Part shown: piece by piece, positions 1-64,000 of the stretch
How the letters are laid out: each line of letters begins with the position of its first letter
Numbering within the stretch: the stretch's first letter is position 1
Assembly (NCBI GenBank): GCA_017404935.1
Contig: JAFRBI010000004.1
Span: 23,551 to 87,550, forward strand
From: Candidatus Saccharimonadota bacterium
Lineage (GTDB): Bacteria; Patescibacteriota; Saccharimonadia; Saccharimonadales; Saccharimonadaceae
Length of the DNA stretch: 64,000 bases
Direction: 5' to 3'
Made by a program: the position numbers and the translations under genes
The notes under the pieces: model-generated
The model's database searches: none
What the model was told of the DNA's origin: nothing
The model's input: only the letters and a program-made list of their open reading frames with translations

Positions 1-1
1 T

Positions 2-433
2 GGTGGTGGTTCGAAGGATGATCTTGCTTGTTTTAATGATGAGGCGTTGGTCCGTGCAGTGGCAGCATCGAAAATTCCAGTGATTACGGGTATTGGCCAC
101 GAGGTAGATGAGAGCTTATGTGATCTCGCAGCTGATGTGAGAGCGTCGACGCCATCTAATGTGGCAGAACTTTTAACTCGTGATAGAAAAACCGAAAAAA
201 TTACCGAAAAAGTGGAAGCGATTTATCAGAAAATTATTTCGGAAATTAGAATTTTAGAATCGGAAGTTTCGCAGAAAAAACGTATTATTGAAACGCTTAA
301 CCCAGAGAATATTTTAAAGCAAGGCTATGCGATTTTATCTGGTGATATTAAGATTGGCAGTGTTGTAAAAATTACAACATTAGAGCAGGAAATTGAAGCA
401 GAAATTTTAAAATTAAAGAAAGGTAAAAAATGA
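2..433 (+). CDS. xseA: Exodeoxyribonuclease VII large subunit, C-terminal part (cut by window edge)
   Basis: Catalytic subunit of ExoVII, which degrades single-stranded DNA together with XseB in the cytoplasm. Only the last 143 residues are inside the window; the open frame runs off the left edge. The visible part begins with the family's glycine-rich stretch (GGGSKDDL, then [11 protein letters not shown]), followed by the conserved [29 protein letters not shown] region (positions 76-189) and a helical tail. It ends in an ATGA overlap with the downstream small-subunit gene, so the two form the usual xseA-xseB pair and are probably translationally coupled. Identification is by motif and by the partner gene. 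Confidence 0.95.
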
Positions 434-624
434 GTGAGAAAACTTTGAACCAAAAATTAAAAGATTTAGATAAGCAGGTGGAATGGTTCTATTCAGATGA
501 TTTTAAGCTGGAAAAAGCTTCCGAAAAATATAAAGAAGCTTTGAAATTATCCGAAGAAATTGAAAAAGATTTAAAAAATCTTAAAAATGAAATTGAAGTA
601 TTAAACGAAGATTTTACCAAATAA
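430..624 (+). CDS. xseB: Exodeoxyribonuclease VII small subunit
   Basis: A 64-residue, charged, almost wholly helical protein of the size expected for XseB, the small subunit of which several copies wrap the ExoVII catalytic subunit. The start overlaps the xseA stop by four bases (ATGA). The pattern near residues 17-45 (a short hydrophobic '[20 protein letters not shown]' helix and an '[17 protein letters not shown]' helix) fits the family. The assignment rests mainly on size, helical pattern and position. Confidence 0.85.
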
Positions 625-634
625 TTTTTTGTGA

Positions 635-640
635 TATAAT
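635..640 (+). promoter_or_regulatory. -10 box (TATAAT) of a leaderless start
   Basis: Extended -10 TGTGATATAAT ends six bases before the ATG at 647. Transcription would begin at or next to the start codon, and no Shine-Dalgarno sequence is present. Confidence 0.75.
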
Positions 641-646
641 AAACTT

Positions 647-1534
647 ATGGATAATAAACAGCCATTTGGTTCTGGGCCTAATTCTGGGCAGCCATATACG
701 GCAGCTTTTACGCAGCCGATTACTTCGCCACAAGGTGCAGATATGAGCCAACCGATGCAGCCAGCACAGATGGCACAGCCAATGCAACCAGGCCAGCCAC
801 AAGGTGCGATTACTAGCAACCCAATTACGGGTCAGCCAATGATTTCGCAGGCGCCAGTCCAGGAAGTCCCACAAATAAGAAAAGATACAAAATCTTTGAT
901 TAAAACTATTGTGATTATTGCACTTTCTCTTGTTTCGGTAACATTTATTGGTTTGTTTATTTGGATGTGGACACAGTATGATTCTGCTAAAACTGATGTA
1001 GATGGGCAAATTGCTGATGCAGTGGTAAAAGCAGTAGATGAGAATACTACTAAACTAGAAAATGAATTTACTATTCGTGAAAAATACCCATATAAGACTT
1101 TTGCTGGGCCGGCAGACTATGGTGAGCTTACCTTTGAATATCCAAAGACTTGGAGTGTGTATGTAGCAAAAGACGCCACCCAGCGTGGAGATTTTGAAGC
1201 ATACTTAAACCCAGTAGAAGTTTATGAAGTTTCTGATGAAACGGTGAATGCTCTAAGAGTAGCAGTAAAAGACGAAGGTTTTGATGAAGTAGCTGAAGAA
1301 TATCAAAGAGAGCTAGAAGGCGATCAGGCAACACTTAAAGTAGAATCGGTGACGATTGGTAAAGACGGTAACATTACAGCTAACCGTTATACTGGCATTA
1401 TCCCTGGCACTGAGCTAAATGGTATCGTAGTGATATTTAAGATTCGTGATAAAACTGCAGTGCTTCAAACCGATTCAGTGTTGTTCCAAAGTGATTTTGA
1501 TACACTTCTTTCAACTGTTCGTTTTAACGCGTGA
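647..1534 (+). CDS. Single-pass membrane protein with Pro/Gln-rich cytoplasmic tail, unknown function
   Basis: A 295-residue protein of no family I recognise. Residues 1-75 are low-complexity and rich in proline, glutamine and glycine (QPMQPAQMAQPMQPGQPQG). One transmembrane helix lies at about residues 84-108. The rest (about 110-295) is a compact, soluble-looking domain, probably outside the membrane, with mixed strands and helices. The Pro/Gln tail before the membrane helix recalls membrane-anchored proteins common in Saccharibacteria, and a similar plan recurs at 15339. The start is fixed by the TATAAT box six bases upstream. Confidence 0.8.
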   Translation: MDNKQPFGSGPNSGQPYTAAFTQPITSPQGADMSQPMQPAQMAQPMQPGQPQGAITSNPITGQPMISQAPVQEVPQIRKDTKSLIKTIVIIALSLVSVTFIGLFIWMWTQYDSAKTDVDGQIADAVVKAVDENTTKLENEFTIREKYPYKTFAGPADYGELTFEYPKTWSVYVAKDATQRGDFEAYLNPVEVYEVSDETVNALRVAVKDEGFDEVAEEYQRELEGDQATLKVESVTIGKDGNITANRYTGIIPGTELNGIVVIFKIRDKTAVLQTDSVLFQSDFDTLLSTVRFNA

Positions 1535-1551
1535 TATAATATATATATAAT
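1535..1551 (+). promoter_or_regulatory. -10 region of the kinase/receiver operon
   Basis: TATAAT at 1535-1540 follows the stop of the upstream gene directly. A second TATAAT (1546-1551) overlaps the ATG at 1550. The first box leaves nine bases to the start codon, giving an mRNA with almost no leader. Confidence 0.6.
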
Positions 1552-2230
1552 GTTGGAGGTTGATGGAGCGACGGTGGTGGCGCGCGAGTTGAAGCGGCCA
1601 CTTTTGGAATTAAGGCAACTTGCTTTTGGTTTTGATGGAAATGGCGCAGGCGATGAAAAGATTCGCTCAAGAATGATTAGTGTAGCAGATAAAGCAATTC
1701 GTCAAGTGAATGATCTTGCTAAACTTGAGAAATTAGCAAACGGTGGCTTTGAAATGGGGCCGGTGGCAGTGAGGGCACTTTGCGACGATGTAATTTCAGA
1801 AGTTTCCGAACTTTTTGATGGTAAAAAAGGCAAAATGACAGTGCGATATTCTAATCGTTCTAGACTAGTAGTGGCAAACCCAGAACTTTTATCTTCTGTG
1901 GTATATAATTTTCTTCTTGATGCAGAAAATTATACTGATGAAGAAATGAAAACCGAGCTTCGTGTGCGTGAAGCTAATGGAATGGTGGAGATTAATGTTA
2001 GAGATTTTGGACCGGCGCTACCTTTTGATGTGTGGCAAGAAGTAAAAGGAAATCTAATGACTCCTCGTGATATTGCGATGCGCCCAGGCTCTTCGGCGCT
2101 CGGGCTTTATATTGTGTCTAAATTTTCTAAATATATGAATGCAGAAGTAGGTGCAGTGAGACATCGTGATGGTGCGAGCTTCTTTGTAAAAATTCCAGTG
2201 CCTCATCAAGTAAATTTGTGGGGGCTTTGA
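1550..2230 (+). CDS. Histidine-kinase-like ATPase without a recognisable phospho-acceptor histidine
   Basis: 226 residues, with no sensor or membrane segment. The N-terminal helix (VARELKRPLLELRQLAFGF, near residues 10-28) has the shape of a HisKA dimerisation helix, but arginine or glutamate stands where the phosphorylated histidine of 'H-E-x-x-x-P' is expected. A HATPase_c-like domain follows: an N-box version (YNFLLDAENYT), a G1-like VRDFGP and a G2-like SSALGLYIVSKF. It ends in a TGATG overlap with the receiver gene, so the two are co-translated. It may be a degenerate kinase or an ATP-sensing partner of the receiver. Kinase ancestry is likely; activity is uncertain. Confidence 0.75.
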   Translation: MLEVDGATVVARELKRPLLELRQLAFGFDGNGAGDEKIRSRMISVADKAIRQVNDLAKLEKLANGGFEMGPVAVRALCDDVISEVSELFDGKKGKMTVRYSNRSRLVVANPELLSSVVYNFLLDAENYTDEEMKTELRVREANGMVEINVRDFGPALPFDVWQEVKGNLMTPRDIAMRPGSSALGLYIVSKFSKYMNAEVGAVRHRDGASFFVKIPVPHQVNLWGL

Positions 2231-2580
2231 TGATTCTTGTTGTTGATTCGGATGAAGTGTTTGGCGAATGCGTAGTTTCTAATTTAGAAAAAAATAAGTT
2301 TGATGCGCATCTTTCTAAAAATGCAATTGAAGCGATTAATTATATTGCCGATGTAGTGCCGAGTTTGGTGTTTTTGGACCCGATTTTGACGGGACCAGAC
2401 GGCTTTACATTTTTAAATGAAATGGCGTCTTATGCAGATACAATGAAAGTTCCGATTGTGTTGATATCGGAAAAAGATTTTTCTAATTTTGATCTTTCTG
2501 AATATAATGTAGTGGAAGTTCTGGATAAAAACAAAGTAAAGCCGAAGGAGATTTTGGACTGTGCTCGAAAATATGCCTAA
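2230..2580 (+). CDS. Single-domain response regulator receiver (CheY-like)
   Basis: 116 residues covering one receiver domain with no output domain. The N-terminal acidic cluster (ILVVDSDE), the central aspartate in LVFLDPILTGPDGF and a later VLDKNKVKPKEIL segment match a CheY fold. I prefer ATG 2230 to the upstream GTG because it overlaps the kinase-like gene's stop (TGATG) and leaves a standard receiver start. Output is probably by protein-protein contact. The partner would be the kinase-like protein just upstream, although that protein lacks the usual histidine. Confidence 0.85.
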   Translation: MILVVDSDEVFGECVVSNLEKNKFDAHLSKNAIEAINYIADVVPSLVFLDPILTGPDGFTFLNEMASYADTMKVPIVLISEKDFSNFDLSEYNVVEVLDKNKVKPKEILDCARKYA

Positions 2581-3238
2581 AGATTTGAAAACCAAAGCGT
2601 ATGTGCTTCGGCGCACTAATTATGGCGAGGCGGATAGAATTATCAATTTAATTACGCCGGTGGGGAAAATTTCGGCGATGGCGAAGGGCGTTCGTAAACC
2701 AAAATCAAAATTGGCTGGTGGAATTGAAATGTTTTCGCTGGTTCAAGTAAATTTACATTTTGGTAAAAGTGATATGGCAGTTTTGACTGGCACTAAAATG
2801 ATTTCGTTTTATGGTGAGATTTTGAAAGATTTGGGGCGAATGGAGCTAGCCTCAGAAATTTTGAAAAAAGTTAGCAAAGCGTCTGACTCGGTAGATTCGC
2901 CAGAACTTTTTGAAATAGTGGATCAGAGTTTAAGTTCTCTTAATGTTGGTTTTGATACTAATTTGGTGGAAGCGTGGTTTTTGTTAAATCTAGCGCGAGT
3001 GATGGGCGAAGAAATTAATTTATATAGAGATGCTGACGGCAATAAATTAGATGCAAATTTAAAATATAGTTGGAACAGTTATGAAACGGTTTTCTATGTA
3101 GATGAAAAAGGCGAGATTGATGCGAATGTAATTAAAATTTTAAGACTTTTGGTATCATCTAAACTTGACGTGGTGGTGAGAATTAAAGATATTGGTGCTT
3201 ATTTTTCTTTAATTTTAGAAATTGCTAAAGCTTTTTAA
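2573..3238 (+). CDS. recO: DNA repair protein RecO
   Basis: RecO mediates RecA loading and strand annealing in RecF-pathway recombination. The 221-residue product starts with the typical KAYVLRRTNYGEADRIINL N-terminus, followed by an OB-fold region (TPVGKISAMAKGVRKPKSKL) and a helical C-terminal part. It is slightly shorter than usual RecO, and the zinc-binding cysteines of some members are absent. ATG 2573 is preferred to the GTG at 2561. It overlaps the receiver gene's end by eight bases, which puts recO in the same operon. Confidence 0.92.
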   Translation: MPKDLKTKAYVLRRTNYGEADRIINLITPVGKISAMAKGVRKPKSKLAGGIEMFSLVQVNLHFGKSDMAVLTGTKMISFYGEILKDLGRMELASEILKKVSKASDSVDSPELFEIVDQSLSSLNVGFDTNLVEAWFLLNLARVMGEEINLYRDADGNKLDANLKYSWNSYETVFYVDEKGEIDANVIKILRLLVSSKLDVVVRIKDIGAYFSLILEIAKAF

Positions 3239-3271
3239 TTTTTATTTTAAAAATAGTGGTAAAATAAAATA

Positions 3272-3277
3272 AAGGAG
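3272..3277 (+). promoter_or_regulatory. Shine-Dalgarno site AAGGAG
   Basis: AAGGAG lies six bases before ATG 3284, with a TAAAAT -10-like box at 3260-3265. This is one of the minority of native genes here with a leader and an SD. Confidence 0.6.
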
Positions 3278-3283
3278 AATAAA

Positions 3284-3844
3284 ATGGCTTCCAAAGTTCG
3301 CAAAAAAATCGTGCACAAAAAAGTTGAAAAAACTAAAAGAGTTAAAAAACCATTTGATTATAAAACTACAATTTGGGTAGGTTTGGCGCTGGTGGCTTTA
3401 ATCATTGTAGTGATGATGATTTTGAGGTTTAGCCAGAATGAGAGTTTTGATAGTAGTTATTTTCATGATGCAGACGGCAAAATAGTGCTTACGATGAGTC
3501 GTGAGATGTCGGCGCTCGATGACAGTGAATGGGAAGCGGACGTAACACACGTGGTCTATTATTATGAAGGCAATAAGATTATTGCTGCTAGAGCATTTTA
3601 TGAATATGCGACTGAGGCCGAGGCGGAAGAAGCTTTTAAACATTTGGAACTTGGGGCTTATTCTACCAATAAAAAAATTAATGGTAAATTTGTAGTATTT
3701 GATATTAATAAATCGCAATACGAAAATATGACGGTGGAAGATTTGAAGGAAAGCCGGGAACTTTTGAAACAAATTGATGCGTTGATTTTGGACTATGGCG
3801 AAGGTTATGTAAAGCCTCGAACTGTGTTAGAAGAAACAGAGTAG
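3284..3844 (+). CDS. Small single-pass membrane protein, unknown function
   Basis: 186 residues, with no family recognised. A strongly basic N-terminus (many Lys/Arg in residues 1-27) precedes one membrane helix (about 29-48), which predicts a short cytoplasmic tail and an outside domain of about 135 residues. The outside part is acidic, with a helix rich in Glu/Ala around residues 105-125. It lies between recO and glyS with its own promoter-like box and SD, so it is probably transcribed on its own. Confidence 0.8.
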   Translation: MASKVRKKIVHKKVEKTKRVKKPFDYKTTIWVGLALVALIIVVMMILRFSQNESFDSSYFHDADGKIVLTMSREMSALDDSEWEADVTHVVYYYEGNKIIAARAFYEYATEAEAEEAFKHLELGAYSTNKKINGKFVVFDINKSQYENMTVEDLKESRELLKQIDALILDYGEGYVKPRTVLEETE

Positions 3845-3852
3845 TTTTGTGA

Positions 3853-3858
3853 TATAAT
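3853..3858 (+). promoter_or_regulatory. -10 box of leaderless glyS
   Basis: TGTGATATAAT ends six bases before ATG 3865; there is no SD. Confidence 0.75.
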
Positions 3859-3864
3859 ATTGGT

Positions 3865-5208
3865 ATGAGCAAATTAGATGAAATCGTGAGTTTATGTAAG
3901 CGCCGCGGATTTATATTTCCGGGTTCGGAAGTTTATGGTGGTTTTGCCGGAACTTGGGACTTTGGGCCACTTGGCGTGATTTTGAAGAAAAAAATTATGG
4001 ACGAGTGGTGGAAGTTTTTTGTAGAAAATCGTGATGATATGTATGGGGTGGATGCAGCGATTTTGATGAACCCTTTGGTTTGGAAAGCCTCTGGGCATAC
4101 GGCGACTTTTGCTGACCCTTTGGTAGAATGTAAAGAATGTAAATCGCGTTTTCGCGCAGATAAAATTGCTGATGGCATAAATGAGAGCGTATCTTCTGAA
4201 GAATTTTGGAATTTGCACGTAAAATGTCCAGTTTGTGGCAAAGAAAATTGGGGCCCGATCCGGAAGTTTAATATGATGTTTTCTACGCACGTGGGTGCGG
4301 TGCTTCCCGATGATGATGCAGAATTGTCTGAAAAATCGGTTGCCTATCTTCGCCCAGAAACGGCGCAAGGTATTTTTGTGAACTACAAAAATGTAGTAGA
4401 TACTTTTTACCCTACTATTCCGTTTGGGTTGGCTCAACAAGGGAAGGCATTTAGGAACGAAATTTCGCCACGCGATTTTATTTTGAGAGATCGGGAATGC
4501 TCGCAAATGGAAATTGAGTATTTTGTAAAACCGTCTGAGTGGGAAGTAAGTTTTGAAATGTTAAGGGGGCTTCAACACGAATTTTTGGAAAATGTGATGG
4601 GACTTAATGCTTCTTCTATTCATGAGTTTGAAGTGGCGCCAGAAGATCGAGCGCATTATAGTGAGCGGACGATTGATTTTATGTTTGATTATCCAAACGG
4701 TTCAGAAGAATTAATGGGACTAGCTTACCGGACTGATTTTGACCTTGCTAACATTGCTAGAGAATCTGGTAAATCGATGGAATATCGCGATAAAAATACT
4801 GGTGAAACTTATGTGCCACACGTAATTGAACCATCGATTGGTGTGGAAAGACTATTTTTGGCAGTTCTTACTAATGCCTATTTTGAAGATGAAGTTGATG
4901 GTGCTTCGCGCGTGGTTTTGAAACTTCCAGAAAATTTGGCACCGTACAGATTTTGTGTTTCGCCACTTCTTAAAAACAAACCAGAATTGGTGGAAAAAGC
5001 CCAGGAAGTTTATCAGATTCTACGTTCTAGATACGGAAACGTAACTTGGGATGATTCTGGCAATATTGGCAAGCGCTATCGCAAACAAGATGAGATTGGT
5101 ACGCCAAAATGTGTAGTGATAGATTTTGATACTTTGAATGACAATTCGGTGACAGTGCGTGATCGCGATGACACCTCGCAAGTCAGAGTTTTAATTTCTG
5201 AATTATAG
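3865..5208 (+). CDS. glyS: Glycyl-tRNA synthetase, single-chain (alpha2) type
   Basis: Class II synthetase that charges tRNA-Gly. At 447 residues it is the dimeric single-polypeptide type, not the two-subunit GlyQ/GlyS enzyme. Visible landmarks: N-terminal CKRRGFIFPGSEVYGG; a Cys4 zinc-ribbon-like insertion (CKEC and CPVCGKEN, about residues 90-130); motif 2 (FRNEISPRDFILRDRE, about 195-212); motif 3 (EPSIGVERLFLAVL, about 323); and the anticodon-binding domain at the C-terminus. A tRNA-Gly gene is also in the window, at 10634. Leaderless start. Confidence 0.96.
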   Translation: MSKLDEIVSLCKRRGFIFPGSEVYGGFAGTWDFGPLGVILKKKIMDEWWKFFVENRDDMYGVDAAILMNPLVWKASGHTATFADPLVECKECKSRFRADKIADGINESVSSEEFWNLHVKCPVCGKENWGPIRKFNMMFSTHVGAVLPDDDAELSEKSVAYLRPETAQGIFVNYKNVVDTFYPTIPFGLAQQGKAFRNEISPRDFILRDRECSQMEIEYFVKPSEWEVSFEMLRGLQHEFLENVMGLNASSIHEFEVAPEDRAHYSERTIDFMFDYPNGSEELMGLAYRTDFDLANIARESGKSMEYRDKNTGETYVPHVIEPSIGVERLFLAVLTNAYFEDEVDGASRVVLKLPENLAPYRFCVSPLLKNKPELVEKAQEVYQILRSRYGNVTWDDSGNIGKRYRKQDEIGTPKCVVIDFDTLNDNSVTVRDRDDTSQVRVLISEL

Positions 5209-5211
5209 TGA

Positions 5212-5217
5212 TATAAT
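5212..5217 (+). promoter_or_regulatory. -10 box of ppa
   Basis: TATAAT directly follows the glyS stop. An AAGGAG Shine-Dalgarno precedes ATG 5243, giving a leader of about 20 bases. Confidence 0.6.
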
Positions 5218-5242
5218 TAAGGGGTAAAAAGGAGATATTTTT

Positions 5243-5866
5243 ATGGCAGACTTTAATAAAGTTTTGACTCCGGGGGACTACGAAAAAGGTGAGCTCAATG
5301 TGGTGATTGAAATCCCAACTGGCTCCAATCATAAAATTGAATGGGACAGAGAAAGAGCCTGTTTTATGCTCGATCGGGTAGAGCCAATTTGTTTTGCGAA
5401 ACCTTGTAATTATGGTTTTATTCCGCAAACTCTTGATGAAGACGGTGATGAACTTGACGTGTTGATGATTACAGACCAGCCTCTGACTACTGGTATTTGG
5501 ATGAAAGGTCGGATTCTTGGTGTAATGAAATTTGTGGACGACGGCGAAGTAGATGATAAAATCATTTGTGTGCCGGAAGATGATAGAAACAATGGCGACT
5601 GCTACAAAACTTTGGAAGATTTGCCAAAGCGTGTGTTGGAGCAAATTGAATTTCACTTTAACCACTACAAAGATCTCAAAAAGCCAGGCACTACCGTGGT
5701 GAAATCATTTGAAGGTATCGATGTAGCTAAAAAAGTGATTGCAGACTCGATTGCACGCTACGATGAAAAGCATCCAGATGCAAAATTTGCAAAAGATGCC
5801 AAGAAATTCGCTGAAGATGTAAAAGGGAAAATTGACGAAGCTCTAAATGGTGCTTCTGAAAAATAA
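5243..5866 (+). CDS. ppa: Inorganic pyrophosphatase (family I)
   Basis: Hydrolyses pyrophosphate to phosphate in the cytoplasm, pulling biosynthetic reactions such as tRNA charging forward. The soluble family I fold is visible: VVIEIPTGSNHKIEWD at the N-terminus, YGFIPQTLDEDGDELDVLM (metal-binding aspartates, about residues 55-75), and a later GDCYKTLEDLP. The 207-residue product carries a lysine-rich helical extension of about 40 residues beyond the usual 165-175. An SD is present, and a strong terminator follows. Confidence 0.95.
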   Translation: MADFNKVLTPGDYEKGELNVVIEIPTGSNHKIEWDRERACFMLDRVEPICFAKPCNYGFIPQTLDEDGDELDVLMITDQPLTTGIWMKGRILGVMKFVDDGEVDDKIICVPEDDRNNGDCYKTLEDLPKRVLEQIEFHFNHYKDLKKPGTTVVKSFEGIDVAKKVIADSIARYDEKHPDAKFAKDAKKFAEDVKGKIDEALNGASEK

Positions 5867-5880
5867 CAACTCAGCTTCTA

Positions 5881-5917
5881 AAAATAGTGTTGTAAAAATC
5901 ACAACACTATTTTTATG
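5881..5917 (+). terminator. Rho-independent terminator after ppa
   Basis: A perfect 13-bp inverted repeat (5881-5893 and 5901-5913) with a 7-base loop. A-rich and T-rich flanks allow function on either strand. Confidence 0.85.
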
Positions 5918-5938
5918 TTGATTTTGTGATTCTTATGA

Positions 5939-5944
5939 TATAAT
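5939..5944 (+). promoter_or_regulatory. -10 box of the aldolase fusion gene
   Basis: TATAAT ends six bases before ATG 5951; no SD. Confidence 0.75.
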
Positions 5945-5950
5945 AAGCTT

Positions 5951-7816
5951 ATGCATATATTGGTAGTGGGCAATGTCTTGAAGGACGTTTACCTAAATCT
6001 AGATTCTCGGACTGAGAATTTTGAGCGCGATGGCGATGGTAAAGAGTGGCTTGATTTTAGTTTTGATTCTTCTGAGCATCATTATTTTAGTCGCACCAGC
6101 AGTTTTGGTGGGGCAGCAATTACGCTTGAAGTTCTTCAAAAAATGGGGCTATCTGCCGATATTACCGATACGAGTTTCCATTTTGATGAAACTGGTCCGG
6201 TGATTAGTGGCCCAACGGGGACTTATAGATATATTCTGACTTCTGATAATGGCACGTCTTATATGGTGCCTTCAAGCCCACAAAAGACTTCCTTTACTAC
6301 GCCAACCGAATCGGTAGACTATCTTTATGTAGATAGATCTGCATATCTTACCCCTGCGATAGTGGATAAAATTGCAGCATATCTTGATTATTACAAAAAA
6401 ACTAAATTGGTGCTTTATGTCAAAACTTCTTCTGCTGACGAAGTAGCAGGTTTGGTTCGCCACGCTAGTTTGATTTTCCTTGAAGAAGATGCGCCACTTT
6501 ATACTGCAAAAGAGGCTTTGGAAGGCTACCCGCAAGAGAAAATTATTAGAGTTTCTGAGAAATCTTTGGGTTATATGGACTTTAAAGAAAATATCGCAGT
6601 TTCTAGAATTGATCGGCTGACGCATCTTTCGGCTTATTCGATTATGTCGGCGACGGTGCTCGGTGGTTTTATCATTGGCAAAACTGTAGAATATGCTCTC
6701 AAAATGGCAAGAATTAACGTAGAAAATGCCACGCTTGATGCTACTCTTAGCTTAGAAGAACTTGAAAATATCGCTACTTCTACATCGGAAAGTAATCTAG
6801 AAATGATTGCAGCAACTTTGATGGCGCCAGGTAAAGGAATCTTGGCTGCAGATGAATCTGGTGGCTCGATTAAGAAGAAATTTGAGGCTCTTGGAATTGC
6901 TGATACAGCCGAAAATCGCCACGACTATAGAGAGATTTTACTATCTACACCAGGTATGGAAGAATTCCTTAGTGGTGTGATTTTGTTTGACGAAACAGCT
7001 AAAGATGCGACTTCTGACGGGCAGGGGATCCCAGATTATTTGATTTCTAGAGGTTTAGTGCCAGGTATTAAGGTAGATAAAGGTCTTGAAAAGATTAGAG
7101 ATATTCCAGAGACAAATGCTGATGAAACTTATACTAAAGGTTTGGAAGATTTACCAGCGAGACTGCGCGAATATTATCAAATGGGGCTTCGCTTCTCTAA
7201 GTGGCGTGCAGCCTTTGAGATTCGTGTGGGGCGCGATGGCGAAGTAATCACCCCTACTACTGCAGCGATTGTAGAAAATTGCCGAATTTTGGTTGAATAT
7301 GCCGCAGCTTCGCAATCTGCTGGGCTAGTGCCAATTGTAGAACCAGAGGTGGTTTATGATGGAAATTATGATATTGACACCTGTTCTAGAATTACCGCTA
7401 AAGTGTTAGATGAGCTATTTAAAGCGCTAGAAAGACACGGTGTAAATTTGAAGGCCTGCATCTTAAAATGCAATATGGTGATGAACGGTAAGCAATTTGT
7501 AAATGGATCTACCCCTGATGAGGTAGCAAGTGCTACGATGAGAGTGCTGCGTTCTAATGTGCCACTAGACCTCGCTGGAATTGTGTTCCTCTCTGGTGGG
7601 CAAACTCCAGAACAGGCTACAGCCAATCTTGCTGCAATTATGAAGCATCAACCATTTGCCTGGCCAGTTTCATTCTCATTTTCAAGAGCTTTACAGGGGC
7701 CAGCATTAGAGGCTTGGGCTGGCGATAATGCCAACAAAGAAGCCGCTCAAAATGCTTTATTTGATAGATTAACAGAGAATACAAAAGCTTTATATAACGC
7801 CGAGAATGCCGCGTAA
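5951..7816 (+). CDS. Fusion of a degenerate PfkB-family sugar-kinase domain with class I fructose-bisphosphate aldolase
   Basis: A 621-residue two-domain protein. Residues 1-270 look like a PfkB/ribokinase fold: strand-rich start ILVVGNVLKDVYLNL and signature-1-like SSFGGAAITLEVLQKMGL. The position of the DTxGAGD motif reads SAYSIMSATVLGGFI, so the catalytic aspartate and anion-hole glycines are gone. Residues 285-621 are a class I aldolase: LMAPGKGILAADESGGS, and the Schiff-base lysine in ACILKCNMV (Lys506). The aldolase half should cleave fructose-1,6-bisphosphate; the kinase-like half may bind a sugar phosphate or regulate. tpiA, the next glycolytic step, lies just downstream. The single frame shows no sign of a frameshift. 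Confidence 0.9.
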   Translation: MHILVVGNVLKDVYLNLDSRTENFERDGDGKEWLDFSFDSSEHHYFSRTSSFGGAAITLEVLQKMGLSADITDTSFHFDETGPVISGPTGTYRYILTSDNGTSYMVPSSPQKTSFTTPTESVDYLYVDRSAYLTPAIVDKIAAYLDYYKKTKLVLYVKTSSADEVAGLVRHASLIFLEEDAPLYTAKEALEGYPQEKIIRVSEKSLGYMDFKENIAVSRIDRLTHLSAYSIMSATVLGGFIIGKTVEYALKMARINVENATLDATLSLEELENIATSTSESNLEMIAATLMAPGKGILAADESGGSIKKKFEALGIADTAENRHDYREILLSTPGMEEFLSGVILFDETAKDATSDGQGIPDYLISRGLVPGIKVDKGLEKIRDIPETNADETYTKGLEDLPARLREYYQMGLRFSKWRAAFEIRVGRDGEVITPTTAAIVENCRILVEYAAASQSAGLVPIVEPEVVYDGNYDIDTCSRITAKVLDELFKALERHGVNLKACILKCNMVMNGKQFVNGSTPDEVASATMRVLRSNVPLDLAGIVFLSGGQTPEQATANLAAIMKHQPFAWPVSFSFSRALQGPALEAWAGDNANKEAAQNALFDRLTENTKALYNAENAA

Positions 7817-8554
7817 GGCGTAGGCAGTATCTTCGTGAGATCTTACAGTAATGGTATCGATACCCATTTTGACGACTGGGTAATCGTTGCCGCCAGGTTG
7901 AGTCATATCGCCAAAATAGAGAATATCTGCTTTTTCGACTTTTAATTCTTCTAGAAGATGAGTCATGCCAAACTCTTTGTTCATACCAGGGGTGATGGCG
8001 TTAATAGAGGTGGTGCCACCGATTTCGTAATCAAATTCTGGGGCGTATTCTTTACATTTTGCCACAATTTGTTCGCGTTTTTTGCAATCTGGGTCCCAAG
8101 CGTATTTTTCTTCGGTGCCAGCTTTTTGGCCGAGTGCCGAGAAGGTCACCTGAGAGAGGCGGTTTTCGATGATTTCGTCGCCAGGCTGGAGCTTATCTTC
8201 TTCCCAGTAGCCCAGCTCTTTGGCTGATTTTTCGATAGTCTCGGAAATTTTTGCAACCTGTTCATCTGTTAGAGGGTAGTTATAAACCAGTTCCCAGTCG
8301 TTTTTTTCTACATTAAAACGGTAATATTGCGTTCCTTGGGCCACAAATAGGTGTAGGTGGCTTAGTTGTTCTGGAGTAGGGTCTTTGAGCCTACTTACGA
8401 TTTGAATCAAAAATTGGTCGAATTTTTGGCCCGAAATGGGGCAAATTTCAAAATAATCGAGACATTTAACCAACAAATCAGCGATATCATCGGTGATAGG
8501 GGTTTTTGCTACGTTTAATGTTTGATCTATATCGAATGCTAATACTTTTTTCAT
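7790..8554 (-). CDS. HAD-IIB hydrolase of eukaryotic-type phosphomannomutase form
   Basis: 254 residues on the minus strand, overlapping the aldolase 3' end by 27 bases. The catalytic DxDxT motif is FDIDQTLN (residues 7-14). Segments ENRLSQVTFSALGQKA and YFGDMTQPGGNDY match the PMM-like HAD family (phosphomannomutase or phosphosugar phosphatase), with cap type C2b. Likely roles are sugar-phosphate interconversion for surface glycans, or phosphosugar hydrolysis. It is divergent from tpiA, and its promoter is a mirror copy of the tpiA promoter. Confidence 0.85.
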   Translation of the reverse strand: MKKVLAFDIDQTLNVAKTPITDDIADLLVKCLDYFEICPISGQKFDQFLIQIVSRLKDPTPEQLSHLHLFVAQGTQYYRFNVEKNDWELVYNYPLTDEQVAKISETIEKSAKELGYWEEDKLQPGDEIIENRLSQVTFSALGQKAGTEEKYAWDPDCKKREQIVAKCKEYAPEFDYEIGGTTSINAITPGMNKEFGMTHLLEELKVEKADILYFGDMTQPGGNDYPVVKMGIDTITVRSHEDTAYALRGILGVI

Positions 8555-8560
8555 AATTTC

Positions 8561-8566
8561 AGTATA
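8561..8566 (-). promoter_or_regulatory. -10 box (TATACT) of the HAD gene
   Basis: Reading leftward, TGCTATACT ends six bases before ATG 8554. The bases upstream are identical to those upstream of the tpiA -10 box. Confidence 0.7.
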
Positions 8567-8696
8567 GCACAGAAGTGTAAAACTTGGGAGTTTCGCGTCG
8601 TGATAATCTTCGATTATATCACGACGCTACACCTCTGCGCGCAAAAAATCATAGATTTTTTGCTTGATGCCCCAAGTTTTACACTTCTGTGCTATA
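8563..8696. repeat. 26-bp perfect inverted repeat holding two mirror-image promoters
   Basis: Arms 8563-8588 and 8671-8696 are perfect reverse complements. Each carries the region upstream of, and part of, a -10 box: leftward for the HAD gene, rightward for tpiA. The 82 bases between the arms hold two further hairpins: a 10-bp GC-rich stem (8595-8604 with 8618-8627) and a 10-bp stem with a 3-base loop (8641-8650 with 8654-8663). Confidence 0.85.
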
Positions 8697-8698
8697 AT
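8693..8698 (+). promoter_or_regulatory. -10 box of leaderless tpiA
   Basis: TGCTATAAT ends six bases before ATG 8705. This selects 8705 over the open frame's upstream start at 8600. Confidence 0.8.
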
Positions 8699-8704
8699 AA
8701 AACC

Positions 8705-9472
8705 ATGAAAACTTACGTTATGGGCAACTGGAAGCTAAACTTTAATGTAGGCGAGGCTTCGATTTATCTTCACAAATTACAGAAAAAAATCGCAAATTAC
8801 AGAGATATAGAGGTGGTGGTGGCGCCGACTTCTTTGTGTCTTCAACCTTTATCTTTGCAGCTTGAAAGATCTAAAATTAAATTGGGTGCGCAAAATGCGT
8901 TTTATCAAGATTTTGGGGCTTATACAGGGGAGATTTCCTTTGCTGAACTTAGAGGTTTGGTAGATTATTGTATCATTGGACATTCAGAGAGACGCTATAT
9001 TTTTCACGAAGACGATAAGATGATTGCAAAAAAGGTCGCTGCTTGTATTAGAAACAAAATTACCCCTGTTCTTTGTATTGGTGAAACTGAGAGCGAACGC
9101 TCTTTTGGCGAAACTGCCGACGTGATAAAAGACCAGCTTCTTGGTGGTCTATCAGAGATAGGTGTAGAAGATGTGCCTAAGGTAATTGTAGCCTATGAGC
9201 CAGTTTGGGCGATTTCTTCTACCAAAGATGCTAAAATTGCCACCCCTGACGAAATTGCTGAGGTTGTTGAGATAATTCGGGCGAATTTGAAAGAAGTCTA
9301 TGGCGCTGATATTTCCGAAAATGTGCCAATTTTGTTTGGCGGGAGCGTAAAGCCGACTAATGCTGGCGCTTACCTCACTACCCCTGGTATAAACGGGCTT
9401 CTCATCGGTGGCGCAAGCTTGATATTAGAACAATTTACTGATATAATTGAGATAGCTAAGAGAGTAAAATAA
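8705..9472 (+). CDS. tpiA: Triosephosphate isomerase
   Basis: Interconverts dihydroxyacetone phosphate and glyceraldehyde-3-phosphate, the products of the aldolase encoded just upstream. The 255-residue enzyme has all family signatures: GNWKLN at the N-terminus with the active lysine, IIGHSERR (catalytic His, about residue 91), YEPVWAIS (catalytic Glu, about 162) and FGGSVKPTNAG near the C-terminus. The start at 8705 gives a standard N-terminus; an in-frame extension to 8600 would read through the promoter repeat. The gene ends in a TAATG overlap with the next gene. Confidence 0.97.
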   Translation: MKTYVMGNWKLNFNVGEASIYLHKLQKKIANYRDIEVVVAPTSLCLQPLSLQLERSKIKLGAQNAFYQDFGAYTGEISFAELRGLVDYCIIGHSERRYIFHEDDKMIAKKVAACIRNKITPVLCIGETESERSFGETADVIKDQLLGGLSEIGVEDVPKVIVAYEPVWAISSTKDAKIATPDEIAEVVEIIRANLKEVYGADISENVPILFGGSVKPTNAGAYLTTPGINGLLIGGASLILEQFTDIIEIAKRVK

Positions 9473-10131
9473 TGAACAAACGTTACATAGATTTTGTGCC
9501 AGCGAAGAATACTATTCCAAAGGGTGGTATTGCTAAGCCTAAATCTATTAAGGTGTCTGCTGAAAAACCAGCGAAAAAGCCGGTGAAAAAGGTGGTGCGG
9601 AAGATTCCGGCGGCGAATCCGCTACTTGATGAAGAAGTCGTAGTGGAGGAGATTTTTGCTGAGAGAGAAGAACCTGCGAAAAAAGCCGTAAAAAAGGCGC
9701 CAAAAGCGAGTAATCAGCCGAAATTTGTGAAAACTGATGTAAAAAAACGCCCTCTGGGTGCAGAGAAGGCCGCTAAGACAGCAGTTAAGGCTAAACCGGT
9801 AACTAAGCCAGCTGCCACAAAACCAGCTGTTAAACCGGCTACTGTTAAGCCAGCTGCCGTAGCAAAAAGGCCAGCACCTCTGGGGCAGAGAGCCAAATTT
9901 ATCAATACGAATAAGATAGAAAAGCGACCTTTATCAGCGGTGGCAGCACGCAAAACTCCTCTGATTGTGCCAAAAGTAGAGTCAGAGAAGCCGAAAAAAC
10001 CAGCTGCACCAGAGAAGATTATTTCAAAACCAGAGAAAGATTCTAAGGCTGGGCTAATTATCGCGATTATTCTCACAATTATTCTAGGGGCGGCAGCCGG
10101 GACAGTAGCATTCTTATTATTGCCAAAATAA
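9472..10131 (+). CDS. Lys/Ala/Pro-rich protein with C-terminal membrane anchor
   Basis: 219 residues, overlapping the tpiA stop by one base (TAATG). Residues 1-185 are low-complexity, dominated by Lys, Ala, Pro and Val, with short imperfect repeats such as KPAATKPAVKPATVKPAAV. A single hydrophobic helix (about residues 190-214) ends the protein, so the basic domain probably lies in the cytoplasm as a tail-anchored protein. The basic repeats resemble histone-H1-like or nucleic-acid-binding tails, but no function can be assigned. Real expression is supported by coupling to tpiA. Confidence 0.75.
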   Translation: MNKRYIDFVPAKNTIPKGGIAKPKSIKVSAEKPAKKPVKKVVRKIPAANPLLDEEVVVEEIFAEREEPAKKAVKKAPKASNQPKFVKTDVKKRPLGAEKAAKTAVKAKPVTKPAATKPAVKPATVKPAAVAKRPAPLGQRAKFINTNKIEKRPLSAVAARKTPLIVPKVESEKPKKPAAPEKIISKPEKDSKAGLIIAIILTIILGAAAGTVAFLLLPK

Positions 10132-10140
10132 GGGGTTTTG

Positions 10141-10446
10141 ATGATTTCTAAAAACCCATTTCTAAAATATGTAATGAAAGACCAAAAAGAGGATGTTTTT
10201 CATTCTTCGGCGTATGCAAAGGCGCAAAATGGGGCTGCCATAGGGGCTTCGTCATCAGAGAGCTATCAGGTGAGAGTGAATATTGATAAAAATCGCACTA
10301 AGGTGCGTGGATATGGTGATTCGGAGCTGATGACAGGGGTGCGAAGCAATGGGCCGAAGGCTAAGGCTTATACGGCACCGACCTCTGAGGCTTCTAGTAG
10401 AGCGGCGATGCCGGTAAAAAACCCTGGTATTTCTCTGAAAAAATGA
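10141..10446 (+). CDS. Small basic protein, unknown function
   Basis: 101 residues, starting nine bases after the upstream stop at ATG 10141 (a TTG three bases earlier is less likely). It is hydrophilic with no membrane segment or signal peptide, and rich in Ser, Ala, Lys and Gly. No family recognised. It is probably the last gene of the tpiA operon. The stop overlaps the region where the tRNA-His promoter begins. Confidence 0.6.
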   Translation: MISKNPFLKYVMKDQKEDVFHSSAYAKAQNGAAIGASSSESYQVRVNIDKNRTKVRGYGDSELMTGVRSNGPKAKAYTAPTSEASSRAAMPVKNPGISLKK

Positions 10447-10471
10447 TATAATAATAGCGGGAGTGTTTTAT

Positions 10472-10549
10472 GGTGGGATTAGCTCAGATGGTTAGAGCGT
10501 CTGATTGTGGTCCAGAAGGTCGTCGGTTCGATCCCGATATCCCACCCCA
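10472..10549 (+). tRNA. tRNA-His (anticodon GTG)
   Basis: Full cloverleaf. The acceptor arms are 10473-10479 and 10539-10545. An extra G at 10472 pairs with C73 as expected for tRNA-His. The D-arm is AGCTCAGATGGTTAGAGC, the anticodon loop holds GTG, the T-arm reads GTCGGTTCGATCCCGAT, and CCA is encoded. A -10 box TATAAT lies about 20 bases upstream (10447-10452). Confidence 0.95.
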
Positions 10550-10570
10550 GTAAACTATACGGCTAGGACC

Positions 10571-10619
10571 GTCGGTTCGAATGGAGCGAAGCGACATCCC
10601 TTCCCGATATCCCACCCCA
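10571..10619 (+). repeat. Duplicated 3' part of tRNA-His interrupted by 21 bases
   Basis: Bases 10571-10580 repeat the T-arm start of the tRNA (10522-10531). Bases 10602-10619 repeat its last 18 bases, including CCA (10532-10549). Between them, 10581-10601 are foreign. The copy cannot form a tRNA. It could be the scar of an integration at the tRNA 3' end or of a failed duplication. Confidence 0.85.
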
Positions 10620-10633
10620 TATTTCAAACCATT

Positions 10634-10708
10634 GCGGGTATAGTACAGTGGTTAGTATGCAAGTTTTCCAAACTTGAGATGAGAGTTCGATTCTCTCTAC
10701 CCGCACCA
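10634..10708 (+). tRNA. tRNA-Gly (anticodon TCC)
   Basis: The acceptor stem GCGGGTA (10634-10640) pairs with TACCCGC (10698-10704). The anticodon stem CAAGT/ACTTG encloses loop TTTCCAA, giving TCC. The T-loop is GTTCGATTC and CCA is encoded (10706-10708). It shares a transcription unit with tRNA-His and is followed by a terminator. Confidence 0.95.
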
Positions 10709-10710
10709 AG

Positions 10711-10732
10711 AGGCGATTTATCGCCTTTTTTG
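10711..10732 (+). terminator. Terminator of the tRNA operon
   Basis: Stem AGGCGA (10711-10716) with TCGCCT (10721-10726), a 4-base loop, then a run of T. Confidence 0.8.
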
Positions 10733-10750
10733 ATTATTATGTTATAACCA

Positions 10751-10779
10751 TTGACTTTTTGGGTAAAGTGTGATATAAT
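10751..10779 (+). promoter_or_regulatory. Classical -35/-10 promoter of the coiled-coil gene
   Basis: TTGACT, 17-base spacer, TATAAT. Nearly the same spacer sequence recurs before the CHAP-like gene (52060-52088). A leader of about 60 bases with an SD follows. Confidence 0.85.
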
Positions 10780-10844
10780 GAAGGCATTAGTAGTTTAACA
10801 GGTGCCATTTTTTCAAGAACAAATTCTTAAGGAGGGTGAATATT

Positions 10845-11603
10845 ATGGCAAAGAAAAAAGATGCTTTAGAGATTAAGGAGTTAAGAAGATCCAAGAAGGC
10901 TACTGAAAAGGAGTTGAAGAAACAACAGGAAGAGCGAGCTGAAGATGTGAAGAATATCATGTCTGAGCACGAAGACTCTACAGAGGAAGAAGATTTTACT
11001 GTTGAGGATCTGACTCCGGAAGAGAGAGCTAAGGAGGCTGAGAAGATTCGCCAGGCTATTGCCGATGTTGATAGCGACATTGAGGCAGAAAAGAAACGGG
11101 AAATCCAGGTAATGGCAATCAATGGCCGGAACAAGGCTCAATCTGATGATCGGGCTGAAGCGAATGCTAAGGTTAAGGCTAAGGAGCTTTCTTCTGTTGA
11201 ACTGGACGCTCAGGCGGACCAGATTGAAAAAGAGATAGCTGATGCCAAGAAGAAGATCGAGGTTGCTCTTACAAGAAAGCATGAGGAAATCAAGAAACTC
11301 AGGCAGCTTTCTAAGGAGAAGGCGGCAGCTGAAGAGCAGGCTCGGAAGGAACAGGAAGCTCGTGAAGCTGAGGAAGCTAAGAAGGCTGAAGAAGAAGCTG
11401 TAAAGAAGGCGAAAGCCGAAAAGGCTCGAAGAATCTTGAAGGCTTACAGGGTATCTGATGGTATTTACTATTACGATGCCGCTGCAGCTGAGCAGGATTC
11501 ACCTGGTGAGTGGATTACATGTTACGTTTTCAAAGAGGACAGTGGTCCGCGTGAACTTACCAAGGAAGAGCTTAGAGAATTCTTATCGTACACGCCTGTG
11601 TAA
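10845..11603 (+). CDS. Coiled-coil protein with small C-terminal domain, unknown function
   Basis: 252 residues. Residues 5-205 are almost all Glu, Lys, Ala and Arg in heptad-like order and should form a long coiled coil. A compact domain of about 45 residues (from RILKAYRVSDGIYYYD onward) ends the protein. No signal peptide. The start is set by AAGGAGGG at 10829-10836. Compared with neighbours it prefers AAG over AAA for lysine and has an SD, a long leader and its own terminator. This suggests a separate evolutionary origin, shared with the genes at 11898-13680, 25128 and 52155. Confidence 0.8.
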   Translation: MAKKKDALEIKELRRSKKATEKELKKQQEERAEDVKNIMSEHEDSTEEEDFTVEDLTPEERAKEAEKIRQAIADVDSDIEAEKKREIQVMAINGRNKAQSDDRAEANAKVKAKELSSVELDAQADQIEKEIADAKKKIEVALTRKHEEIKKLRQLSKEKAAAEEQARKEQEAREAEEAKKAEEEAVKKAKAEKARRILKAYRVSDGIYYYDAAAAEQDSPGEWITCYVFKEDSGPRELTKEELREFLSYTPV

Positions 11604-11623
11604 ACTACTAGCACCTTGAAAGG

Positions 11624-11648
11624 TCCCCCTATAAATAGGGGGATTTTT
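11624..11648 (+). terminator. Terminator after the coiled-coil gene
   Basis: 8-bp stem (11624-11631 with 11636-11643), 4-base loop, then TTTTT. Confidence 0.85.
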
Positions 11649-11684
11649 CTTGTTTGCCATAAGCGTTAAAATATGGTAAATATA

Positions 11685-11713
11685 TTGACAAAAAAGCTTA
11701 TGTGTGATATAAT
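11685..11713 (+). promoter_or_regulatory. Classical promoter of the 11.9-13.7 kb operon
   Basis: TTGACA, 17-base spacer, TATAAT with a TG extension. Both boxes match the sigma-70 consensus perfectly. Confidence 0.88.
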
Positions 11714-11719
11714 GAAAGT

Positions 11720-11897
11720 AGTCTGAGTTTTGGTGTGTTTTTTCAAAACGAGAAGACCATTAACAACCGAATCATCTCAGGTTTCAAACACAATGAAACC
11801 TGTTGCCTATATATCGCACCCCTGTGGTGCAAACGTCCCAATTTTGTAACACGAAAACGGGGCGAATTGCCCCACACTCAATAAAGGAGGTGTGCTT
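11720..11897 (+). promoter_or_regulatory. Long structured 5' leader
   Basis: About 178 bases between the promoter and ATG 11898. Hairpins visible by eye: 11778-11786 with 11794-11802 (9 bp, perfect), 11816-11820 with 11826-11830 (GCACC/GGTGC) and 11859-11863 with 11869-11873 (GGGGC/GCCCC). A weaker one lies near 11720-11758. The last stem ends about ten bases before the SD AAAGGAGG (11883-11890), so folding could affect ribosome access. No known riboswitch class recognised. Confidence 0.6.
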
Positions 11898-12512
11898 ATG
11901 TTTAGCACAATCAGTGGTTTTATCGTAGCAATTATAGTATTTTGTTTGATGTGGAGTGCATCGAGAAGGTTTGGCGAAACGCTGAGGTTCCGGCTGTTTG
12001 AGTCAGGAGCTTTTGGAGTTCTCGCTGGACTGTTTACAGCTCTTTCGCCGAAGGTACCCGGATGGGTAGCGATGGTGTTTTTACTGACAGAGCTTTTATT
12101 GATGGCTTACATTGTAGTTTGGTGGAAGATCAATGGAAGCACAATACCGGAGCTGATCAACATAGCATTAATAGATTTATTGTTGATGTTAGTAGGACAG
12201 AGTTCGGCAGCGCGCATCTTGGCGATCACAGAAAACAGATATGTAGTAGGGACGATCAGAGCTTTACCGGTAATAGCTTTCATAATTTCGCTCGGAATTT
12301 TTATCGTTGATATGATAATTTGGAGTGAAAAGAAAGAATCGGAAGACTTTGAACCTGATGACTATCTGATAGGTGATGAAAAGATCTCAGATTTTAAGGG
12401 ATCAGCAGTCAAGAAATACTTCGACAAAGTAAGGAGGTGGGTAAGCTATGAAGACGAAGCTAATAATATCATTAATTTCCGGTCTGCTCGCAACAGCAGT
12501 GCTGATTGCTAG
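11898..12512 (+). CDS. Polytopic membrane protein, unknown function
   Basis: 204 residues with about four membrane helices (near residues 3-20, 33-52, 55-75 and 88-105) plus one at 122-142, and a charged C-terminal tail of about 60 residues in the cytoplasm. ATG 11898 is chosen because AAAGGAGG lies seven bases upstream; a GTG two codons earlier is less likely. Its 3' end overlaps the next gene by 65 bases in another frame, which suggests tight coupling with the exported partner. No family recognised; a small conjugation or surface-complex membrane subunit is possible but unproven. Confidence 0.8.
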   Translation: MFSTISGFIVAIIVFCLMWSASRRFGETLRFRLFESGAFGVLAGLFTALSPKVPGWVAMVFLLTELLLMAYIVVWWKINGSTIPELINIALIDLLLMLVGQSSAARILAITENRYVVGTIRALPVIAFIISLGIFIVDMIIWSEKKESEDFEPDDYLIGDEKISDFKGSAVKKYFDKVRRWVSYEDEANNIINFRSARNSSADC

Positions 12513-13680
12513 TATTGCAACAGCAGGACCGAAGGTAGTAGAAGCTACGGAAGAACCGGCAGCGGTAGTAGAAGAAGAAGTGAAGGCACCTGAGGTAGAG
12601 ACAAAACCCGCCCCTATGGAGCCTAAGTGGCACTACTTCAATCTGGATTTACAGGGAGATGGTATCGAAGGTAACGAATACAACTTTGGATGTATGCCGG
12701 ATTGTTCGGTAACACCCGAGGCGATGGACGTTGCTTTTAGAAACCGACTCAATCAGGATCCGGCGCTTGGAGCTGCGGATATGGCTTGGTTTGATGCGCT
12801 GCTTGGTACTCGTTATCTTGGCGTGTTCTATGATGAATGCGACGAGGAATGGGATAGAGCGATCAACAAGGCTAAGACGGATTGGATTGCAAATCCTGAT
12901 GATTACTTTGAGACACTTGATGCATTCTTTGAGCATCTGGATTCGGCAGTTTCGGTAGAAATACGGGAACAGAAGGATTTAGAAGATCAGATGTATATGA
13001 ACCCGTTTACGCGGGATCATATTCCGGACGTCATCGTAATGGAGACGGACGAGCACGAGGGAAATTTCCTGGTGTATACATTTGTGATCAAAGAAACCAA
13101 GAAGATCGAAGTAGCCTATCGCTTGGAGTGCGGATTCCAGCCGACCAACGTAGCGGAGATAATGAAAATTACTCCGAAGAAACGTTCTGGTGGCGGCGGC
13201 GGCGGTGGTTCTATCACCGGTGGCGGTGCTAAACCGACTTTGACTGGTGGTGGACCTAAGCCTGGGCCGAATCCTACACCTACGCCGAAGCCGACGCCTA
13301 CACCTAAGCCAACACCGACTCCTAAGCCGACTCCGACTCCGACTCCGAAGAAAGACCCGACGCAGGGAACATCGGTACTATCTAACGATGATCCTGGGCC
13401 TGATTCGAATACGAATAATCCGTCTGATCCGAATCATTCAACGAAGGATCAGCCGACGAATTCAACGGAGCTTACTCCACAGGAGTACAAGGATGCAATC
13501 GATGAGATTAAGGAGGCGAATGAGAGTGCCGGGGGAGGCGATACTCCTTCTACACCTCCGCCAACTTCGGATACTCATGTAGATTCAGGCGCTTCAGAGG
13601 CGGACAAACCGACAGAAAAGTCGGAATCTTCGGTATCAGACGAGCCAGCTGGTGAATCGTGGGACGGACCACCAGACTGA
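12448..13680 (+). CDS. Exported protein with Gly linker and Pro-Thr repeats, unknown function
   Basis: 410 residues. A signal peptide (residues 1-27, cleavage near IATAGP or KVVEA) is followed by an acidic Pro/Glu segment and a globular domain with several cysteines (about 50-245, with WHYFNLDLQGDGIEGNEYNFGC near its start). After that come a poly-Gly linker, a repeated PTPTPKPTPTPKP stretch (about 275-305) and a Ser/Asp/Pro-rich tail without a membrane anchor. The Pro-Thr repeat resembles cell-wall-spanning spacers of Gram-positive surface proteins. SD AAGGAGG precedes ATG 12448. Base use differs from the core genes (many GGA, CCG, GTA codons). Confidence 0.8.
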   Translation: MKTKLIISLISGLLATAVLIASIATAGPKVVEATEEPAAVVEEEVKAPEVETKPAPMEPKWHYFNLDLQGDGIEGNEYNFGCMPDCSVTPEAMDVAFRNRLNQDPALGAADMAWFDALLGTRYLGVFYDECDEEWDRAINKAKTDWIANPDDYFETLDAFFEHLDSAVSVEIREQKDLEDQMYMNPFTRDHIPDVIVMETDEHEGNFLVYTFVIKETKKIEVAYRLECGFQPTNVAEIMKITPKKRSGGGGGGGSITGGGAKPTLTGGGPKPGPNPTPTPKPTPTPKPTPTPKPTPTPTPKKDPTQGTSVLSNDDPGPDSNTNNPSDPNHSTKDQPTNSTELTPQEYKDAIDEIKEANESAGGGDTPSTPPPTSDTHVDSGASEADKPTEKSESSVSDEPAGESWDGPPD

Positions 13681-13736
13681 TCGTATGGTATATAGGCACA
13701 ATTGAAAGTGGTGGGACTTTAGCACATTATTATCTG

Positions 13737-13761
13737 CCCGGCGGTTAAGCACACCGCCGGG
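13737..13761 (+). terminator. GC-rich hairpin after the operon
   Basis: 9-bp perfect stem (13737-13745 with 13753-13761) and a 7-base loop. No T-run follows, so it may protect or pause rather than terminate. The rest of 13762-13897 shows no clear promoter. Confidence 0.55.
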
Positions 13762-13897
13762 TCTCACCCGAAATTAAGTTTTGAAATTTGAGATGATTCG
13801 GTTGATAAACTAGATGGAATTTAACAATTCGGCTAGCAAAAAGTAGTTTTCAAGTTTTGAATTAAAAACTCTAATCTATTATTAAGAAAGGAAATTT

Positions 13898-15151
13898 ATG
13901 AATAAATTTGCTAAATCTATTCTTAGCGTTTCTGCTGCTGCTATTGTGGCAACTGCTACGCTAATTCCTGCTGGTCTTGTTAACGCTTATGGCGATAACA
14001 CTGGTACCCAGGAAGGTCGTCCAGTTTATAGCCTTGATGATATCAATGCTGGTAAACTTGGTGACAAAATCACCTTTAACTCCATCACTAAAGATGGTAA
14101 AATTGGTGACGAAAGAAATTTCGTAGGTGCTAGACTTACCTCTGGTAATGCTAGTGTTTACAATGCTAATGAAATTAATGTTGAGGATGGTCAGACTTAT
14201 ACTATTCGTCTTTATGTCCACAACAACAGCCCTAAGGGTGAAGATGCAATTGCTAAAGGTGTTGGTGTAAGTTTCTCTTTGCCTACTACTGTAGCTTCTG
14301 AGCAAACCATTATCGGTTACCTTGATGCTGATGCACCTGTAACCCCAACTCGTTACTGGGATGAAGTAACTTTGAAATCTTCTGATGATTTTTACATCGA
14401 ATACGTTCAAGGTTCTGCTCAGTATCGTAACGAAAACGGTACCTTCAAATTAGCTGATACCGTGATCAATGGTAAAACCTTAATTGGTTATACCTCTATG
14501 AATGGTGAAATCCCTGGTTGTTTCAAATACGACGGTGAAGCTACTATTCAGGTGAAAGTTCACAAATCTGTAAATGCGAAAGTTGCTAAAACTGTACGCA
14601 TCAAAAACTCTGGCGCTAAATTTGGTGAATCTGTTGAAGCCAAAGTTGGTGACGAAGTTGAATTCCAGATTGAATATGTGAACCTTCTTTCCGACGAAGT
14701 GAAGGACGTGATGATTCGTGACGTACTTCCAAATAACTTGGAATATGTGGAGAACTCTACTTATCTTTATAATTCAAACCATAAAGAAGGTATTCTTCTT
14801 CCAGAAAATACTTTGACTACTACCGGTCTTAACATTGGTAGCTACAAAGCTAAAGGTAATGCTTACATTCGCTTTACTGCGAAAGTAGTTGACAACTCTA
14901 TGGCTTGTGGTTCTAACCAACTTGTTAACTGGGCTGCCTCTACGGTTCTTGGCAAAGTTGTAAAAGACGATGCTTCCGTAATGGTTGCTAAGACCTGTAA
15001 TGATACTCCAGTAGTACCAAACACTCCTGCCCCAACCACTGGCAAGATTGTTGCAACTGGTGCTTCTGATACTGTACTTATCAGCGCTCTTGGTGCTGGT
15101 GGTCTTGTATCTGTAGTTAGCTATGCTATTGTTAGCCGGAGAAAATTCTAA
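13898..15151 (+). CDS. Surface protein with DUF11-type repeat domain and C-terminal sorting-like signal
   Basis: 417 residues. A signal peptide (1-30, ending near LVNAYG) leads into a beta-rich ectodomain. Residues about 225-365 match the DUF11 pattern (VGDEVEFQIEYVNLLSDEVK, then VMIRDVLPNNLEYVENSTYL). The C-terminus is a Pro/Thr spacer, the motif ATGAS, a hydrophobic helix and a basic RRKF tail. This is the layout of a sortase substrate, but with ATG in place of LPxTG. An AAAGGAAA-type SD precedes ATG. Probably an adhesin or cell-wall protein, highly expressed to judge by its codon regularity. Confidence 0.82.
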   Translation: MNKFAKSILSVSAAAIVATATLIPAGLVNAYGDNTGTQEGRPVYSLDDINAGKLGDKITFNSITKDGKIGDERNFVGARLTSGNASVYNANEINVEDGQTYTIRLYVHNNSPKGEDAIAKGVGVSFSLPTTVASEQTIIGYLDADAPVTPTRYWDEVTLKSSDDFYIEYVQGSAQYRNENGTFKLADTVINGKTLIGYTSMNGEIPGCFKYDGEATIQVKVHKSVNAKVAKTVRIKNSGAKFGESVEAKVGDEVEFQIEYVNLLSDEVKDVMIRDVLPNNLEYVENSTYLYNSNHKEGILLPENTLTTTGLNIGSYKAKGNAYIRFTAKVVDNSMACGSNQLVNWAASTVLGKVVKDDASVMVAKTCNDTPVVPNTPAPTTGKIVATGASDTVLISALGAGGLVSVVSYAIVSRRKF

Positions 15152-15198
15152 GTTCCCTCTAGGTGGGTTTTAGACCGCTTCAGGTAAGAACTCAGATG

Positions 15199-15234
15199 AA
15201 AACGAACCCTGCTTCTTAGTGGGGTTCGTTTTTT
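15199..15234 (+). terminator. Terminator of the DUF11 surface gene
   Basis: 11-bp stem AAAACGAACCC (15199-15209) with GGGTTCGTTTT (15222-15232), followed by T. Confidence 0.88.
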
Positions 15235-15238
15235 GTAG

Positions 15239-15315
15239 TTTTTTGTGGTTGATTTTTGAGGTTTTTGCCTTGATTTTTGCCTTGTTTTTTGCCTTGTTTT
15301 TTTGTCTTGATTTTT
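15239..15315 (+). promoter_or_regulatory. Phased T-tracts upstream of a promoter
   Basis: Seven runs of five to seven T begin at about 15239, 15253, 15262, 15274, 15285, 15297 and 15311. Spacing is close to one helical turn, within the repeat unit TTGATTTTTGCC. This predicts curved DNA just upstream of the -10 box at 15327. Confidence 0.6.
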
Positions 15316-15326
15316 GCCGCTTATGG

Positions 15327-15332
15327 TATAAT
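15327..15332 (+). promoter_or_regulatory. -10 box of the 15339 gene
   Basis: GGTATAAT ends six bases before ATG 15339. This selects that start over the longer open frame from 15219. Confidence 0.78.
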
Positions 15333-15338
15333 AGAAAT

Positions 15339-16325
15339 ATGAATCCGTCATACAGTAGTGGGTCTAGTGATTCTAGTGTTAATACGCCTGGCGTAAAACC
15401 AGGTGTAATCGCGAGTGGGCCAGATCCGGCTGATGTGCCAGCGCCACAGCCTTTATCTACGCCTTCGCCTACAATGACACCGCGTAAGAAACTTAGACTA
15501 CCTACTGGTGGGCGGAGTGGTTCTATTCCTACTATTGGTGGTTCTTCTCGTGGTGGCTCTAAAAAAGGTTTGATTATTGGTGCGCTTGTCGCAATTGTGA
15601 TTTTGATTGTGGTTCTCGTGGTGGTGCTTTTGATGGGGGGTGGGAAAGGTGGAAATAATAAAACTAGAACAGACATTTCGTTTAATGATTTGATAAATTA
15701 TATAACAAGTGGCAAAGAATCTAAGTCGGATGTTAATGATGAATACAGTATAACTGGCAGCTACTATTTTGTGAATGGTTGGAGTACAGAAGAAGAAAAA
15801 TCTACAATTTATGCCAAAACCAAAGAATTGATGGATGGTTTTACAGCTAGCTACAAAGACGGCGATAATCAGATTTTGAATAATCTCGTAAAATCTACTA
15901 AAGATTTGTTTGATTTTATTTATGCGATGAATTCAAAAGAGAAAATTTATGGCATAGAAGCGACTATGACGATTGTAAAAGAAGGCGACGAAAAGGGCAA
16001 GCAGAAATTAGTAAATCATTTTGCATTTTCTGGGCTTGATGATAATAGCTATGCAAAAAGTTTTTCGGAATTATATAACGATTATATTGACGCTTTGGTA
16101 AACAAAGTGAAAGTATATAAAGACAATGGTTGTATATCTGGTAACTATATTGACGATGAGTGTATAAAAGGCAAAACTTCTGAAACATTTGAAGATGTTA
16201 ATAAGTATTATTTAGACACCGTGCATTATTATAATTTGTCAGAAAATTTTGTTGGGAATGTTTATAACATTAATAATTTGATGCACGGAAAAACTTTAAT
16301 GGGTGAAGAAAACAATGAAGAATAA
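15339..16325 (+). CDS. Single-pass membrane protein upstream of the VirB6-like gene
   Basis: 328 residues. Residues 1-75 are Ser/Pro/Gly-rich and disordered-looking. A strong membrane helix (about 77-103) is followed by an extracellular domain of about 220 residues rich in Asn, Lys and Tyr, with two cysteines near its C-terminus. The next gene starts inside its last codons (11-base overlap), so the two are one operon. Membrane-anchored partner genes just before large exported proteins are a recurring theme here (compare 43414/43968). No family recognised. Confidence 0.8.
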   Translation: MNPSYSSGSSDSSVNTPGVKPGVIASGPDPADVPAPQPLSTPSPTMTPRKKLRLPTGGRSGSIPTIGGSSRGGSKKGLIIGALVAIVILIVVLVVVLLMGGGKGGNNKTRTDISFNDLINYITSGKESKSDVNDEYSITGSYYFVNGWSTEEEKSTIYAKTKELMDGFTASYKDGDNQILNNLVKSTKDLFDFIYAMNSKEKIYGIEATMTIVKEGDEKGKQKLVNHFAFSGLDDNSYAKSFSELYNDYIDALVNKVKVYKDNGCISGNYIDDECIKGKTSETFEDVNKYYLDTVHYYNLSENFVGNVYNINNLMHGKTLMGEENNEE

Positions 16326-19300
16326 AAGAAAAAGTATTTTAGCGATTGTATTTCTGGGGCTTTCTTTAGGGCTTTCTTTAGTTTTAACAACCGGGGCTTC
16401 TGCGATCAACAATTCCGCGATTGTTTCAAAGGCAGTTTTCGAGGGTGTCTATGGATGTTTTAATGGCGGGGCTTATAGGAAAAGTTTTTATGCGTCTAAT
16501 CCGCCATTATTCATTCTGAATGATGGAGCGACTGATGCCGTAAAATTACCATATGGAATGACGAATGTTGGCGATAACAACCTTAACTGTAAAGAAGTAA
16601 TGCTAGGTTACAATAATGATTCTGGTATAAAAGGTGGTTTGATTCCAACTAATGTAAGAACTGCTGGTGCTTTGATTCCAACTAATGTAAGAACTGCTGG
16701 TGCCGATATAACTACAGTTAAAAATTACTTTGCTGGGCAAACCGTTGGTAGCAATGGGCTTCCAGTTGCGGGTGGGGCGACAGTTACTACTAATACTACT
16801 ACTAGTGGTGGGATTGGTTATACGGCCGAAGCAATAACTGAGGGTACCGGTGGTGTTTCCAAAACATTATCTTACTCGATTGGCGAGCATAATTGTACAA
16901 GTGGTGAATCTAATCCTAGTTTTAACGGCAAGACAAGTATTACATTTCCAACCGTGGTGTCGACTGATAGTGGTTTGAAGATCATGAGCAACAATGATAT
17001 TTCTTCTAACGGTGCTAGCTTCACCATCAACAACTGTGGTAATTTGAAGTTTACTGTAGGCATTCCGGTGGCAGATAGTAGCAGCGTTACCTTTGACGTG
17101 ACTTTGAACGATGTTGGATACCAAACAATTACCTACACAAGAAATGGCAACGATATATCTATTACTGAACGTGGTCTTACAATTGGCGATGATACTGGAA
17201 ACTATGTTAATTTAGATCCAAAAACTACTCAAGCTTCTGCTGGCAGTAGTATCGTTTCTGATTATAAATTATCTTGGGGTGGTGGTAACTGGACGGCGCT
17301 CTTGAAGGGCTTAAATTCTAATAACAGAGCCGGTATTAGCGTCAATCAAGTTTATGCTGGTTATAACTATTTGGCTTTAACTCGTCAAGAGTTGTTTGAT
17401 TTGTATGTGCATTATATTGAAAACAGCAATATAATGAATGCAAAATTGGTAGCAGAAGGGCAGAACGATTTTAGCGGGGTAGATGTTAATTTATGTACCG
17501 ATAAAAAATATAAAGTCAACAAAACTAATGCTACTGGACGTACGGTATATGGTGTAGATTCTAATCTTCACTTTAATGCTGGACCACTTTCACTTGATGA
17601 TATAATTAGTACTCTGAATGCAAATGGTCCTTATGATGATATTGACAATGGTGGCAGATGTGCAGTTAGCAAAAAAGATCCTTCTAACCCGTCTACTGGG
17701 ACTACTAGTAGTACACCGGATGGCATGTGTGACGACCTCGTAGATGAATATGCTGGTGGTGGTATTGGTGCAATGCAATGGATACTTTGCCCAACAATGG
17801 ATAACACTTCATATACGGCAGACTGGGTAGACAATATTACTCAAGATATGCTTGAAGTAAAAGCAGATACCTACAAAGGTTTAGATACTACGTGGGGGGA
17901 AGTAAGAAATATTGCCAATATAACAATTATAATATTCTTGTTAGTGGTGATATTCTCACAATTAACAGGTCGTGGCATCGACAATTATGGTATCAAGAAA
18001 ATGTTGCCTAGGATTATTATGATGGCGATAGTAGTGAATTTGAGTCTTTATATTTGTCAAATTGCGGTAGACCTTTCAAATATCTTTGGTTCGGGGCTGA
18101 GAGATATGTTTGGTGGTATGGGTGGTTCTCCTAGTGGCGGGGCTAGCTATGTTACTGGCGCAATAACTGGTATATTCGCAGCGGCAGCTGGCGGTGGTGG
18201 AGCGGCAGCTGGTGCCGCTAGCACAGCACTTGCTGTAGGTGCAGCTGGTTGGGTAGCGGTGGTGATTGCAATTATCGTATTGGTGCTTGTAATCATTGTG
18301 GCTGTAGTAGTTTTGTGGTTTATGGTGGCAGCAAGACAAGTAATTATTATATTCTGTATTCTAATTTCACCACTAGCGTTTGCGGCGTTTATTTTGCCAA
18401 ATACGCAAGGGCTCTTTAAGAAATGGTGGGATCTGTTTAAAGCTGCACTTATCATCTTCCCAATTTGTGGGGCAGTAAGTGGTATTAGCGCAATGATTAG
18501 AAACTTGGTAAATAATGGTTCGCTTGAGCTTGGTGTAGCAGGGAATTTGATATTAATGGTATTACCGTTCTTGGTATTCTTCTTGCTACCTACTTTGCTC
18601 AAACAAGCAATTTCGGCACTTGGCAAAGTTGGTGGTGCACTCACCACGCTTGGTACTTCTGTGCGTAGTGGTGCAAGAAACATTGGCCAGGCTGCAATAA
18701 GTGGCGCAAAGAATACCGAAGCATTTAAGAATAGACAAGTGGAAGCAGCTAGGAATCGCCAGTCCGAAAGCTCACAGAGAACTATCGAGAGGCTAGAAGC
18801 TCTTAAGAAACAACGTGAGGCTGAGGGTGGCGCACTTAGTGATACTGAGACAAGAAGACTCGCTCGTGCACACGAAACACAGAGAAAGCTTGGGCTTGAA
18901 GATCAGGCTGCTAGAACGATTCTTACCGAGAAAGATTATGCTGGTAAATCTCTAGATGATCTTATGTCCGACTGGAATACGGCATTTGATAGTGGCGATA
19001 CGGCTAGAATGGATGCACTCACTAATGTGATTGTGTCTAGACATGGCCCTGGTGGTGTAAGCCAAATCGCTTCAAGTTTGGCTAATAGAGAAGGAGACAA
19101 TGGTATCTTTGCGGCGAATGGTGAATTTAGAAACGGTAATATGGAGAAATCATTTACAGCGCTCCAGGCTAATATGATGCAAAATTCGGCTCTGGCTACT
19201 GCGATGCAAAACAAAGCTTCGGATGTATTTCAGATGGTCTCTGGTGGTGGGTATGTAAATGGTACACGCCAAAATGTTTCGGCCCATGCTGCCAATAACG

Positions 19301-19719
19301 GTATAGCAACTCAGATGAAAGACTGGGCGACGCAAAGCAATGGTACAATTCAACGTGCAGCAACAAACGGTGGGTTTGACGCCAAGATGGCAAGAGACCT
19401 TCTCAATAGCACAGATCCAGCGATTCAGTCTGGTATCCAGTCTGATAAAGATAAAAGAGCTACACTTGAAGCAATTGCTGGCGGATATAAAGGCGATTGG
19501 TCAAATAAAGCTGACGTGGATAGAGCAAAAATAAATTATGCTCATGAACAAGCTTTGACTGAAAATGCTGAATTTGATAGAAGGACATTAGAACGTCAAC
19601 AGGTCGCTAGTCAAACAGAAAATTTAAGAAGGGCTGCAGAGGGCCTAGAAAATCTCAATAGAAATCAGGGTGGCGATAATAATAGCGGCCAGGGGTTTGA
19701 CCAAGGCGCTGGAATCTAA
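16315..19719 (+). CDS. VirB6/TrbL-like polytopic membrane protein with large exported N-terminal domain
   Basis: 1134 residues. A signal peptide (1-33, near TGASA) leads into an extracellular region of about 480 residues rich in Gly, Asn and Thr. Next comes a cluster of five to seven membrane helices (about 535-775) containing LPRIIMMAIVVNLSLYICQI and alanine/glycine-rich helices. A charged cytoplasmic tail of about 350 residues, rich in Arg, Glu and Asn, ends the protein. The membrane core resembles VirB6/TrbL type IV secretion channels, which are known in Candidate Phyla bacteria. ATG 16315 is preferred to GTG 16303. A perfect 33-base tandem duplication lies at 16638-16703. No other secretion genes are adjacent. 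Confidence 0.75.
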   Translation: MKNKRKSILAIVFLGLSLGLSLVLTTGASAINNSAIVSKAVFEGVYGCFNGGAYRKSFYASNPPLFILNDGATDAVKLPYGMTNVGDNNLNCKEVMLGYNNDSGIKGGLIPTNVRTAGALIPTNVRTAGADITTVKNYFAGQTVGSNGLPVAGGATVTTNTTTSGGIGYTAEAITEGTGGVSKTLSYSIGEHNCTSGESNPSFNGKTSITFPTVVSTDSGLKIMSNNDISSNGASFTINNCGNLKFTVGIPVADSSSVTFDVTLNDVGYQTITYTRNGNDISITERGLTIGDDTGNYVNLDPKTTQASAGSSIVSDYKLSWGGGNWTALLKGLNSNNRAGISVNQVYAGYNYLALTRQELFDLYVHYIENSNIMNAKLVAEGQNDFSGVDVNLCTDKKYKVNKTNATGRTVYGVDSNLHFNAGPLSLDDIISTLNANGPYDDIDNGGRCAVSKKDPSNPSTGTTSSTPDGMCDDLVDEYAGGGIGAMQWILCPTMDNTSYTADWVDNITQDMLEVKADTYKGLDTTWGEVRNIANITIIIFLLVVIFSQLTGRGIDNYGIKKMLPRIIMMAIVVNLSLYICQIAVDLSNIFGSGLRDMFGGMGGSPSGGASYVTGAITGIFAAAAGGGGAAAGAASTALAVGAAGWVAVVIAIIVLVLVIIVAVVVLWFMVAARQVIIIFCILISPLAFAAFILPNTQGLFKKWWDLFKAALIIFPICGAVSGISAMIRNLVNNGSLELGVAGNLILMVLPFLVFFLLPTLLKQAISALGKVGGALTTLGTSVRSGARNIGQAAISGAKNTEAFKNRQVEAARNRQSESSQRTIERLEALKKQREAEGGALSDTETRRLARAHETQRKLGLEDQAARTILTEKDYAGKSLDDLMSDWNTAFDSGDTARMDALTNVIVSRHGPGGVSQIASSLANREGDNGIFAANGEFRNGNMEKSFTALQANMMQNSALATAMQNKASDVFQMVSGGGYVNGTRQNVSAHAANNGIATQMKDWATQSNGTIQRAATNGGFDAKMARDLLNSTDPAIQSGIQSDKDKRATLEAIAGGYKGDWSNKADVDRAKINYAHEQALTENAEFDRRTLERQQVASQTENLRRAAEGLENLNRNQGGDNNSGQGFDQGAGI
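16638..16703 (+). repeat. Perfect tandem duplication, 2 x 33 bases, in frame
   Basis: Units 16638-16670 and 16671-16703 are identical and encode the peptide LIPTNVRTAGA twice. The length is a multiple of three, so changes in copy number keep the frame. Confidence 0.92.
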
Positions 19720-19722
19720 TAA

Positions 19723-20517
19723 CTATTTACTAGCTTGAATTAGATGATCAAATAAACAGGTGATGGTAAGGGGGCCGACGCCGCCGGTTGATGGGGTAAT
19801 AGCGGTGAGATCTTGGCGAGCTCTAACCTCTGGGCTTAAATCACCCTTTAATACGCCGTCTTCTGATGCAGTGCCGGCATCTACAATCACACTACCCGGT
19901 TTTATATAAGAATCAAGAATTAAGCCGGGTTTTCCGGTTGCAGTAATTATTATATCATAGTCTTGTAGATTTGTCAAGTCTGAACCGTGGTGAAAGAGTT
20001 CGACATTGTATCCAGAATTAGCAAACATTTGATAAAGAGGAGCGCCGACAAGTTTGCCGCGGCCGACGATAGCGATATTTTTGGTTTTTAGATCTATATC
20101 ATAGCCAGAAAGTAGCCACAAAATAGCAGTAGCAGTAGCAGAATCGAAACCTGGGTTTTCGCCGAGGCCATCAACGTCTTTTGATGGGGCAATTAAATTG
20201 GTGAGCTCGTCGGTCCTACCTTTTTCTAAAATCGGAAGTTGGAGGATGATACCGTTTATTTCGGGATTTTCATTGGCTTCTTTGATTTTGGCGGCGATGT
20301 CTTCGGAGCTGGTAGCTTTGTAATCTATAACTTTGGCACCAATGTCTTCGCCATAGGCAATTTTGAGATTAACATATTTGGTGATGACAGGGTTGTCGGA
20401 ATCGCGAATGATGAGAAGGGTTGGTTTTTTGGACATTCCGGCGACTTCATGGGCTTGGCGTTCCTTAATAAAACCGGCAAGTTCCCGCCCGTCTAAAATT
20501 TTTGGACCCTTAATCAT
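19723..20517 (-). CDS. folD: Bifunctional methylenetetrahydrofolate dehydrogenase/cyclohydrolase
   Basis: Interconverts 5,10-methylene- and 10-formyl-tetrahydrofolate for one-carbon metabolism. 264 residues, slightly short. The catalytic lysine sits in KYVNLKIAYGEDIGA (about residue 52), followed by GIILQLPILEKG, KDVDGLGENPG, GRGKLVGAPLYQMF (Rossmann part; Lys replaces the usual Ser of GRS) and ITPSTGGVGPLTITCL. It overlaps the murB stop by four bases and is co-transcribed with it, although the pathways are unrelated. Confidence 0.93.
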   Translation of the reverse strand: MIKGPKILDGRELAGFIKERQAHEVAGMSKKPTLLIIRDSDNPVITKYVNLKIAYGEDIGAKVIDYKATSSEDIAAKIKEANENPEINGIILQLPILEKGRTDELTNLIAPSKDVDGLGENPGFDSATATAILWLLSGYDIDLKTKNIAIVGRGKLVGAPLYQMFANSGYNVELFHHGSDLTNLQDYDIIITATGKPGLILDSYIKPGSVIVDAGTASEDGVLKGDLSPEVRARQDLTAITPSTGGVGPLTITCLFDHLIQASK

Positions 20518-21539
20518 AATCTGGCTCCGCGATTTTTGGTGTTAATGATTTCGACTGGTTCTTGTTCGAGCCAGTAGCCAAATTTGTCGTAAACGGTGCT
20601 AGTAATCATACCGCGAGCGCGTGCGAGATTGGCGTAAGTGCCGGCGGATTCGTTAATCAAAACGAGTGGAGCTTTTGGGTTGACGCGCATACCGTAAAGT
20701 AGTTGGCCTTTAAACCCACATTGTTCGATAAACCAGGCGGAATTGATTTTGTTGCCATCTTGACCACGGCGAACTGGGTAGCCTTTTTCTTCGGCTTTTT
20801 CGGCTTCGAGTGGATCTAGGTAAACATTTTTGAAGAATGAGCCAGAGCTGGCTTTTTCCTTTGGATCGGGAAGTTTGTCGGCGCGAATGGCGGTGACGAT
20901 TTCGCGGATGCCTTTTGGCGAAAAATCTCTACAGCCATTGTCTTCGATGTATTTTTCCATAGAATTGTAAAATGGGCGCTGCATCTGACCTTTTTTTAGC
21001 TCTAAAACAACGGAAGTGATGAAAAAGCGACCTTGCATTGTGGTGTTCATAATGCTTTTTCGGTAGGCAAATTGCATATCTTTTTTCTCTAAGGTGACAA
21101 ATTTATTAGTGGCAGTATCAAAAGCGGTGGCAGATTTGAAAACGCCAGAAAGATCTTGACCATAGGCGCCGATATTTTGAGCGGGCGCTGCGCCAATTAA
21201 ACCTGGGATACGGGAAAGGGCTTCGATGCCGGTATAACCTTTTTCGCAAGCGTAATCTACGATGTTGTCCCAATTTTCGCCAGCAGCAACCGTGAGAGTG
21301 CCGTTGTCATCATTAAAGCCACGCAGGCGATTTAAAAGAATTACGCCATCTAGACCTTCATCTCTACCGATAGTGTTGGCGCCACCACTAATAATATAAG
21401 TAGGGTACCAATAAGCGCTGGCAAAAGCGTAAGCTTCTGGGATATCTTTGTCATTTTCAATTTCTAAAACGTGACGTGCGATACCACCAATACGCATAGT
21501 AGTTAAGCTAGAAATAAAAATGTTTTCGTAAGATTTCAT
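20514..21539 (-). CDS. murB: UDP-N-acetylenolpyruvoylglucosamine reductase
   Basis: FAD enzyme that reduces UDP-GlcNAc-enolpyruvate to UDP-MurNAc in peptidoglycan synthesis. 341 residues. An FAD-binding region (IISGGANTIG), the conserved RIPGLIGAAPAQNIGAYGQ stretch, a Tyr-rich YRKS loop, the catalytic serine in SSGSFFKN (about residue 236) and a C-terminal Glu region can be seen. Length and loop pattern fit the E. coli-like type I enzyme. Together with murC at 41089 it shows that the cell makes muramic acid. Leaderless start. Confidence 0.94.
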   Translation of the reverse strand: MKSYENIFISSLTTMRIGGIARHVLEIENDKDIPEAYAFASAYWYPTYIISGGANTIGRDEGLDGVILLNRLRGFNDDNGTLTVAAGENWDNIVDYACEKGYTGIEALSRIPGLIGAAPAQNIGAYGQDLSGVFKSATAFDTATNKFVTLEKKDMQFAYRKSIMNTTMQGRFFITSVVLELKKGQMQRPFYNSMEKYIEDNGCRDFSPKGIREIVTAIRADKLPDPKEKASSGSFFKNVYLDPLEAEKAEEKGYPVRRGQDGNKINSAWFIEQCGFKGQLLYGMRVNPKAPLVLINESAGTYANLARARGMITSTVYDKFGYWLEQEPVEIINTKNRGARL

Positions 21540-21545
21540 AGCCTA

Positions 21546-21551
21546 ATTATA
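21546..21551 (-). promoter_or_regulatory. -10 box of the murB-folD operon
   Basis: GGTATAAT on the minus strand ends six bases before ATG 21539. Confidence 0.75.
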
Positions 21552-21558
21552 CCATAAA

Positions 21559-22059
21559 TTACTTGTGGGCGTTTTTGGCGATTTGGTGCATTAAGGCGAT
21601 TTCGTGAGTGGTGAAGTTTTGGTCGGACCAAGTTTTAGGAGTGTTGTCAAAACCGCGTTCTTTTAGGGCTTCTTTGACGTCTTTTTGGTGTTCGCCATTT
21701 GCAAAGTTTTTGAGTTCGTTATAGTCATATTCGCGTTCTTTGGCAAAATCGGAAATCTCGAGTTTAGTTGGCTCGGAAACTTCATATAAAGCGATAACGG
21801 GGCTTTTTTCTTGATGGTCGATATCGAGCCCAAATCTCTTAAGCTTGACTTTTGTATTTTCATCTACTTCTTGCAAATTTTGGAAAGGCTCAAGCAGTTT
21901 GTTGTATTCTTCGGCTTCGTGGTTTAAAATCTCGGAGGCTTTTTCAAAATTTTTTTCTTTTTCAGCAGTTTCACTGGAAAATTCTTGATTTGATAAACTA
22001 TCCCACGCAGTGTTGATTTTTTCTGAATTTATCTGTTCTTTGGCATTTAGTCGTTCCAT
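21559..22059 (-). CDS. Hydrophilic helical protein, unknown function
   Basis: 166 residues, acidic, rich in Glu, Lys and Asn, with long predicted helices (residues 1-75) and no membrane segment. No family recognised. It has its own promoter (TATAAT on the minus strand at 22082-22087) and an SD (GAGGT, six bases before ATG). It is transcribed divergently from recA and sits just upstream of the murB-folD operon. Confidence 0.7.
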   Translation of the reverse strand: MERLNAKEQINSEKINTAWDSLSNQEFSSETAEKEKNFEKASEILNHEAEEYNKLLEPFQNLQEVDENTKVKLKRFGLDIDHQEKSPVIALYEVSEPTKLEISDFAKEREYDYNELKNFANGEHQKDVKEALKERGFDNTPKTWSDQNFTTHEIALMHQIAKNAHK

Positions 22060-22105
22060 TTTACCTCACTTTGTTAATTTAATTATAGCACATTTTAGCA
22101 TAAGC

Positions 22106-22120
22106 GGGGGGTGGGGGGGG
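22106..22120. other. Interrupted G-run (G6-T-G8) between divergent promoters
   Basis: Six G, one T, eight G. A similar G5-T-G6 tract lies at 29326-29337. Both are intergenic. They could form a quadruplex or slip during replication. Confidence 0.6.
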
Positions 22121-22157
22121 TTGAATTTATTTTTTGAGTGTGGTAAAAGAGATGTGC

Positions 22158-22163
22158 TATAAT
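22158..22163 (+). promoter_or_regulatory. -10 box of recA
   Basis: TGCTATAAT followed by a leader of about 20 bases with a GAGG Shine-Dalgarno (22181-22184) before ATG 22189. No SOS-box-like palindrome seen. Confidence 0.7.
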
Positions 22164-22188
22164 AATATTAACTAGAAAGCGAGGAAAA

Positions 22189-23226
22189 ATGGCAAAAAAG
22201 GAATTAAACAAGGGTGCAGAAAAAACTGCTGCGGCAGATAAAAATAATGATGGCAAAAACGAGGCTTTGAAGCTAGCGATTGCGCAGATTACCAAGCAAT
22301 TTGGTGATGGCTCGATTATGAAACTTGGTGAGACGCCAAAAATGGACGTGCAACTTTTGCCGTCTGGGTCTTTATCGCTTGACTTGGCACTTGGGGGCGG
22401 TTGGCCAAAAGGTAGAATTATTGAAATTTACGGGCCAGAATCATCTGGCAAAACCACTTTGGCACTTCATGCGATCGCAGAAATCCAGAAGCAAGGTGGG
22501 CAAGCGGCGTTTATCGATGCAGAGCACGCTTTAGATCCAGCTTATGCTAAGAAAATTGGGGTAGATACGGGGAATTTACTGATTTCTCAGCCAGATAATG
22601 GTGAGCAGGCGCTTGAAATTTGTGAAACTTTGGTTCGCTCTAATGCAGTAGATTTAATTGTGGTAGATTCCGTAGCAGCGCTTGTGCCACAGGCCGAAAT
22701 TGACGGTGATATGGGAGATGCGCAGATGGGGCTTCAGGCACGTTTGATGTCTCAGGCAATGAGAAAATTAACTGGTATTATTTCTAAGTCTAAAGCTACA
22801 GTGATTTTCATTAACCAGATTAGAATGAAGATTGGTGTGATGTTTGGAAATCCTGAGACCACTACCGGTGGCAACGCACTCAAATTTTATGCTTCGGTAC
22901 GTGTAGATATTCGTAGAATTGGCCAAATCAAAGATGGCGACAGCGTTTCTGGTAACCGCACCAAGATTAAAGTAGTAAAAAACAAAATTGCAGCGCCATT
23001 TAGAACAGCCGAGTTTGATATTATGTATAACGAAGGTATTTCTAAAACTGGCGATGTACTGGATCTTGCAATTGAGCACGGAATTTTGGAAAAGGCTGGC
23101 GCGTTTGTGAAATATAATGGTGAAACTATTGGTCAGGGGCGTGAAGCAGTGAAGAAACTCTTTGCCGAGAAGCCAGAGCTAATGGCAGAAATTGAAGCTA
23201 AAGTTCGTGAAAAATTAGGTATTTAG
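22189..23226 (+). CDS. recA: Recombinase RecA
   Basis: ATP-dependent strand-exchange protein of homologous recombination. 345 residues. The Walker A motif is GPESSGKTT (residues 82-90); Walker B is [12 protein letters not shown], followed by QAMRKLTG and [18 protein letters not shown] (loop L2 region). Lysines near the N-terminus extend it by about ten residues. It is followed by a Nudix gene and recX, the usual RecA modulator, in the same direction. It is relevant to homologous exchange between the inverted repeats at 57-62 kb. Confidence 0.98.
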
Positions 23227-23244
23227 TGGAGTTTTAAAGAGTCT

Positions 23245-23799
23245 ATGCATACAGACGAGATGTGGCAACTTTATTATGGCAATGGCGAGCCGATAGAGGG
23301 CGCCGGGTGGGAATCGGCGCGCGATAATCCAGAGGGTGACGATACTGAAATTGTTGGTGCAGCCGTGGTGTTTTTGTTTCGGGTGTCCTCTGATGGCGTG
23401 TTGGAACTTTTGTGGCAAAAACGTGGCGCGGGAGTTTCTAGATTTCCAGGGTATTATGACATTTCGGCAGGTGGGCACGTTAATTTAGGTGAATCTTTGG
23501 TGGAAGCGGCAGTAAGAGAAGCGCATGAGGAAATTGGGGCAGAAATTTCTCCGTCGGAGCTGAATTTTGTCTCTATGCGAGAACAGAATAAAAATAGATT
23601 TGCGTGGATTTATGCAGTAGATTGGACTTTAAAGCAAGAAGATTTTAAGTTTAATGATAAAGAAGTAGAAGAAGTTAGGTGGGTGCCGTTTGACTTGACA
23701 GCGGATTTCGTGGAAAAATATGTTAAACCGAGTCTTAAAAAAGATAAACTGACTTTTGAAGCGCTTGAAGTGTGGTTTAAGAATCATGGCTATCTATAA
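23245..23799 (+). CDS. Nudix hydrolase
   Basis: 184 residues with a complete Nudix box starting at GHVNLGE (about residue 77) and continuing as REAHEEIGAEI. It hydrolyses a nucleoside diphosphate linked to another group. The surrounding sequence (WQKRGAGVSRFPGYYDISAGGH) resembles the Nudix/isopentenyl-diphosphate isomerase-like branch, but the substrate cannot be told. It sits between recA and recX; recX starts 14 bases before its stop, so the three form an operon. A house-cleaning role for damaged nucleotides is plausible. Confidence 0.9.
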   Translation: MHTDEMWQLYYGNGEPIEGAGWESARDNPEGDDTEIVGAAVVFLFRVSSDGVLELLWQKRGAGVSRFPGYYDISAGGHVNLGESLVEAAVREAHEEIGAEISPSELNFVSMREQNKNRFAWIYAVDWTLKQEDFKFNDKEVEEVRWVPFDLTADFVEKYVKPSLKKDKLTFEALEVWFKNHGYL

Positions 23800-24409
23800 A
23801 ATTACCGATTTGAAACAGGGTCTGAAAAACCCGGATCGGGTGAATGTTTTTGTAGATGAAAAATTCGCGTTTTCTCTAGATATTTCGCAGGTAGTGGATT
23901 TTGGGATTAAAGTAGGAATGGAAATTTCGGCGGAAGATGTCGCGGAATTTAAGAAAGCTTCTGAATTTGAAAAGTTATACCAGAGAACTTTGGAATGGGT
24001 GTTGGTAAGGCCTAGAAGCATAAGAGAGACAAACGATTATCTGTATAAGAAAATTTTTGAGAAAAAATTAGATAAAAATTATATAGATAGAATTATCGAA
24101 AAATTAAAAGACAAAAAGTATTTAGACGATTATAAGTTTGCGGAGTATTATGTAGAAAATCGGTTTGTCAAAAAAGGAGTATCTTTAAAGCGGCTGAGGA
24201 TGGAGCTTTTGAAAAAAGGAATTTCAAAAGAAATTATAGAGGAAGTTTTGGCGGATAGCGATAGAAATGATGAGGAAGAACTCAAAAAAATGATCGCCAA
24301 AAAACGGGCGAAATATGACGATGAAAAACTTACTGCTTATCTTGTTCGGCAGGGGTTTCAATATGATTTGGTGCGGGAGCTTGTTGCTCAGACTTCCGAA
24401 ATGGATTGA
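23786..24409 (+). CDS. recX: Regulatory protein RecX
   Basis: Binds RecA filaments and limits their activity. 207 residues built of three-helix repeats. Recognisable parts are RPRSIRETNDYLYKKIF, DKKYLDDYKFAEYYVENR and KGVSLKRLRMELLKKGIS. ATG 23786 (MAIYKITDLK) is preferred to 23756 because it gives a normal RecX N-terminus. It overlaps the Nudix gene by 14 bases, and its 3' end overlaps the convergent PRC-barrel gene by 80 bases. Confidence 0.92.
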   Translation: MAIYKITDLKQGLKNPDRVNVFVDEKFAFSLDISQVVDFGIKVGMEISAEDVAEFKKASEFEKLYQRTLEWVLVRPRSIRETNDYLYKKIFEKKLDKNYIDRIIEKLKDKKYLDDYKFAEYYVENRFVKKGVSLKRLRMELLKKGISKEIIEEVLADSDRNDEEELKKMIAKKRAKYDDEKLTAYLVRQGFQYDLVRELVAQTSEMD

Positions 24410-24941
24410 CGAAATTAGGTACAAAATCTTCTTTTAAGGCGCGCTCTTTGATAACTTTTTCTTCGTCTCTTACGATAATTTTGTAATCGGTGATTTCGAC
24501 GATTTCGGCGCGAGGGATAATTAGTTCGGAATCAAAGAAACTTTTGACGGTTGGGCGTTTGACGACAATCTGGGCTACAGAGAAATTATCATCGGTGACA
24601 GTAAAATCTAGAACTTTACCTAGTTTTGAGCCTTTTTTGGTTTCGACTTTGAGGCCAATCAGGCTAAAATTGAGCTCTAAAACTTTGGCGATTTTGACGA
24701 TATCGTCGTCTTTTACGAGCTCTTCGGTGGAATCGATAACTAAGCCGAATTCGGAATATTCGCGAACAGAGTTAACATCCAGGATATTGCCGCCGTCACT
24801 ACCGATGGCGCCGTGAACCCTAAGAGCAATAATCTTAAGAGTGTCTGGATCTACAATCGTATTAGAAATAGTGCCGATTTTACCAGAGTCTTGGACGCTT
24901 AAAACAGGCATATTTAGTAATCTCGAATTATAGATTAACAT
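24330..24941 (-). CDS. PRC-barrel domain protein
   Basis: 203 residues. Two PRC-barrel-like units (about residues 3-75 and 85-165) each show a small beta barrel: LLNMPVLSVQDSGKIGTI in the first and LIGLKVETKKGSKLGKVLDF in the second. The C-terminal 35 residues are Pro/Gln-rich and disordered. PRC barrels bind RNA or proteins (RimM, photosynthetic H subunit). In Actinobacteria and Candidate Phyla bacteria such proteins are common but poorly understood. Leaderless start. Confidence 0.82.
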   Translation of the reverse strand: MLIYNSRLLNMPVLSVQDSGKIGTISNTIVDPDTLKIIALRVHGAIGSDGGNILDVNSVREYSEFGLVIDSTEELVKDDDIVKIAKVLELNFSLIGLKVETKKGSKLGKVLDFTVTDDNFSVAQIVVKRPTVKSFFDSELIIPRAEIVEITDYKIIVRDEEKVIKERALKEDFVPNFVNPFRKSEQQAPAPNHIETPAEQDKQ

Positions 24942-24947
24942 ACTCTA

Positions 24948-24953
24948 ATTATA
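24948..24953 (-). promoter_or_regulatory. -10 box of the PRC-barrel gene
   Basis: GTGATATAAT on the minus strand ends six bases before ATG 24941. Confidence 0.75.
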
Positions 24954-24962
24954 TCACGCTTG

Positions 24963-25043
24963 GCCTTTCTTTTCGGAAAAGAAAGGCCATAAAAGAAAAC
25001 CAGTGTGAAAAGAAAAACAGGCACATGTCCTGATTTTTCTTTT
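24963..25043. terminator. Two hairpins between divergent genes
   Basis: A 13-bp perfect hairpin centred on CGG (near 24964-24992) and an A/T-rich stem (near 25014-25043) ending in a T-run. Both lie between the divergent PRC-barrel and alarmone-synthetase promoters, where a terminator has no obvious gene to end. They may insulate the imported unit at 25050-25921. Confidence 0.6.
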
Positions 25044-25049
25044 TGAATA

Positions 25050-25078
25050 TTGACAAAATTAACAATGTATGCTATAAT
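25050..25078 (+). promoter_or_regulatory. Classical promoter of the alarmone synthetase gene
   Basis: TTGACA, 17-base spacer, TATAAT. The leader contains GGTACCTTAAGA, also present in the leader of the 52155 gene. Confidence 0.88.
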
Positions 25079-25127
25079 AAGAGATGGAACTAAAAATTCG
25101 GTACCTTAAGAACAGGGGGTAAGAAAA

Positions 25128-25874
25128 TTGAGCGAAGTATTATCGGAACAAGAGGTTCAGGGTCTTATGGATGCGCTTTGCAATGGAGAAATAAGCGATA
25201 TAGCTGATCAGGGTATTGAGAGACTGGAAGAATTGGAAAATATGAGATTTGTCAATGAAAACCAGGCTCTTGAGTATGAGTTTGATCAGTATGCCATGGA
25301 GTGTCAGTCGGCGCTTGATCTTGCAATGGTTCGTATCGAAAATGCTCGCAGAATGATTGCGGCAGATCCTATGAGAAATGATCCGTTTGATCGTATTGAA
25401 GGTCGTATTAAGGCTTTTGATAGTACGATTAAAAAGTGCAGGCGCAAAGATTACAATCTTGATATTGATAGTATTAAGAAGAGTGTAAGAGATATAGCCG
25501 GCATAAGGATTATCACGATTTTCCGTGATGAAATCGAACAGGTCGCTGACTTGATTTCAAAGATTCCGGGGCTTAATGTAGTGTCCAGAGAAGATTATAT
25601 TCATACTCCAAAGGAGAATGGATATTCGAGCTTACATCTTGAAGTGCAGGTGGAGATTTATTCTCCTGATGGAGGAAGTAAGCTTGTCCCGATCGAAATA
25701 CAGATTAGGGATAAATCTATGAACTTGTGGGCATCGGTTGAACACAAGATCAAATATAAAAAGAAGGACCACGACCCTAAGGCTGAGGAATATTTTATCA
25801 AGTTGGCTGAGATTTTGTCAGAGTTTGATGAGGTCGCGATGCAGTTTCGTGACTATGACAAAAGTGGCAACTAG
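25128..25874 (+). CDS. RelA/SpoT-domain small alarmone synthetase
   Basis: 248 residues with the (p)ppGpp synthetase fold only; hydrolase and regulatory domains are absent. Conserved parts: EGRIKAFDSTIKK (about residue 87), VRDIAGIRII (about 125), TPKENGYSSLH (about 161), EIQIRDKSMNLWASVEH (about 190) and a helical C-terminus. All key residues look intact, so it should make pppGpp or ppGpp from GTP/GDP and ATP. The TTG start is supported by AGGGGG 10-15 bases upstream. A classical promoter, long leader and own terminator mark it as part of the distinct accessory gene set. Confidence 0.9.
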   Translation: MSEVLSEQEVQGLMDALCNGEISDIADQGIERLEELENMRFVNENQALEYEFDQYAMECQSALDLAMVRIENARRMIAADPMRNDPFDRIEGRIKAFDSTIKKCRRKDYNLDIDSIKKSVRDIAGIRIITIFRDEIEQVADLISKIPGLNVVSREDYIHTPKENGYSSLHLEVQVEIYSPDGGSKLVPIEIQIRDKSMNLWASVEHKIKYKKKDHDPKAEEYFIKLAEILSEFDEVAMQFRDYDKSGN

Positions 25875-25896
25875 CTCAAAGTACATTATTAAAAAA

Positions 25897-25921
25897 CCCG
25901 GCTTTTTAAGCCGGGCTTTTT
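25897..25921 (+). terminator. Terminator after the alarmone synthetase gene
   Basis: 8-bp stem CCCGGCTT with AAGCCGGG, 3-base loop and T-run; A-run on the left, so it may also serve rpsO on the other strand. Confidence 0.9.
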
Positions 25922-25927
25922 ATTGGC

Positions 25928-26194
25928 TTATTTTCTGAGGCCAAGTTTTTTAACAGTTTCTTTATAAAGCTCAAAATCGGTGTCTTCGAGGTATTTAAGC
26001 AATTTTTTGCGCTTGCCTACCATTTGAATTAAACCTCTTTTGGCCATAAAGTCATGTTTGTTATTCTTAACGTGCTCAGTCACCTCTTTGATGCGAGCAG
26101 TGAGAATAGCCACTTGAACTTCAGGAGAACCAACGTCTTTTTTGCTTCTAGCGACGCTGGCAATAGCCTTGTCCTTATTCTCTTTTGTTATCAT
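25928..26194 (-). CDS. rpsO: 30S ribosomal protein S15
   Basis: 88 residues, the normal size of S15, which binds 16S rRNA early in small-subunit assembly. Recognisable: SVARSKKDVGSPEVQVAILT, NNKHDFMAKRGL and GKRKKLLKYLEDTDFELY. The open frame extends upstream to 26350, but ATG 26194 is set by a -10 box seven bases away and by family length. rpsO, truB and pnp cluster here as in many bacteria, although rpsO is divergent from truB. Confidence 0.97.
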   Translation of the reverse strand: MITKENKDKAIASVARSKKDVGSPEVQVAILTARIKEVTEHVKNNKHDFMAKRGLIQMVGKRKKLLKYLEDTDFELYKETVKKLGLRK

Positions 26195-26201
26195 GCTCCC
26201 T

Positions 26202-26227
26202 ATTATAGCACAAAAATGTGGTATAAT
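26202..26227. promoter_or_regulatory. Back-to-back -10 boxes of rpsO and truB
   Basis: The minus-strand TATAAT (26202-26207) ends seven bases from the rpsO ATG. The plus-strand TATAAT (26222-26227) ends six bases from the truB GTG. The two starts are only 39 bases apart. Confidence 0.75.
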
Positions 26228-26233
26228 CAAGGG

Positions 26234-26986
26234 GTGGAAGATAGAATTATTTTGATTGATAAACCAGCGGGAATGTCGAGCTTTGGGGTGGTGGCCAGGG
26301 TAAGGCGTGGGCTTAGGGATGAATTTGGGCACAAGGTAAAAGTAGGGCATACTGGGACTTTGGACCCGTTTGCGACGGGGCTTTTGATTTTACTCTCTGG
26401 ACGCTATACCAAGAAATCGGGGGAATTTTTGAAATTAGATAAGGTTTATGAAGCGACGATTAAGTTGGGGTTTGTATCGTCTACTGGGGATATTGAAGGG
26501 GAGATTTCACCATACTCGGTTGAGAGCTGTCCGGAGGAGGGGATTCGAGAATGTTTAGTTGAGGGGATTCCGGAGGCTGCTGCCGAGGATAAGCGCCCGA
26601 GCCCCGTGAAGACGGGCGCGAGGGACGCGGCCCCGAAACTAAATATTCTTGAATCTACACTTCAAACCTTCATCGGGGAGATTTTGCAAAAACCACCGAA
26701 GTTTTCTGCGATTAAAATCAATGGGCAGCGGGCGTATAAATTGGCACGTGCTGGCAAAGATTTTGAAGTGCCTACTCGGAAGGTTACTATATATAATATA
26801 GAGATTTTGGAATATAATTATCCGATTCTTAAAATTCGCTGTCATGTGTCGAGTGGAACTTATATTCGGACTTTGGCTGAGGATATTGGCGAGAAACTGG
26901 GGACGGGGGCGTATTGTGAGGCTCTGAGGCGGCTTAAAATTGGCGAGTATGATGTAAAAGACGCCGAAAAATTGCCCAAAATGTGA
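26234..26986 (+). CDS. truB: tRNA pseudouridine(55) synthase with an in-frame repeat insertion
   Basis: Makes pseudouridine 55 in the tRNA T-loop. 250 residues. The catalytic aspartate lies in GHTGTLDPFATGLL; YEATIKLGFVSSTGD, QKPPKFSAIKINGQRAYKLAR and SSGTYIRTLAEDIG are also typical. GTG 26234 is the start: it lies six bases after TATAAT, like the ATG starts of other leaderless genes. Residues about 103-141 are an insertion encoded by a GC-rich hairpin element (26542-26655) in a loop between conserved motifs, so function is probably kept. Confidence 0.94.
   Translation: MEDRIILIDKPAGMSSFGVVARVRRGLRDEFGHKVKVGHTGTLDPFATGLLILLSGRYTKKSGEFLKLDKVYEATIKLGFVSSTGDIEGEISPYSVESCPEEGIRECLVEGIPEAAAEDKRPSPVKTGARDAAPKLNILESTLQTFIGEILQKPPKFSAIKINGQRAYKLARAGKDFEVPTRKVTIYNIEILEYNYPILKIRCHVSSGTYIRTLAEDIGEKLGTGAYCEALRRLKIGEYDVKDAEKLPKM
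26542..26655 (-). repeat. GC-rich hairpin element, family A, inside truB (reverse orientation)
   Basis: Private 25-base inverted arms (26542-26566 and 26631-26655) differ at five positions. They enclose a GC-rich core that, read on the minus strand, aligns with the elements in lepA and tsaE. The core is much richer in G+C than the host gene. It is open in the truB frame. Confidence 0.88.
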
Positions 26987-26992
26987 TATAAT
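26987..26992 (+). promoter_or_regulatory. -10 box of pnp
   Basis: TGTGATATAAT directly at the truB stop, followed by a leader of about 128 bases, which is unusual among core genes here. Confidence 0.7.
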
Positions 26993-27010
26993 AGAGATAG
27001 AATATTAATA

Positions 27011-27097
27011 ATGAGGAAGACGGCAGAGATAGGAGTATCGAGTACAACGTGGGCTTTTGCCATTGTTGGGTCCAGGTTGCGGCACTTCTATCTCTGA
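27011..27097 (+). CDS. Possible 28-residue upstream reading frame in the pnp leader
   Basis: ATG 27011 to TGA 27097 encodes a short peptide (MRKTAEIGVSSTTWAF...). No SD precedes it. It lies wholly inside the leader hairpin described next, so translation would melt the stem. It may be chance; no homologue can be judged by eye. Confidence 0.3.
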   Translation: MRKTAEIGVSSTTWAFAIVGSRLRHFYL

Positions 27098-27107
27098 TGT
27101 TTTCCTC
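27013..27107 (+). promoter_or_regulatory. Long stem-loop in the pnp 5' leader
   Basis: Outer stem 27013-27018 with 27102-27107 (6 bp) and inner stem 27024-27032 with 27088-27096 (9 bp, perfect). In E. coli, pnp is controlled through RNase III cleavage of a leader stem and PNPase binding; a similar autoregulation is a reasonable inference here. Confidence 0.65.
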
Positions 27108-27126
27108 TTAATAGAAAGGATTTTTT

Positions 27127-29304
27127 ATGGAAATAATTAACCCTAATGGTAAGAAGACTACTCATGTGTCTTGTGATTGGCTTGGGCGCAAGCTCACCAT
27201 TGAGGTAAACAGAGTAGGTTTTAGAACCACTTCGTCTGTTTTGGTAACCTATGGCGACACTGTAGTGCTAGGCAGCGTAGTAGTAGGTACTAAGCCAGTG
27301 GTGCAAGATTTCTTCCCACTATCAATCGATTACGAAGAAAAATTTTATGCTGCAGGCAAGATTTCGGCTTCTAGATTTATTAAAAGAGAAGGTAAGCCGG
27401 CTGATGAGGCAGTGTTAGTCGGTCGTCTCATTGATCGTCCAATTCGCCCACTGTTTCCTAAAGGCTATCGCCAGGAAATTCAGGTGGTTTGTACAGTTTT
27501 GTCGATGGATCCTTCATTTAGACCAGACTGTGTGGCGATGATTGCAGCTTCTTCGGCTCTGATGAATGCTGGTGTGCCATTTGATGGCCCAGTTGCCGGT
27601 ATTAGAATCGGTAGAATCGGTGGGAAATTTAAAGGTTTTCTCTCCCCAGAAGAAAGAGATGAGTCTCCACTTGATCTTGTAGTGGCTTGTAAAGACGGTA
27701 AAGTAGTGATGGTAGAAGCTGGTGCGAAAGAAGTTCCAGAAGATACGATTATTGAGGCGATGCATTGGGCAGTAAAAGAAGTTCAGCCGGTCTTGGATCT
27801 TCAAAGACAACTCGCTAAGCAAGTAGCTGCGCCAGAACAAGAATATGAATTGGTTTTGCCATCTGACGAAGTAGTAGAAGAAGTGGCTAAATGGACTGAT
27901 GGTAAATTTGGTTCAAAGATTCGTGGTAATGTGATGGAAAGAGCTCATCTTCTCGACGATATGAAATATGCGATGCACGATGAATTTGCTTTATCAAAAG
28001 GTGAGGGCGAAACTGATAATGAAAAGGTGCGTTGGTATGATGAAAACTTGCGTGATGTGTATGATCAGGCATTTGAGCTTGCTGTTCATAAGGAAGTGCG
28101 TCGTGGTATTTTGGAAGAAGGGGTAAGGCCAGATGGTCGTAAACTTACCGAAGTTCGCCCACTTTCATCCCAAGTTGGGATTTTGCCGAGAGTTCATGGT
28201 TCTTCACTATTTACCCGTGGCGTAACTCAGGCGATGAATATTGTGACTTTGGCACCTTTATCTTATTCTCAAGATGTAGATACGATGGAAGTAACTGATG
28301 GCAAGCGTCGCTATATGCATCATTACAATGCTCCATCTTATACTGTAGGTGAGCCAGGTCGTTTGGGTTCTCCTGGACGTCGTGAAATCGGCCACGGTTA
28401 TTTGGCTGAAAGAGCACTTCTTCCGGTGCTTCCTTCTGAAGAAGATTTCCCATATGCAATTAGAAGCGTGACCGAGATTATGTCTCAAAACGGTTCTACT
28501 TCTATGGCTGCAACTTGTTCTTCTTGTATGGCATTGATGGATGCTGGCGTGCCATTAAAACGCCCAGTTTCTGGCGTGGCAATGGGGCTAATGGTAGATG
28601 TTCCTAAGGGGCAACCAATTGAAGCTTCTGATATTGACAAGGCATATGTTCTTACCGATTTGATGGATGCAGAAGATTTTGCTGGCGATATGGACTTTAA
28701 GGTTACTGGTACTACCGAAGGTATCACGGCTCTTCAAATGGATATGAAAGTACACGGGCTTCCGGTAGAAATTCTTGAAAAGGCAATTAAGCAAAGTCAC
28801 GAAGGTAGAATGTTTATTCTTAACCATATTTTGGAAGTAATTAAAGAGCCTCGCGCTAAGATTTCTGATTTTGCACCACGTATTGAAAAGGTAAAAATTT
28901 CTAAAGACAAAATCGGTGCAGTGATTGGTAAAGGTGGGGAAATGATTAACAAAATCACGAGCGAGACTGGCGCTGGGATTGATATTGCTGAGGATGGTCT
29001 TGTGACGATTTCTGGTACCGATGCCAAGTCTATTGAGATGGCAGTGAAGTGGGTAAAGGACTTAACCGAGGAGCCAGAAGTTGGTAAAATTTATGAAGGT
29101 ACCGTGGTTTCTATCAAAGACTTTGGTGCGTTTGTGAATATTCTTCCTGGCATCGATGGTATGCTCCATATTTCGCAAATTGTGGAAGGCAAGCGACTTA
29201 AGTCTGTGGAAGAAGTTTTGCATGTGGGTGACAAAGTTCGCGTGAGACTTGTTGCAATTGAACGTGGCAAACTCAGCCTTTCTATGATTGGTGTTGATAA
29301 GTAA
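27127..29304 (+). CDS. pnp: Polyribonucleotide nucleotidyltransferase (PNPase)
   Basis: Phosphorolytic 3'-5' exoribonuclease of mRNA decay. 725 residues in the standard order: RNase PH domain 1 (about 10-150), helical linker, RNase PH domain 2 (about 335-475, containing LPRVHGSSLFTRG and SSEEDFPYAIR-type motifs), KH domain (about 575-620, KIGAVIGKGGEMINKI) and S1 domain (about 635-705, GTVVSIKDFGAFVNILPG). An AGAAAGGA-like SD precedes ATG. Its structured leader suggests self-control. No terminator is obvious downstream. Confidence 0.97.
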   Translation: MEIINPNGKKTTHVSCDWLGRKLTIEVNRVGFRTTSSVLVTYGDTVVLGSVVVGTKPVVQDFFPLSIDYEEKFYAAGKISASRFIKREGKPADEAVLVGRLIDRPIRPLFPKGYRQEIQVVCTVLSMDPSFRPDCVAMIAASSALMNAGVPFDGPVAGIRIGRIGGKFKGFLSPEERDESPLDLVVACKDGKVVMVEAGAKEVPEDTIIEAMHWAVKEVQPVLDLQRQLAKQVAAPEQEYELVLPSDEVVEEVAKWTDGKFGSKIRGNVMERAHLLDDMKYAMHDEFALSKGEGETDNEKVRWYDENLRDVYDQAFELAVHKEVRRGILEEGVRPDGRKLTEVRPLSSQVGILPRVHGSSLFTRGVTQAMNIVTLAPLSYSQDVDTMEVTDGKRRYMHHYNAPSYTVGEPGRLGSPGRREIGHGYLAERALLPVLPSEEDFPYAIRSVTEIMSQNGSTSMAATCSSCMALMDAGVPLKRPVSGVAMGLMVDVPKGQPIEASDIDKAYVLTDLMDAEDFAGDMDFKVTGTTEGITALQMDMKVHGLPVEILEKAIKQSHEGRMFILNHILEVIKEPRAKISDFAPRIEKVKISKDKIGAVIGKGGEMINKITSETGAGIDIAEDGLVTISGTDAKSIEMAVKWVKDLTEEPEVGKIYEGTVVSIKDFGAFVNILPGIDGMLHISQIVEGKRLKSVEEVLHVGDKVRVRLVAIERGKLSLSMIGVDK

Positions 29305-29363
29305 AACACTTATGTTTGTATTAGTGGGGGTGGGGGGCTGAAATTCTTCCCTCTATGTGGTAG

Positions 29364-29418
29364 TTTTGTCCGTAATATAATAAAAGGAGTTTTATGTCTT
29401 TTAATATTACGGACAAAA
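29364..29418 (+). promoter_or_regulatory. 15-bp perfect inverted repeat around the ORF6N gene's SD and start
   Basis: Arms 29364-29378 and 29404-29418. The left arm runs up to and partly includes the -10 box; the right arm lies in codons 4-8. The loop holds AAAAGGAG and the ATG (29394). This could be an operator for self-repression or an mRNA hairpin that presents the start. Confidence 0.7.
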
Positions 29419-30455
29419 TTTATATGGTGCGTGGGCAGAAGGTGATGCTGGATGCAGATTTGGCGGAGATATATGGGTATGAAACTAGATATCTGAATCG
29501 GCAGGTAAAAAATAATAAAGAAAAATTTGAGGGGGAAGAGTTTATGTTTCAACTAACGGGGGAGGAATTGGAAAGAATCTTGAAGTGCAATTTTTGCACA
29601 TCAAGTTTGCGGTCACAAATTGTGACCGCAAACATTGATGGTAATGATTTGCGGTGCCAAAATGGCACCGCAAACATCAATGGCTCCTTGAAGTCACAAA
29701 TTGTGACTTCAAGTTGGGGTGGGGTTAGGAAGTTGCCTTATGCTTTTACTGAGCAGGGCATCTATATGCTAATGACGGTTTTAAAAGGTGAGCTGGCGGT
29801 GAGGCAAAGCCGCAATTTGGTGATGGCGTTTAAGGCGATGAAAGATTATATCGTAGAAAACAAAATGCTTCTTGACCGGCGTGAAAATGAAAATGCCGAA
29901 AAAATTAAAAAAATCGATGCGAAAGTTTCTAAGCTTGCCAATGAAATGAATGAAGTAGTGAAAAGAACCGAAATCTCTCCGGTATTTTTAGATTTTAACA
30001 AAACTGTGGAACATAAAGAATTTTTGCTGCTTGATGGTGAACCCATTCAAGCTAAAGAAGCTTATATGGAAATTTATAAACACGCTAAAAGGAAAATCTA
30101 CATCATAGATAATTATATAAATCTTAAAACTTTGCATCTTTTGCAAATAGCAAAAAAGAATTTGGAAATTATATTTTTTACGGACAATGTAAAAAATTAT
30201 TTAAGAAAAAGTGATCTTGTTGATTTTAATAAAGAGCGCCCAGATCTTAAAATTAGTTTTATTAAAAATGGTGGGAGAATACACGATAGATTTATTATTT
30301 TAGACGAAAAGAAAGTCTATTCGTCTGGTGGTTCTTCCAAAGATGCTGGTTTAAAAATGATTTCAATTCACGAAATTACCGAAAAGTTTATAAAAGATAG
30401 TTTGCTTTTTGAAATTGAGAAATTAAAAAGAAATGGGTTTTTGAAATTAAAATAA
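29394..30455 (+). CDS. ORF6N-domain protein with C-terminal phospholipase-D-like domain
   Basis: 353 residues. The N-terminal ORF6N DNA-binding domain (residues 5-145) shows VMLDADLAEIYGYETRYLNRQV, GEEFMFQLTGEE and LPYAFTEQGIYMLMTVL. A charged coiled segment (about 155-205) and a PLD-like domain (about 215-340) follow, with HDRFIILDEKKVYSSGGSSKD as its HxD-containing strand. ORF6N proteins are typical of phages and mobile DNA; the PLD-like half suggests nuclease or effector use. Residues 64-107 are encoded by a row of DNA palindromes. SD AAAAGGAG. An accessory gene between pnp and lepA. Confidence 0.85.
   Translation: MSFNITDKIYMVRGQKVMLDADLAEIYGYETRYLNRQVKNNKEKFEGEEFMFQLTGEELERILKCNFCTSSLRSQIVTANIDGNDLRCQNGTANINGSLKSQIVTSSWGGVRKLPYAFTEQGIYMLMTVLKGELAVRQSRNLVMAFKAMKDYIVENKMLLDRRENENAEKIKKIDAKVSKLANEMNEVVKRTEISPVFLDFNKTVEHKEFLLLDGEPIQAKEAYMEIYKHAKRKIYIIDNYINLKTLHLLQIAKKNLEIIFFTDNVKNYLRKSDLVDFNKERPDLKISFIKNGGRIHDRFIILDEKKVYSSGGSSKDAGLKMISIHEITEKFIKDSLLFEIEKLKRNGFLKLK
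29585..29713 (+). repeat. Row of near-perfect palindromes inside the ORF6N coding region
   Basis: Four palindromes: 29585-29599 (15 bases), 29606-29632, 29648-29674 and 29687-29713 (27 bases each, loops of one to three bases). Their centres are alike (GTCACAAATTGTGAC twice, GTGCCAAAATGGCAC once), and they encode repeats of the form LRSQIVT. Confidence 0.93.
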
Positions 30456-30500
30456 TCTTTGAGACAATGTTGTAAAATTTACAATAATACTTTATTATTA

Positions 30501-30506
30501 TATAAT
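30501..30506 (+). promoter_or_regulatory. -10 box of leaderless lepA
   Basis: TATAAT ends six bases before ATG 30513, which selects that start over the open frame from 30459. Confidence 0.75.
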
Positions 30507-30512
30507 ATATAT

Positions 30513-32360
30513 ATGGAAAAGATTCGGAATTTCTGTATTATTGCGCATATTGATCACGGTAAATCTACCATTGCCGATAGAATGATGGAAATTACTGGCA
30601 CGGTGTCTAAGCGCGAGATGAAATCTCAGCTTCTTGATTCGATGGATTTGGAACGAGAAAAAGGCATCACTATTAAACTTGCGCCAGTGACGATGAATTG
30701 GAAAGGCTACACTTTAAACTTGATTGATACGCCAGGGCACGTAGATTTTTCTTATGAAGTATCGCGTTCTCTTCAGGCGGTAGAAACGGCGGTTCTGGTG
30801 GTAGATGCTACGCAGGGAATTCAGGCGCAAACTCTGGCTAATGTGTATCTTGCTCTTGAGCAAGATCTGACAATTATTCCAGTAATTAACAAAGTTGATC
30901 TTCCGGCGGCAGACGTAGAAAAAGTGGCGGCGCAGATAATTTCGCTACTTGGATGTTCGCGCGAAGATATTATCGAAGTTTCGGGTAAGACCGGATTAAA
31001 TATTGATAAAATTTTAGATAGGATTGTGGGCGAGTCAGAGATTGGTTCGGGACTCGGGTCGCTCGCGCCCGTCGTTACGGGGCTCGCGCCCTCTTCCTCG
31101 GCCGTTGCCTCCGGACGGTCCCGAACCAACTCCGACTCGCCCACTCGTGCACTAATCTTTGATTCATATTTTGACGATTATCGTGGGGTGGTTTTGTATG
31201 TGAGAGTGTTTGAGGGTGAGATTGATAAAAATTCGGAAATTTTGATGATGGCGGCAGAAACTAAAGGTTTGGCCCTAGAGGTTGGAATTTTGACACCCAA
31301 AATGACGCCAAAAGAATCTTTAAAGGCTGGTGAAATTGGCTACATCGTGACAAACTTAAAAACCACGCGCGAAGCCAAAGTGGGTGATACGCTGACGCTT
31401 GTCAAAAACCCAGCCGAAAAACCTTTGCCGGGTTATAAAAATGTTTTGCCATTTGTGTATGCGGGGTTTTTCCCGGTGTCTAACGATCAATACAAAGATT
31501 TGAAAGAAGCAATTGAAAAATTGTCGCTTTCTGATTCAGCTTTGCAATATGCGCCAGAAAATTCGCCGGTTCTGGGCTTTGGTCTTAGAATTGGATTTTT
31601 GGGACTTCTTCATATGGATATTATCAAAGAACGTGTGGAGCGAGAATTTAATCTAGATTTAATTATAACGAACCCATCTACTAATTATGAAGTGTTGCTC
31701 AATAATGGTGAGTTGATTGAAATTAAATCGGCGTCGGAACTTCCTGATATGACAGAAATTGCTGAAATCCGCGAGCCGTGGGTGAAAGGCGAAATTATTG
31801 TACCACGCGAAATGATTGGAAATGTGCTAAATCTCATTAATGAAAAACGGGGATTACAAACAAATCTTTCATACATTGAAGAACGGGCGGTGATTGATTT
31901 TGAAGCGCCGATGGCAAATTTACTGACTGATTTTTATGATCAATTAAAATCAGCCACAAGCGGCTATGCTTCGTTTAATTACGAACTTAATGGTTACAAA
32001 GCTGAAGATTTGGTGAGAATTGATTTTCTGGTGGCGGGGGAAAGAATGGATGCTTTGTCTGTGATGGCGCATAAGACGGAGGCCGAGGCAATTGGTCGGG
32101 AAGTAACGAAAAAATTAAAAGAAGTGATTCCTCGCCAAAACTTTGAAGTGGCTTTACAGGCAGCAATTGGCGCTCGCATCATAGCTCGGGAAACTATTGG
32201 TGCATATAGAAAAGATGTGTTGGTAAAAATTCATACGGGTGATCGTGACAGAAAAGCAAAGCTTCTAGAAAAACAAAAACGTGGTAAAGCGAGAATGAAG
32301 AGATTTGGCAAAATTGACATTCCACCAGAAGCATTTACGGTGATGCTAAAACGAAATTAG
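30513..32360 (+). CDS. lepA: Elongation factor 4 (LepA) with an in-frame repeat insertion
   Basis: Ribosome-bound GTPase that back-translocates or remodels stalled ribosomes. 615 residues: G1 AHIDHGKST (about 9-17), G3 DTPGHVDF, G4 NKVDLP, then domain II (ALIFDSYFDDYRGVVLYVRV), domains III and V, and the LepA-specific C-terminus. Residues about 172-210 are an insertion from a GC-rich hairpin element (31028-31142), placed between the G domain and domain II where normal LepA has a short variable linker. The protein therefore probably tolerates it. Confidence 0.96.
   Translation: MEKIRNFCIIAHIDHGKSTIADRMMEITGTVSKREMKSQLLDSMDLEREKGITIKLAPVTMNWKGYTLNLIDTPGHVDFSYEVSRSLQAVETAVLVVDATQGIQAQTLANVYLALEQDLTIIPVINKVDLPAADVEKVAAQIISLLGCSREDIIEVSGKTGLNIDKILDRIVGESEIGSGLGSLAPVVTGLAPSSSAVASGRSRTNSDSPTRALIFDSYFDDYRGVVLYVRVFEGEIDKNSEILMMAAETKGLALEVGILTPKMTPKESLKAGEIGYIVTNLKTTREAKVGDTLTLVKNPAEKPLPGYKNVLPFVYAGFFPVSNDQYKDLKEAIEKLSLSDSALQYAPENSPVLGFGLRIGFLGLLHMDIIKERVEREFNLDLIITNPSTNYEVLLNNGELIEIKSASELPDMTEIAEIREPWVKGEIIVPREMIGNVLNLINEKRGLQTNLSYIEERAVIDFEAPMANLLTDFYDQLKSATSGYASFNYELNGYKAEDLVRIDFLVAGERMDALSVMAHKTEAEAIGREVTKKLKEVIPRQNFEVALQAAIGARIIARETIGAYRKDVLVKIHTGDRDRKAKLLEKQKRGKARMKRFGKIDIPPEAFTVMLKRN
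31028..31142 (+). repeat. GC-rich hairpin element, family A, inside lepA
   Basis: Outer inverted arms of about 25 bases (31028-31053 and 31118-31142) with few mismatches flank a GC-rich core. The core matches the tsaE copy in the same reading frame (shared peptide SLAPV-V/A-TGLA-P/R-SSS) and the truB copy on the opposite strand. Confidence 0.9.
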
Positions 32361-32383
32361 TATTGTTTTTATGGTTTTTGTGT

Positions 32384-32389
32384 TATAAT
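32384..32389 (+). promoter_or_regulatory. -10 box upstream of the 32414 gene
   Basis: TATAAT, followed by an AAGGGAG Shine-Dalgarno before ATG 32414. Confidence 0.6.
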
Positions 32390-32413
32390 TGAATAAACAT
32401 AAGGGAGATTTTA

Positions 32414-33505
32414 ATGCGTAGAAGACGTCGCGAACGTGTGAGACCGATGCCGACTGAAGAAGACAAAAGAAAAGCGCAGATTAAAGCATCTGGTGCTGAT
32501 CCTTTGGTGTGGGCAATGAAGTCTGTAGATGATAAATTCCCTGATGAACGCGAAAAAGATGTTGAAACTATTGAAGCAGAAGCCGAAGTAGAGATGACGA
32601 TGGGCCCGACCGATGACGATATGCTTGATGATATTGATGAAGAGCCAGAAGTACCGATGAAAGCTCCAACCGAAATTAAGGCTGAGGGCAAAACTGCTAT
32701 GCCAGTAGATGAAGGCGTGCTTACCGTAGATGTAGAACCGATGCGCCAAAATGTAGATAATGTTACTGCAAAAGAAGTTAATAAAATTGAAGGCAGAAAA
32801 TCTGAGATTGAAAAACAAGAAAAAGCTGAGAGAGCTAAAAAGGCTGAGAACGAATTTAAAGAAGCTAAAAAAGTAGTAAAGGCAGAACCAAAAGTCGTCG
32901 ATCACAAAACTCAAGTAAAACTAACCGCACTAGAATCTAAGCAAAAGAAAATGATGTTTGCTTTGGCTTCGCTTGTGGTTGTAGCGCTCGGTGGTGTAGT
33001 GTTTGGCGCAGTAGCGATGGTAAATCAAAACAAAGCCACTATTGAACTTGCTAACCAAATCGTGGCATCATCTGACCACGAGAACCAAGTAGACGGTGAA
33101 TATATTTATCTCAAAGATTGGAATATGAAAATTAAAATCGCGAGTGGTCTAGAACATATGTCGTTTGATTATGATGAGAATGAGGATGGCTTTTCTAAAG
33201 TTTTGGTTTGGGGTGCGAGAAAAGAAGACGGCGCAAATTACACGCCAGATTTTGCTAAGCAGTCTAAGAATGGCAATGCGATGGGAATTATTACCAGAAT
33301 TCCACGTTATGAACGGGCAGCGGCTGGTCGGTTGATTTGGTATGACGATTATTATAATTATTATTACCAAGGTCCAACTTCTGAGCCGGAAGCTAGTGAA
33401 ACTGAAATGAGTTGGTGGGTGGAAAGTTATCTTTTGATTAAAGATATGCTAACAAACGCAGACAACTATATCAAATTCGACGATACTACAATTAGCCAAC
33501 AATAA
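32414..33505 (+). CDS. Single-pass membrane protein with long acidic/coiled cytoplasmic part
   Basis: 363 residues. It starts with an arginine cluster (RRRRRERVRP); residues 15-175 are highly charged, acidic then Lys/Glu/Ala helical. One membrane helix lies at about residues 180-203. The last 150 residues form an outside domain with a Tyr-rich stretch (WYDDYYNYYYQG). No family recognised. The general plan matches the other anchored proteins of the window. It is the first of a group of exported proteins running to 36215. Confidence 0.78.
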   Translation: MRRRRRERVRPMPTEEDKRKAQIKASGADPLVWAMKSVDDKFPDEREKDVETIEAEAEVEMTMGPTDDDMLDDIDEEPEVPMKAPTEIKAEGKTAMPVDEGVLTVDVEPMRQNVDNVTAKEVNKIEGRKSEIEKQEKAERAKKAENEFKEAKKVVKAEPKVVDHKTQVKLTALESKQKKMMFALASLVVVALGGVVFGAVAMVNQNKATIELANQIVASSDHENQVDGEYIYLKDWNMKIKIASGLEHMSFDYDENEDGFSKVLVWGARKEDGANYTPDFAKQSKNGNAMGIITRIPRYERAAAGRLIWYDDYYNYYYQGPTSEPEASETEMSWWVESYLLIKDMLTNADNYIKFDDTTISQQ

Positions 33506-33511
33506 TCGTGC

Positions 33512-33517
33512 TATAAT
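33512..33517 (+). promoter_or_regulatory. -10 box of the 33525 gene
   Basis: GTGCTATAAT ends seven bases before ATG 33525; no SD. Confidence 0.72.
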
Positions 33518-33524
33518 AATATAT

Positions 33525-34049
33525 ATGAAGAAACTGAAAGTTTTAGTTTTGATGGTGATGACTTTGTTTCTGATTTTTTCTTCTGTAAAAGTTTTTGCTG
33601 AGGGTGAAGAAGATTTACAAATTACTGATGCTCAAAGAACTACAATTATTGATCATTGTGATGCAATGAAAGATAGTTTGAAAAATTTGCAGCGAACAGA
33701 TTCTAGAACTAGAGTTTATCTTGGGCGTTATTTTGAAACAATTTTGACTAATTTTATTACGCCACTTAATTTGAGGCTCGTTGAAAATAATATTTCTGAT
33801 TCTGCGCTTCTTGAAAACCAGACAAACTTTGCCGAAAGAAGAACGCGATTTGTAAATGATTTTATTACTTATCAGCAGGGGCTAGAAGAATTGGTGCACG
33901 TAGACTGTAAAAGTGAGCCAGATAGATTTTATGAAAAATTGCAGGCAACGAAAGATAAACGTAAAATTGTAAATCGAGATGTAATGAAGCTAAAAGGCTA
34001 TACGAACGAGCAAGTAAAATTGGTGGAGGCGCTTAAAAATGGACAATAG
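33525..34049 (+). CDS. Small secreted helical protein, unknown function
   Basis: 174 residues with a clear signal peptide (1-25, cleavage after KVFA). The mature part is mostly helical and charged, with two cysteines (near residues 46 and 127) that could form a disulfide. No family recognised. The next gene starts 11 bases before its stop, so a two-gene operon is likely. Confidence 0.78.
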   Translation: MKKLKVLVLMVMTLFLIFSSVKVFAEGEEDLQITDAQRTTIIDHCDAMKDSLKNLQRTDSRTRVYLGRYFETILTNFITPLNLRLVENNISDSALLENQTNFAERRTRFVNDFITYQQGLEELVHVDCKSEPDRFYEKLQATKDKRKIVNRDVMKLKGYTNEQVKLVEALKNGQ

Positions 34050-34386
34050 TGAAGATAATAAAAAAGGCGGACGAAAATTAATTTTGCTTTGTGTAATTTC
34101 GATTTTTATCACACTTTGCCTTACTACAGTGTCGCTTGCGATTTATCATTATTCTGGTGATATTTATCTAGATAGATCTAGGCCGGGCTATCTTCCAGAC
34201 GATGAGGAAGTAGAAGATGATGAGGAAGATGAAGAAGGTGATTATAATTTTGAAAAAACCGGACCAATTAATAAAGAAGTTTTGGAAGAATATTTGAAAA
34301 AATTACAAATTGAAGTTGACGCTTTAGACGAATATCAAGATCCGTTTGGCGCCGATGCGCTATCAGATGAACAATTTGGTTTATAA
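34039..34386 (+). CDS. Small membrane-anchored acidic protein, unknown function
   Basis: 115 residues. A membrane helix at about 14-37 is followed by a very acidic stretch (EEVEDDEEDEEGDYNF) and a short helical end. It overlaps the secreted helical protein's gene by 11 bases; the two may work together at the cell surface. No family recognised. Confidence 0.72.
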   Translation: MDNSEDNKKGGRKLILLCVISIFITLCLTTVSLAIYHYSGDIYLDRSRPGYLPDDEEVEDDEEDEEGDYNFEKTGPINKEVLEEYLKKLQIEVDALDEYQDPFGADALSDEQFGL

Positions 34387-34411
34387 TTTGGTTGATAATT
34401 TGGTTTTAGGG

Positions 34412-34440
34412 TTGACATAAGCGGTTTTGCCCTATATAAT
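34412..34440 (+). promoter_or_regulatory. Classical promoter of the InlB-repeat surface gene
   Basis: TTGACA, 17-base spacer, TATAAT, then a leader with GAAAGG before ATG 34464. Confidence 0.85.
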
Positions 34441-34463
34441 GGTGAGTAAGAAAGGTCATATAT

Positions 34464-36215
34464 ATGATGAAAGAGAAGGGGATTTTTACGAAATTGTTGG
34501 CTGTGTTTGGCGCAGTTCTTGTAATTTCTGGTGTTTTTGTATTTCAGATGGGTTCTAGAGCAGAAGATACTACTACTCCAGCAGACCCAGGAATTGGATT
34601 AACTACTAGTGGCGATCCAGCTGAACCAACAAATCCGGCCGAGTCAGCAGACCCAGTGGATCCGGCTGATCAAACAACCGATCCAGACCCAGAGCAAAAT
34701 ACTTTTACGGTAGAGTATTATACCGAGGCAGAGAGGTTAAATTCAGAAACTGGTGAAGTAGAAATTGTTAGAACCCCATTTGATATAGTCACTTATACCG
34801 GTGTGGAGACCGAAAAAGCTTTTTCTTTGATTGATATAATTCCAGTTGGCGAAGGCGAATTTGTAGATTGGTATGATGTAAAGAACAATAAAGTTTATTT
34901 GCCAGGCTCTACGGAAGCAATTATTGCAAATCTTGAAAACCCTACGGTGGAACTCGTAGCAGAGTTTGATGTTGAGAGAACTTTTGCGGTAGAATATGAC
35001 CTTAATGGTGGCGAAGGTACAATGACTACCGGCATTTGTAAATCTCATATTAAGACTTGTGATTACACAATTGTTTCTGAAGTGCCAACAAGGGAAGGTT
35101 TTGAATTTAAAGGTTGGCAAAAAGACAACGATACTTCTATGACTTATGCGCCAGGCGCATCGGTTAGGACTCGTTCTTATCTTTTGACTTTGAAGCTTAA
35201 AGCTGTATGGGCAGAAATTAGAACTTATACGTTGGTGTTTGAAGGTAATGGTGGCAATGGCGCGCCAGCTGCTCAAGAATGTAAGAGTGCTGATGGTTTT
35301 TGTAAATTTGTGATTCCTGAAACTATGCCAACCAGAGCTTCGTTTGAATTTATGAACTGGCAAAAAGGTGCAGAAGTAGTGATGCCAAATACTGAAATTA
35401 CCGTAACCGAAACTTCTACAATTTTGATTGCAAATTGGAACCCAATTACGGTGTTTACTCTAGAATATATCGCAGAAGATGTAAAAGATATTCCAGAACC
35501 AGCAAGATGCGAAACCTTTATGGGGACTTGTACATTTGTAATTACGGACAAGGTGCCAGAGAAGGAAGGTTATATCTTTAAGGGTTGGAGACTCGAAGGC
35601 AAGGAAGATATGTTGGCTAAAGCTGGTGACCAACTAGAAGTTGGTGTAGATGGTCCACTTGATCTTAAAATCTTTGCAGTATGGTCTAAGATTTATCCAG
35701 TACTTAACTCTGGTGAAGTATTTGGTGTAGGCGAAAGAATTATGATTAGGACTGCAGCAAATTATGCTAACTTCAAGGAACTTACCATTGATGAAGAACT
35801 CGTGCCAGAAGATTACTTTAAAATTTCGGAAGGTGGTGCTACGACGCTCATTCTTTCTAATGCATTCTCGCAGGCGCTATCTGCTGGTGAGCATACAATC
35901 AAGCTCACTTGGGAAGATGGCGAAGCTAACGGTATCATTTCGGTAAATCAAAATGAAGATGGCACTAAGAGATTTATCATTATTGATGCTGCCGGTACTA
36001 CTGATGGCATGAGCTTGATGCTTAGACCAAAAGCGGGTGCAGTTTCTAAGGAATCTACTAGCGCAATTAAAGATACTGCAAAAGACAATAAAGATTCTGA
36101 CTTTGACGCTGTAAAAACTCTGATTATTGCCTCTGTGGCAGTGTTTGTAATGGTCTATCTAGTTAATAAATTCTATATCCGTCGCAAGATGGAATTTATT
36201 GAAAACTTTGACTAG
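34464..36215 (+). CDS. Surface protein with InlB-type (Listeria-Bacteroides) repeats and C-terminal anchor
   Basis: 583 residues. A signal peptide (1-32) leads into a Pro/Asp/Thr spacer and then three repeats of about 70-80 residues (from about 170, 252 and 330). Each opens with a YDLNGG- or FEGNGG-like strand and closes with a GWQK- or GWRL-like turn: the InlB B-repeat/Flg_new pattern. A further beta domain (about 410-510) and a membrane helix (about 553-572) with a basic tail end the protein. Paired cysteines in each repeat are an unusual touch. Likely an adhesin. A second ATG one codon later is equally possible as the start. Confidence 0.85.
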   Translation: MMKEKGIFTKLLAVFGAVLVISGVFVFQMGSRAEDTTTPADPGIGLTTSGDPAEPTNPAESADPVDPADQTTDPDPEQNTFTVEYYTEAERLNSETGEVEIVRTPFDIVTYTGVETEKAFSLIDIIPVGEGEFVDWYDVKNNKVYLPGSTEAIIANLENPTVELVAEFDVERTFAVEYDLNGGEGTMTTGICKSHIKTCDYTIVSEVPTREGFEFKGWQKDNDTSMTYAPGASVRTRSYLLTLKLKAVWAEIRTYTLVFEGNGGNGAPAAQECKSADGFCKFVIPETMPTRASFEFMNWQKGAEVVMPNTEITVTETSTILIANWNPITVFTLEYIAEDVKDIPEPARCETFMGTCTFVITDKVPEKEGYIFKGWRLEGKEDMLAKAGDQLEVGVDGPLDLKIFAVWSKIYPVLNSGEVFGVGERIMIRTAANYANFKELTIDEELVPEDYFKISEGGATTLILSNAFSQALSAGEHTIKLTWEDGEANGIISVNQNEDGTKRFIIIDAAGTTDGMSLMLRPKAGAVSKESTSAIKDTAKDNKDSDFDAVKTLIIASVAVFVMVYLVNKFYIRRKMEFIENFD

Positions 36216-36223
36216 TTTTATGC

Positions 36224-36229
36224 TATAAT
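36224..36229 (+). promoter_or_regulatory. -10 box of galU
   Basis: TGCTATAAT ends nine bases before ATG 36239; no SD. Confidence 0.68.
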
Positions 36230-36238
36230 ATTGGTATT

Positions 36239-37075
36239 ATGGAAATTAAGAAAGCTATTATTCCGGTGGCTGGTTGGGGAACGCGTCGGCTTCCGATTAC
36301 TAAAATTATTGAAAAATCAATGCTTCCAGTGGGGAATCGGCCTTTGGTTGACTATTCTGTACAGGAATTAATCAAGGCAGGTGTGAAGGATATATATATG
36401 GTGGTTTCCAACGTGGAACCTTGCCAGGTGAGAGAATTTTATCATGATAATCTAGCGCTCAATTTGTATTTGCGCGAAAGGGGTAAGGAAGATAAACTAG
36501 AAAAAGCCAAAACGCTTCCTGACGATGTGACGATTCATTATGTGGCGCAAGATCCGTCGGCTAAATATGGCACTGCTGTGCCAGTAGCACTTGTAGTAGA
36601 AGAATATGATATCAATGAGCCAGTTCTTGTATTTATGGGTGATGATTTTATTTGGAATCCTAATGGCAAATCTTCGGCAGAACTTTTGCTTGAGTCTGTA
36701 AAAGGTGAAGATGAGTCGGCACTTTGTGCAATTGATCACCCTTATGAGGCACTTTTAAATGGTGGCGCCCTTACTATTGAGGATGATAAAATTGTAAAGA
36801 TTACTGAAAAACCAGCACCAGAACAGGTAACCGGGCTTGCTTCGGTTTCTAAATATATTTTGTCTCCATCACTTTTAAAAGAAATCGTAAAATATGTGCA
36901 CGAAAATGATTTTGGCCCGACTGACCAGGAATATTTAATTACTGACCCATTTGCAACTTACATTGAAAAAGGTGGTGTGATGCGCGCTGCTCGTGTAGAA
37001 GGCGAATATCTTGATGGTGGCACCGTAGAAGGTTGGGTGCACGCGAACGATGTGGTTTGTGGGTCGAAAGACTAG
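36239..37075 (+). CDS. galU: UTP-glucose-1-phosphate uridylyltransferase
   Basis: Makes UDP-glucose for cell-surface glycans. 278 residues. The nucleotide-binding motif is GWGTRRLPITK (12-22), followed by EKSMLPVGNRPLVDYSVQE, VFMGDDF (metal-binding aspartates), KITEKPAPEQ and EYLDGGTVEGW. Its stop codon lies inside the CIRCE operator of the next gene. Together with the PMM-like protein it supports nucleotide-sugar synthesis. Confidence 0.95.
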   Translation: MEIKKAIIPVAGWGTRRLPITKIIEKSMLPVGNRPLVDYSVQELIKAGVKDIYMVVSNVEPCQVREFYHDNLALNLYLRERGKEDKLEKAKTLPDDVTIHYVAQDPSAKYGTAVPVALVVEEYDINEPVLVFMGDDFIWNPNGKSSAELLLESVKGEDESALCAIDHPYEALLNGGALTIEDDKIVKITEKPAPEQVTGLASVSKYILSPSLLKEIVKYVHENDFGPTDQEYLITDPFATYIEKGGVMRAARVEGEYLDGGTVEGWVHANDVVCGSKD

Positions 37076-37098
37076 CACTCTTGACTAGCGAGTGCTAA
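37072..37098 (+). promoter_or_regulatory. CIRCE operator (HrcA-binding)
   Basis: CTAGCACTC, nine bases, GAGTGCTAA: the known CIRCE consensus except for the first base. Its spacer contains the -35 box TTGACT (37081-37086). Confidence 0.93.
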
Positions 37099-37109
37099 TT
37101 TGCTATAAT
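37081..37109 (+). promoter_or_regulatory. clpC promoter overlapping CIRCE
   Basis: TTGACT (37081-37086), 17-base spacer, TATAAT (37104-37109). HrcA bound to CIRCE would cover the -35 box, so heat shock should derepress clpC-clpP. No hrcA gene is seen in this window. Confidence 0.88.
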
Positions 37110-37118
37110 GGGGGTATC

Positions 37119-39590
37119 ATGCAAGCTGAATTTAGTGAAATAATGAATCGTTTATCTGAAAACGCTAAGTTTGCGCTTCAGAAAGCTGATTTTTATAGTA
37201 AAAGATATAACAATGGGTATATGGGGACTGAGCACCTTTTGATGGGGATTTTGGCTCAAGATACTTCTACTGGTGCGGAGATAATTCGGCATGAAGGTAT
37301 CACTTTAGATGACGTAGAAAAGTTATTAAATAAGGTAGCGGTAGAAGTGCCGGGTTCTGATATGGCAATGATGTCTCTTTCGGAGGCAGTAGTTTTGACG
37401 CTTAGAATGGCGCAGAACTTTGTAAATGAAGAAGGTCTTTCCGTGATTGGGACTGAGCATATATTATATGCAATCTTGACTCAGCCAAATTCTAGAGCGG
37501 CTTTGATATTGATCGAACTTAAAGCTGATATTGAGAAAATGTTAGCCGAAATTGAAGATTTGGTAGAAAAACAAACTGAAGATGAAAAAACAAAGGCTAA
37601 AAAAGCGGAATTTGCCAAAACTTCGAATCTTAAATTTTTGAAAAAATACGGTAAAGATTTGACGGAAGAAGCTAGAAACGGACATCTTGATACCGTGATT
37701 GGTCGTGAAAAAGAGATTGAACGGGTGGTGACAGTTTTATCACGTAGGACTAAATCTAACCCGGTTCTGATTGGCGAAGCTGGAGTTGGCAAAACCGCAA
37801 TCGTGGAAGGACTGGCTTCTAGAATTGCTGAGCAAAATGTGCCGGGAAATTTGATTGGTAAACACATTTATCAAGTAGATTTGTCGAGCGTGGTGGCTGG
37901 CACAAAATTCCGTGGTGAATTTGAAGAAAGAATCAAGGGAATTATTGATGAGGCGGTGGCAGATGAAAGCGTGCTTTTATTTATTGACGAGATTCATCTT
38001 CTTTGTGGGGCTGGAAATTCGGAAGGTTCAATGGATGCAGCAAATATTTTGAAACCAGAGCTTGCTAGAAATTCCTTACATCTTATCGGTGCAACTACTT
38101 TAGACGAATATAGAAAAACCGTAGAAAAAGACAAAGCACTTTCGAGACGTTTCCAAACGGTGATAGTAGAAGAACCCTCCGCTACTGTAACGTTTAGAAT
38201 TTTGAAGGGAATTAAAAAACACTATGAAGATCATCACGGCGTTGTGATTCCGGATGAGATTATAGAAACAGCAATTGTGATGAGCCGGCGCTACATTAAT
38301 GATAGATTTATGCCGGACAAAGTGATTGATGTGATTGATGAAGCTTCGGCAATTTGTAAAGTTTCTGCCGACAAAAAAGATGGTGGCAAGTATAAAAAAA
38401 TGAAAATTCAAAAAGCGACTCTGGAAGAAAAAATGACGGAAGCTGCGGAAAATGAAGATTATGAAAAAGCGGCGAATTTAAAAACTGAACTTTTGAGGCT
38501 TGAAAAAGAAATTAAAAAACTTGAAAAAGCCGGTGTGAAAAAATTAGAAAAAGCGCCAGTTCTCTCGGAAGAAAATTTGGCAACGGCGATTTCTCTTAAA
38601 ACTGGTATTCCGGTGTCTAAAGTGCACGGAAGCGAGATGAAAATGTTGCTTGATCTTGAATCGCATATTAAAGAATCAATTGTGGGGCAGGATGAAGCGG
38701 TGTCGGCGGTAGCAAAAGCGATCAGGCGTGGACGTTCGGGAATTGCTGATTCTAGAAGACCAATTGGCTCGTTTATATTTATGGGTCCGACTGGTGTAGG
38801 TAAGACTGAACTTGCGCGAGTGATTGCGCGTGAAGTGTTTGGCGGAGAGAATGCTTTGATTAAAATTGACATGAGTGAGTTTGGCGAAAAACATAATGTA
38901 TCTAGACTCGTGGGTGCGCCAGCTGGTTATGTTGGCTATGAAGATGGCGGCAAATTAACCGAAGCAGTGCGCAGAAAACCTTATTCGGTGATTTTGTTTG
39001 ATGAAATTGAAAAAGCGCACCCAGATGTATTTAATATGCTACTTCAAATTTTGGAAGATGGGGTTCTGACTGACGGGCAAGGTAATAAAGTTAAATTTAA
39101 TAATACAATTGTGATTCTTACATCCAATCTAGGTTCGGCGGATATGTATAGAGAAAGTGAACTTGGATTTACGGCTAAGACTGCCAAAGATAAAAAAGCT
39201 CTCGCGGAAGAATATGAGGAAAATAAATCCTATGCTTTTAAGGCTCTTAAAAAGGCGATGCGGCCAGAGCTAATCAACCGGTTAGATTCTGTATTAGTAT
39301 TCCACGCACTAACCCGCGAAAATGTAGAAAAGATTTTTGACAATTTGATCTCGGATCTTAAAAAGCGTTTGGCAGTGAAAGGCATCGGTCTGAAAATTTC
39401 TGAAGAGGCTAAAGATTATTTGATTTCTGAAGGTTATGATCCAAAAAATGGCGCAAGACCTTTGAGGCGTAAAATTGAGGACGAAGTAGAGTCACTGCTT
39501 TCGGAAGAAATTATTGCAGAAAAATTAGTGAAGGGTGATATCCCAACGTTAAAATTAGTAGGTAAAAAGTTAAAATTAGTAAAGGAGTAA
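37119..39590 (+). CDS. clpC: ClpC-type AAA+ unfoldase
   Basis: Two-ring ATPase that unfolds proteins and feeds them to ClpP. 823 residues: Clp-N repeats (about 5-145), AAA-1 with Walker A GEAGVGKT (about 218), a short middle domain with a UVR-like segment ([20 protein letters not shown], about 430-465), and AAA-2 with Walker A GPTGVGKT (about 556). An LGF tripeptide (ESELGFTAK, about 680) matches the ClpP-docking loop, unlike ClpB. ATG 37119 is chosen because it lies nine bases after TATAAT and starts a normal Clp-N. clpP follows after one base. Confidence 0.93.
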
Positions 39591-39591
39591 T

Positions 39592-40173
39592 ATGAAAGAT
39601 TATTTAGTACCAACTGTGGTGGAAGAAACTAATAAAGGCGAAAGAGCTTACGATATTTATTCTAGGCTTTTAAATGACCGAATCGTGTTTCTTGGTGAAG
39701 ATGTAAACGCGCATACGGCAAACTTGGTGATTGCGCAGCTTCTTTATCTTGCGCATGAAGATAATAAAAAACCGATTAAACTTTATATTAATTCTCCTGG
39801 TGGAAGCGTTTATGATGGGCTCGCGATTATTGATACGATGAACTATATTGAACCAGATGTAGAAACGATTGGAATTGGGCTTCAAGCTTCGATGGGGGCA
39901 ATGCTACTTTCTTCTGGTGCGAAAGGTAAAAGATATTGTCTTCCAAATTCTAGAATTATGATTCATCAGCCATCTTCTGGCACAGAAGGTAAAATTACCG
40001 ACCAAGAAATTATGTTAAGGGAAGGCGTGTTTCTTAAAAAACGTCTTGCGGAAATTTTTGCTAAAAATACCGGAAAGTCTTTGTCGCAAGTTGAAAAAGA
40101 TATGGACCGCGATAATTGGATGAGCGCAGAAGAAGCTAAAAAATACGGGATAATTGACGAAATAATCAAATAA
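39592..40173 (+). CDS. clpP: ATP-dependent Clp protease proteolytic subunit
   Basis: Serine protease that forms the ClpCP chamber. 193 residues. The catalytic triad is visible: Ser in [14 protein letters not shown] (about residue 101), His in [10 protein letters not shown] (about 125) and Asp in [12 protein letters not shown] (about 173). It starts one base after the clpC stop, preceded by AAAGGAG inside clpC, so both are translated from the CIRCE-controlled mRNA. Its 3' end runs into the inverted-repeat element at 40175. Confidence 0.96.
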
Positions 40174-40174
40174 T

Positions 40175-40273
40175 AAGTAACTAGAATTTCTAAAGCGTGT
40201 CCTTCGGACACGCTCCGGGCCGCTCTGGCCAAGTCTTCAAGTCCGCAGGAACGTTTAGAAATTCTAGTTACTT
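40175..40273. repeat. Intergenic hairpin element, family B, between clpP and tsaB
   Basis: Perfect 20-bp inverted arms (40175-40194 and 40254-40273) enclose 59 bases. The enclosed part contains a GCGTGTCC/GGACACGC hairpin and the core CGCTCCGGGCCGCTCTGGCC, which recurs at 46947. The right arm carries the tsaB stop codon. It could end transcription of both convergent genes. Confidence 0.88.
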
Positions 40274-40576
40274 CACCGGTTTGGTGATGTTGGCTGATTT
40301 GCCGTAGTTTGGAATAACTAGTGGCTGATTGAGATTTAGTTCGTGAATTAAAGTGTTTGCAATGCTGGCGCCGATTCTGAGACCGGTGAAAGAGCCAGGG
40401 CCTTCGTTAAATTCGATTTCTGTTATATCTTGCCAGGTTTTGCCGTTTTCTTCGAGTTTATCTTTAATGAAGCCTAGTAATTTTTCGGCCATATCGCGCC
40501 CAAAAGTTTCTTTGTAAACTTTGTCGTCTAATTTAAGAATTGCGGTATCGGTGGATGTATCTAGAGACATTTTCAT
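40268..40576 (-). CDS. tsaB: Half-length TsaB-like protein
   Basis: TsaB, with TsaD and TsaE, makes the t6A modification of tRNAs. The 102-residue product has the N-terminal signature (SLDTSTDTAILKL) and the conserved EGPGSFTGLRIGASIANTL, but stops right after the first subdomain, where family members usually continue for another 100 or more residues. The stop lies in the arm of the family B element, so truncation by that element is possible. It may still dimerise with TsaD through this domain. Divergent from tsaE. Confidence 0.8.
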   Translation of the reverse strand: MKMSLDTSTDTAILKLDDKVYKETFGRDMAEKLLGFIKDKLEENGKTWQDITEIEFNEGPGSFTGLRIGASIANTLIHELNLNQPLVIPNYGKSANITKPVK

Positions 40577-40578
40577 GG

Positions 40579-40584
40579 TATAAT
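40579..40584. promoter_or_regulatory. A/T-rich divergent promoter of tsaB and tsaE
   Basis: TATAAT on the plus strand (ten bases before ATG 40595). The same 18-base A/T stretch holds a TATAAT on the minus strand for tsaB. Confidence 0.6.
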
Positions 40585-40594
40585 ATATTATATA

Positions 40595-41092
40595 ATGAAA
40601 ATCAATTCAGAACAAGAGATGCTAGGAGCTGGCGCTCAAATCCTTTCTCGGGTCGCGTCGCTCGCTCCCGTCGCCACGGGGCTCGCGCGCTCATCCTCGC
40701 GCTGCCGCGCTCCGGAAGCCCCTCAAAAGGACATTGAGCACCAGCAGGCAACCGTGATTGAACTTATTGGTGATGTTGGAGTTGGTAAAACAACTCTTGT
40801 ACGGGGAATTGCAAAAGGTTTGGAGATAAAAGAACCGATTACGAGTCCTAGTTTTACGATTTCTAAAGCCTATGCTTGTCCGGATGGAAGAACTTTGATT
40901 CATTATGATTTTTATCGTTTGAACGACCCAGGTTTAATGGCGGAAGATTTAGAAGAAAATTTAAAAGATGAAAATAATATTGTGATTATTGAATGGTCCG
41001 ATTCAGTAAAAGATATTTTGCCAAAAAATCATACTATAATAAATATAAAATATAATGACGATGGTAGTCGTGAATTAGAGGAGATAAAATGA
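40595..41092 (+). CDS. tsaE: tRNA t6A biosynthesis ATPase TsaE with an in-frame repeat insertion
   Basis: P-loop ATPase that drives the t6A machinery. 165 residues: Walker A GDVGVGKTTLVRGIAKGL (about 60-77), SPSFTISKAY, HYDFYRL and IIEWSD are diagnostic. Residues about 12-50 come from a GC-rich hairpin element (40628-40745). It separates the N-terminal helix (SEQEMLGAGAQI) from the first strand, lengthening the protein by about 30 residues. The gene overlaps murC by four bases (ATGA). Confidence 0.92.
   Translation: MKINSEQEMLGAGAQILSRVASLAPVATGLARSSSRCRAPEAPQKDIEHQQATVIELIGDVGVGKTTLVRGIAKGLEIKEPITSPSFTISKAYACPDGRTLIHYDFYRLNDPGLMAEDLEENLKDENNIVIIEWSDSVKDILPKNHTIINIKYNDDGSRELEEIK
40628..40745 (+). 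repeat. GC-rich hairpin element, family A, inside tsaE
   Basis: Private arms (40628-40645 and 40727-40745) are nearly complementary. The core aligns with the lepA copy in the same frame and with the truB copy on the other strand. The left arm encodes what looks like native TsaE sequence (GAGAQI), so the right arm may be its inverted copy. Confidence 0.9.
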
Positions 41093-42306
41093 AAATATAT
41101 ATTTCGGGAATATCTGGGACAGGTATGGGGCCGTTGGCGTTGATGGCACGGCAAGCTGGTATTGAAGTCTTTGGTTCGGATTTGCACGAAGGTGCGATTT
41201 ATCAAGAACTCGTGGATGCTGGAATTGAAATTTTTATTGGTGAGCAAGATGGGGAATTTTTGCGGGAGAAAATTTCTGATGGCGTGGAATGGTTTGTGCA
41301 TACTTCAGCACTTCCTTCCGATGCACCAGAAATGATGGTAGCGCGCGAGGCTGGAATTAGAATTTCTAAACGTGATAATTTAACAGAATTTTTGGTGCAA
41401 AAATTGGGACTTAAAATGGTGGCTGTAGCTGGGACGCACGGCAAAACTACTACAACCTCAATGACTATTTGGGCGTCTTTGAAATTGGGGCTTCCGGTTT
41501 CGTATGTTGTAGGCTCGACACTTGGTTTTGCGCCTTCGGGTTCCTACAAAGATGGCGATAAGTATTTTATTTATGAAGCAGATGAATATGATAGGAACTT
41601 TTTGAAATTTCATCCGTGGCTTTCGGTGATTACTTCAGTTAGTTATGACCACCCAGATATTTATAAAACGCCGGAGGAATATGTGGAGGCGTTTGAACAA
41701 TTTAAATCACAAAGTGAAAATGTGATTTTAAATACTGATTTTTGTGATTTTAAATTGGCAGGTGAAGCTAGAAGAACTGATGCTGGTTTGGCAATGCAGG
41801 CGATTTTAGAAATGGCGCCAGATGTAGAAAAAGAAAAAGTGATTGAAATTTTGAATGATTTTCCGGGTGTGGGGCGAAGATTTGAAAAACTTGCCGATGG
41901 AATTTACACAGATTATGCACATCACCCAGAAGAAATTAAAGCAACTATGGACGTGGCGCTTGACCAGATGGATATTGACGGCAAGAAAGGTGTGGTGGTG
42001 GTTTATCAGCCACATCAAAATACTAGGCAGCACGAAGTGCAAGATTTGTATTATGATGCGTTTGTGGGGGCTTCGAAGATTTTTTGGTTGCCGACTTATC
42101 TTACGCGGGAGGACGAGAGCCTGCCGATTTTAAAACCGATTGATTTTATCAATCAGCTAAATAATGCGGAAGTAGCAGAAGAAGCAGAACTTAATGATGA
42201 ACTTTTTGAACAGATTTTAAAATATCGTGATGATGGGTATTTGGTGATTTTGATGAGTGCTGGGCCGGCGGATGAGTGGCTGAGAAGCCATATATATAAT
42301 ATATAG
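41089..42306 (+). CDS. murC: UDP-N-acetylmuramate-L-alanine ligase
   Basis: Adds L-alanine to UDP-MurNAc, the first amino acid of the peptidoglycan stem. 405 residues, shorter than the usual 450-490. N-terminal ISGISGTGMGPLA, P-loop VAGTHGKTTTTSM (about 113-125), EADEYDRNF, YDHPDIY and DYAHHPEEIKAT are clear. The YAHHP motif separates Mur ligases of the MurC/Mpl branch; Mpl cannot be fully excluded. It is translationally coupled to tsaE. Confidence 0.93.
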   Translation: MKIYISGISGTGMGPLALMARQAGIEVFGSDLHEGAIYQELVDAGIEIFIGEQDGEFLREKISDGVEWFVHTSALPSDAPEMMVAREAGIRISKRDNLTEFLVQKLGLKMVAVAGTHGKTTTTSMTIWASLKLGLPVSYVVGSTLGFAPSGSYKDGDKYFIYEADEYDRNFLKFHPWLSVITSVSYDHPDIYKTPEEYVEAFEQFKSQSENVILNTDFCDFKLAGEARRTDAGLAMQAILEMAPDVEKEKVIEILNDFPGVGRRFEKLADGIYTDYAHHPEEIKATMDVALDQMDIDGKKGVVVVYQPHQNTRQHEVQDLYYDAFVGASKIFWLPTYLTREDESLPILKPIDFINQLNNAEVAEEAELNDELFEQILKYRDDGYLVILMSAGPADEWLRSHIYNI

Positions 42307-42311
42307 TGAAA

Positions 42312-42358
42312 AAATGTGAAACAAATTCGGTGAAATATTGCAAAAATGTTTCACATTT
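42312..42358 (+). promoter_or_regulatory. 12-bp inverted repeat before the Fic-like gene
   Basis: Arms 42312-42323 and 42347-42358 are perfect and end two bases before the -10 box TATAAT (42361-42366). They could be a repressor operator or a terminator stem for murC. ATG 42373 is six bases after the -10 box. Confidence 0.65.
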
Positions 42359-42372
42359 GATATAATATACTT

Positions 42373-43296
42373 ATGGATAACTATGAAAAAATTCAAGAAT
42401 TATTGGCTAAAGAGCATCGCTTGGAACAAGAACTTAGCGGGCTGATTTATGGTGCGCCAGAAGTTCGTGATAAAAAATATATATATGTTCATTTGCGAGA
42501 TTCTGGGCAACTTAGGACTCGGTATGCTGGAGAATATTCTGATGCACTATATAATCTTATATTAAAAAATACTACTAGGGCAAAGGTGATTAAAAAGGAA
42601 TTAAAGGAGATTGCACGTCAGTTGCACGAGCTTGGATATATGAGGCATGTCTTAAGTGAACAAGTTAAACGTAATATTGATTTTGCGAAGAAGAATTTGG
42701 CTGTAACTATTCATTCTCAAGCTATTTTGGAAGGTGTGGCAACTACTTTTGCAGAGACTGAATCTATTATTGACGGCGCGCGAGTGCAGGGGATGACCGA
42801 GAAAGACATTCGCAAGATCGTGAATATGAAGCATGCCTGGGAATTTATTTTGGATGATGATGTTATTATTGCGGAAGATGATTTTGCATTACTTTCTAGA
42901 ATTAATCAGCTAGTGGAAGAAGGTTTTTATTTTAATGCTGGGAAGCTTCGGGACGTACCAGTGAATATCGGTGGAACAAATTGGCAGCCAGAAATGCCGA
43001 TAGAAAGTAAAATTGTCGAGAGCCTCAGTGAGACTATAAATAAAAAAGTTTCGGATATTGATAAAGCTGTAGATTTGGTTTTGTTTGTAATGAAATCACA
43101 AATTTTTATTGACGGGAATAAACGTACTGCGGTGATTTTTGCTAACCATTTTTTGGTCAAAAATGGGCTTGGGCTTCTCTATATTCCAGAAGATAAGGTG
43201 GAAGAATTTAAGAAACTTTTGGTGGAATTTTATGAGACTAATAAGAAGTCTGCAATCTCCGGTTTTCTGAAAAAACATTGTTTGCTGAAAATTTAA
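42373..43296 (+). CDS. Fic-domain protein with altered active-site motif
   Basis: 307 residues. The N-terminal half is helical; a Fic-type helical region (ESIIDGARVQGMTEKDIRK, about 130-150) resembles the segment that carries the inhibitory (S/T)xxxE(G/N) motif. The Fic core reads SQIFIDGNKRTAVIFANHFL (about residues 239-258), where an active enzyme has H-P-F-x-D/E-G-N-x-R. Gln or Ser replaces the catalytic histidine, while DGNKRT is kept. It may bind nucleotide without AMPylation, or be inactive. Leaderless, with a possible operator upstream. Confidence 0.82.
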   Translation: MDNYEKIQELLAKEHRLEQELSGLIYGAPEVRDKKYIYVHLRDSGQLRTRYAGEYSDALYNLILKNTTRAKVIKKELKEIARQLHELGYMRHVLSEQVKRNIDFAKKNLAVTIHSQAILEGVATTFAETESIIDGARVQGMTEKDIRKIVNMKHAWEFILDDDVIIAEDDFALLSRINQLVEEGFYFNAGKLRDVPVNIGGTNWQPEMPIESKIVESLSETINKKVSDIDKAVDLVLFVMKSQIFIDGNKRTAVIFANHFLVKNGLGLLYIPEDKVEEFKKLLVEFYETNKKSAISGFLKKHCLLKI

Positions 43297-43401
43297 TTTT
43301 GATGCAGTGGACAAATTGCATTCAAGAAGGTGCTTTTTACGGTTGAGCGGACAATTTGCTCGGAGCGTTTTTTGTGCTTGCAAAATCGATTGTGGTTGTG
43401 G

Positions 43402-43407
43402 TAAAAT
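43402..43407 (+). promoter_or_regulatory. -10-like box of the 43414 operon
   Basis: TAAAAT ends six bases before ATG 43414. The stretch 43297-43401 holds two short hairpins that share the pattern GGACAA(A)TT and end in T-rich runs, probably terminators of the Fic-like gene. Confidence 0.55.
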
Positions 43408-43413
43408 GGGGGT

Positions 43414-43971
43414 ATGAATGTGGAGAGTGTGGGCGAGAGGCCGATTAATAAGAAAAAATGGATTATTTTGTTTTCGGTGCTCGGCGCTCTTATCGTTGGG
43501 TTGATTATCGCGATTGTGGTGGTTTTGGCTATCAGGAATAATAAACCTCAGGAAGTAACACAGAGTATAAGTCAAGAATATAACGAAGCTTTGACTGTGT
43601 ATTTTGATGATAATGAAAATATTGCTGATGCAATCGTTGAACAAAATCTAGACAGTGAAGGTATGTTGAAATTGATAAAAGAAAAAATTGATGTTGCAGA
43701 GAATGAAATGGTAAAAGCGATGCTCGAAGAAGATTACTATATGACGCTATTTTCGATTTACGGGGCTGATGAATCCAAAAAAGATGAAATTTTGAATGGC
43801 TTAATAAAAGTAGAAGAAGTGCTTAAAACTGCTGAGGCTTCTGAAGCAGTAGCTAATATAGCCTTTGCTTATTATGATTTTGATATGTATCAAAAATATG
43901 TAGATATCACAAAAGAGAGAAATCCAGCCTTTAAAAGTATTTATGACGTAATAGAGGAAACGGAAGAATGA
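43414..43971 (+). CDS. Small single-pass membrane protein, partner of the 984-residue exported protein
   Basis: 185 residues. A basic N-terminus and one strong membrane helix (about 16-41) precede an acidic, helical outside domain of about 140 residues. No family recognised. Its stop overlaps the next start by four bases (ATGA), repeating the small-anchor-plus-large-exported-protein plan of 15339/16315. Confidence 0.8.
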   Translation: MNVESVGERPINKKKWIILFSVLGALIVGLIIAIVVVLAIRNNKPQEVTQSISQEYNEALTVYFDDNENIADAIVEQNLDSEGMLKLIKEKIDVAENEMVKAMLEEDYYMTLFSIYGADESKKDEILNGLIKVEEVLKTAEASEAVANIAFAYYDFDMYQKYVDITKERNPAFKSIYDVIEETEE

Positions 43972-46922
43972 AAAGACTAAAGATTTTTTCAGGATTATCT
44001 TTAGGAATCGTGCTTTGTCTTCTGGGTGTAGTTTTTGTGTTAAGTAATACGGCTTATGCTGGGCAATTTTATCCAAACGGCGAGCAGCGATGTCTTGCAA
44101 ATAGTGGTGGTAGGCAAGATTTTAGATCTATTAAGTATGCCTGTAGAAAAGCTGTAGAAAAAAGTCAGAATGCTTGTGCTTCTTGGTTGGGGCCATCTGG
44201 GGATTCTACTTCTTTAACGGTTTATCTTTATGCTCCAAAAGGGACGGGTACTGTAGCGATGAGTCTTTATGGTATGTGTACAGATAAACCAGATACATCT
44301 TCTACCATGACGATTGGCCATGATGGTGGTTCTATTTCGGGTTACGATAACTTTACTCGTGGTGCACCTTGGGGCAATGTGACTACTAGAACAGTATTTA
44401 TTGATGTGGCAAAATTTAAAGCGGGTGCATCCGTAATTACTCGTGGTACTACCAAAATTTATTTAAGAGTAGTATATGTCCTTCGTGGTCACAGTGATGC
44501 CGGAAGCTATGATTATGATCTTACGACTATTTGGTTGTATGAAAGTGAACCAGAGAAACCGGTGACAAATCTTTGTCAGGCGTGGATGCCAAGTTCTTAT
44601 CCTGCTTCTAACGCTAATTCTGGTACGACTACGATTGTGGTAAAAGCAAGAAATACTGCCGGTAGATTTGGCAATACGATGTCTGGCGCTTGGCACCATG
44701 ACAATCCTGAAGGGAATTCACCGGCTGGAGAGATCGGGCCGATTTATGCAATGCCGACGGACGTGATTCAGTGGCATAGCTGTTACTATCCAGGTGTTCA
44801 GGCGACGGCGTTTACGGAGGTATCGGATATTAATGGGGTTATAGTAAATGGTGGGGCAAATGGGTCTTGGTCGTATGAACCGCATGAATCTTTGGTCTAC
44901 CGAGACCATGTTGATGGATGTATGCATTATTATCCAACAGTAGGATATAAACAATTATATGTGGGTTATAGAGAGAGAATTGGTGAATGGCAAAATAAAT
45001 ACCAAGTAGGGAGTGCGCTCGGTTCGGCCTCGGGTGGTGATTATGGCCCTGGGCAATATGCTTGGAGGAGTGATTTTGAGAGAGATGGTAACCGTGGGAT
45101 GGGGACCGGCAAACGAAGTGATGTGGGGAATATCTTGACTCAGATTGGTGTGACTGGCGCACCAAAAGCGGCAAGTATTTCTAGTAGAACACCACAACAT
45201 ACGGTGTATGAATGGCAAGACCGGTATGATTATACTTGCGATCCTTATGGTGTCAACAAACTAATTAACCCTATGTATGTTGACCCGCATAACTGTTTTA
45301 ATCCGAATGGCCCATTCTGGGATCCTTATGATTGTCCTGGCGATAACCATTTTGCAAATGCGATTAAACCAGCATCGGTGAATACTGGCAAGGCCACGGA
45401 TAAAGCCAGAGTAATTATTCCGTATAACTTTAAACTTGATACTGGTGTAGAAGTTAGTAATGATGATATTTATGCTGGTGAATATGGTATGACTTTAAAT
45501 AACGCTTGGGTAAGAGTTGGTACTAAATATAATAATTTGACGATAGCAGATTATGCTACAGTGGTGCCAGATGCAGAAGTAAGGTTATTTGCCTATGTCT
45601 CCGACCGAAGCGATGGTGGTGGAGGAGGTTCGATTTCTGGTGATGCCAATTGTGATATGATTGATGCTAAACAATGTATCCAGATCAAGAGTGTCAAAAT
45701 GAAAGATTTAAATGCTGGAGGAAGTTTGTCTGGTTCTACAGACGATGTTCCGGGGATGTCTGGGACTTATAACGTATTTGATGCGGCAGCTGGAGATTAT
45801 ATGTGTTACGTAACAGCGGTTAGCCCGTATACTAGCGGTGCTGATGACGCAACTGGTGATACTGCTGGTGATGGGATGTGGAAGTTTGGTTATCCTGGCT
45901 GTCAAATTATCGCTAAGAGACCGTCGTTCCAAGTTTGGGGTGATAGTATGTATACGGTAGGGAGTATTAAAACAAATATTGCTGCAAAGCGCAATATATA
46001 TAATAGTTACTTTACTAGCAAGTCTAACCTTTCTAGATTAACTAATTATAGGCTGACTGGTGGCGCATCTGCTTCAATTTACTTTGGCTCTTGGGTGGAA
46101 GAAAGTTTGATACTTCGAGATGGTGTAACATCTACGATGTCTTCTGGCGCAGCGATGGGGTTAAATAGTAACTATGCTGGGGCTGGTACGACGGGTGAAT
46201 TCTGTAAGGCTAGGTCACCGCTTTCGTTTGCTAATAACTGCTCTGCCACTAATGAAGTAGGTAACTCTAAAATCAATAGTCTAGTTGGTAACCGGCAAGA
46301 ATTAATTGATTATTGGATTGGATCTGGGACGGATGTGGGATCTTGTGGCTCGGTTTGGGGTGGGACTTGTAGAAGGCTTGAAAGCGCAAATAATAAAAAT
46401 ATTCGTTATGTATCTGGTGGAAATTTGTCGGTAAGCGGGACGATTCCACAAAATACCACTTATCTCGTGAAGGCTAGTGGTACAGTGACGGTAGGCAATC
46501 TTAGGTATAATACTGGTTCTTATGATCATATTGGTGCAATTCCGAAGGTAATTATCTATGCACCGAACATCAATATCGCTTGTGGTACTTCTGAAGTAGA
46601 TGCGATTTTGATTACTGCACCAGGTGGACATGTGGATACTTGCGCTGGTGGTGGCGATGAGAATGACCCGGCGAGAAGCGTGCAACTTAAAATCTTTGGT
46701 ACAGTGATGACCGATTCGATTACGCTTGGTAGAACCTATGGTGATGCAGCGAATGAAACTGGCTCTAGGACGGATCCATATGGTACGCCTTCGGATGGTG
46801 CAGCAGCAGAAATCTTTGATTACGATTCGACAATTTTGATGTGGAGTGAGTTTATGAGTGGCTCTGGGGAAAGTGATACTTTGAATACTACGTATCAGCA
46901 TGAGCTAGCCCCAAGGTATTAG
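43968..46922 (+). CDS. Large exported protein, unknown function
   Basis: 984 residues with a signal peptide (1-32, ending TAYAGQF). The mature protein is rich in Gly, Ser, Thr, Tyr and Trp with many cysteines, typical of a disulfide-containing surface protein. No membrane anchor is seen at the C-terminus. Parts look like beta-sandwich repeats (VVKARNTAGRFGNTMSGAWHH near 225). The last third (about 660-950) carries NNKNIRYVSGGNLSVSGTIP and repeated hydrophobic strands that could form a beta helix. The family is not recognised. It probably stays bound through its membrane partner encoded upstream. Confidence 0.8.
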   Translation: MKRLKIFSGLSLGIVLCLLGVVFVLSNTAYAGQFYPNGEQRCLANSGGRQDFRSIKYACRKAVEKSQNACASWLGPSGDSTSLTVYLYAPKGTGTVAMSLYGMCTDKPDTSSTMTIGHDGGSISGYDNFTRGAPWGNVTTRTVFIDVAKFKAGASVITRGTTKIYLRVVYVLRGHSDAGSYDYDLTTIWLYESEPEKPVTNLCQAWMPSSYPASNANSGTTTIVVKARNTAGRFGNTMSGAWHHDNPEGNSPAGEIGPIYAMPTDVIQWHSCYYPGVQATAFTEVSDINGVIVNGGANGSWSYEPHESLVYRDHVDGCMHYYPTVGYKQLYVGYRERIGEWQNKYQVGSALGSASGGDYGPGQYAWRSDFERDGNRGMGTGKRSDVGNILTQIGVTGAPKAASISSRTPQHTVYEWQDRYDYTCDPYGVNKLINPMYVDPHNCFNPNGPFWDPYDCPGDNHFANAIKPASVNTGKATDKARVIIPYNFKLDTGVEVSNDDIYAGEYGMTLNNAWVRVGTKYNNLTIADYATVVPDAEVRLFAYVSDRSDGGGGGSISGDANCDMIDAKQCIQIKSVKMKDLNAGGSLSGSTDDVPGMSGTYNVFDAAAGDYMCYVTAVSPYTSGADDATGDTAGDGMWKFGYPGCQIIAKRPSFQVWGDSMYTVGSIKTNIAAKRNIYNSYFTSKSNLSRLTNYRLTGGASASIYFGSWVEESLILRDGVTSTMSSGAAMGLNSNYAGAGTTGEFCKARSPLSFANNCSATNEVGNSKINSLVGNRQELIDYWIGSGTDVGSCGSVWGGTCRRLESANNKNIRYVSGGNLSVSGTIPQNTTYLVKASGTVTVGNLRYNTGSYDHIGAIPKVIIYAPNINIACGTSEVDAILITAPGGHVDTCAGGGDENDPARSVQLKIFGTVMTDSITLGRTYGDAANETGSRTDPYGTPSDGAAAEIFDYDSTILMWSEFMSGSGESDTLNTTYQHELAPRY

Positions 46923-47001
46923 ATTAGAAAAGGGCTTTTAAGTTAGCGCTCCGGGCCGCTAGGCCAAGTCTTACTAACTTAAAAGCCCATTTTCTAATCT
47001 A
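46920..47001. repeat. Intergenic hairpin element, family B, before radA
   Basis: Arms 46920-46946 and 46974-47001 pair over 27 bp with one bulged A. The 27-base loop (46947-46973) is nearly the same as the core at 40213-40239. The element starts at the stop codon of the exported-protein gene and ends just before the radA -10 box. Confidence 0.9.
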
Positions 47002-47004
47002 TGA

Positions 47005-47010
47005 TATAAT
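47005..47010 (+). promoter_or_regulatory. -10 box of leaderless radA
   Basis: TGATATAAT ends six bases before ATG 47017. Confidence 0.75.
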
Positions 47011-47016
47011 GTAGGT

Positions 47017-48366
47017 ATGAAAAGTGGAAGTGTGTTTGTTTGTCAACAGTGTGGCAACACTTATAAGAAGTGGGTGGGGCAATGCTCTAATTGTGGGGAG
47101 TGGAATTCTCTAGTAGAACAAGCTGTAGAAGACCCAGCCGAGAAAAAACTCACAATTGATAAAGCTAAAAGTTCGGGTAAAAAACTTGATTTTGTAAAAA
47201 TAGATTCAATTGTGCCTTCAGACGCTAAGGCTAGACTTTCTACTTCGTTTTCGGATCTTGACACAGTGCTTGGTGGCGGAATTTTAAAAGGTTCAGTGAT
47301 GCTACTTGCTGGGCAGCCGGGCATTGGTAAGTCTACGCTCCTCATGCAAGTTTGTGCCAATGTAGCAAAAAAATATAATGTGCTTTATATTTCGGGTGAG
47401 GAATCAGCTGGGCAAGTGAAACTTCGGGCTTCTAGACTTGGTGCTAAATCTGATAAACTAAATTTTGCAGCTTCTACTTCGGGTAATGATATTGCTAAAA
47501 CAATTGAATCGGGAGAATTTGATTTAGTAATAGTAGATTCTATCCAGACTTTGGCAATTTCTGAAATTTCCTCAGCGCCAGGAACGGTGTCGCAGGTAAC
47601 GAACTGTGGGAATTTGATTATTCGGGCAGCTAAAGCTACTGATACCGCAGTGGTAATAGTGGGGCACGTAACCAAAGAGGGGACTTTAGCTGGGCCAAAA
47701 GTTTTGGAGCACCTCGTTGACGTAGTTTTGAATTTTGAGGGTGATAGATATGGTGGCTTTAAAACGGTTCGCGCAGTAAAAAACCGGTTTGGCTCTACCA
47801 ATGAAGTAGCGATTTTTGAAATGCTAGATTCGGGTCTTTCTGAAGTAGAAAATCCTTCGGCAGCGCTTCTTTCTGAAAGAATGAATACCGATGGTTCGGT
47901 GATCCTTGCAACTTTGAATGGTAATCGGCCGATTTTAGTAGAAATCCAAGCTCTGGTTAATACTTCTAATTATGGCTATCCTAAAAGGACGGCTTCGGGG
48001 TTTGACCTTAACCGTTTAAATCTTTTGATTGCGGTTTTAGAAAAACGTACTAAATTAAAATTATCAGACAAAGATGTGTTTATTAATGTGGTGGGTGGGA
48101 TGAAGCTAAATGATTCGGCGGCAGACCTTGCTGTAGCGATTGCAATTGCTTCGGCTTCGGCAGGAAGAAAACTCGGTGAAGATTATGTAGTGTTTGGCGA
48201 AGTAGGTTTAGGTGGTGAAATTCGTTCGGCATTTAGGGCCGATCAAAGAATTGCCGAGGCCAAGAAGCTTGGTTTTAAACACGCGATTGGGCCAGCTACG
48301 GTTAAAGATAAATTTGTAGTACCAATGAAAGATCTCCGGGAAACTTTAATTAGGTTTGTGAAATGA
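47017..48366 (+). CDS. radA: DNA repair protein RadA
   Basis: RecA-like ATPase that helps branch migration. 449 residues: N-terminal Cys4 zinc finger (CQQCGNTYKKWVGQCSNC), Walker A GQPGIGKSTLL (about 97-107), the RadA-specific KNRFGSTNEV motif (about 252-261) and a C-terminal Lon-like domain (GGMKLNDSAADLAVAIAIAS). It leads an operon with ruvC and ruvA, linking three Holliday-junction or branch-migration functions. Confidence 0.97.
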   Translation: MKSGSVFVCQQCGNTYKKWVGQCSNCGEWNSLVEQAVEDPAEKKLTIDKAKSSGKKLDFVKIDSIVPSDAKARLSTSFSDLDTVLGGGILKGSVMLLAGQPGIGKSTLLMQVCANVAKKYNVLYISGEESAGQVKLRASRLGAKSDKLNFAASTSGNDIAKTIESGEFDLVIVDSIQTLAISEISSAPGTVSQVTNCGNLIIRAAKATDTAVVIVGHVTKEGTLAGPKVLEHLVDVVLNFEGDRYGGFKTVRAVKNRFGSTNEVAIFEMLDSGLSEVENPSAALLSERMNTDGSVILATLNGNRPILVEIQALVNTSNYGYPKRTASGFDLNRLNLLIAVLEKRTKLKLSDKDVFINVVGGMKLNDSAADLAVAIAIASASAGRKLGEDYVVFGEVGLGGEIRSAFRADQRIAEAKKLGFKHAIGPATVKDKFVVPMKDLRETLIRFVK

Positions 48367-48376
48367 TTGGAGTTTT

Positions 48377-48907
48377 ATGAAAATTTTAGGAATTGACCCG
48401 GGAATTGGAATTTGTGGGTTTGGGCTGATTGATTATGTAGCTGGTAAAAATATGAAAGCGTTAGATTTTGGTGCAGTAACTACCAAAGTAGATGCGCCAC
48501 TTCCGTCCAGACTTTTAGAACTTTATGAATCTTTGACGGAAGTTTTTGAGCAGACAAAACCAGAAGTGGTAGCAGTAGAAAAATTGTTTTTTTCCAAAAA
48601 TATCACGACGGGAATTGCGGTGGCAGAAGCGCGAGGAATTGTGCTTCTTGTAGCAGAACAAAACAGATTGCCAGTTTATGAATATACACCAAATGAAATC
48701 AAAAAAGCTTTGACTGGGTATGGGGCAGCAACAAAATCGCAGATGCAAGAAATGGTAAAAATGGAACTAGGGCTTAATGTTAAACCGAAACCAGATGATG
48801 CAGCAGATGCGCTCGCGGCAGCGGTTACTTGCGCATTTTTGTACCGCACAGGTAAAAATGATGAATATAAATTTTCTAATACGAAAGGTGATAAAATAAA
48901 ACTATGA
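48377..48907 (+). CDS. ruvC: Holliday junction resolvase RuvC
   Basis: Endonuclease that cuts Holliday junctions. 176 residues. Catalytic acidic residues appear in ILGIDPGIG (Asp7), VAVEKLFFSKN (Glu) and KPDDAADALAAAVT (Asp pair). It starts ten bases after radA and overlaps ruvA by four bases (ATGA). No ruvB is found in this window. Confidence 0.96.
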   Translation: MKILGIDPGIGICGFGLIDYVAGKNMKALDFGAVTTKVDAPLPSRLLELYESLTEVFEQTKPEVVAVEKLFFSKNITTGIAVAEARGIVLLVAEQNRLPVYEYTPNEIKKALTGYGAATKSQMQEMVKMELGLNVKPKPDDAADALAAAVTCAFLYRTGKNDEYKFSNTKGDKIKL

Positions 48908-49479
48908 TTTCACATATCAAAGGTGTAATTGACGAAAAGTTTGGAAACTCCGTAGTGGTGGATGTGAATGGAGTGGGGTATGAAGTGATGGTACCGTTGG
49001 GTGATTTTGAGGATGCTAGGCTTGGTGAGGAACGGAAGTTCTTTACTTATCACGCGGTGAGGGAAAATGCTGAAGAATTATACGGTTTTTCTTCTTTAAC
49101 TGCTAAGAGACTATTTGAACTTTTGATTTCGGTGCAGGGCGTAGGTCCAAAAGTAGGGATTGCAATTTTGTCGCTGGCTGACGCAGAAGAAGTGAGAAAT
49201 GCGATTGCCAATGCTGACTCTGCGTTTATTTCTAAGGCTTCTGGTGTTGGCAAAAAGTCAGCGGAACGGGTGATTGTGGACCTTCGTGATAAAGTGGGAG
49301 CGCCGAGTAGATATGGGGCGAGTGAGGCTAAGAATGTTTCAGCTTCTAATGAGCCAGACGAGGCGCTTGATGCACTGATGGCGCTTGGATTTTCGTTAAA
49401 AGAAGCATCGCTCGCGCTTGAGGGGGTTGATAAAACGCTTTCCACAGAAGAAAGAATTAAACTCGCCCTGAAAAAGTAG
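48904..49479 (+). CDS. ruvA: Holliday junction branch-migration protein RuvA
   Basis: Tetrameric junction-binding protein that recruits RuvB. 191 residues: OB-fold (MISHIKGVIDEKF, VDVNGVGYEVMVP), helix-hairpin-helix pair (ISVQGVGPKVGIAILS, KASGVGKKSAERVIVDL) and a C-terminal domain for RuvB contact (ALMALGFSLKEASLAL). Normal length. Translationally coupled to ruvC. Confidence 0.97.
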   Translation: MISHIKGVIDEKFGNSVVVDVNGVGYEVMVPLGDFEDARLGEERKFFTYHAVRENAEELYGFSSLTAKRLFELLISVQGVGPKVGIAILSLADAEEVRNAIANADSAFISKASGVGKKSAERVIVDLRDKVGAPSRYGASEAKNVSASNEPDEALDALMALGFSLKEASLALEGVDKTLSTEERIKLALKK

Positions 49480-49539
49480 TTGCGTTTTTTACTAAACTGT
49501 GGTAAAATTATGTGTAATTGTATAAAATAAAGGTAAATT

Positions 49540-50061
49540 ATGAGTTTTTCTATTTTAAAACAAATTGGTGACGCTCAGAAAAAGAAGAAAGTTGTTGATG
49601 TGCGTTCTGGTGATACCGTAAGAGTAACCCAGAAGATTAAAGAAGGTGGCAAGTTCCGCTTGCAGGTGTTTGAAGGTGTAGTAATTCGTGTTGATCGCAA
49701 AGAATCTCACACCGCTAGAATCGTAGTTAGAAAAGTTACTTCTGGTGTAGGTGTAGAAAAATCTTTCCTTCTACATTCGCCTTTGGTAGAGAAAATTGAG
49801 ATTACTAAGCGCTCTAAAGTACGTCGCAATAATCTTTCGTATCTTCGCGAACGTTCTGGTAAGTCTGCTAGACTTGCAGGTAAAGATTTTGATAGAACTG
49901 CAGTAAACGATGTGAAGGTGGAGGAAGAGGAAGCACCAGTTGAAGCTCCAGCTGAGGAAGCACCGGTGGAGAAAGAAGAAAAAGTTGAAGAAACTCCAAA
50001 GACTGAAGAGAAACCAGCTGATACTGAGAAACCAGCTGAAGAAACTCCGGTTGAGGCCTAA
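49540..50061 (+). CDS. rplS: 50S ribosomal protein L19 with acidic C-terminal extension
   Basis: 173 residues. Residues 1-117 are a normal L19 (VRSGDTVRVTQKIKEG, RLQVFEGVVIRVDRKES, VEKSFLLHSPLVEKIEITKR). L19 sits at the subunit bridge. The last 55 residues are an added low-complexity tail of Glu, Pro, Ala, Thr and Val repeats, rare for L19. The gene overlaps the RNase HII start by one base (TAATG). Confidence 0.95.
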   Translation: MSFSILKQIGDAQKKKKVVDVRSGDTVRVTQKIKEGGKFRLQVFEGVVIRVDRKESHTARIVVRKVTSGVGVEKSFLLHSPLVEKIEITKRSKVRRNNLSYLRERSGKSARLAGKDFDRTAVNDVKVEEEEAPVEAPAEEAPVEKEEKVEETPKTEEKPADTEKPAEETPVEA

Positions 50062-51035
50062 TGATTTTAGGGATTGATGAAGTAGGACGCGGACCGCTTG
50101 CCGGTCCGCTTGTTGTTGGAGCGGTAATTTTACCAGAGGCTTTGCCATACCCTAGATTTGAATGGATGCTGGGACTGAAAGACTCTAAGAAATTATCGGT
50201 AGCAAAACGTGAAGACTTATCAGGAAAAATTCTAAGACGTGCAAGAGCTACCGGATTAGGCTGGGTTTCAGCTGCCGAAATTGATGAGATTGGCATGAGT
50301 GAGGCTTTGAGGCTTGCAACTCGGCGGGCCGTGAAGTCGGTTCAAGAACTTCACGAACCTTTTTCCCAGATTATAATTGACGGAAAAGTGAATTTTTTGA
50401 AAGGTACTAAGCTTTCTAAATATGTTTCAACGATGCCAAAGGCAGATGATTTGATTAGAGAAGTGTCGGCGGCGTCGATCATTGCGAAGGTGGCAAGAGA
50501 CCATTATATGTATGAAATCGCGGAAAAGTATCCTGGATATGGGTTTGAAAGAAATGTGGGATATGGAACCTCTGAGCATTTGAAGGCAATTTCTAAATTG
50601 GGAATTTGTGAGGAGCACCGCAAGTGTTTTGAGCCGATTAAATCAATGGTTGGATTTGAAAAACCAGGTTGTGAAATTGTTGTAAAAAATACAACAGCTA
50701 TAGGGAAAAAGGCTGAACGGGCGGTGGTAAAATATTTGGAAAAGCGTGGGCAGATGGTGATTGGGCAGAATGTGAAAACTAAATTCTACGAGATAGATAT
50801 AGTTTCGGTGGATATTGAAAAAATGCAGATTTTTTTCACGGAAGTAAAATACCGGAAAAATGCTTCTTTTGGTGGAGGTTTTGCCGCGATTGATACTAAA
50901 AAAGTGGAAAAAATGAAATTTGCGGCAGAGTGTTTTTTGAAAGCAAATAAAAAGTTTATGGAATATAGTCCACTACTTACTGCGGCGAGCGTGAGCGGCG
51001 ATGATTTTAAAGTGGACGATTGGGTTGCGATTTAG
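50061..51035 (+). CDS. rnhB: Fusion of ribonuclease HII with a YraN (UPF0102) nuclease-fold domain
   Basis: 324 residues. Residues 1-200 are RNase HII, which removes ribonucleotides from DNA: GIDEVGRGPLAGPLVVGAVI (catalytic Asp-Glu pair), LKDSKKLS, IIDGKVNF and AASIIAKVARDHYM. Residues 213-324 are a YraN-like restriction-endonuclease fold: GKKAERAVVKYLEKRGQMVIG, EIDIVSVD and FTEVKYRKN (the D-x(n)-E-x-K site). In many bacteria rnhB and yraN are neighbours; here they are one frame with no stop or slip between them. Confidence 0.94.
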   Translation: MILGIDEVGRGPLAGPLVVGAVILPEALPYPRFEWMLGLKDSKKLSVAKREDLSGKILRRARATGLGWVSAAEIDEIGMSEALRLATRRAVKSVQELHEPFSQIIIDGKVNFLKGTKLSKYVSTMPKADDLIREVSAASIIAKVARDHYMYEIAEKYPGYGFERNVGYGTSEHLKAISKLGICEEHRKCFEPIKSMVGFEKPGCEIVVKNTTAIGKKAERAVVKYLEKRGQMVIGQNVKTKFYEIDIVSVDIEKMQIFFTEVKYRKNASFGGGFAAIDTKKVEKMKFAAECFLKANKKFMEYSPLLTAASVSGDDFKVDDWVAI

Positions 51036-51049
51036 ACGTTATTCTCTAT

Positions 51050-52039
51050 TTAGACGTTGAATTTGAATTCGACGACGTCGCCATCTTGCATAACGTAGGT
51101 TTTGCCCTCAGTTTTAAGCTTTCCAGCAGCTTTGACGGCTTGTTCGGAGCCTAATTCCTTGAGGTCTGCAAAGTTACAGATATTGGCGGCGATGAAACCA
51201 CGTTCAAAATCGGTGTGAATGGTGCCGGCGGCCTCTGGAGCGGTAGCGCCTTTTTTGATGGTCCAGGCACGACATTCTTTTTTGCCAGCAGTGAGGAAAC
51301 TTTGAAGACCGAGAGTTTCGTAGGCGGCCTTGATAAGCTCGCCCAATGCGTCATCTTTTACGCCGTAGCTCTCTAAGAATTCTTTTCTCTCGTTTCGGTC
51401 CATACCGGACATTTCTTCTTCGAGCTTAGCATTGACAAAAATGGCTTTTGATGGTGCTACTAGATTTTTTAATTTTTCTTGTAAATCTTGGTCGGTGAGG
51501 CCATTTTCGTCTACGTTGAACATGTAAATCACTGGTTTGTCGGTGAGATAAGGGATATTTTCGTCGGCAGGGTCCTTTTTTCTTTTGGCTTCGACTTTGG
51601 CTTTGGTTTCTTCGTCGGCAAGCTGTAATTCTAGGTTAATGATATCGATATCATCTTTGGCTTGTTTTATAATGTCGTCTTCGGGTTTTTCATCTGCCCT
51701 CATGATATCGTCATTTTTAAAGGCTCTTACCACATGACAAATTGCCTGGCATTCGCGGATATGAGCGAGAAATTTGTTGCCAAGCCCTTCGCCTTTTGAA
51801 GCACCTTGCACTAACCCAGCGATATCAACGAATTCTACTGTGGCGGGGACAATTTTTTCAGTTTCATACATTTTGGCGAGAACATCTAAGCGCTCATCTG
51901 GAACCGGAACGATGCCGACGTTTGGCTCAATAGTCGCAAAAGGATAGTTGGCGGCAAGGGCACCAGCGTTCGTTAGGGCATTAAATAGTGTAGATTTCCC
52001 AACATTTGGGAGACCGACGATTCCTATCTTTAAATTCAT
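51050..52039 (-). CDS. ychF: Ribosome-binding ATPase YchF
   Basis: Obg-family ATPase linked to translation and oxidative-stress control. 329 residues, slightly short for the family (about 363). G1 is [17 protein letters not shown], followed by [38 protein letters not shown], the YMFNVDEN (NxxE-type) motif and a C-terminal TGS-like domain. ATG 52039 is chosen: it lies seven bases after a minus-strand TATAAT (52047-52052) and avoids the extra N-terminal residues of the longer frame. Confidence 0.96.
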
Positions 52040-52059
52040 ATCTGTAATTATACTACTAA

Positions 52060-52088
52060 TTGACTTTTTGAGCAAAGTGTGATATAAT
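52060..52088 (+). promoter_or_regulatory. Classical promoter of the CHAP-like gene
   Basis: TTGACT, 17-base spacer, TATAAT. The spacer is almost the same as at 10751-10779. The leader contains GGTACCTTAAGA, as at 25050-25127. Confidence 0.87.
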
Positions 52089-52154
52089 TAAAAGAGTTGA
52101 TTTTTGGTACCTTAAGATACGCATCTTGAAAAAGCTAAAAAAGGGGGTGTAAAG

Positions 52155-52859
52155 ATGTTTTTTACTATGGAATCAGATCCGTTGGATTTGGCTAATTCTT
52201 ATGCCAAAATGAGTTGTACTAAGTGGAATCGTTCGGTTTGGGAACCGAAGACAAGCTTGGGAAAAGCTTACAAAAAAGCCGTGGTGGACAAGTTTTATCG
52301 CCTGTCCAGAAAGCATTATCGGAAAAAATATCAGGCGATGGCGCAAACGGCAGCGGAAACCAAGAACTGGATGAAGTTTTGGACACCTACGATGGAGAGT
52401 GGTGCTCTAACACCTTTGCCAAATACTTATCCTTGGCCATATAGCGATCGTCAGTTTGCGGATTGGGAAGAGAGCGACGAAGCGGATAATTACACACTAA
52501 TTTCTGATCCGAGCGGCTGCGTGATAAAGTATGCCACTTCCTACTGTGCCTGGAAAATCTATGAGCTGACGGGCCAGTGGCCAAAGCGAAAAACCAGAAT
52601 CCGGATGGACGCTAAAAACTGGGTAACCTTCCTGGCTGAGGCTGGGTATAGCGTGATAGATGATATTCCGGTGCCCGGGCATCATTATGTGGGTGTAAAT
52701 CCCAGAGAAGGCCAGTGGGGTTTAGTAGTATGGTACGAGAAAACCCTGGAGCCTAAGGCGAAAATATCGGTATCTAGTTATATCGAAAAGAAGTATCGGG
52801 TTTGGGGTATTGATCTGGCAGAAATGTTGGATAAGTATATCTGGATAAGAATCGACTAA
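52155..52859 (+). CDS. Cytoplasmic protein with a CHAP-like C-terminal part
   Basis: 234 residues without signal peptide. The N-terminus is aromatic and basic. Residues about 115-215 resemble a CHAP amidohydrolase: a cysteine in TSYCAWKIYELTG, DAKNWVTFLAEAGYSV, VPGHHYVGVNP and a strand GQWGLVVWYE. The catalytic histidine normally found in that last strand is replaced by Leu, so it may be inactive or misassigned. AGGGGGTG five bases before ATG 52155 sets the start. Its promoter, leader, terminator and codon use place it with the accessory genes at 10845 and 25128. Confidence 0.6.
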   Translation: MFFTMESDPLDLANSYAKMSCTKWNRSVWEPKTSLGKAYKKAVVDKFYRLSRKHYRKKYQAMAQTAAETKNWMKFWTPTMESGALTPLPNTYPWPYSDRQFADWEESDEADNYTLISDPSGCVIKYATSYCAWKIYELTGQWPKRKTRIRMDAKNWVTFLAEAGYSVIDDIPVPGHHYVGVNPREGQWGLVVWYEKTLEPKAKISVSSYIEKKYRVWGIDLAEMLDKYIWIRID

Positions 52860-52862
52860 GCT

Positions 52863-52887
52863 AACTCCCCCTTTGGGGGAGTTTTTT
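52863..52887 (+). terminator. Terminator after the CHAP-like gene
   Basis: 9-bp stem AACTCCCCC (52863-52871) with GGGGGAGTT (52875-52883), loop of three, T-run. Confidence 0.92.
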
Positions 52888-52891
52888 ATGC

Positions 52892-52897
52892 TATAAT
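52892..52897 (+). promoter_or_regulatory. -10 box of the HExxH gene
   Basis: TGCTATAAT ends six bases before ATG 52904. Confidence 0.75.
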
Positions 52898-52903
52898 GTA
52901 GAT

Positions 52904-53881
52904 ATGAAAAAGACTTGGTCGCTCGTGATTTTTGTGATTTCGTCACTGCTTTTGATGGCATTTGTGGCGTTTTTTGCGCTGAATTTTGCGACGATTAAAG
53001 ACATTATCGTGGGGCTTTCGTATCATCCGACCTCTGAGATGACGGAAATTAGAGATAGTTTGGGGCTGACTGCTAAGGGCGCTAGAATTTTTAATGCGAC
53101 TCTTCCTGAGCTTAAAGAAAAGGAGGAATTTAACCAGATTTGTCGGGATGTCGAGAGCGCGAACGCGATTTTGGGATGCTACGGGGGTGACAGGGTGTAT
53201 GTTTATAATATTTCATCTGATGAGTTGGTTGGGGTAAGGGAAGCGACTGCGGCGCACGAGCTACTCCATGCAGTGTATCATCGAATGAGCGCAGATGAAA
53301 AACGGGAAATTAGGGATGCTTTGATTTCGGTTTACCAGAAAAATCAGGAAACTTTAGGTGAAGAGATTAATATTTATGAGGATGACAAGAAGGAAGAGGA
53401 GCTTTATGTGCGGGCGGGGACGGAAATTGCAGAGTTGCCAGAGATTTTAGAAGGGCATTATGGGGCGATTTTTGAAAATCAGGATTTGATTGCAGAATAT
53501 TATCAGGGGTATATTAAGGTCTTTCGGGAAATTGAACAAAAGCTCGAAGACTTGCTTTTGAAGGCTCAAAATTTGGAGGCAAATATAACGGCTAAAACTG
53601 CCCAATATGAGAGTGATGTGGCGGCGCTTAATGCCGAGGTGGATGAGTATAATAATTGCGCGGTGACCAAGAATTGTTTTTCTTCGGTGGCGGCGGCTAC
53701 AGCTCGGCGAAATGAATTGACTGCTAAGAGCGATACAGTTTCGGCGATGTATGATGAACTTTCTTCTTTGGTTTCCTCTTATAACGATTTGGTGAGGGAA
53801 TATAATGAGAACCTGCTACACGGGCAGGCTCTCAATATGGTGATAAATTCGGCTTCGACTTCGGTTAGCCAGCCCGAGTAA
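52904..53881 (+). CDS. Membrane-anchored protein with HExxH zinc-protease motif
   Basis: 325 residues. A membrane helix at about 7-30 leaves the rest outside. The motif HELLH (within AAHELLHAVYHRM, about residues 117-121) is a zinc-metalloprotease signature; a glutamate in the ELYVRAGTEIAEL segment (about 168-178) may be the third ligand. Two cysteine-containing loops precede it. A long helical, coiled-coil-like region (about 205-300) follows. The family is not recognised beyond the motif. It could trim surface proteins or attack a host. Its end overlaps the convergent gene at 53865. Confidence 0.75.
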   Translation: MKKTWSLVIFVISSLLLMAFVAFFALNFATIKDIIVGLSYHPTSEMTEIRDSLGLTAKGARIFNATLPELKEKEEFNQICRDVESANAILGCYGGDRVYVYNISSDELVGVREATAAHELLHAVYHRMSADEKREIRDALISVYQKNQETLGEEINIYEDDKKEEELYVRAGTEIAELPEILEGHYGAIFENQDLIAEYYQGYIKVFREIEQKLEDLLLKAQNLEANITAKTAQYESDVAALNAEVDEYNNCAVTKNCFSSVAAATARRNELTAKSDTVSAMYDELSSLVSSYNDLVREYNENLLHGQALNMVINSASTSVSQPE

Positions 53882-54464
53882 TATTGGCTTTTCTAACTTC
53901 GTGAGATTTTTTGAGGGCGTCTTTGTAGATTTTTTCGCATTTGGCGACCTGATAAACTTTGCGAAGAGCCCAAGTGATGATACCCATAAAAATGAAGACA
54001 ATGCCAATGAGAATGGCGATAATCTTAGATTTGATTGATTCTTCAGACTCTTTGGCGGTTTCTGGGATTTGTGGAATTTCTTCTTGTGGAGTTTCTTCTG
54101 GTTGGGTTTCTTCTGGTTGTTCGGTTGGGGTTTCTTCCTGTGGAGCTTCTTCAACGGGGGTTTCTTCTGTTGGGGTTTCTACTGTTGGAGTTTCTGCCAC
54201 AGGGGTGGCTACGGTTTTGGGGGTAGCTTTTGTGGCTTTTGGCGTTTCTACAGGGGTATGGACAGGGGTTGGCTCTGGAGCAGGTGCTACAGGTTGTGGG
54301 GTAGGGGTTGGTTCTGGGTCTTTGATTTCGCCACTCCATTCACTACCAGAGATGTCGCCTGGTTCTTCAATAGTTTCCTCAGCGTAAACAGGGGTAGAGA
54401 CAAAAGTAAGCGCAAAAATGAGCACTAATAAAACCTTGCCCAAATTACTCTTAAATTCACGCAT
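53865..54464 (-). CDS. Exported Pro/Thr/Glu-rich protein with C-terminal membrane helix
   Basis: 199 residues. A signal peptide (1-28, ending PVYA) is followed by about 115 low-complexity residues of Pro, Thr, Glu and Val in repeats such as VETPTEETPVEEAP. A membrane helix (about 146-168) and a basic cytoplasmic tail end the protein. It is probably a surface stalk or spacer. The minus-strand TATAAT at 54475-54480 lies ten bases from ATG 54464. Convergent with the HExxH gene (17-base overlap). Confidence 0.8.
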   Translation of the reverse strand: MREFKSNLGKVLLVLIFALTFVSTPVYAEETIEEPGDISGSEWSGEIKDPEPTPTPQPVAPAPEPTPVHTPVETPKATKATPKTVATPVAETPTVETPTEETPVEEAPQEETPTEQPEETQPEETPQEEIPQIPETAKESEESIKSKIIAILIGIVFIFMGIITWALRKVYQVAKCEKIYKDALKKSHEVRKANITRAG

Positions 54465-54530
54465 TATTACTTATATTATATCACAGATTTGCAAAAAACG
54501 CAAGTATTTTGCGAAATTTTGGTGGTGTGG

Positions 54531-54536
54531 TATAAT
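54531..54536 (+). promoter_or_regulatory. -10 box of the exported HNH nuclease gene
   Basis: GGTATAAT ends seven bases before ATG 54544, selecting this start over the frame's earlier ATG at 54418. Confidence 0.72.
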
Positions 54537-54543
54537 AGGGGTA

Positions 54544-55248
54544 ATGAAGATATTGAAGTGGAGGAGAATAGGGGTGGTTTTGGCGGCACTCGTCTCTACG
54601 ATTTTGTGGCTGATTTTTAATCCGGCCAGCTACGAGCAAATTTTTACCAAAACAGAGGAAACTAAGGCTGAATCTAGCGGAGAAACTAGGCTTGCGATTG
54701 ATGTTTTGGAGCTTTTAGAGGTAAAGGGGCGGGCGCCAAAAACGGGGTATTCTAGAGAGGAATTTTATAAAAATTGGCCGAATGTAGATGGGTGCTCTCT
54801 GAGACAGAGAATTATTAAGAGAGAGTTTGGCGACAGTGCGGTTTTAGATGGTTGCGATGTGGTGGCTGGGGAGTTTGAAGAGCCGTATACAGGGGAATAT
54901 TTGAAGTTTAGCTCTAAGGCGGAAATTTCTAAGAAAATACAGATAGATCACGTGGTGGCGCTTTCTGATGCGTGGCAAAAGGGGGCGCAGTATATGGACA
55001 AGTCGGTAAGGTATGAGATGGCGACGGACCCTTTGAATCTTTTGGCGGTAGATGGGCCGGCTAATCAGGGGAAATCTGATGGTGATGCGGCGACGTGGTT
55101 GCCGCCAAATAAGAAATTCCGGTGCCAATATGTGGCAAGGCAAGTGTCGGTGAAATATAAGTATAAATTGTGGGTAACAGAGGCGGAAAAAATTGCGATT
55201 CATGATATTTTGGCGACTTGTCCGGACGAACGTGCTATAATAGAGTAA
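54544..55248 (+). CDS. Membrane-anchored or secreted HNH endonuclease (DUF1524/GmrSD C-terminal type)
   Basis: 234 residues. An N-terminal hydrophobic helix (about 9-25) exports the protein. The nuclease core has IDHVVALSDAWQKGA (His-containing beta-beta-alpha motif, about residues 137-152), DPLNLLAVDGPANQGKSDGDA and WLPPNK, then a Cys-containing helix. This is the pattern of secreted HNH nucleases of the DUF1524 family. Three or more cysteines suggest disulfides. In a cell that may lack nucleotide synthesis, it could digest extracellular DNA for uptake; that role is inferred. Followed after 12 bases by the rhodanese gene. Confidence 0.88.
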   Translation: MKILKWRRIGVVLAALVSTILWLIFNPASYEQIFTKTEETKAESSGETRLAIDVLELLEVKGRAPKTGYSREEFYKNWPNVDGCSLRQRIIKREFGDSAVLDGCDVVAGEFEEPYTGEYLKFSSKAEISKKIQIDHVVALSDAWQKGAQYMDKSVRYEMATDPLNLLAVDGPANQGKSDGDAATWLPPNKKFRCQYVARQVSVKYKYKLWVTEAEKIAIHDILATCPDERAIIE

Positions 55249-55260
55249 AGTGGAGGTAAT

Positions 55261-55947
55261 ATGAAAAAATATATTTGGTTGGTTGTTTCTGGCGCGATTA
55301 TCTTGGTAATTGGCGCATTTTTGTTGGGAAGATATGCTTTGCCAAATACGGGGCTTGCTAGTTTGCCAAAGCCCGAGCTTTCTAGTGGGCAAAGGGGCGA
55401 ATTGGGAATTGATAAAAATGTGAATGAGTCTACGATAGATCAGTATTTGGGGCGGGCTGATGCGGTTTATCGCGATATGCGGATGCTAAAAGACCCGGCC
55501 GAGTATGAGGCGATTGGGGGGGATTCATATTTGTCTGGATTTGTTAATGGTTTTGAGGTGGTACCGCTACCTTATATTGTGAATGTAACGGGGCTGCCTG
55601 AGCCGGTGGGCGATACCTATATAGGAAAGACCTTGTTTACCAATACTAACGGGGTTTATACGCCAAATTACAAGGAATCTATGGAAGTTTTGGAGGCACT
55701 ATTTCCGAAAGATAAGGTGATTTTCTTGATGTGTGGTGGGGGTGGATATGCGGGAATGATGCGCCAGATGTTGATTGCTCTTGGTTGGGACGCTGATAAG
55801 ATTTACGATGTGGGTGGCTATTGGTATTATGAGGGGCCGAATAAGGTGGAGGTGAAGCGAGTTAGCGCTGATGGTAAAACGGTGTATGATTTCTATAAAG
55901 TGCCGTATCACGATATCAATCTCTATACTTTGACGGAGAATAAATGA
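55261..55947 (+). CDS. Membrane-anchored rhodanese-like protein
   Basis: 228 residues. A membrane helix (about 5-25) is followed by an outside domain. The rhodanese active-site loop is FLMCGGGGYAGMMRQML (Cys about residue 158), followed by DKIYDVGGYWYYEG. The enzyme would move sulfane sulfur or act in thiol redox outside the membrane. GGAGGTAAT precedes ATG. It overlaps the thioredoxin-like gene by four bases (ATGA). Confidence 0.85.
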   Translation: MKKYIWLVVSGAIILVIGAFLLGRYALPNTGLASLPKPELSSGQRGELGIDKNVNESTIDQYLGRADAVYRDMRMLKDPAEYEAIGGDSYLSGFVNGFEVVPLPYIVNVTGLPEPVGDTYIGKTLFTNTNGVYTPNYKESMEVLEALFPKDKVIFLMCGGGGYAGMMRQMLIALGWDADKIYDVGGYWYYEGPNKVEVKRVSADGKTVYDFYKVPYHDINLYTLTENK

Positions 55948-56429
55948 AATCGTTGAAGGTTTGGCAGCTAGTGGTGGGGCTGGTTTTGGTGGTGGGCGGC
56001 TCGGTTTTGTTTATATTAGCGATTGCCGGGGTGTTTAATGCACCGAGAGCAGAAATTGATGCGGAATATATCTGTGGGGAGAGCTGTGACGGGGAATATA
56101 TGGAAATTGATACTGATGAATATGAATCCTTGGTGGCGGATGGCAAGTCTTTTGTAGTGATGATAGACCAGGGTGGTTGCACGACAGCTGACAGGCTAAG
56201 GGAGTTTGTGCAGGATTTTGCCGTTTCTAAAGGTTTTAGGGTGTATAAGATGATGTTTGGCGACATGAAAAGGTCGTCGCTTTATGAGTTTGTGAAATAC
56301 TATCCGTCGGTGGCGGTGATTTCTAAGGGGAAAGTGATTGGGTATTTGAGGGCGGACGCCGATGAAGATGCCGGGGCGTATAATGATTATGGGGCGTTTT
56401 CGGGGTGGCTACAAAAATACCTACGGTAG
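55944..56429 (+). CDS. Membrane-anchored thioredoxin-fold protein with a single active-site cysteine
   Basis: 161 residues. A membrane helix (about 8-30) and a thioredoxin-like domain: VVMIDQGGCTTADRLREF at the usual CxxC position, but with only one cysteine there, and a cis-proline-like YPSVAVISKGKVIGYL. Two further cysteines lie near residues 44 and 48. A monothiol or disulfide-sensing role next to the rhodanese is plausible. Its stop lies inside the terminator stem. Confidence 0.75.
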   Translation: MKSLKVWQLVVGLVLVVGGSVLFILAIAGVFNAPRAEIDAEYICGESCDGEYMEIDTDEYESLVADGKSFVVMIDQGGCTTADRLREFVQDFAVSKGFRVYKMMFGDMKRSSLYEFVKYYPSVAVISKGKVIGYLRADADEDAGAYNDYGAFSGWLQKYLR

Positions 56430-56443
56430 TAGGTATTTTTGTT
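56413..56443 (+). terminator. Terminator of the nuclease-rhodanese-thioredoxin operon
   Basis: 12-bp perfect stem (56413-56424 with 56429-56440) with a 4-base loop; it overlaps the last codons of the gene. Confidence 0.9.
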
Positions 56444-56453
56444 TTGTGGTAGT

Positions 56454-57371
56454 TTAGGCGGTTTGGGTGGATTTTTTGCGGTTTCTGGCTTTTACGATGA
56501 GCCAGGTGATAATTGCAATGATTACAAAGACGATGATAAAGAATAGCCAGAGAGGGCACTTAATCACGAGCTTGGTCACCTCTGTAGTTACACCCTCAAA
56601 TTCTACGGTGTATTTGACGTTGAAGATGCCTACCATTGGAGTCTGGTCCCAAGTGGATTTATAAGTAAGAGTGCGATCTGGTAAAATTAATTTTGTCTCT
56701 GGGTTTTCTTCGTTAGTGTAGATTTCTTCACTAGAAAATAGCGGAAATACCTGCAATTTATAGGTAGCTTTGCTGTGCACGTTACCAGTATTTTTGAGAG
56801 TAGATTCTGCAGTGATATTGCCATCAAAGATGAAACTTGGCACATTGGTCCCAATTGTTTCTCCGCTACGTTCAGTAGTACCTGCAATTTCGGCATAAAT
56901 TATATAGGCAGTTCCAAAGCTCACTTTAATATTGGTGCCGTTTTCTTCATTATTGTTTTCAGGTACATGGATTGCCTTAATTGCAGCATATTGACCTCCA
57001 GATGGAGCATTTTCTGGAACATTAATTGTATATTTTATCTCTTTATTAGAGTTTGGAATTAAGACCCCAGTATTATTGTCTTCCAAAGTTATCCAATCTA
57101 CTATTTGGTTATAGTCACCATTATTAGTGTAATAGATGTCATAATTTTCATCTACATAAAATGGTTCAACACTAATTTTGTAATGTATATCTTCTGTATT
57201 TTTTGCTTGATTTGATATTTTAAAAGAACCTGTATATGTCTTGCCCGGTACAAGGACCATAGTTTGGTTTAAAGGCGACAATGTAATGCCAGTATCAGCA
57301 AATGTTGGCGATACTATACTAATTAAACTAATAAATATGCTGGTTGTTATTGCGATAATTTTCTTTTTCAT
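56454..57371 (-). CDS. Left cassette gene 3: DUF916/WxL-partner-like surface protein
   Basis: 305 residues: signal peptide (1-25), two beta-sandwich domains (about 28-130 and 140-250) and a C-terminal membrane helix (about 272-295) with a basic tail. The opening pattern (ITLSPLNQTMVLVPGKTYTGSFKISN, split over the first strands; WI after VD; NVPENAPSGGQYAA) is that of DUF916-type proteins, which bind peptidoglycan and WxL proteins in Gram-positives. Paralogue of the gene at 62644: the last 70 residues are almost the same, the ectodomain differs. Confidence 0.78.
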   Translation of the reverse strand: MKKKIIAITTSIFISLISIVSPTFADTGITLSPLNQTMVLVPGKTYTGSFKISNQAKNTEDIHYKISVEPFYVDENYDIYYTNNGDYNQIVDWITLEDNNTGVLIPNSNKEIKYTINVPENAPSGGQYAAIKAIHVPENNNEENGTNIKVSFGTAYIIYAEIAGTTERSGETIGTNVPSFIFDGNITAESTLKNTGNVHSKATYKLQVFPLFSSEEIYTNEENPETKLILPDRTLTYKSTWDQTPMVGIFNVKYTVEFEGVTTEVTKLVIKCPLWLFFIIVFVIIAIITWLIVKARNRKKSTQTA

Positions 57372-57382
57372 ATTACCTCCTT

Positions 57383-57961
57383 CTAATTATCTTTCTCGCA
57401 TTTAAAACCTTGATTTTTATAATTTCTAGCATACCTACCAATAGATGAATCTACCGGAATATCATTTATTAGAAAGAATTTGCCAGAATCTTCGTTTAAA
57501 TTGGCCATCGTAGCATGCAAAGTCAAAATCATTTCACTATTCGTTCTAGTATAATTCGCATTTAGAGCGTCTGCTTCTAGCCCCACTTTTGCAAAATTGA
57601 TGTTCATTGCTGCATGGTTATGTGCTTCGCTAGTTGTAACAGCTCTTTCATTATCATATTTTAATGAGTAAATGAAAGATATACTATTCAGCTTCTTATC
57701 TTTAAATAACATATTTATAGTGGCTTCTTTGCTACTAGACTCATCATATATAAAGAAAGGATACTCTATTTTAGCAGCTGTACAAGTTAGGGAGGAATCT
57801 TTGACATCATCTGGGTATTCACCAGTAGTTTTAACATCTCCTTTCATTAGGAGCCAAAAAACAAAGACAATGAGAAGTATTACGCCTACTGCGAGTATAA
57901 TAATCCACCAATTTTTATTGGATTTATTGGACTTTTTAGATTTTTCTGTATTTTCCTCCAT
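57383..57961 (-). CDS. Left cassette gene 2: membrane-anchored protein with paralogue at 62030
   Basis: 192 residues. The first 53 residues (Lys/Ser/Asn-rich tail, NWWIIILAVGVILLIVFVFW helix, GEYPDDV) are identical to those of the 62030 product; the outside domain after that is clearly diverged. Two or three cysteines occur in the ectodomain. AAGGAAAAG precedes ATG. No family recognised. It lies between the surface protein (gene 1) and the DUF916-like protein (gene 3). Confidence 0.82.
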   Translation of the reverse strand: MEENTEKSKKSNKSNKNWWIIILAVGVILLIVFVFWLLMKGDVKTTGEYPDDVKDSSLTCTAAKIEYPFFIYDESSSKEATINMLFKDKKLNSISFIYSLKYDNERAVTTSEAHNHAAMNINFAKVGLEADALNANYTRTNSEMILTLHATMANLNEDSGKFFLINDIPVDSSIGRYARNYKNQGFKCEKDN

Positions 57962-58042
57962 CTTTTCCTTTCTTTAGTGTTATTAATTATTATTTCATCT
58001 TCGTATTAAAAATACGGTCCCACCCCAAGACCGTATTTTTAA
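57804..58042 (-). repeat. Inverted repeat 2, left arm
   Basis: 239 bases nearly identical, in opposite orientation, to 61952-62187. Differences seen: one base in the coding part, one near 58000 and a 3-base indel before the gene-2 SD. It covers the gene 1-gene 2 intergenic terminator and the first 53 codons of gene 2. Confidence 0.93.
58008..58040 (-). terminator. Intra-operon terminator, left cassette
   Basis: 12-bp perfect stem (58008-58019 with 58029-58040) between gene 1 and gene 2; T-run on the minus strand. It is identical to the one at 61954-61986. Confidence 0.9.
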
Positions 58043-58056
58043 TTCTGCTAAATTAC

Positions 58057-58668
58057 TTATGGTAATTGTGTAAGGGTATATTCAATAGTGCCCTCGTAAG
58101 TCTGTGCAGACAATAAGTGGTCTACGGATACGCCATATTGTACTTTAAAGTCGCGACCTGCAGTTGGCGTAGTCACAGCGCTCTGTGCTACGATGTTAGA
58201 TGCAGTAGTAAAAGTACCAGTATTGGTGATATTGGAATCGTTACTAGAAGATGTATATTGCCAGGCTGCGGTATCGCTAGCGATAGCGCCTACTGGGATA
58301 CTTTCAGTATTGGTAGTCAAACCTGTAAGAGGGTTAGCGGCTGCAGTAACCTTCCAACCACCAGCATTATTACATACTACATTAAAATTAGAAGCACCGT
58401 AGTCATTGTCGATCTCGCCTGGAGCCATGGATCCGGATAGAGTGTCAGCAGTCCCAGCGGCAGCAGTACCCCAAGTCCCTCTAGCCGTAGCACTGGAAGC
58501 AACTACATCACCATCTACGTGCGGAGTGGTTGAATTCCTAGTAAGCGTGCAAGCAGGCGCAATAGTCACGCGAATCGTATCTGTGAAGTCCGCTGCCATT
58601 GCACCTACAATCGGCATAGCAGCAAGAGCAACAGAAGCCGCACCAGCTGCAATTATTGATTTTTTCAT
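58057..58668 (-). CDS. Left cassette gene 1: WxL-like secreted surface protein
   Basis: 203 residues with a signal peptide (1-25, ending GAMA). The mature part is Ala/Thr/Ser/Gly-rich beta sequence with two cysteines. The last residues, IEYTLTQLP, resemble the end of WxL domains (W-x-L...P) with Tyr in place of Trp. The DUF916-like partner gene in the same cassette supports a WxL-type surface system. The signal-peptide codons are identical to those of the 61350 gene; the rest differs. GGAGGAG precedes ATG. No good promoter is seen upstream in the present orientation. Confidence 0.75.
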   Translation of the reverse strand: MKKSIIAAGAASVALAAMPIVGAMAADFTDTIRVTIAPACTLTRNSTTPHVDGDVVASSATARGTWGTAAAGTADTLSGSMAPGEIDNDYGASNFNVVCNNAGGWKVTAAANPLTGLTTNTESIPVGAIASDTAAWQYTSSSNDSNITNTGTFTTASNIVAQSAVTTPTAGRDFKVQYGVSVDHLLSAQTYEGTIEYTLTQLP

Positions 58669-58733
58669 TTTGTTTTTCTCCTCCTGCTACTTTTAAAGCA
58701 GAATTAATTTATATTTTGTGTTAAATGTATAAC
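58613..58733 (-). repeat. Inverted repeat 1, left arm
   Basis: 121 bases identical to 61285-61405 in opposite orientation except for one base. It contains 65 bases of leader with the SD and 56 bases of gene 1 coding for the signal peptide. Sequences inside (58734 onward) and further out (58612 and below) differ from the right side at once. Confidence 0.96.
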
Positions 58734-58758
58734 GCAGATGCCTGACAGTGCAGAAAGC

Positions 58759-58786
58759 TTGTCTTTTACGAAAAAAGGTGTATAAT
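58759..58786 (+). promoter_or_regulatory. Inward-facing promoter at the left end of the invertible segment
   Basis: TTGTCT, 16-base spacer, TATAAT on the plus strand. It points away from the left cassette, toward the structured region 58793-58927. Confidence 0.65.
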
Positions 58787-58792
58787 CATGTA

Positions 58793-58927
58793 TAAGGAGT
58801 ATTATCTATAGTAAGATACTCACTAGAGTCGTCCTTTATTATCAATGATAATATTGGCTCCGATTCGCCTTAAGCGAACGCGAATGCGTTGCCAAAATAG
58901 CGATCTTTATGGTCGCTATTTTTGTTC
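58793..58927 (+). ncRNA. Candidate small structured RNA
   Basis: Begins just after a promoter and ends in a 10-bp terminator stem (58894-58903 with 58913-58922) and a T-run. Inside are small stems (GAGTAT/ATACTC, ATTATC/GATAAT, TTCGC/GCGAA). No open frame of note. The 3' end overlaps the DUF3800 gene's end. The segment TTAAGCGAACGCGAAT resembles part of the RNA candidate at 60633. Confidence 0.45.
58894..58925. terminator. Two-way terminator at the DUF3800 gene end
   Basis: 10-bp stem AAAATAGCGA with TCGCTATTTT; A- and T-runs on both sides. Confidence 0.85.
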
Positions 58928-59611
58928 AAAACGATGGTTCTTCAAGTCTCGTTTTATCTTGTCTATAGTTTTGTAATTAAAAAAGCTGATTTCCGTTTTC
59001 GAGAATTTTAACTTATTGCTGTATTTATAGACAAGTTTGTCTACGTAGGTCAGCATATCTGCCACTTGAAATAATTTCTTTTCGGTGTGGTCAAAATCAG
59101 GTTTTTTCTCGTACCCATTTAATTCTCCAAAAACTTTGTCAATAATTTTGCTCAATTGCCTCTGGCCACCATCATAATATACTTTTATTTCATCAAAATT
59201 TTGAAAATATTTTAGATTACTAAGGATTAATTCTTGCAAGGCCTTTTCTATTCGTCCTTCTAGAGCGTGATTAGTGTTAAAATCTTTTTTATCAATAAAA
59301 AATGAATAGTAGTTTGCTGGTATAGTAGACGCAAATTTATGTAATTGTATATAGATTTTTCGTCTTTCTTTGATGTTCATTCCTATAAAATCCCCATGCC
59401 CAGAGACTAAATCTCCCATATGAATCATCGAATGAAAATTGAGATGTTCTAGTCTTTCATTTAGGGTATTTAACTCATTCGAGATGCTTGCAGACTGTTC
59501 ATGAAATACTAAAGAAACGCCATAAAATCTAGCGGCACCCCTAACAAAACCAAACTCGCCAGTTTCATCAATAAATATGTTTAAACGTTTATTCAGTGTA
59601 ATTTTTGTCAT
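58916..59611 (-). CDS. DUF3800-domain protein
   Basis: 231 residues (a GTG nine bases earlier is possible; GGAG lies just before ATG 59611). The N-terminal FIDETGEFGF and C-terminal KLFQVADMLTYVDKLVYKY with YYDGGQRQL are typical of DUF3800, a predicted RNase H-like fold common in mobile DNA and defence islands. Acidic residues in IDETGE and QVADM may bind metal. It lies inside the invertible segment together with the recombinase. Function unknown. Confidence 0.83.
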   Translation of the reverse strand: MTKITLNKRLNIFIDETGEFGFVRGAARFYGVSLVFHEQSASISNELNTLNERLEHLNFHSMIHMGDLVSGHGDFIGMNIKERRKIYIQLHKFASTIPANYYSFFIDKKDFNTNHALEGRIEKALQELILSNLKYFQNFDEIKVYYDGGQRQLSKIIDKVFGELNGYEKKPDFDHTEKKLFQVADMLTYVDKLVYKYSNKLKFSKTEISFFNYKTIDKIKRDLKNHRFEQK

Positions 59612-59745
59612 TTTCTCCACTCTTTTGGCTTTGTTGCGATTATAATATCACAAATATACCCTTTCCCCAAGCATGAGCGTCTTGATATGACAGAGGCATG
59701 GGGTAATTTCATTAATTATATTAATATCATAATCATGGAGTTTAC

Positions 59746-60594
59746 ATGAAAATTGACAATCAAATTATCAAATATTTAAATTACTGTAAAAGTATTCGCC
59801 AAATGTCGCTGAATACTTTAAATAATAAACGAGCAATTTTAAATCAGTTTGTTAAAAATACTGAGATTACTTCTGCAACAGAGCTGGATAATCAAATTTA
59901 TAATAAATGGCTGGAATTAAAGCTGAGGCACCATCTATCGCCAGCTTCTGTTAATATATACAACTCTACGATTGTAAGTTTTTTGAAATTTCACCAAAAT
60001 GCTGGGTTAGAAATTACTTTTGATTTTAATTTGGTGCCATATTTTAGAGCCGCAAAAACCTCTCGTAAATTTTATACGGATTCGGAGATTTCTCAAGTCT
60101 TAAAATACGCAGACGAAAGTGAAGGGTTAATGATTACGATTATGTTTGAAACCGGTATGCGAATTGCCGAAATCGCAAATTTGAAAGTAGAAAATCTTAA
60201 TGGCACTAAAATAAGTTTTGTTGGCAAAGGTGGAAAAATGCGCGTGGTTTATCTTAGTATAAATACTTCCAAAAATCTACGTGCTTATCTTAAAAAATAT
60301 CATATTAAAGATGGGTATATTTGGTGTGTGTTAAACGGAGTGAAAACTCTTAATGCTATACCGCCGACCATAAACACTATTAGAAAAAACCTACAAAATG
60401 TTTTTCAGAAAGCTGGTTTTGGAGGGTTTTACCCGCACGCCCTTAGACATTCTTTTGCTACGAATCTGCAGAAAAAAGGTGCCAGCGTGATGGAAATTAA
60501 AGAAATGATGGGGCACAGCAGCATCGCTACTACAGAGAGATATTTGCACGGGTTTGATGGAAAATTAGAGGAGTTATTTAAAAAATATCAATAA
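59746..60594 (+). CDS. Tyrosine recombinase (XerC/XerD-like)
   Basis: 282 residues: N-terminal SAM-like DNA-binding domain (about 1-100) and a complete catalytic domain. Arg139 (ETGMRIAEI), a lysine in VGKGGKMRVV, His231-x-x-Arg234 (PHALRHSFAT), His257 (MMGHSS) and nucleophile Tyr266 (TERYLHG) are all present. It could be the chromosomal Xer protein, but its position in the middle of a 2.55-kb segment bounded by a 121-bp inverted repeat suggests a local invertase. AT-rich DNA upstream with a CCCCAAGCATG/CATGGGG hairpin (about 59670-59705). No clear SD (TGGAG seven bases before ATG). Confidence 0.93.
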   Translation: MKIDNQIIKYLNYCKSIRQMSLNTLNNKRAILNQFVKNTEITSATELDNQIYNKWLELKLRHHLSPASVNIYNSTIVSFLKFHQNAGLEITFDFNLVPYFRAAKTSRKFYTDSEISQVLKYADESEGLMITIMFETGMRIAEIANLKVENLNGTKISFVGKGGKMRVVYLSINTSKNLRAYLKKYHIKDGYIWCVLNGVKTLNAIPPTINTIRKNLQNVFQKAGFGGFYPHALRHSFATNLQKKGASVMEIKEMMGHSSIATTERYLHGFDGKLEELFKKYQ

Positions 60595-60597
60595 AAC

Positions 60598-60626
60598 TTG
60601 ACATTTTCTTGACTTTTTGATACAAT
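60598..60626 (+). promoter_or_regulatory. Classical promoter downstream of the recombinase
   Basis: TTGACA, 17-base spacer, TACAAT, starting one base after the recombinase stop. It reads into a short transcript ending at about 60691. Confidence 0.8.
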
Positions 60627-60632
60627 AGATAC

Positions 60633-60691
60633 ATCACCATTACCGGGCTAGCCTAAGGTTCTTGTACCGAACGCAAATCCCGGTTATTTTT
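60633..60691 (+). ncRNA. Candidate short RNA of about 60 bases
   Basis: It runs from just after the promoter to a terminator: outer stem ACCGGG (60642-60647) with CCCGGT (60679-60684), inner GTTC/GAAC, then seven T. No coding frame. It overlaps the 3' end of the convergent NYN gene. Confidence 0.5.
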
Positions 60692-61190
60692 TTACTCGTT
60701 TTTGATAAATAGTGGCCAGAGGCAAAATTAGCTTATTGTATGGTTTTAATAATTTTGAATATCTCAATGTGGGAGTAATTATTTTTGCAAGTTTATTATT
60801 ATCTACCAAATATCTCATTAAACAAGTAAAATCTCCATCGCTAGATACGATAATTGCCTTATCGTAGTTGTTGAATTCAATTGCGGAAGAGTATAGTACG
60901 AGCTCTGCGTCCACATTACCTTTCATTGTGCGTTCACCAGTAGTTTCATCTGTGTAGGGGATTGTGGGTTTAAAGATCAAGATATAGCCGTGGCTCTGAA
61001 GATAATTATAGAGTGGGGTATTATGAACATCATATCCGATAAATAGAAAAGCCTTATTAACATTCATCTTAGATCTAAGATATTTACGAAATTCACCGTA
61101 ATTTAAATCTATATTTTGAGATTTTGCACCAAGATATAAATTGTTGCCGTCTATAAAAGCATAATTTTTGATGATATTTTGCTTTTTCAT
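60684..61190 (-). CDS. NYN-domain (LabA/DUF88-like) ribonuclease-fold protein
   Basis: 168 residues. The PIN-like NYN fold shows FIDGNNLYLGAK (Asp near residue 14), KGNVDAELVLYSSA (Asp about 94) and IIVSSDGDFTCLMRYLV (Asp about 116 and 118). The metal-binding acids look intact, so RNA cleavage is possible. Leaderless: the minus-strand TATAAT at 61197-61202 ends six bases from ATG 61190. It lies inside the invertible segment with the recombinase and the DUF3800 gene. Confidence 0.88.
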   Translation of the reverse strand: MKKQNIIKNYAFIDGNNLYLGAKSQNIDLNYGEFRKYLRSKMNVNKAFLFIGYDVHNTPLYNYLQSHGYILIFKPTIPYTDETTGERTMKGNVDAELVLYSSAIEFNNYDKAIIVSSDGDFTCLMRYLVDNNKLAKIITPTLRYSKLLKPYNKLILPLATIYQKRVKK

Positions 61191-61241
61191 AAGACCATTA
61201 TACCATTATATTGACTTGTGAAAAAGTCTATTAAAAAAGTG

Positions 61242-61270
61242 TTGACAAAGCGCTTTTGCTTGGCTATAAT
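61242..61270 (+). promoter_or_regulatory. Strong outward promoter next to inverted repeat 1, right side
   Basis: TTGACA, 17-base spacer, TATAAT. It lies inside the unique segment, 15 bases before the repeat, and reads the right cassette. No equivalent exists beside the left repeat. Confidence 0.92.
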
Positions 61271-61284
61271 TGGAAATGTTAAAG

Positions 61285-61405
61285 GTTATACATTTAACAC
61301 AAAATATAAAATAATTCTGCTTTAAAAGTAGCAGGAGGAGAAAAACAAAATGAAAAAATCAATAATTGCAGCTGGTGCGGCTTCTGTTGCTCTTGCTGCT
61401 ATGCC
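61285..61405 (+). repeat. Inverted repeat 1, right arm
   Basis: Partner of 58613-58733. At its inner edge TGTTAAA (61277-61283), nine bases, TTTAACA (61293-61299) form a small dyad like a tyrosine-recombinase core site; only the outer half is kept on the left side. Confidence 0.96.
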
Positions 61406-61934
61406 TGTGGTTGGTGCGTTTGCAGCCTTCACTGGTGGTCCATTCACGGATGTGATCCAGACTACGATTGACGAAACTTGTACTTTCGCTCGTGGCGCTA
61501 CTGCCCACGGTGCAGGTGAAACCTGGACTACTGATACTACGGTAACTACTAAAGATACTTTGAGCGCTGTTACTATTACTCCAGCAGCCGCTGAAGCAAC
61601 TCTTGGTACTTCTAACTTTAGAGTAGTTTGCAACGATACCGATGGTTATAAAGTAACTGTAGGCACTAATCCGCTAGCTCTGCCTACTGGTACTACTCAA
61701 GTACACACTTGGGCGTATAATGCTGGTGCGGCACCATCATCGCCAACTGCTTCCTATTGGAGAATTGGTTCTACTGGTGATGGCGTAGATCTTTCCAACA
61801 ACATCGTAAGCACTAAGGCTTCTGCTGAAGATGGTAAAGATTTTACAGTTACTTATTATGCATACGCTATTACTGGTCAAGATGCTGGTACTTATAGCGC
61901 AGAAGTAACTTATACTGCTGCACAATTGCCGTAA
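61350..61934 (+). CDS. Right cassette gene 1: WxL-like secreted surface protein
   Basis: 194 residues: the same signal peptide as the 58057 product (first 18 residues identical), then a diverged Thr/Ala-rich beta domain with two cysteines and the ending VTYTAAQLP. It is driven by a consensus promoter (61242-61270) and GGAGGAG, so it should be strongly made. An internal terminator after it would keep genes 2 and 3 lower. Probably the major surface subunit of this cassette. Confidence 0.78.
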   Translation: MKKSIIAAGAASVALAAMPVVGAFAAFTGGPFTDVIQTTIDETCTFARGATAHGAGETWTTDTTVTTKDTLSAVTITPAAAEATLGTSNFRVVCNDTDGYKVTVGTNPLALPTGTTQVHTWAYNAGAAPSSPTASYWRIGSTGDGVDLSNNIVSTKASAEDGKDFTVTYYAYAITGQDAGTYSAEVTYTAAQLP

Positions 61935-61951
61935 TTCTAGCGGTAGAAATT

Positions 61952-62187
61952 TTAAAAATACGGTCTTGGGGTGGGACCGTATTTTTAATACGAAGACGAA
62001 ATAATAATTAATACATAAGAAAGGAAAAGATGGAGGAAAATACAGAAAAATCTAAAAAGTCCAATAAATCCAATAAAAATTGGTGGATTATTATACTCGC
62101 AGTAGGCGTAATACTTCTCATTGTCTTTGTTTTTTGGCTTCTAATGAAAGGAGATGTTAAAACTACTGGTGAATACCCAGATGATGT
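61952..62187 (+). repeat. Inverted repeat 2, right arm
   Basis: Partner of 57804-58042. It covers the gene 1-gene 2 gap and the first 53 codons of gene 2. Confidence 0.93.
61954..61986 (+). terminator. Intra-operon terminator, right cassette
   Basis: 12-bp perfect stem (61954-61965 with 61975-61986), T-rich 3' side, identical to the left copy. Probably partial, to make gene 1 more abundant than genes 2 and 3. Confidence 0.9.
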
Positions 62188-62602
62188 TTCTCCACAGTCC
62201 TTAGAATGTGTTAAAAAAGATGTAGCTTACAAATTCTTTACCCATGATAACCCAGAAAATGCAGAGATTAAGATCACTGCTATCTTTGCTAAAAGTAGAA
62301 TAGATTCAGTCTCTTTAATACATAGAACTACTTATGATAGCAAAGAATATACCAAAACTATGTCAGACGCTCATGAAGGTGATATGAATATTAGCTTCCA
62401 AACTGGTGGTATGAAACCATATTCTCTTGGCGCTACTTATTCTCAAGATGACGAAACCGCTCAAATGGCACTCTATGCTAAAGCATCTGAGTTAAACGAC
62501 CAAACTATTAAATACTTTATGTTAGACAGCGTTCCAGAGAATTTAACAGGCTATAAGAGAGGTTATCTCGCCCAAGGCTTTACCTGCGAGATTAAAAGAT
62601 AA
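62030..62602 (+). CDS. Right cassette gene 2: membrane-anchored protein
   Basis: 190 residues. The N-terminal 53 residues are identical to the 57383 product (cytoplasmic Lys/Ser/Asn tail and membrane helix); the ectodomain is diverged but keeps similar length and a C-terminal cysteine (GFTCEIKR compared with GFKCEKDN). AAGGAAAAG precedes ATG. Family unknown. Confidence 0.82.
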   Translation: MEENTEKSKKSNKSNKNWWIIILAVGVILLIVFVFWLLMKGDVKTTGEYPDDVSPQSLECVKKDVAYKFFTHDNPENAEIKITAIFAKSRIDSVSLIHRTTYDSKEYTKTMSDAHEGDMNISFQTGGMKPYSLGATYSQDDETAQMALYAKASELNDQTIKYFMLDSVPENLTGYKRGYLAQGFTCEIKR

Positions 62603-62643
62603 CAATAACAAGATAATTAAAAACTAGTCCAAAGGAGGAAAAA

Positions 62644-63585
62644 ATGAGACTAAAACTAAATAAAATTAAAAAGTGGGTGGCAGCATCTTTTGCAATTATT
62701 CTTAGCTTACTGCCTGTTTCTGGGATGGCCTTTGCTGAAGGATATAGTATTACAATGTCCCCGATGAACCAGGTTATTATACTGACCCCAGGTGAGAAAT
62801 ATGCTGGAACTTTTACTGTTTCTAATGATTTAACTAATACAAGCGAACTCCGCTATAATGTTACTGTACAACCATTTTTTGTAGATGATAATTATAATAT
62901 AAAATACGAAGAGACCGAGGGGCTAAACCAGATCGTAAATTGGACTACTACTGATATTAAATCTGGTACTTTAGCTGTGGGTGGCGCACAAAAGATTAAT
63001 TTTACGATTGATGTGCCAGAAGATGCGCCGGCTGGTGGGCAGTATGAAGCGATTATAGTGAATTCTGTATCCGATAAGAATGATGATAAAGCTGATGGTG
63101 ATACGACTGTAGCTATGAATGAAAATATTGCCATGGCCCATATTATTTATGCTGAAATCGCCGGCACTACTAGACATAGTGGTGAAGTTTTGAGTACCAA
63201 TGTGCCGAGCTTCATCTTTGATGGGAATATTTCTGCAGAATCTACCATTAAAAATACCGGTAATACCCACGGTGTAGCCACTTATACAATACAAGTATTT
63301 CCACTATTTTCTTCCGAAGAAGTATTTACTAACGAAGAAGATCCAGAAGATAAGACAATTTTGCCTAATCGTACACTCACTAACAAAACTGTTTGGGATA
63401 AAACCCCTATGGTAGGCATCTTCAACGTCAAATACACTATAGAATTTGAAGGTGTGACCACAGAGGTGACTAAACTCGTGATTAAATGTCCTCTCTGGTT
63501 ATTCTTCATTATCATCTTTGTGATTATTGCAATTATCACCTGGTTGGTGGTGCGAGCGAAAAATCGCAAAAAAGCCGAAAATTAG
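62644..63585 (+). CDS. Right cassette gene 3: DUF916/WxL-partner-like surface protein
   Basis: 313 residues: signal peptide (1-29), two beta domains and a C-terminal membrane helix (about 280-303). The pattern ITMSPMNQVIILTPGEKYAG, then NWTT and DVPEDAPAGGQYEA, matches DUF916-type proteins and the paralogue at 56454. The membrane-proximal 70 residues are most conserved between the two copies, the distal domain least, as expected for interchangeable surface variants. AAAGGAGG precedes ATG 62644. Confidence 0.8.
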   Translation: MRLKLNKIKKWVAASFAIILSLLPVSGMAFAEGYSITMSPMNQVIILTPGEKYAGTFTVSNDLTNTSELRYNVTVQPFFVDDNYNIKYEETEGLNQIVNWTTTDIKSGTLAVGGAQKINFTIDVPEDAPAGGQYEAIIVNSVSDKNDDKADGDTTVAMNENIAMAHIIYAEIAGTTRHSGEVLSTNVPSFIFDGNISAESTIKNTGNTHGVATYTIQVFPLFSSEEVFTNEEDPEDKTILPNRTLTNKTVWDKTPMVGIFNVKYTIEFEGVTTEVTKLVIKCPLWLFFIIIFVIIAIITWLVVRAKNRKKAEN

Positions 63586-63646
63586 GCGAAAAAAGTCTTG
63601 TTTGCCCCTTGGGACGCTGCAAGACTTTTTTGCAAAAAAAGTCTTG
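63586..63646. terminator. Terminator with a third copy of its arm
   Basis: Arms 63586-63600 and 63620-63633 pair over about 14 bp. A further direct copy of the arm (63632-63646) runs into the -35 box of the rRNA promoter, so two alternative pairings are possible. Confidence 0.8.
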
Positions 63647-63672
63647 ACTTTTGGTATGAGGTTTGCTATAAT
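63644..63672 (+). promoter_or_regulatory. Promoter of the 23S rRNA gene
   Basis: TTGACT, 17-base spacer, TATAAT. About 200 bases of leader follow without a gene; they hold short stems and probably one side of the pre-rRNA processing stem. Confidence 0.82.
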
Positions 63673-63874
63673 AAGGGAAGTTTTAAGTAAGTTGCCTATT
63701 TGCAACCTCTACCAAAAGTGAAGAAAGCGAGGAATATTTGAGGTTGTTTTAAACGGCCGAAAAATCTTTCTCAAATTTCAGATTAACAAGTTGATATTAA
63801 CGATGAAAAGATTTTAGACGTAGCATTTGCAATTGAATTGAACTTCGATTGCTGGTTATGTCAATGCATAAAAA

Positions 63875-64000
63875 GGTAATTAAGGGCACTGATAGTGGAT
63901 GCCTTGACAATCAACACCGAAGAAGGACGTAGGAGTCTGCGATAAGCCTCGGGGATCTGACAACGAGAATTGATCCGGGGATTGCCGAATGGGGAAACCT
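63875..64000 (+). rRNA. rrl: 23S ribosomal RNA, 5' end (cut by window edge)
   Basis: The sequence matches the conserved start of bacterial 23S rRNA: GGTAATTAAGGGCAC, GTGGATGCCTTGAC, GAAGGACGTAG, CTGCGATAAGCCTCGG and CCGAATGGGGAAACC. The start is placed by alignment to the E. coli 5' end from memory; the true end may differ by a few bases. No 16S gene or tRNA lies in the 290 bases between the preceding protein gene and this start. Confidence 0.96.

Follow-up and report, generated by a model that had tools for sequence, protein, structure and literature searches.

Organization of the locus

Two outward-facing three-gene surface cassettes flank a segment of 2,551 bp within the 64,000-nt window (the whole stretch of DNA analyzed, to which all coordinates refer), and their leaders and signal-peptide starts constitute an inverted repeat (Table 1). 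As the earlier note on this DNA had described, the arms are 121 bp long with a single mismatch (99% identity), and each runs into the signal-peptide codons of an outward-pointing gene. They take in the RBS, the ATG, and 18 to 19 codons of the signal peptide. A repeat finder lengthened the pair to 142 nt at 94% identity, with the arms 2,551 nt apart. Identity drops from 99% across the repeat to about 50% in the adjoining mature surface gene. The 740-kb genome, probably that of a Saccharibacterium, holds no other copy of the 121-bp repeat; the sole further match of that search was 32 bp on contig C5, to sequence internal to the segment. An Rfam search of 57500-62300 gave no match at E values up to 1.

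Table 1. Features of the locus, in window coordinates.
Feature	Position	Strand	Description
Left WxLIP-like protein	56454..57371	-	305 aa; 60% identity with right copy, on which the fold was predicted
Left small membrane protein	57383..57961	-	192 aa
Second homogenized inverted block, left copy	57804..58042	-	region after surface gene, and membrane-protein gene start
Left surface protein	58057..58668	-	203 aa; signal peptide
Left inverted repeat	58613..58733	-	leader, RBS, ATG, and 18-19 signal-peptide codons of left surface gene
Left core TTTAACACAAAATATAAA	58708..58725	-	predicted recombinase site
Predicted invertible segment	58734..61284		2,551 bp; inversion inferred from relatives
DUF3800 protein	58916..59620	-	segment cargo
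Tyrosine recombinase	59746..60594	+	282 aa; PF00589, E = 1.2e-27
NYN-domain protein	60684..61190	-	segment cargo
Single outward promoter	61242..61270	+	TTGACA-17-TATAAT; currently towards right cassette; family conserved
TGTTAAAGG element	61277..61285	+	accompanies promoter across genus
Right inverted repeat	61285..61405	+	leader, RBS, ATG, and 18-19 signal-peptide codons of right surface gene
Right core TTTAACACAAAATATAAA	61293..61310	+	predicted recombinase site
Right surface protein	61350..61934	+	194 aa; signal peptide; model all-beta and weakly pilin-like
Second homogenized inverted block, right copy	61952..62187	+	region after surface gene, and membrane-protein gene start
Right small membrane protein	62030..62602	+	190 aa
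Right WxLIP-like protein	62644..63585	+	313 aa; C-terminal membrane helix

The earlier note had passed over the three-gene cassettes on both sides, the DUF3800 and NYN-domain genes, and a second inverted block, which is 92 to 100% identical between its copies and carries no core site. The WxLIP genes contain a further inverted repeat of 363 nt at 77% identity.

That the cassettes encode surface proteins, as had been proposed, is supported by the signal peptides and by the WxLIP-like fold predicted for the third gene. In a fold search with the model of the right WxLIP-like protein (pLDDT 81, pTM 0.53), the best match was the WxLIP structure 9i1y (E = 2e-12; TM-score 0.40); the top three PDB matches were WxLIP and pilus chaperones came next, with TM-scores of about 0.4. 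By sequence alone the third-gene protein reached no better than E = 0.04 against WxLIP, and the Pfam family WxLIP_PGBD matched 13 of 41 homologues at E values up to 0.1, the window copy being without a match. The model predicts a WxLIP-type two-domain fold for the third gene product; the cassettes would thus encode WxLIP-like and perhaps pilin-like products.

Recombinase, promoter, and core sites

The segment contains a complete tyrosine recombinase, as the earlier note had claimed. Its residues R139, K164, H231, R234, H257, and Y266 are invariant in 14 of 14 aligned sequences (window copy included), and its nearest solved structures, 4a8e (XerC-like) and 5hxy (XerA), place it close to the Xer family. 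A PF00589 search found only one further tyrosine recombinase in this genome and none that appeared to be a global recombinase.

The promoter is the only 12/12 match to a sigma-70-type consensus in 57300-62700 and lies 14 bp ahead of the right arm; the scan found no outward promoter-like site at the left inner edge of the segment, in agreement with the earlier claim that the only strong outward promoter is on the right. Promoter-like sites in this interval number 19 in total versus 21.8 in shuffles, so only the quality and place of a match are informative. The TGTTAAAGG element was considered as a recombinase arm, a reading that we dropped because the element goes with the promoter whether or not a recombinase is present.

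The site pattern has two matches in the whole genome, both at this locus. Sequence common to partner sites narrows the position of strand exchange to about AACACAA(A)ATATAA, and the core ATTTAACACAA-AATATA bears some resemblance to one half of a dif site, a type of site with an 11+6+11 layout.

Inverted sites thus bound a segment that has a promoter at one end and is linked to a tyrosine recombinase with R-K-H-R-H-Y residues, an arrangement characteristic of invertons. We consider it very probable that the segment is one, and that its own Xer-like recombinase flips a single promoter between the two cassettes. The enzyme would pair the 18-bp cores TTTAACACAAAATATAAA in the inverted leaders, and recombination there would turn the segment and shift the sole outward promoter from the right cassette to the left. 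When this flip was made in silico, the left gene acquired the same promoter and leader, with one base different. In this model the recombinase acts on this core, only the cassette facing the promoter is expressed, and flipping would occur within a strain, of which the assembled window represents one orientation. The cassette products would form alternative coats for contact with host cells or phages.

Distribution across the genus

We surveyed 174 genomes of the genus, including the window's own (labeled below by G-numbers). A recombinase of 45% identity or more is encoded by 20 of them; the next best reached 42%, and the cutoff was chosen after this gap was visible. Each of the 20 has its recombinase no farther than about 3 kb from a cassette gene or leader. 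In a tree built without the housekeeping XerC, an outgroup that gave no resolved backbone, and therefore unrooted, the 21 recombinases of these 20 genomes all fall to one side of a single branch (support 99/97).

The site pattern was present at the locus in 18 of the 20 recombinase genomes and anywhere in 10 of the 154 others (Fisher p = 1.6e-15); at least two matches were found in 16 of 20 versus 1 of 154. Exactly one site bears a promoter in each of the 15 recombinase genomes with two or three readable sites (35 sites), which by hand arithmetic treating genomes as independent would occur by chance with a probability of 7.7e-5. G024, without a recombinase, has two sites with a promoter at both. 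The strict promoter-plus-site form, which misses variants such as those in G095, G099, and G153, occurs in single copy in each of 15 genomes and never twice (reversed control, 0). Loci with three sites were found in G093, G132, and G153. Exceptions are G082, with three core sites lacking a promoter and a promoter on a different contig; G116, with a single promoterless site; and G186, where the contig end adjoins the recombinase. G106 and G132 have second promoter-pattern matches elsewhere, that of G106 not being a surface leader.

Among promoter-pattern matches, 65 of 70 were read, those left out being five in G003, G132, G154, G006, and G019. Among promoter-linked copies, 15 of 18 in recombinase genomes had an exact 17- to 18-bp leader core versus 3 of 39 in the others (p = 4e-7, uncorrected for phylogeny, with a consensus derived from recombinase-bearing genomes). 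A reference-free test gave within-group distances of 1.44 versus 3.29 (0 of 5,000 permutations, phylogeny ignored), and a C follows TAACA in 18 of 18 copies versus 12 of 39. Exact cores without a recombinase occur in G087, G080, and one G024 copy.

These data bear on an alternative hypothesis, that general homologous recombination inverts or homogenizes the repeats and the recombinase is a passenger element inserted between duplicated cassettes. Aligned inverted leaders within recombinase genomes are mostly 120 to 160 bp long, codons included (74 to 100% identity); the coreless second block is likewise homogenized; and the segment carries cargo genes. However, the core is kept with the recombinase and drifts without it, and in G017, G071, G106, G062, and G093 the recombinase is not enclosed by the site pair, yet recombinases of this clade are near cassettes or leaders in all 20 genomes. 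We regard this explanation as improbable. Given that the repeats far exceed the length of a recombinase site, RecA-type exchange may nevertheless contribute alongside the recombinase.

Promoter orientation in related genomes

The best evidence for a real inversion is the comparison of G017 and G071, whose syntenic loci carry the promoter in opposite orientations between what appear to be collinear cassettes. The left flank with the recombinase and the start of the left WxLIP gene is collinear at 66% identity, as is the right cassette at 73.5% from the site outward, and matches at the promoter end are inverted (80%). Proteins pair in parallel (right surface protein, 77%; right WxLIP, 73%; left WxLIP, 51%) rather than crosswise (40 to 41%). 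Divergence prevents pairing of the left surface proteins (36% in parallel, 29 to 36% crosswise), so the case for collinearity on that side comes from the WxLIP gene and flank. Both orientations therefore occur in nature between related species, and it is likely that the segment flips, which would determine the surface coat that is made. The promoter-inversion reading of the earlier note is supported by this pair and by the one-promoter rule; the pattern it named as counterevidence, one constant orientation with diverged repeats, was not observed, with leaders at 74 to 100% identity.

Could whole-locus inversion through the outer WxLIP-gene repeats, rather than promoter inversion, explain such differences? 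The 363-nt repeat would offer a substrate, and matches between G181 and G185 and between G087 and G181 suggest that cassettes also moved. In G017 and G071, however, the right cassettes run in parallel, as do the left WxLIP genes, and the promoter end alone is inverted, which makes this explanation very unlikely. Promoter direction is also opposite relative to shared flanks in G181/G185 and G153/G099; cassette pairing there is ambiguous and whole-locus inversion may fit as well, so we set these pairs aside from the main argument. G095 and G062 have the same cassette on, judged by position.

We give equally little credence to a static inverted duplication, in which two cassettes with similar leaders no longer switch. 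It would accommodate the single orientation in the window, relatives such as G087 (a single promoter-fused cassette without a recombinase), and the G185 recombinase, which is broken by two in-frame stops. It is at odds with 99% identity over 121 bp beside a mature gene at about 50%, with the retained catalytic residues, and with the opposite orientations of G017 and G071.

Relation to known systems

In the Escherichia coli fim switch, a tyrosine recombinase flips a promoter segment upstream of fiber-subunit genes. The predicted switch shares the recombinase and a promoter segment upstream of surface genes; it differs in that fim switches a single operon between on and off, whereas here each orientation would serve a cassette, and in having repeats of 121 bp. 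Bacteroides capsule and surface invertons and R64-type shufflons produce alternative surface products by multisite inversion, and the three-site loci resemble them in having multiple sites. In contrast to these systems, no global recombinase was seen in this genome, where PF00589 finds only one further tyrosine recombinase.

The Vpma locus of Mycoplasma agalactiae and Vsp locus of M. bovis, where an Xer1-type recombinase underlies antigenic variation of lipoproteins, are similar in several features: an Xer-like recombinase adjoining the locus, a single unique promoter, several surface genes with common sequence right before the start codon, and inversion that joins a silent gene to the promoter, here predicted from sequence (PMC2268961). 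The present system has WxLIP-like three-gene cassettes instead of lipoproteins, and its recombinase may be placed within the segment or beyond it. Most loci have two opposed cassettes between which the promoter would move, two- and three-site loci both occur, and the bacterial lineage is a different one. WxL/WxLIP surface clusters occur in Gram-positive bacteria (PMC10599100). The third gene is predicted to fold most like WxLIP (9i1y); in contrast to those clusters, a sequence check found no Trp-x-Leu motif in either surface protein.

Promoter inversion of the Vpma/Vsp and fim types is thus known; the lineage, WxLIP-like cassettes, recombinase placement, and two- and three-site loci would be new. 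Our searches of open-licence papers found no described inverton in CPR or Saccharibacteria, consistent with the earlier note, and if our reading is true, inversion-based phase variation would extend to a lineage for which these searches yielded no example. We postulate, somewhat in favor though with less assurance than for the locus itself, that recombinase-driven coat switching operates in Saccharibacteria of the Candidate Phyla Radiation, in about one-ninth of the genus genomes: one promoter would be dealt among two or three opposed pilin-like and WxLIP-like cassettes, letting a reduced-genome epibiont vary a host-gripping or phage-evading surface, with cargo riding in the segment and recombinase loss leaving "locked" single cassettes. 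This bears on how episymbiotic Saccharibacteria recognize and change hosts. A working switch would give mixed coats within clonal populations of cells with 0.7-Mb genomes, and no mutation would be needed for host range or phage resistance to vary.

Recombinases at 33 to 42% identity (e.g., G070, G083, G175, G160, G102, G468, and G400) had no nearby inverted leaders within contig reach. A search of genome contigs returned two loci, the nearest in a Saccharibacteria MAG (38%) without such leaders. In G100, a 98-bp inverted pair (73%) lies about 1 kb from the recombinase.

Architecture of the predicted switch

The earlier note proposed that a 121-bp inverted repeat with one mismatch bounds a segment whose inversion would move a single promoter between two surface-protein genes, and its reading of the layout is borne out by the sequence. 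The repeat lies where that note placed it and is unique within the 740-kb genome; each arm runs, as claimed, into the signal-peptide codons of an outward gene and comprises a leader, a ribosome-binding site, an ATG, and the first 18 to 19 codons. The 2,551-bp segment contains DUF3800, tyrosine recombinase, and NYN-domain genes, and two three-gene cassettes point away from it, each consisting of a surface protein, a small membrane protein, and a WxLIP-like protein (named for its predicted fold). Within the region, the only perfect sigma-70-type promoter reads rightward, with 14 bp between its end and the right arm, and the same regional scan found no comparable leftward promoter at the left edge. 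When the segment was inverted in silico, the left gene gained this promoter, with a leader that differs at a single base, and the right gene lost it, as proposed.

Features of the predicted switch and of related loci (L, fetched loci of relatives; G, genomes of the genus)
Feature	Sequence	Coordinates
Second inverted block, left	window	57804-58042
Left arm	window	58613-58733
Predicted invertible segment	window	58734-61284
Likely small RNA, convergent with DUF3800 gene	window	58759-58930
Promoter-like site and hairpin, convergent with NYN gene	window	60598-60692
Right arm	window	61285-61405
Second inverted block, right	window	61952-62187
G185 recombinase with two in-frame stops	L115	9780-10604
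Surface-protein gene inside predicted segment	L082	8735-9253
Surface-protein gene inside predicted segment	L114	16108-16617
Distant recombinase flanked by inverted repeats, G023	L094	9610-10891
Distant recombinase flanked by inverted repeats, G066	L092	9130-10511

The two sides match at 98 to 100% over about 120 bp at the arms. Farther out, identity falls to 45 to 70% in the mature surface gene, where most values are near 50%, returns to 92 to 100% over about 240 bp in the second block, and drops to about 55% beyond it before rising again in the WxLIP genes. Owing to this second homogenized block, the surface gene is a variable stretch flanked by two conserved ones, and surface genes could be exchanged between partners there by homologous recombination.

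Downstream of the strong promoter-like site near the NYN gene (TTGACA-17-TACAAT) is a short sequence that can form a hairpin and contains a run of T; no Rfam family matched. Stretches of 56 to 61 nt are 90 to 92% identical at L032, L078, and L033, with no NYN match in the L032 and L033 copies. The second likely small RNA is kept beside DUF3800 in L077 (84%) and L040 (91% over 44 nt).

Recombinase distribution

Residues R139, K164, H231, R234, H257, and Y266 of the recombinase are invariant in 14 of 14 aligned sequences, and its solved relatives include XerC-like, XerA, and XerD proteins. Matches at E of 1e-55 or better occur in 30 of the 174 genus genomes, own included; 20 encode a recombinase at least 45% identical (next best, 42%), here called recombinase-bearing genomes. 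In all 20 a cassette gene or leader is no more than about 3 kb away; in G186 this neighbor is a WxLIP gene fragment at a contig end. The nearest recombinase with a named source is from a Saccharibacteria MAG, and the genome studied here is probably saccharibacterial as well. Among the relatives, the recombinase sits between a pair of sites in G000, G095, G099, and G139 and outside the pair in G017, G062, G071, G093, G106, G132, G153, G181, and G185. In a tree of 39 sequences, a branch with 99/97 support separates the 21 switch-linked recombinases of these 20 genomes from the rest. An order-wide sample of 392 genomes gave profile matches at E of 1e-60 or better in 21, of which 4 were outside the genus, all in the same family. 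The G185 recombinase carries two in-frame stops, though the core sites of that genome are exact.

One promoter per locus

When 27 leaders from 13 genomes are aligned, a common core stands out, with a hairpin, ribosome-binding site, and signal peptide after it. Two or three sites could be read in 15 recombinase-bearing genomes (35 in total, in fetched loci), among them G093, G132, and G153, which have three in a single locus; in each of the 15, exactly one site bears the promoter. Of the five recombinase-bearing genomes outside this count, G008 has one site, with the promoter, and G116 one site without it. G147 has the promoter at one site, and its other site is truncated where the contig stops. 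G082 has three core sites, all lacking the promoter, which instead heads a different contig next to a diverged core; in G186 the contig ends and there is no site. The rule need not bind genomes lacking the recombinase: G024 has promoters at both of its two sites, and G134 carries two leaders linked to a promoter, each on its own contig.

Genome-wide, the strict promoter-plus-site form occurred once each in 15 of 174 genomes, 10 of them with the recombinase (reversed control, zero). Among the 20 recombinase-bearing genomes, the promoter pattern alone gave a single match in 15 and two matches each in G106 and G132; G008 (variant promoter), G116, and G186 gave none. In two loci, L082 and L114, the predicted segment contains a surface-protein gene, which may be a silent donor or encode a third coat.

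Orientation among related genomes

Comparison with relatives, which the earlier note had called for, yielded its clearest case of opposite promoter orientation in G017 and G071. Left flank, recombinase, and cassettes are in the same order, and the right-side surface proteins and WxLIPs are 77% and 73% identical; the left WxLIPs match at 51% in parallel versus 40 to 41% crosswise, and the left surface proteins have diverged too far to be paired. The promoter end matches only when inverted: in G017 it points to the right cassette, in G071 to the left one. Promoter direction relative to common flanks also differs in G181/G185 and G153/G099, where the cassettes are too diverged to tell whether the promoter alone turned. 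By position, G095 and G062 have the same cassette on, with the recombinase lying within the site pair in G095 and beyond it in G062. G087 is syntenic with G181/G185; it lacks the recombinase, has a single cassette fused to the promoter, and is a plausible locked descendant.

Judged from sequence, the locus appears to work like a promoter inverton of the Vpma or fim type, and the three defining features that sequence can address are all present; switching within strains, dependence on the recombinase, and an effect on the coat are inferred. Searches of open-licence literature on Saccharibacteria, Patescibacteria, and the Candidate Phyla Radiation yielded no description of such a switch; the nearest described mechanism found was Vpma/Xer1 of Mycoplasma agalactiae (PMC2268961).

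Core site conservation

Promoters of this family, together with the TGTTAAAGG element, recur throughout the genus: 61 of the 174 genomes have 70 matches between them. For core comparison, 65 of these 70 and two near-matches gave 67 rows; 10 without a recognizable surface start codon were dropped, leaving 57. Of the copies from recombinase-bearing genomes, 15 of 18 have the 17- to 18-bp core (the predicted recombinase site) without a mismatch, versus 3 of 39 of those from other genomes (a test that ignores kinship); median mismatches are 0 and 3, respectively. Because the consensus derives from the recombinase-bearing group, a reference-free within-group distance test was run, giving 1.44 versus 3.29 edits, with 0 of 5,000 label permutations as low (again ignoring kinship). 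A generic site pattern matched the locus in 18 of 20 recombinase-bearing genomes, missing the variant sites of G181, and anywhere in 10 of the 154 others; its reversed form matched 9 times over all 174.

For seven of the 39 sites that this pattern matched (G034 twice, G008, G116, G147 twice, and G082), a contig end is no more than about 130 bp away, as would be the case for any repeat that stops assemblers, flipping or not. In the comparison of L158 and L109, contig C11 of G134 is 99.75% identical to G139 over 4,767 bp and stops just inside the predicted segment.

More distant recombinases

G023 and G066 encode recombinases of 30 to 33% identity flanked by inverted repeats of their own (149 bp at 100% and 156 bp at 87%) that extend into signal-peptide codons of another family, with WxLIP-like genes nearby. 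These loci are perhaps a second type of inverton in the genus. The G066 recombinase has one in-frame TAG.
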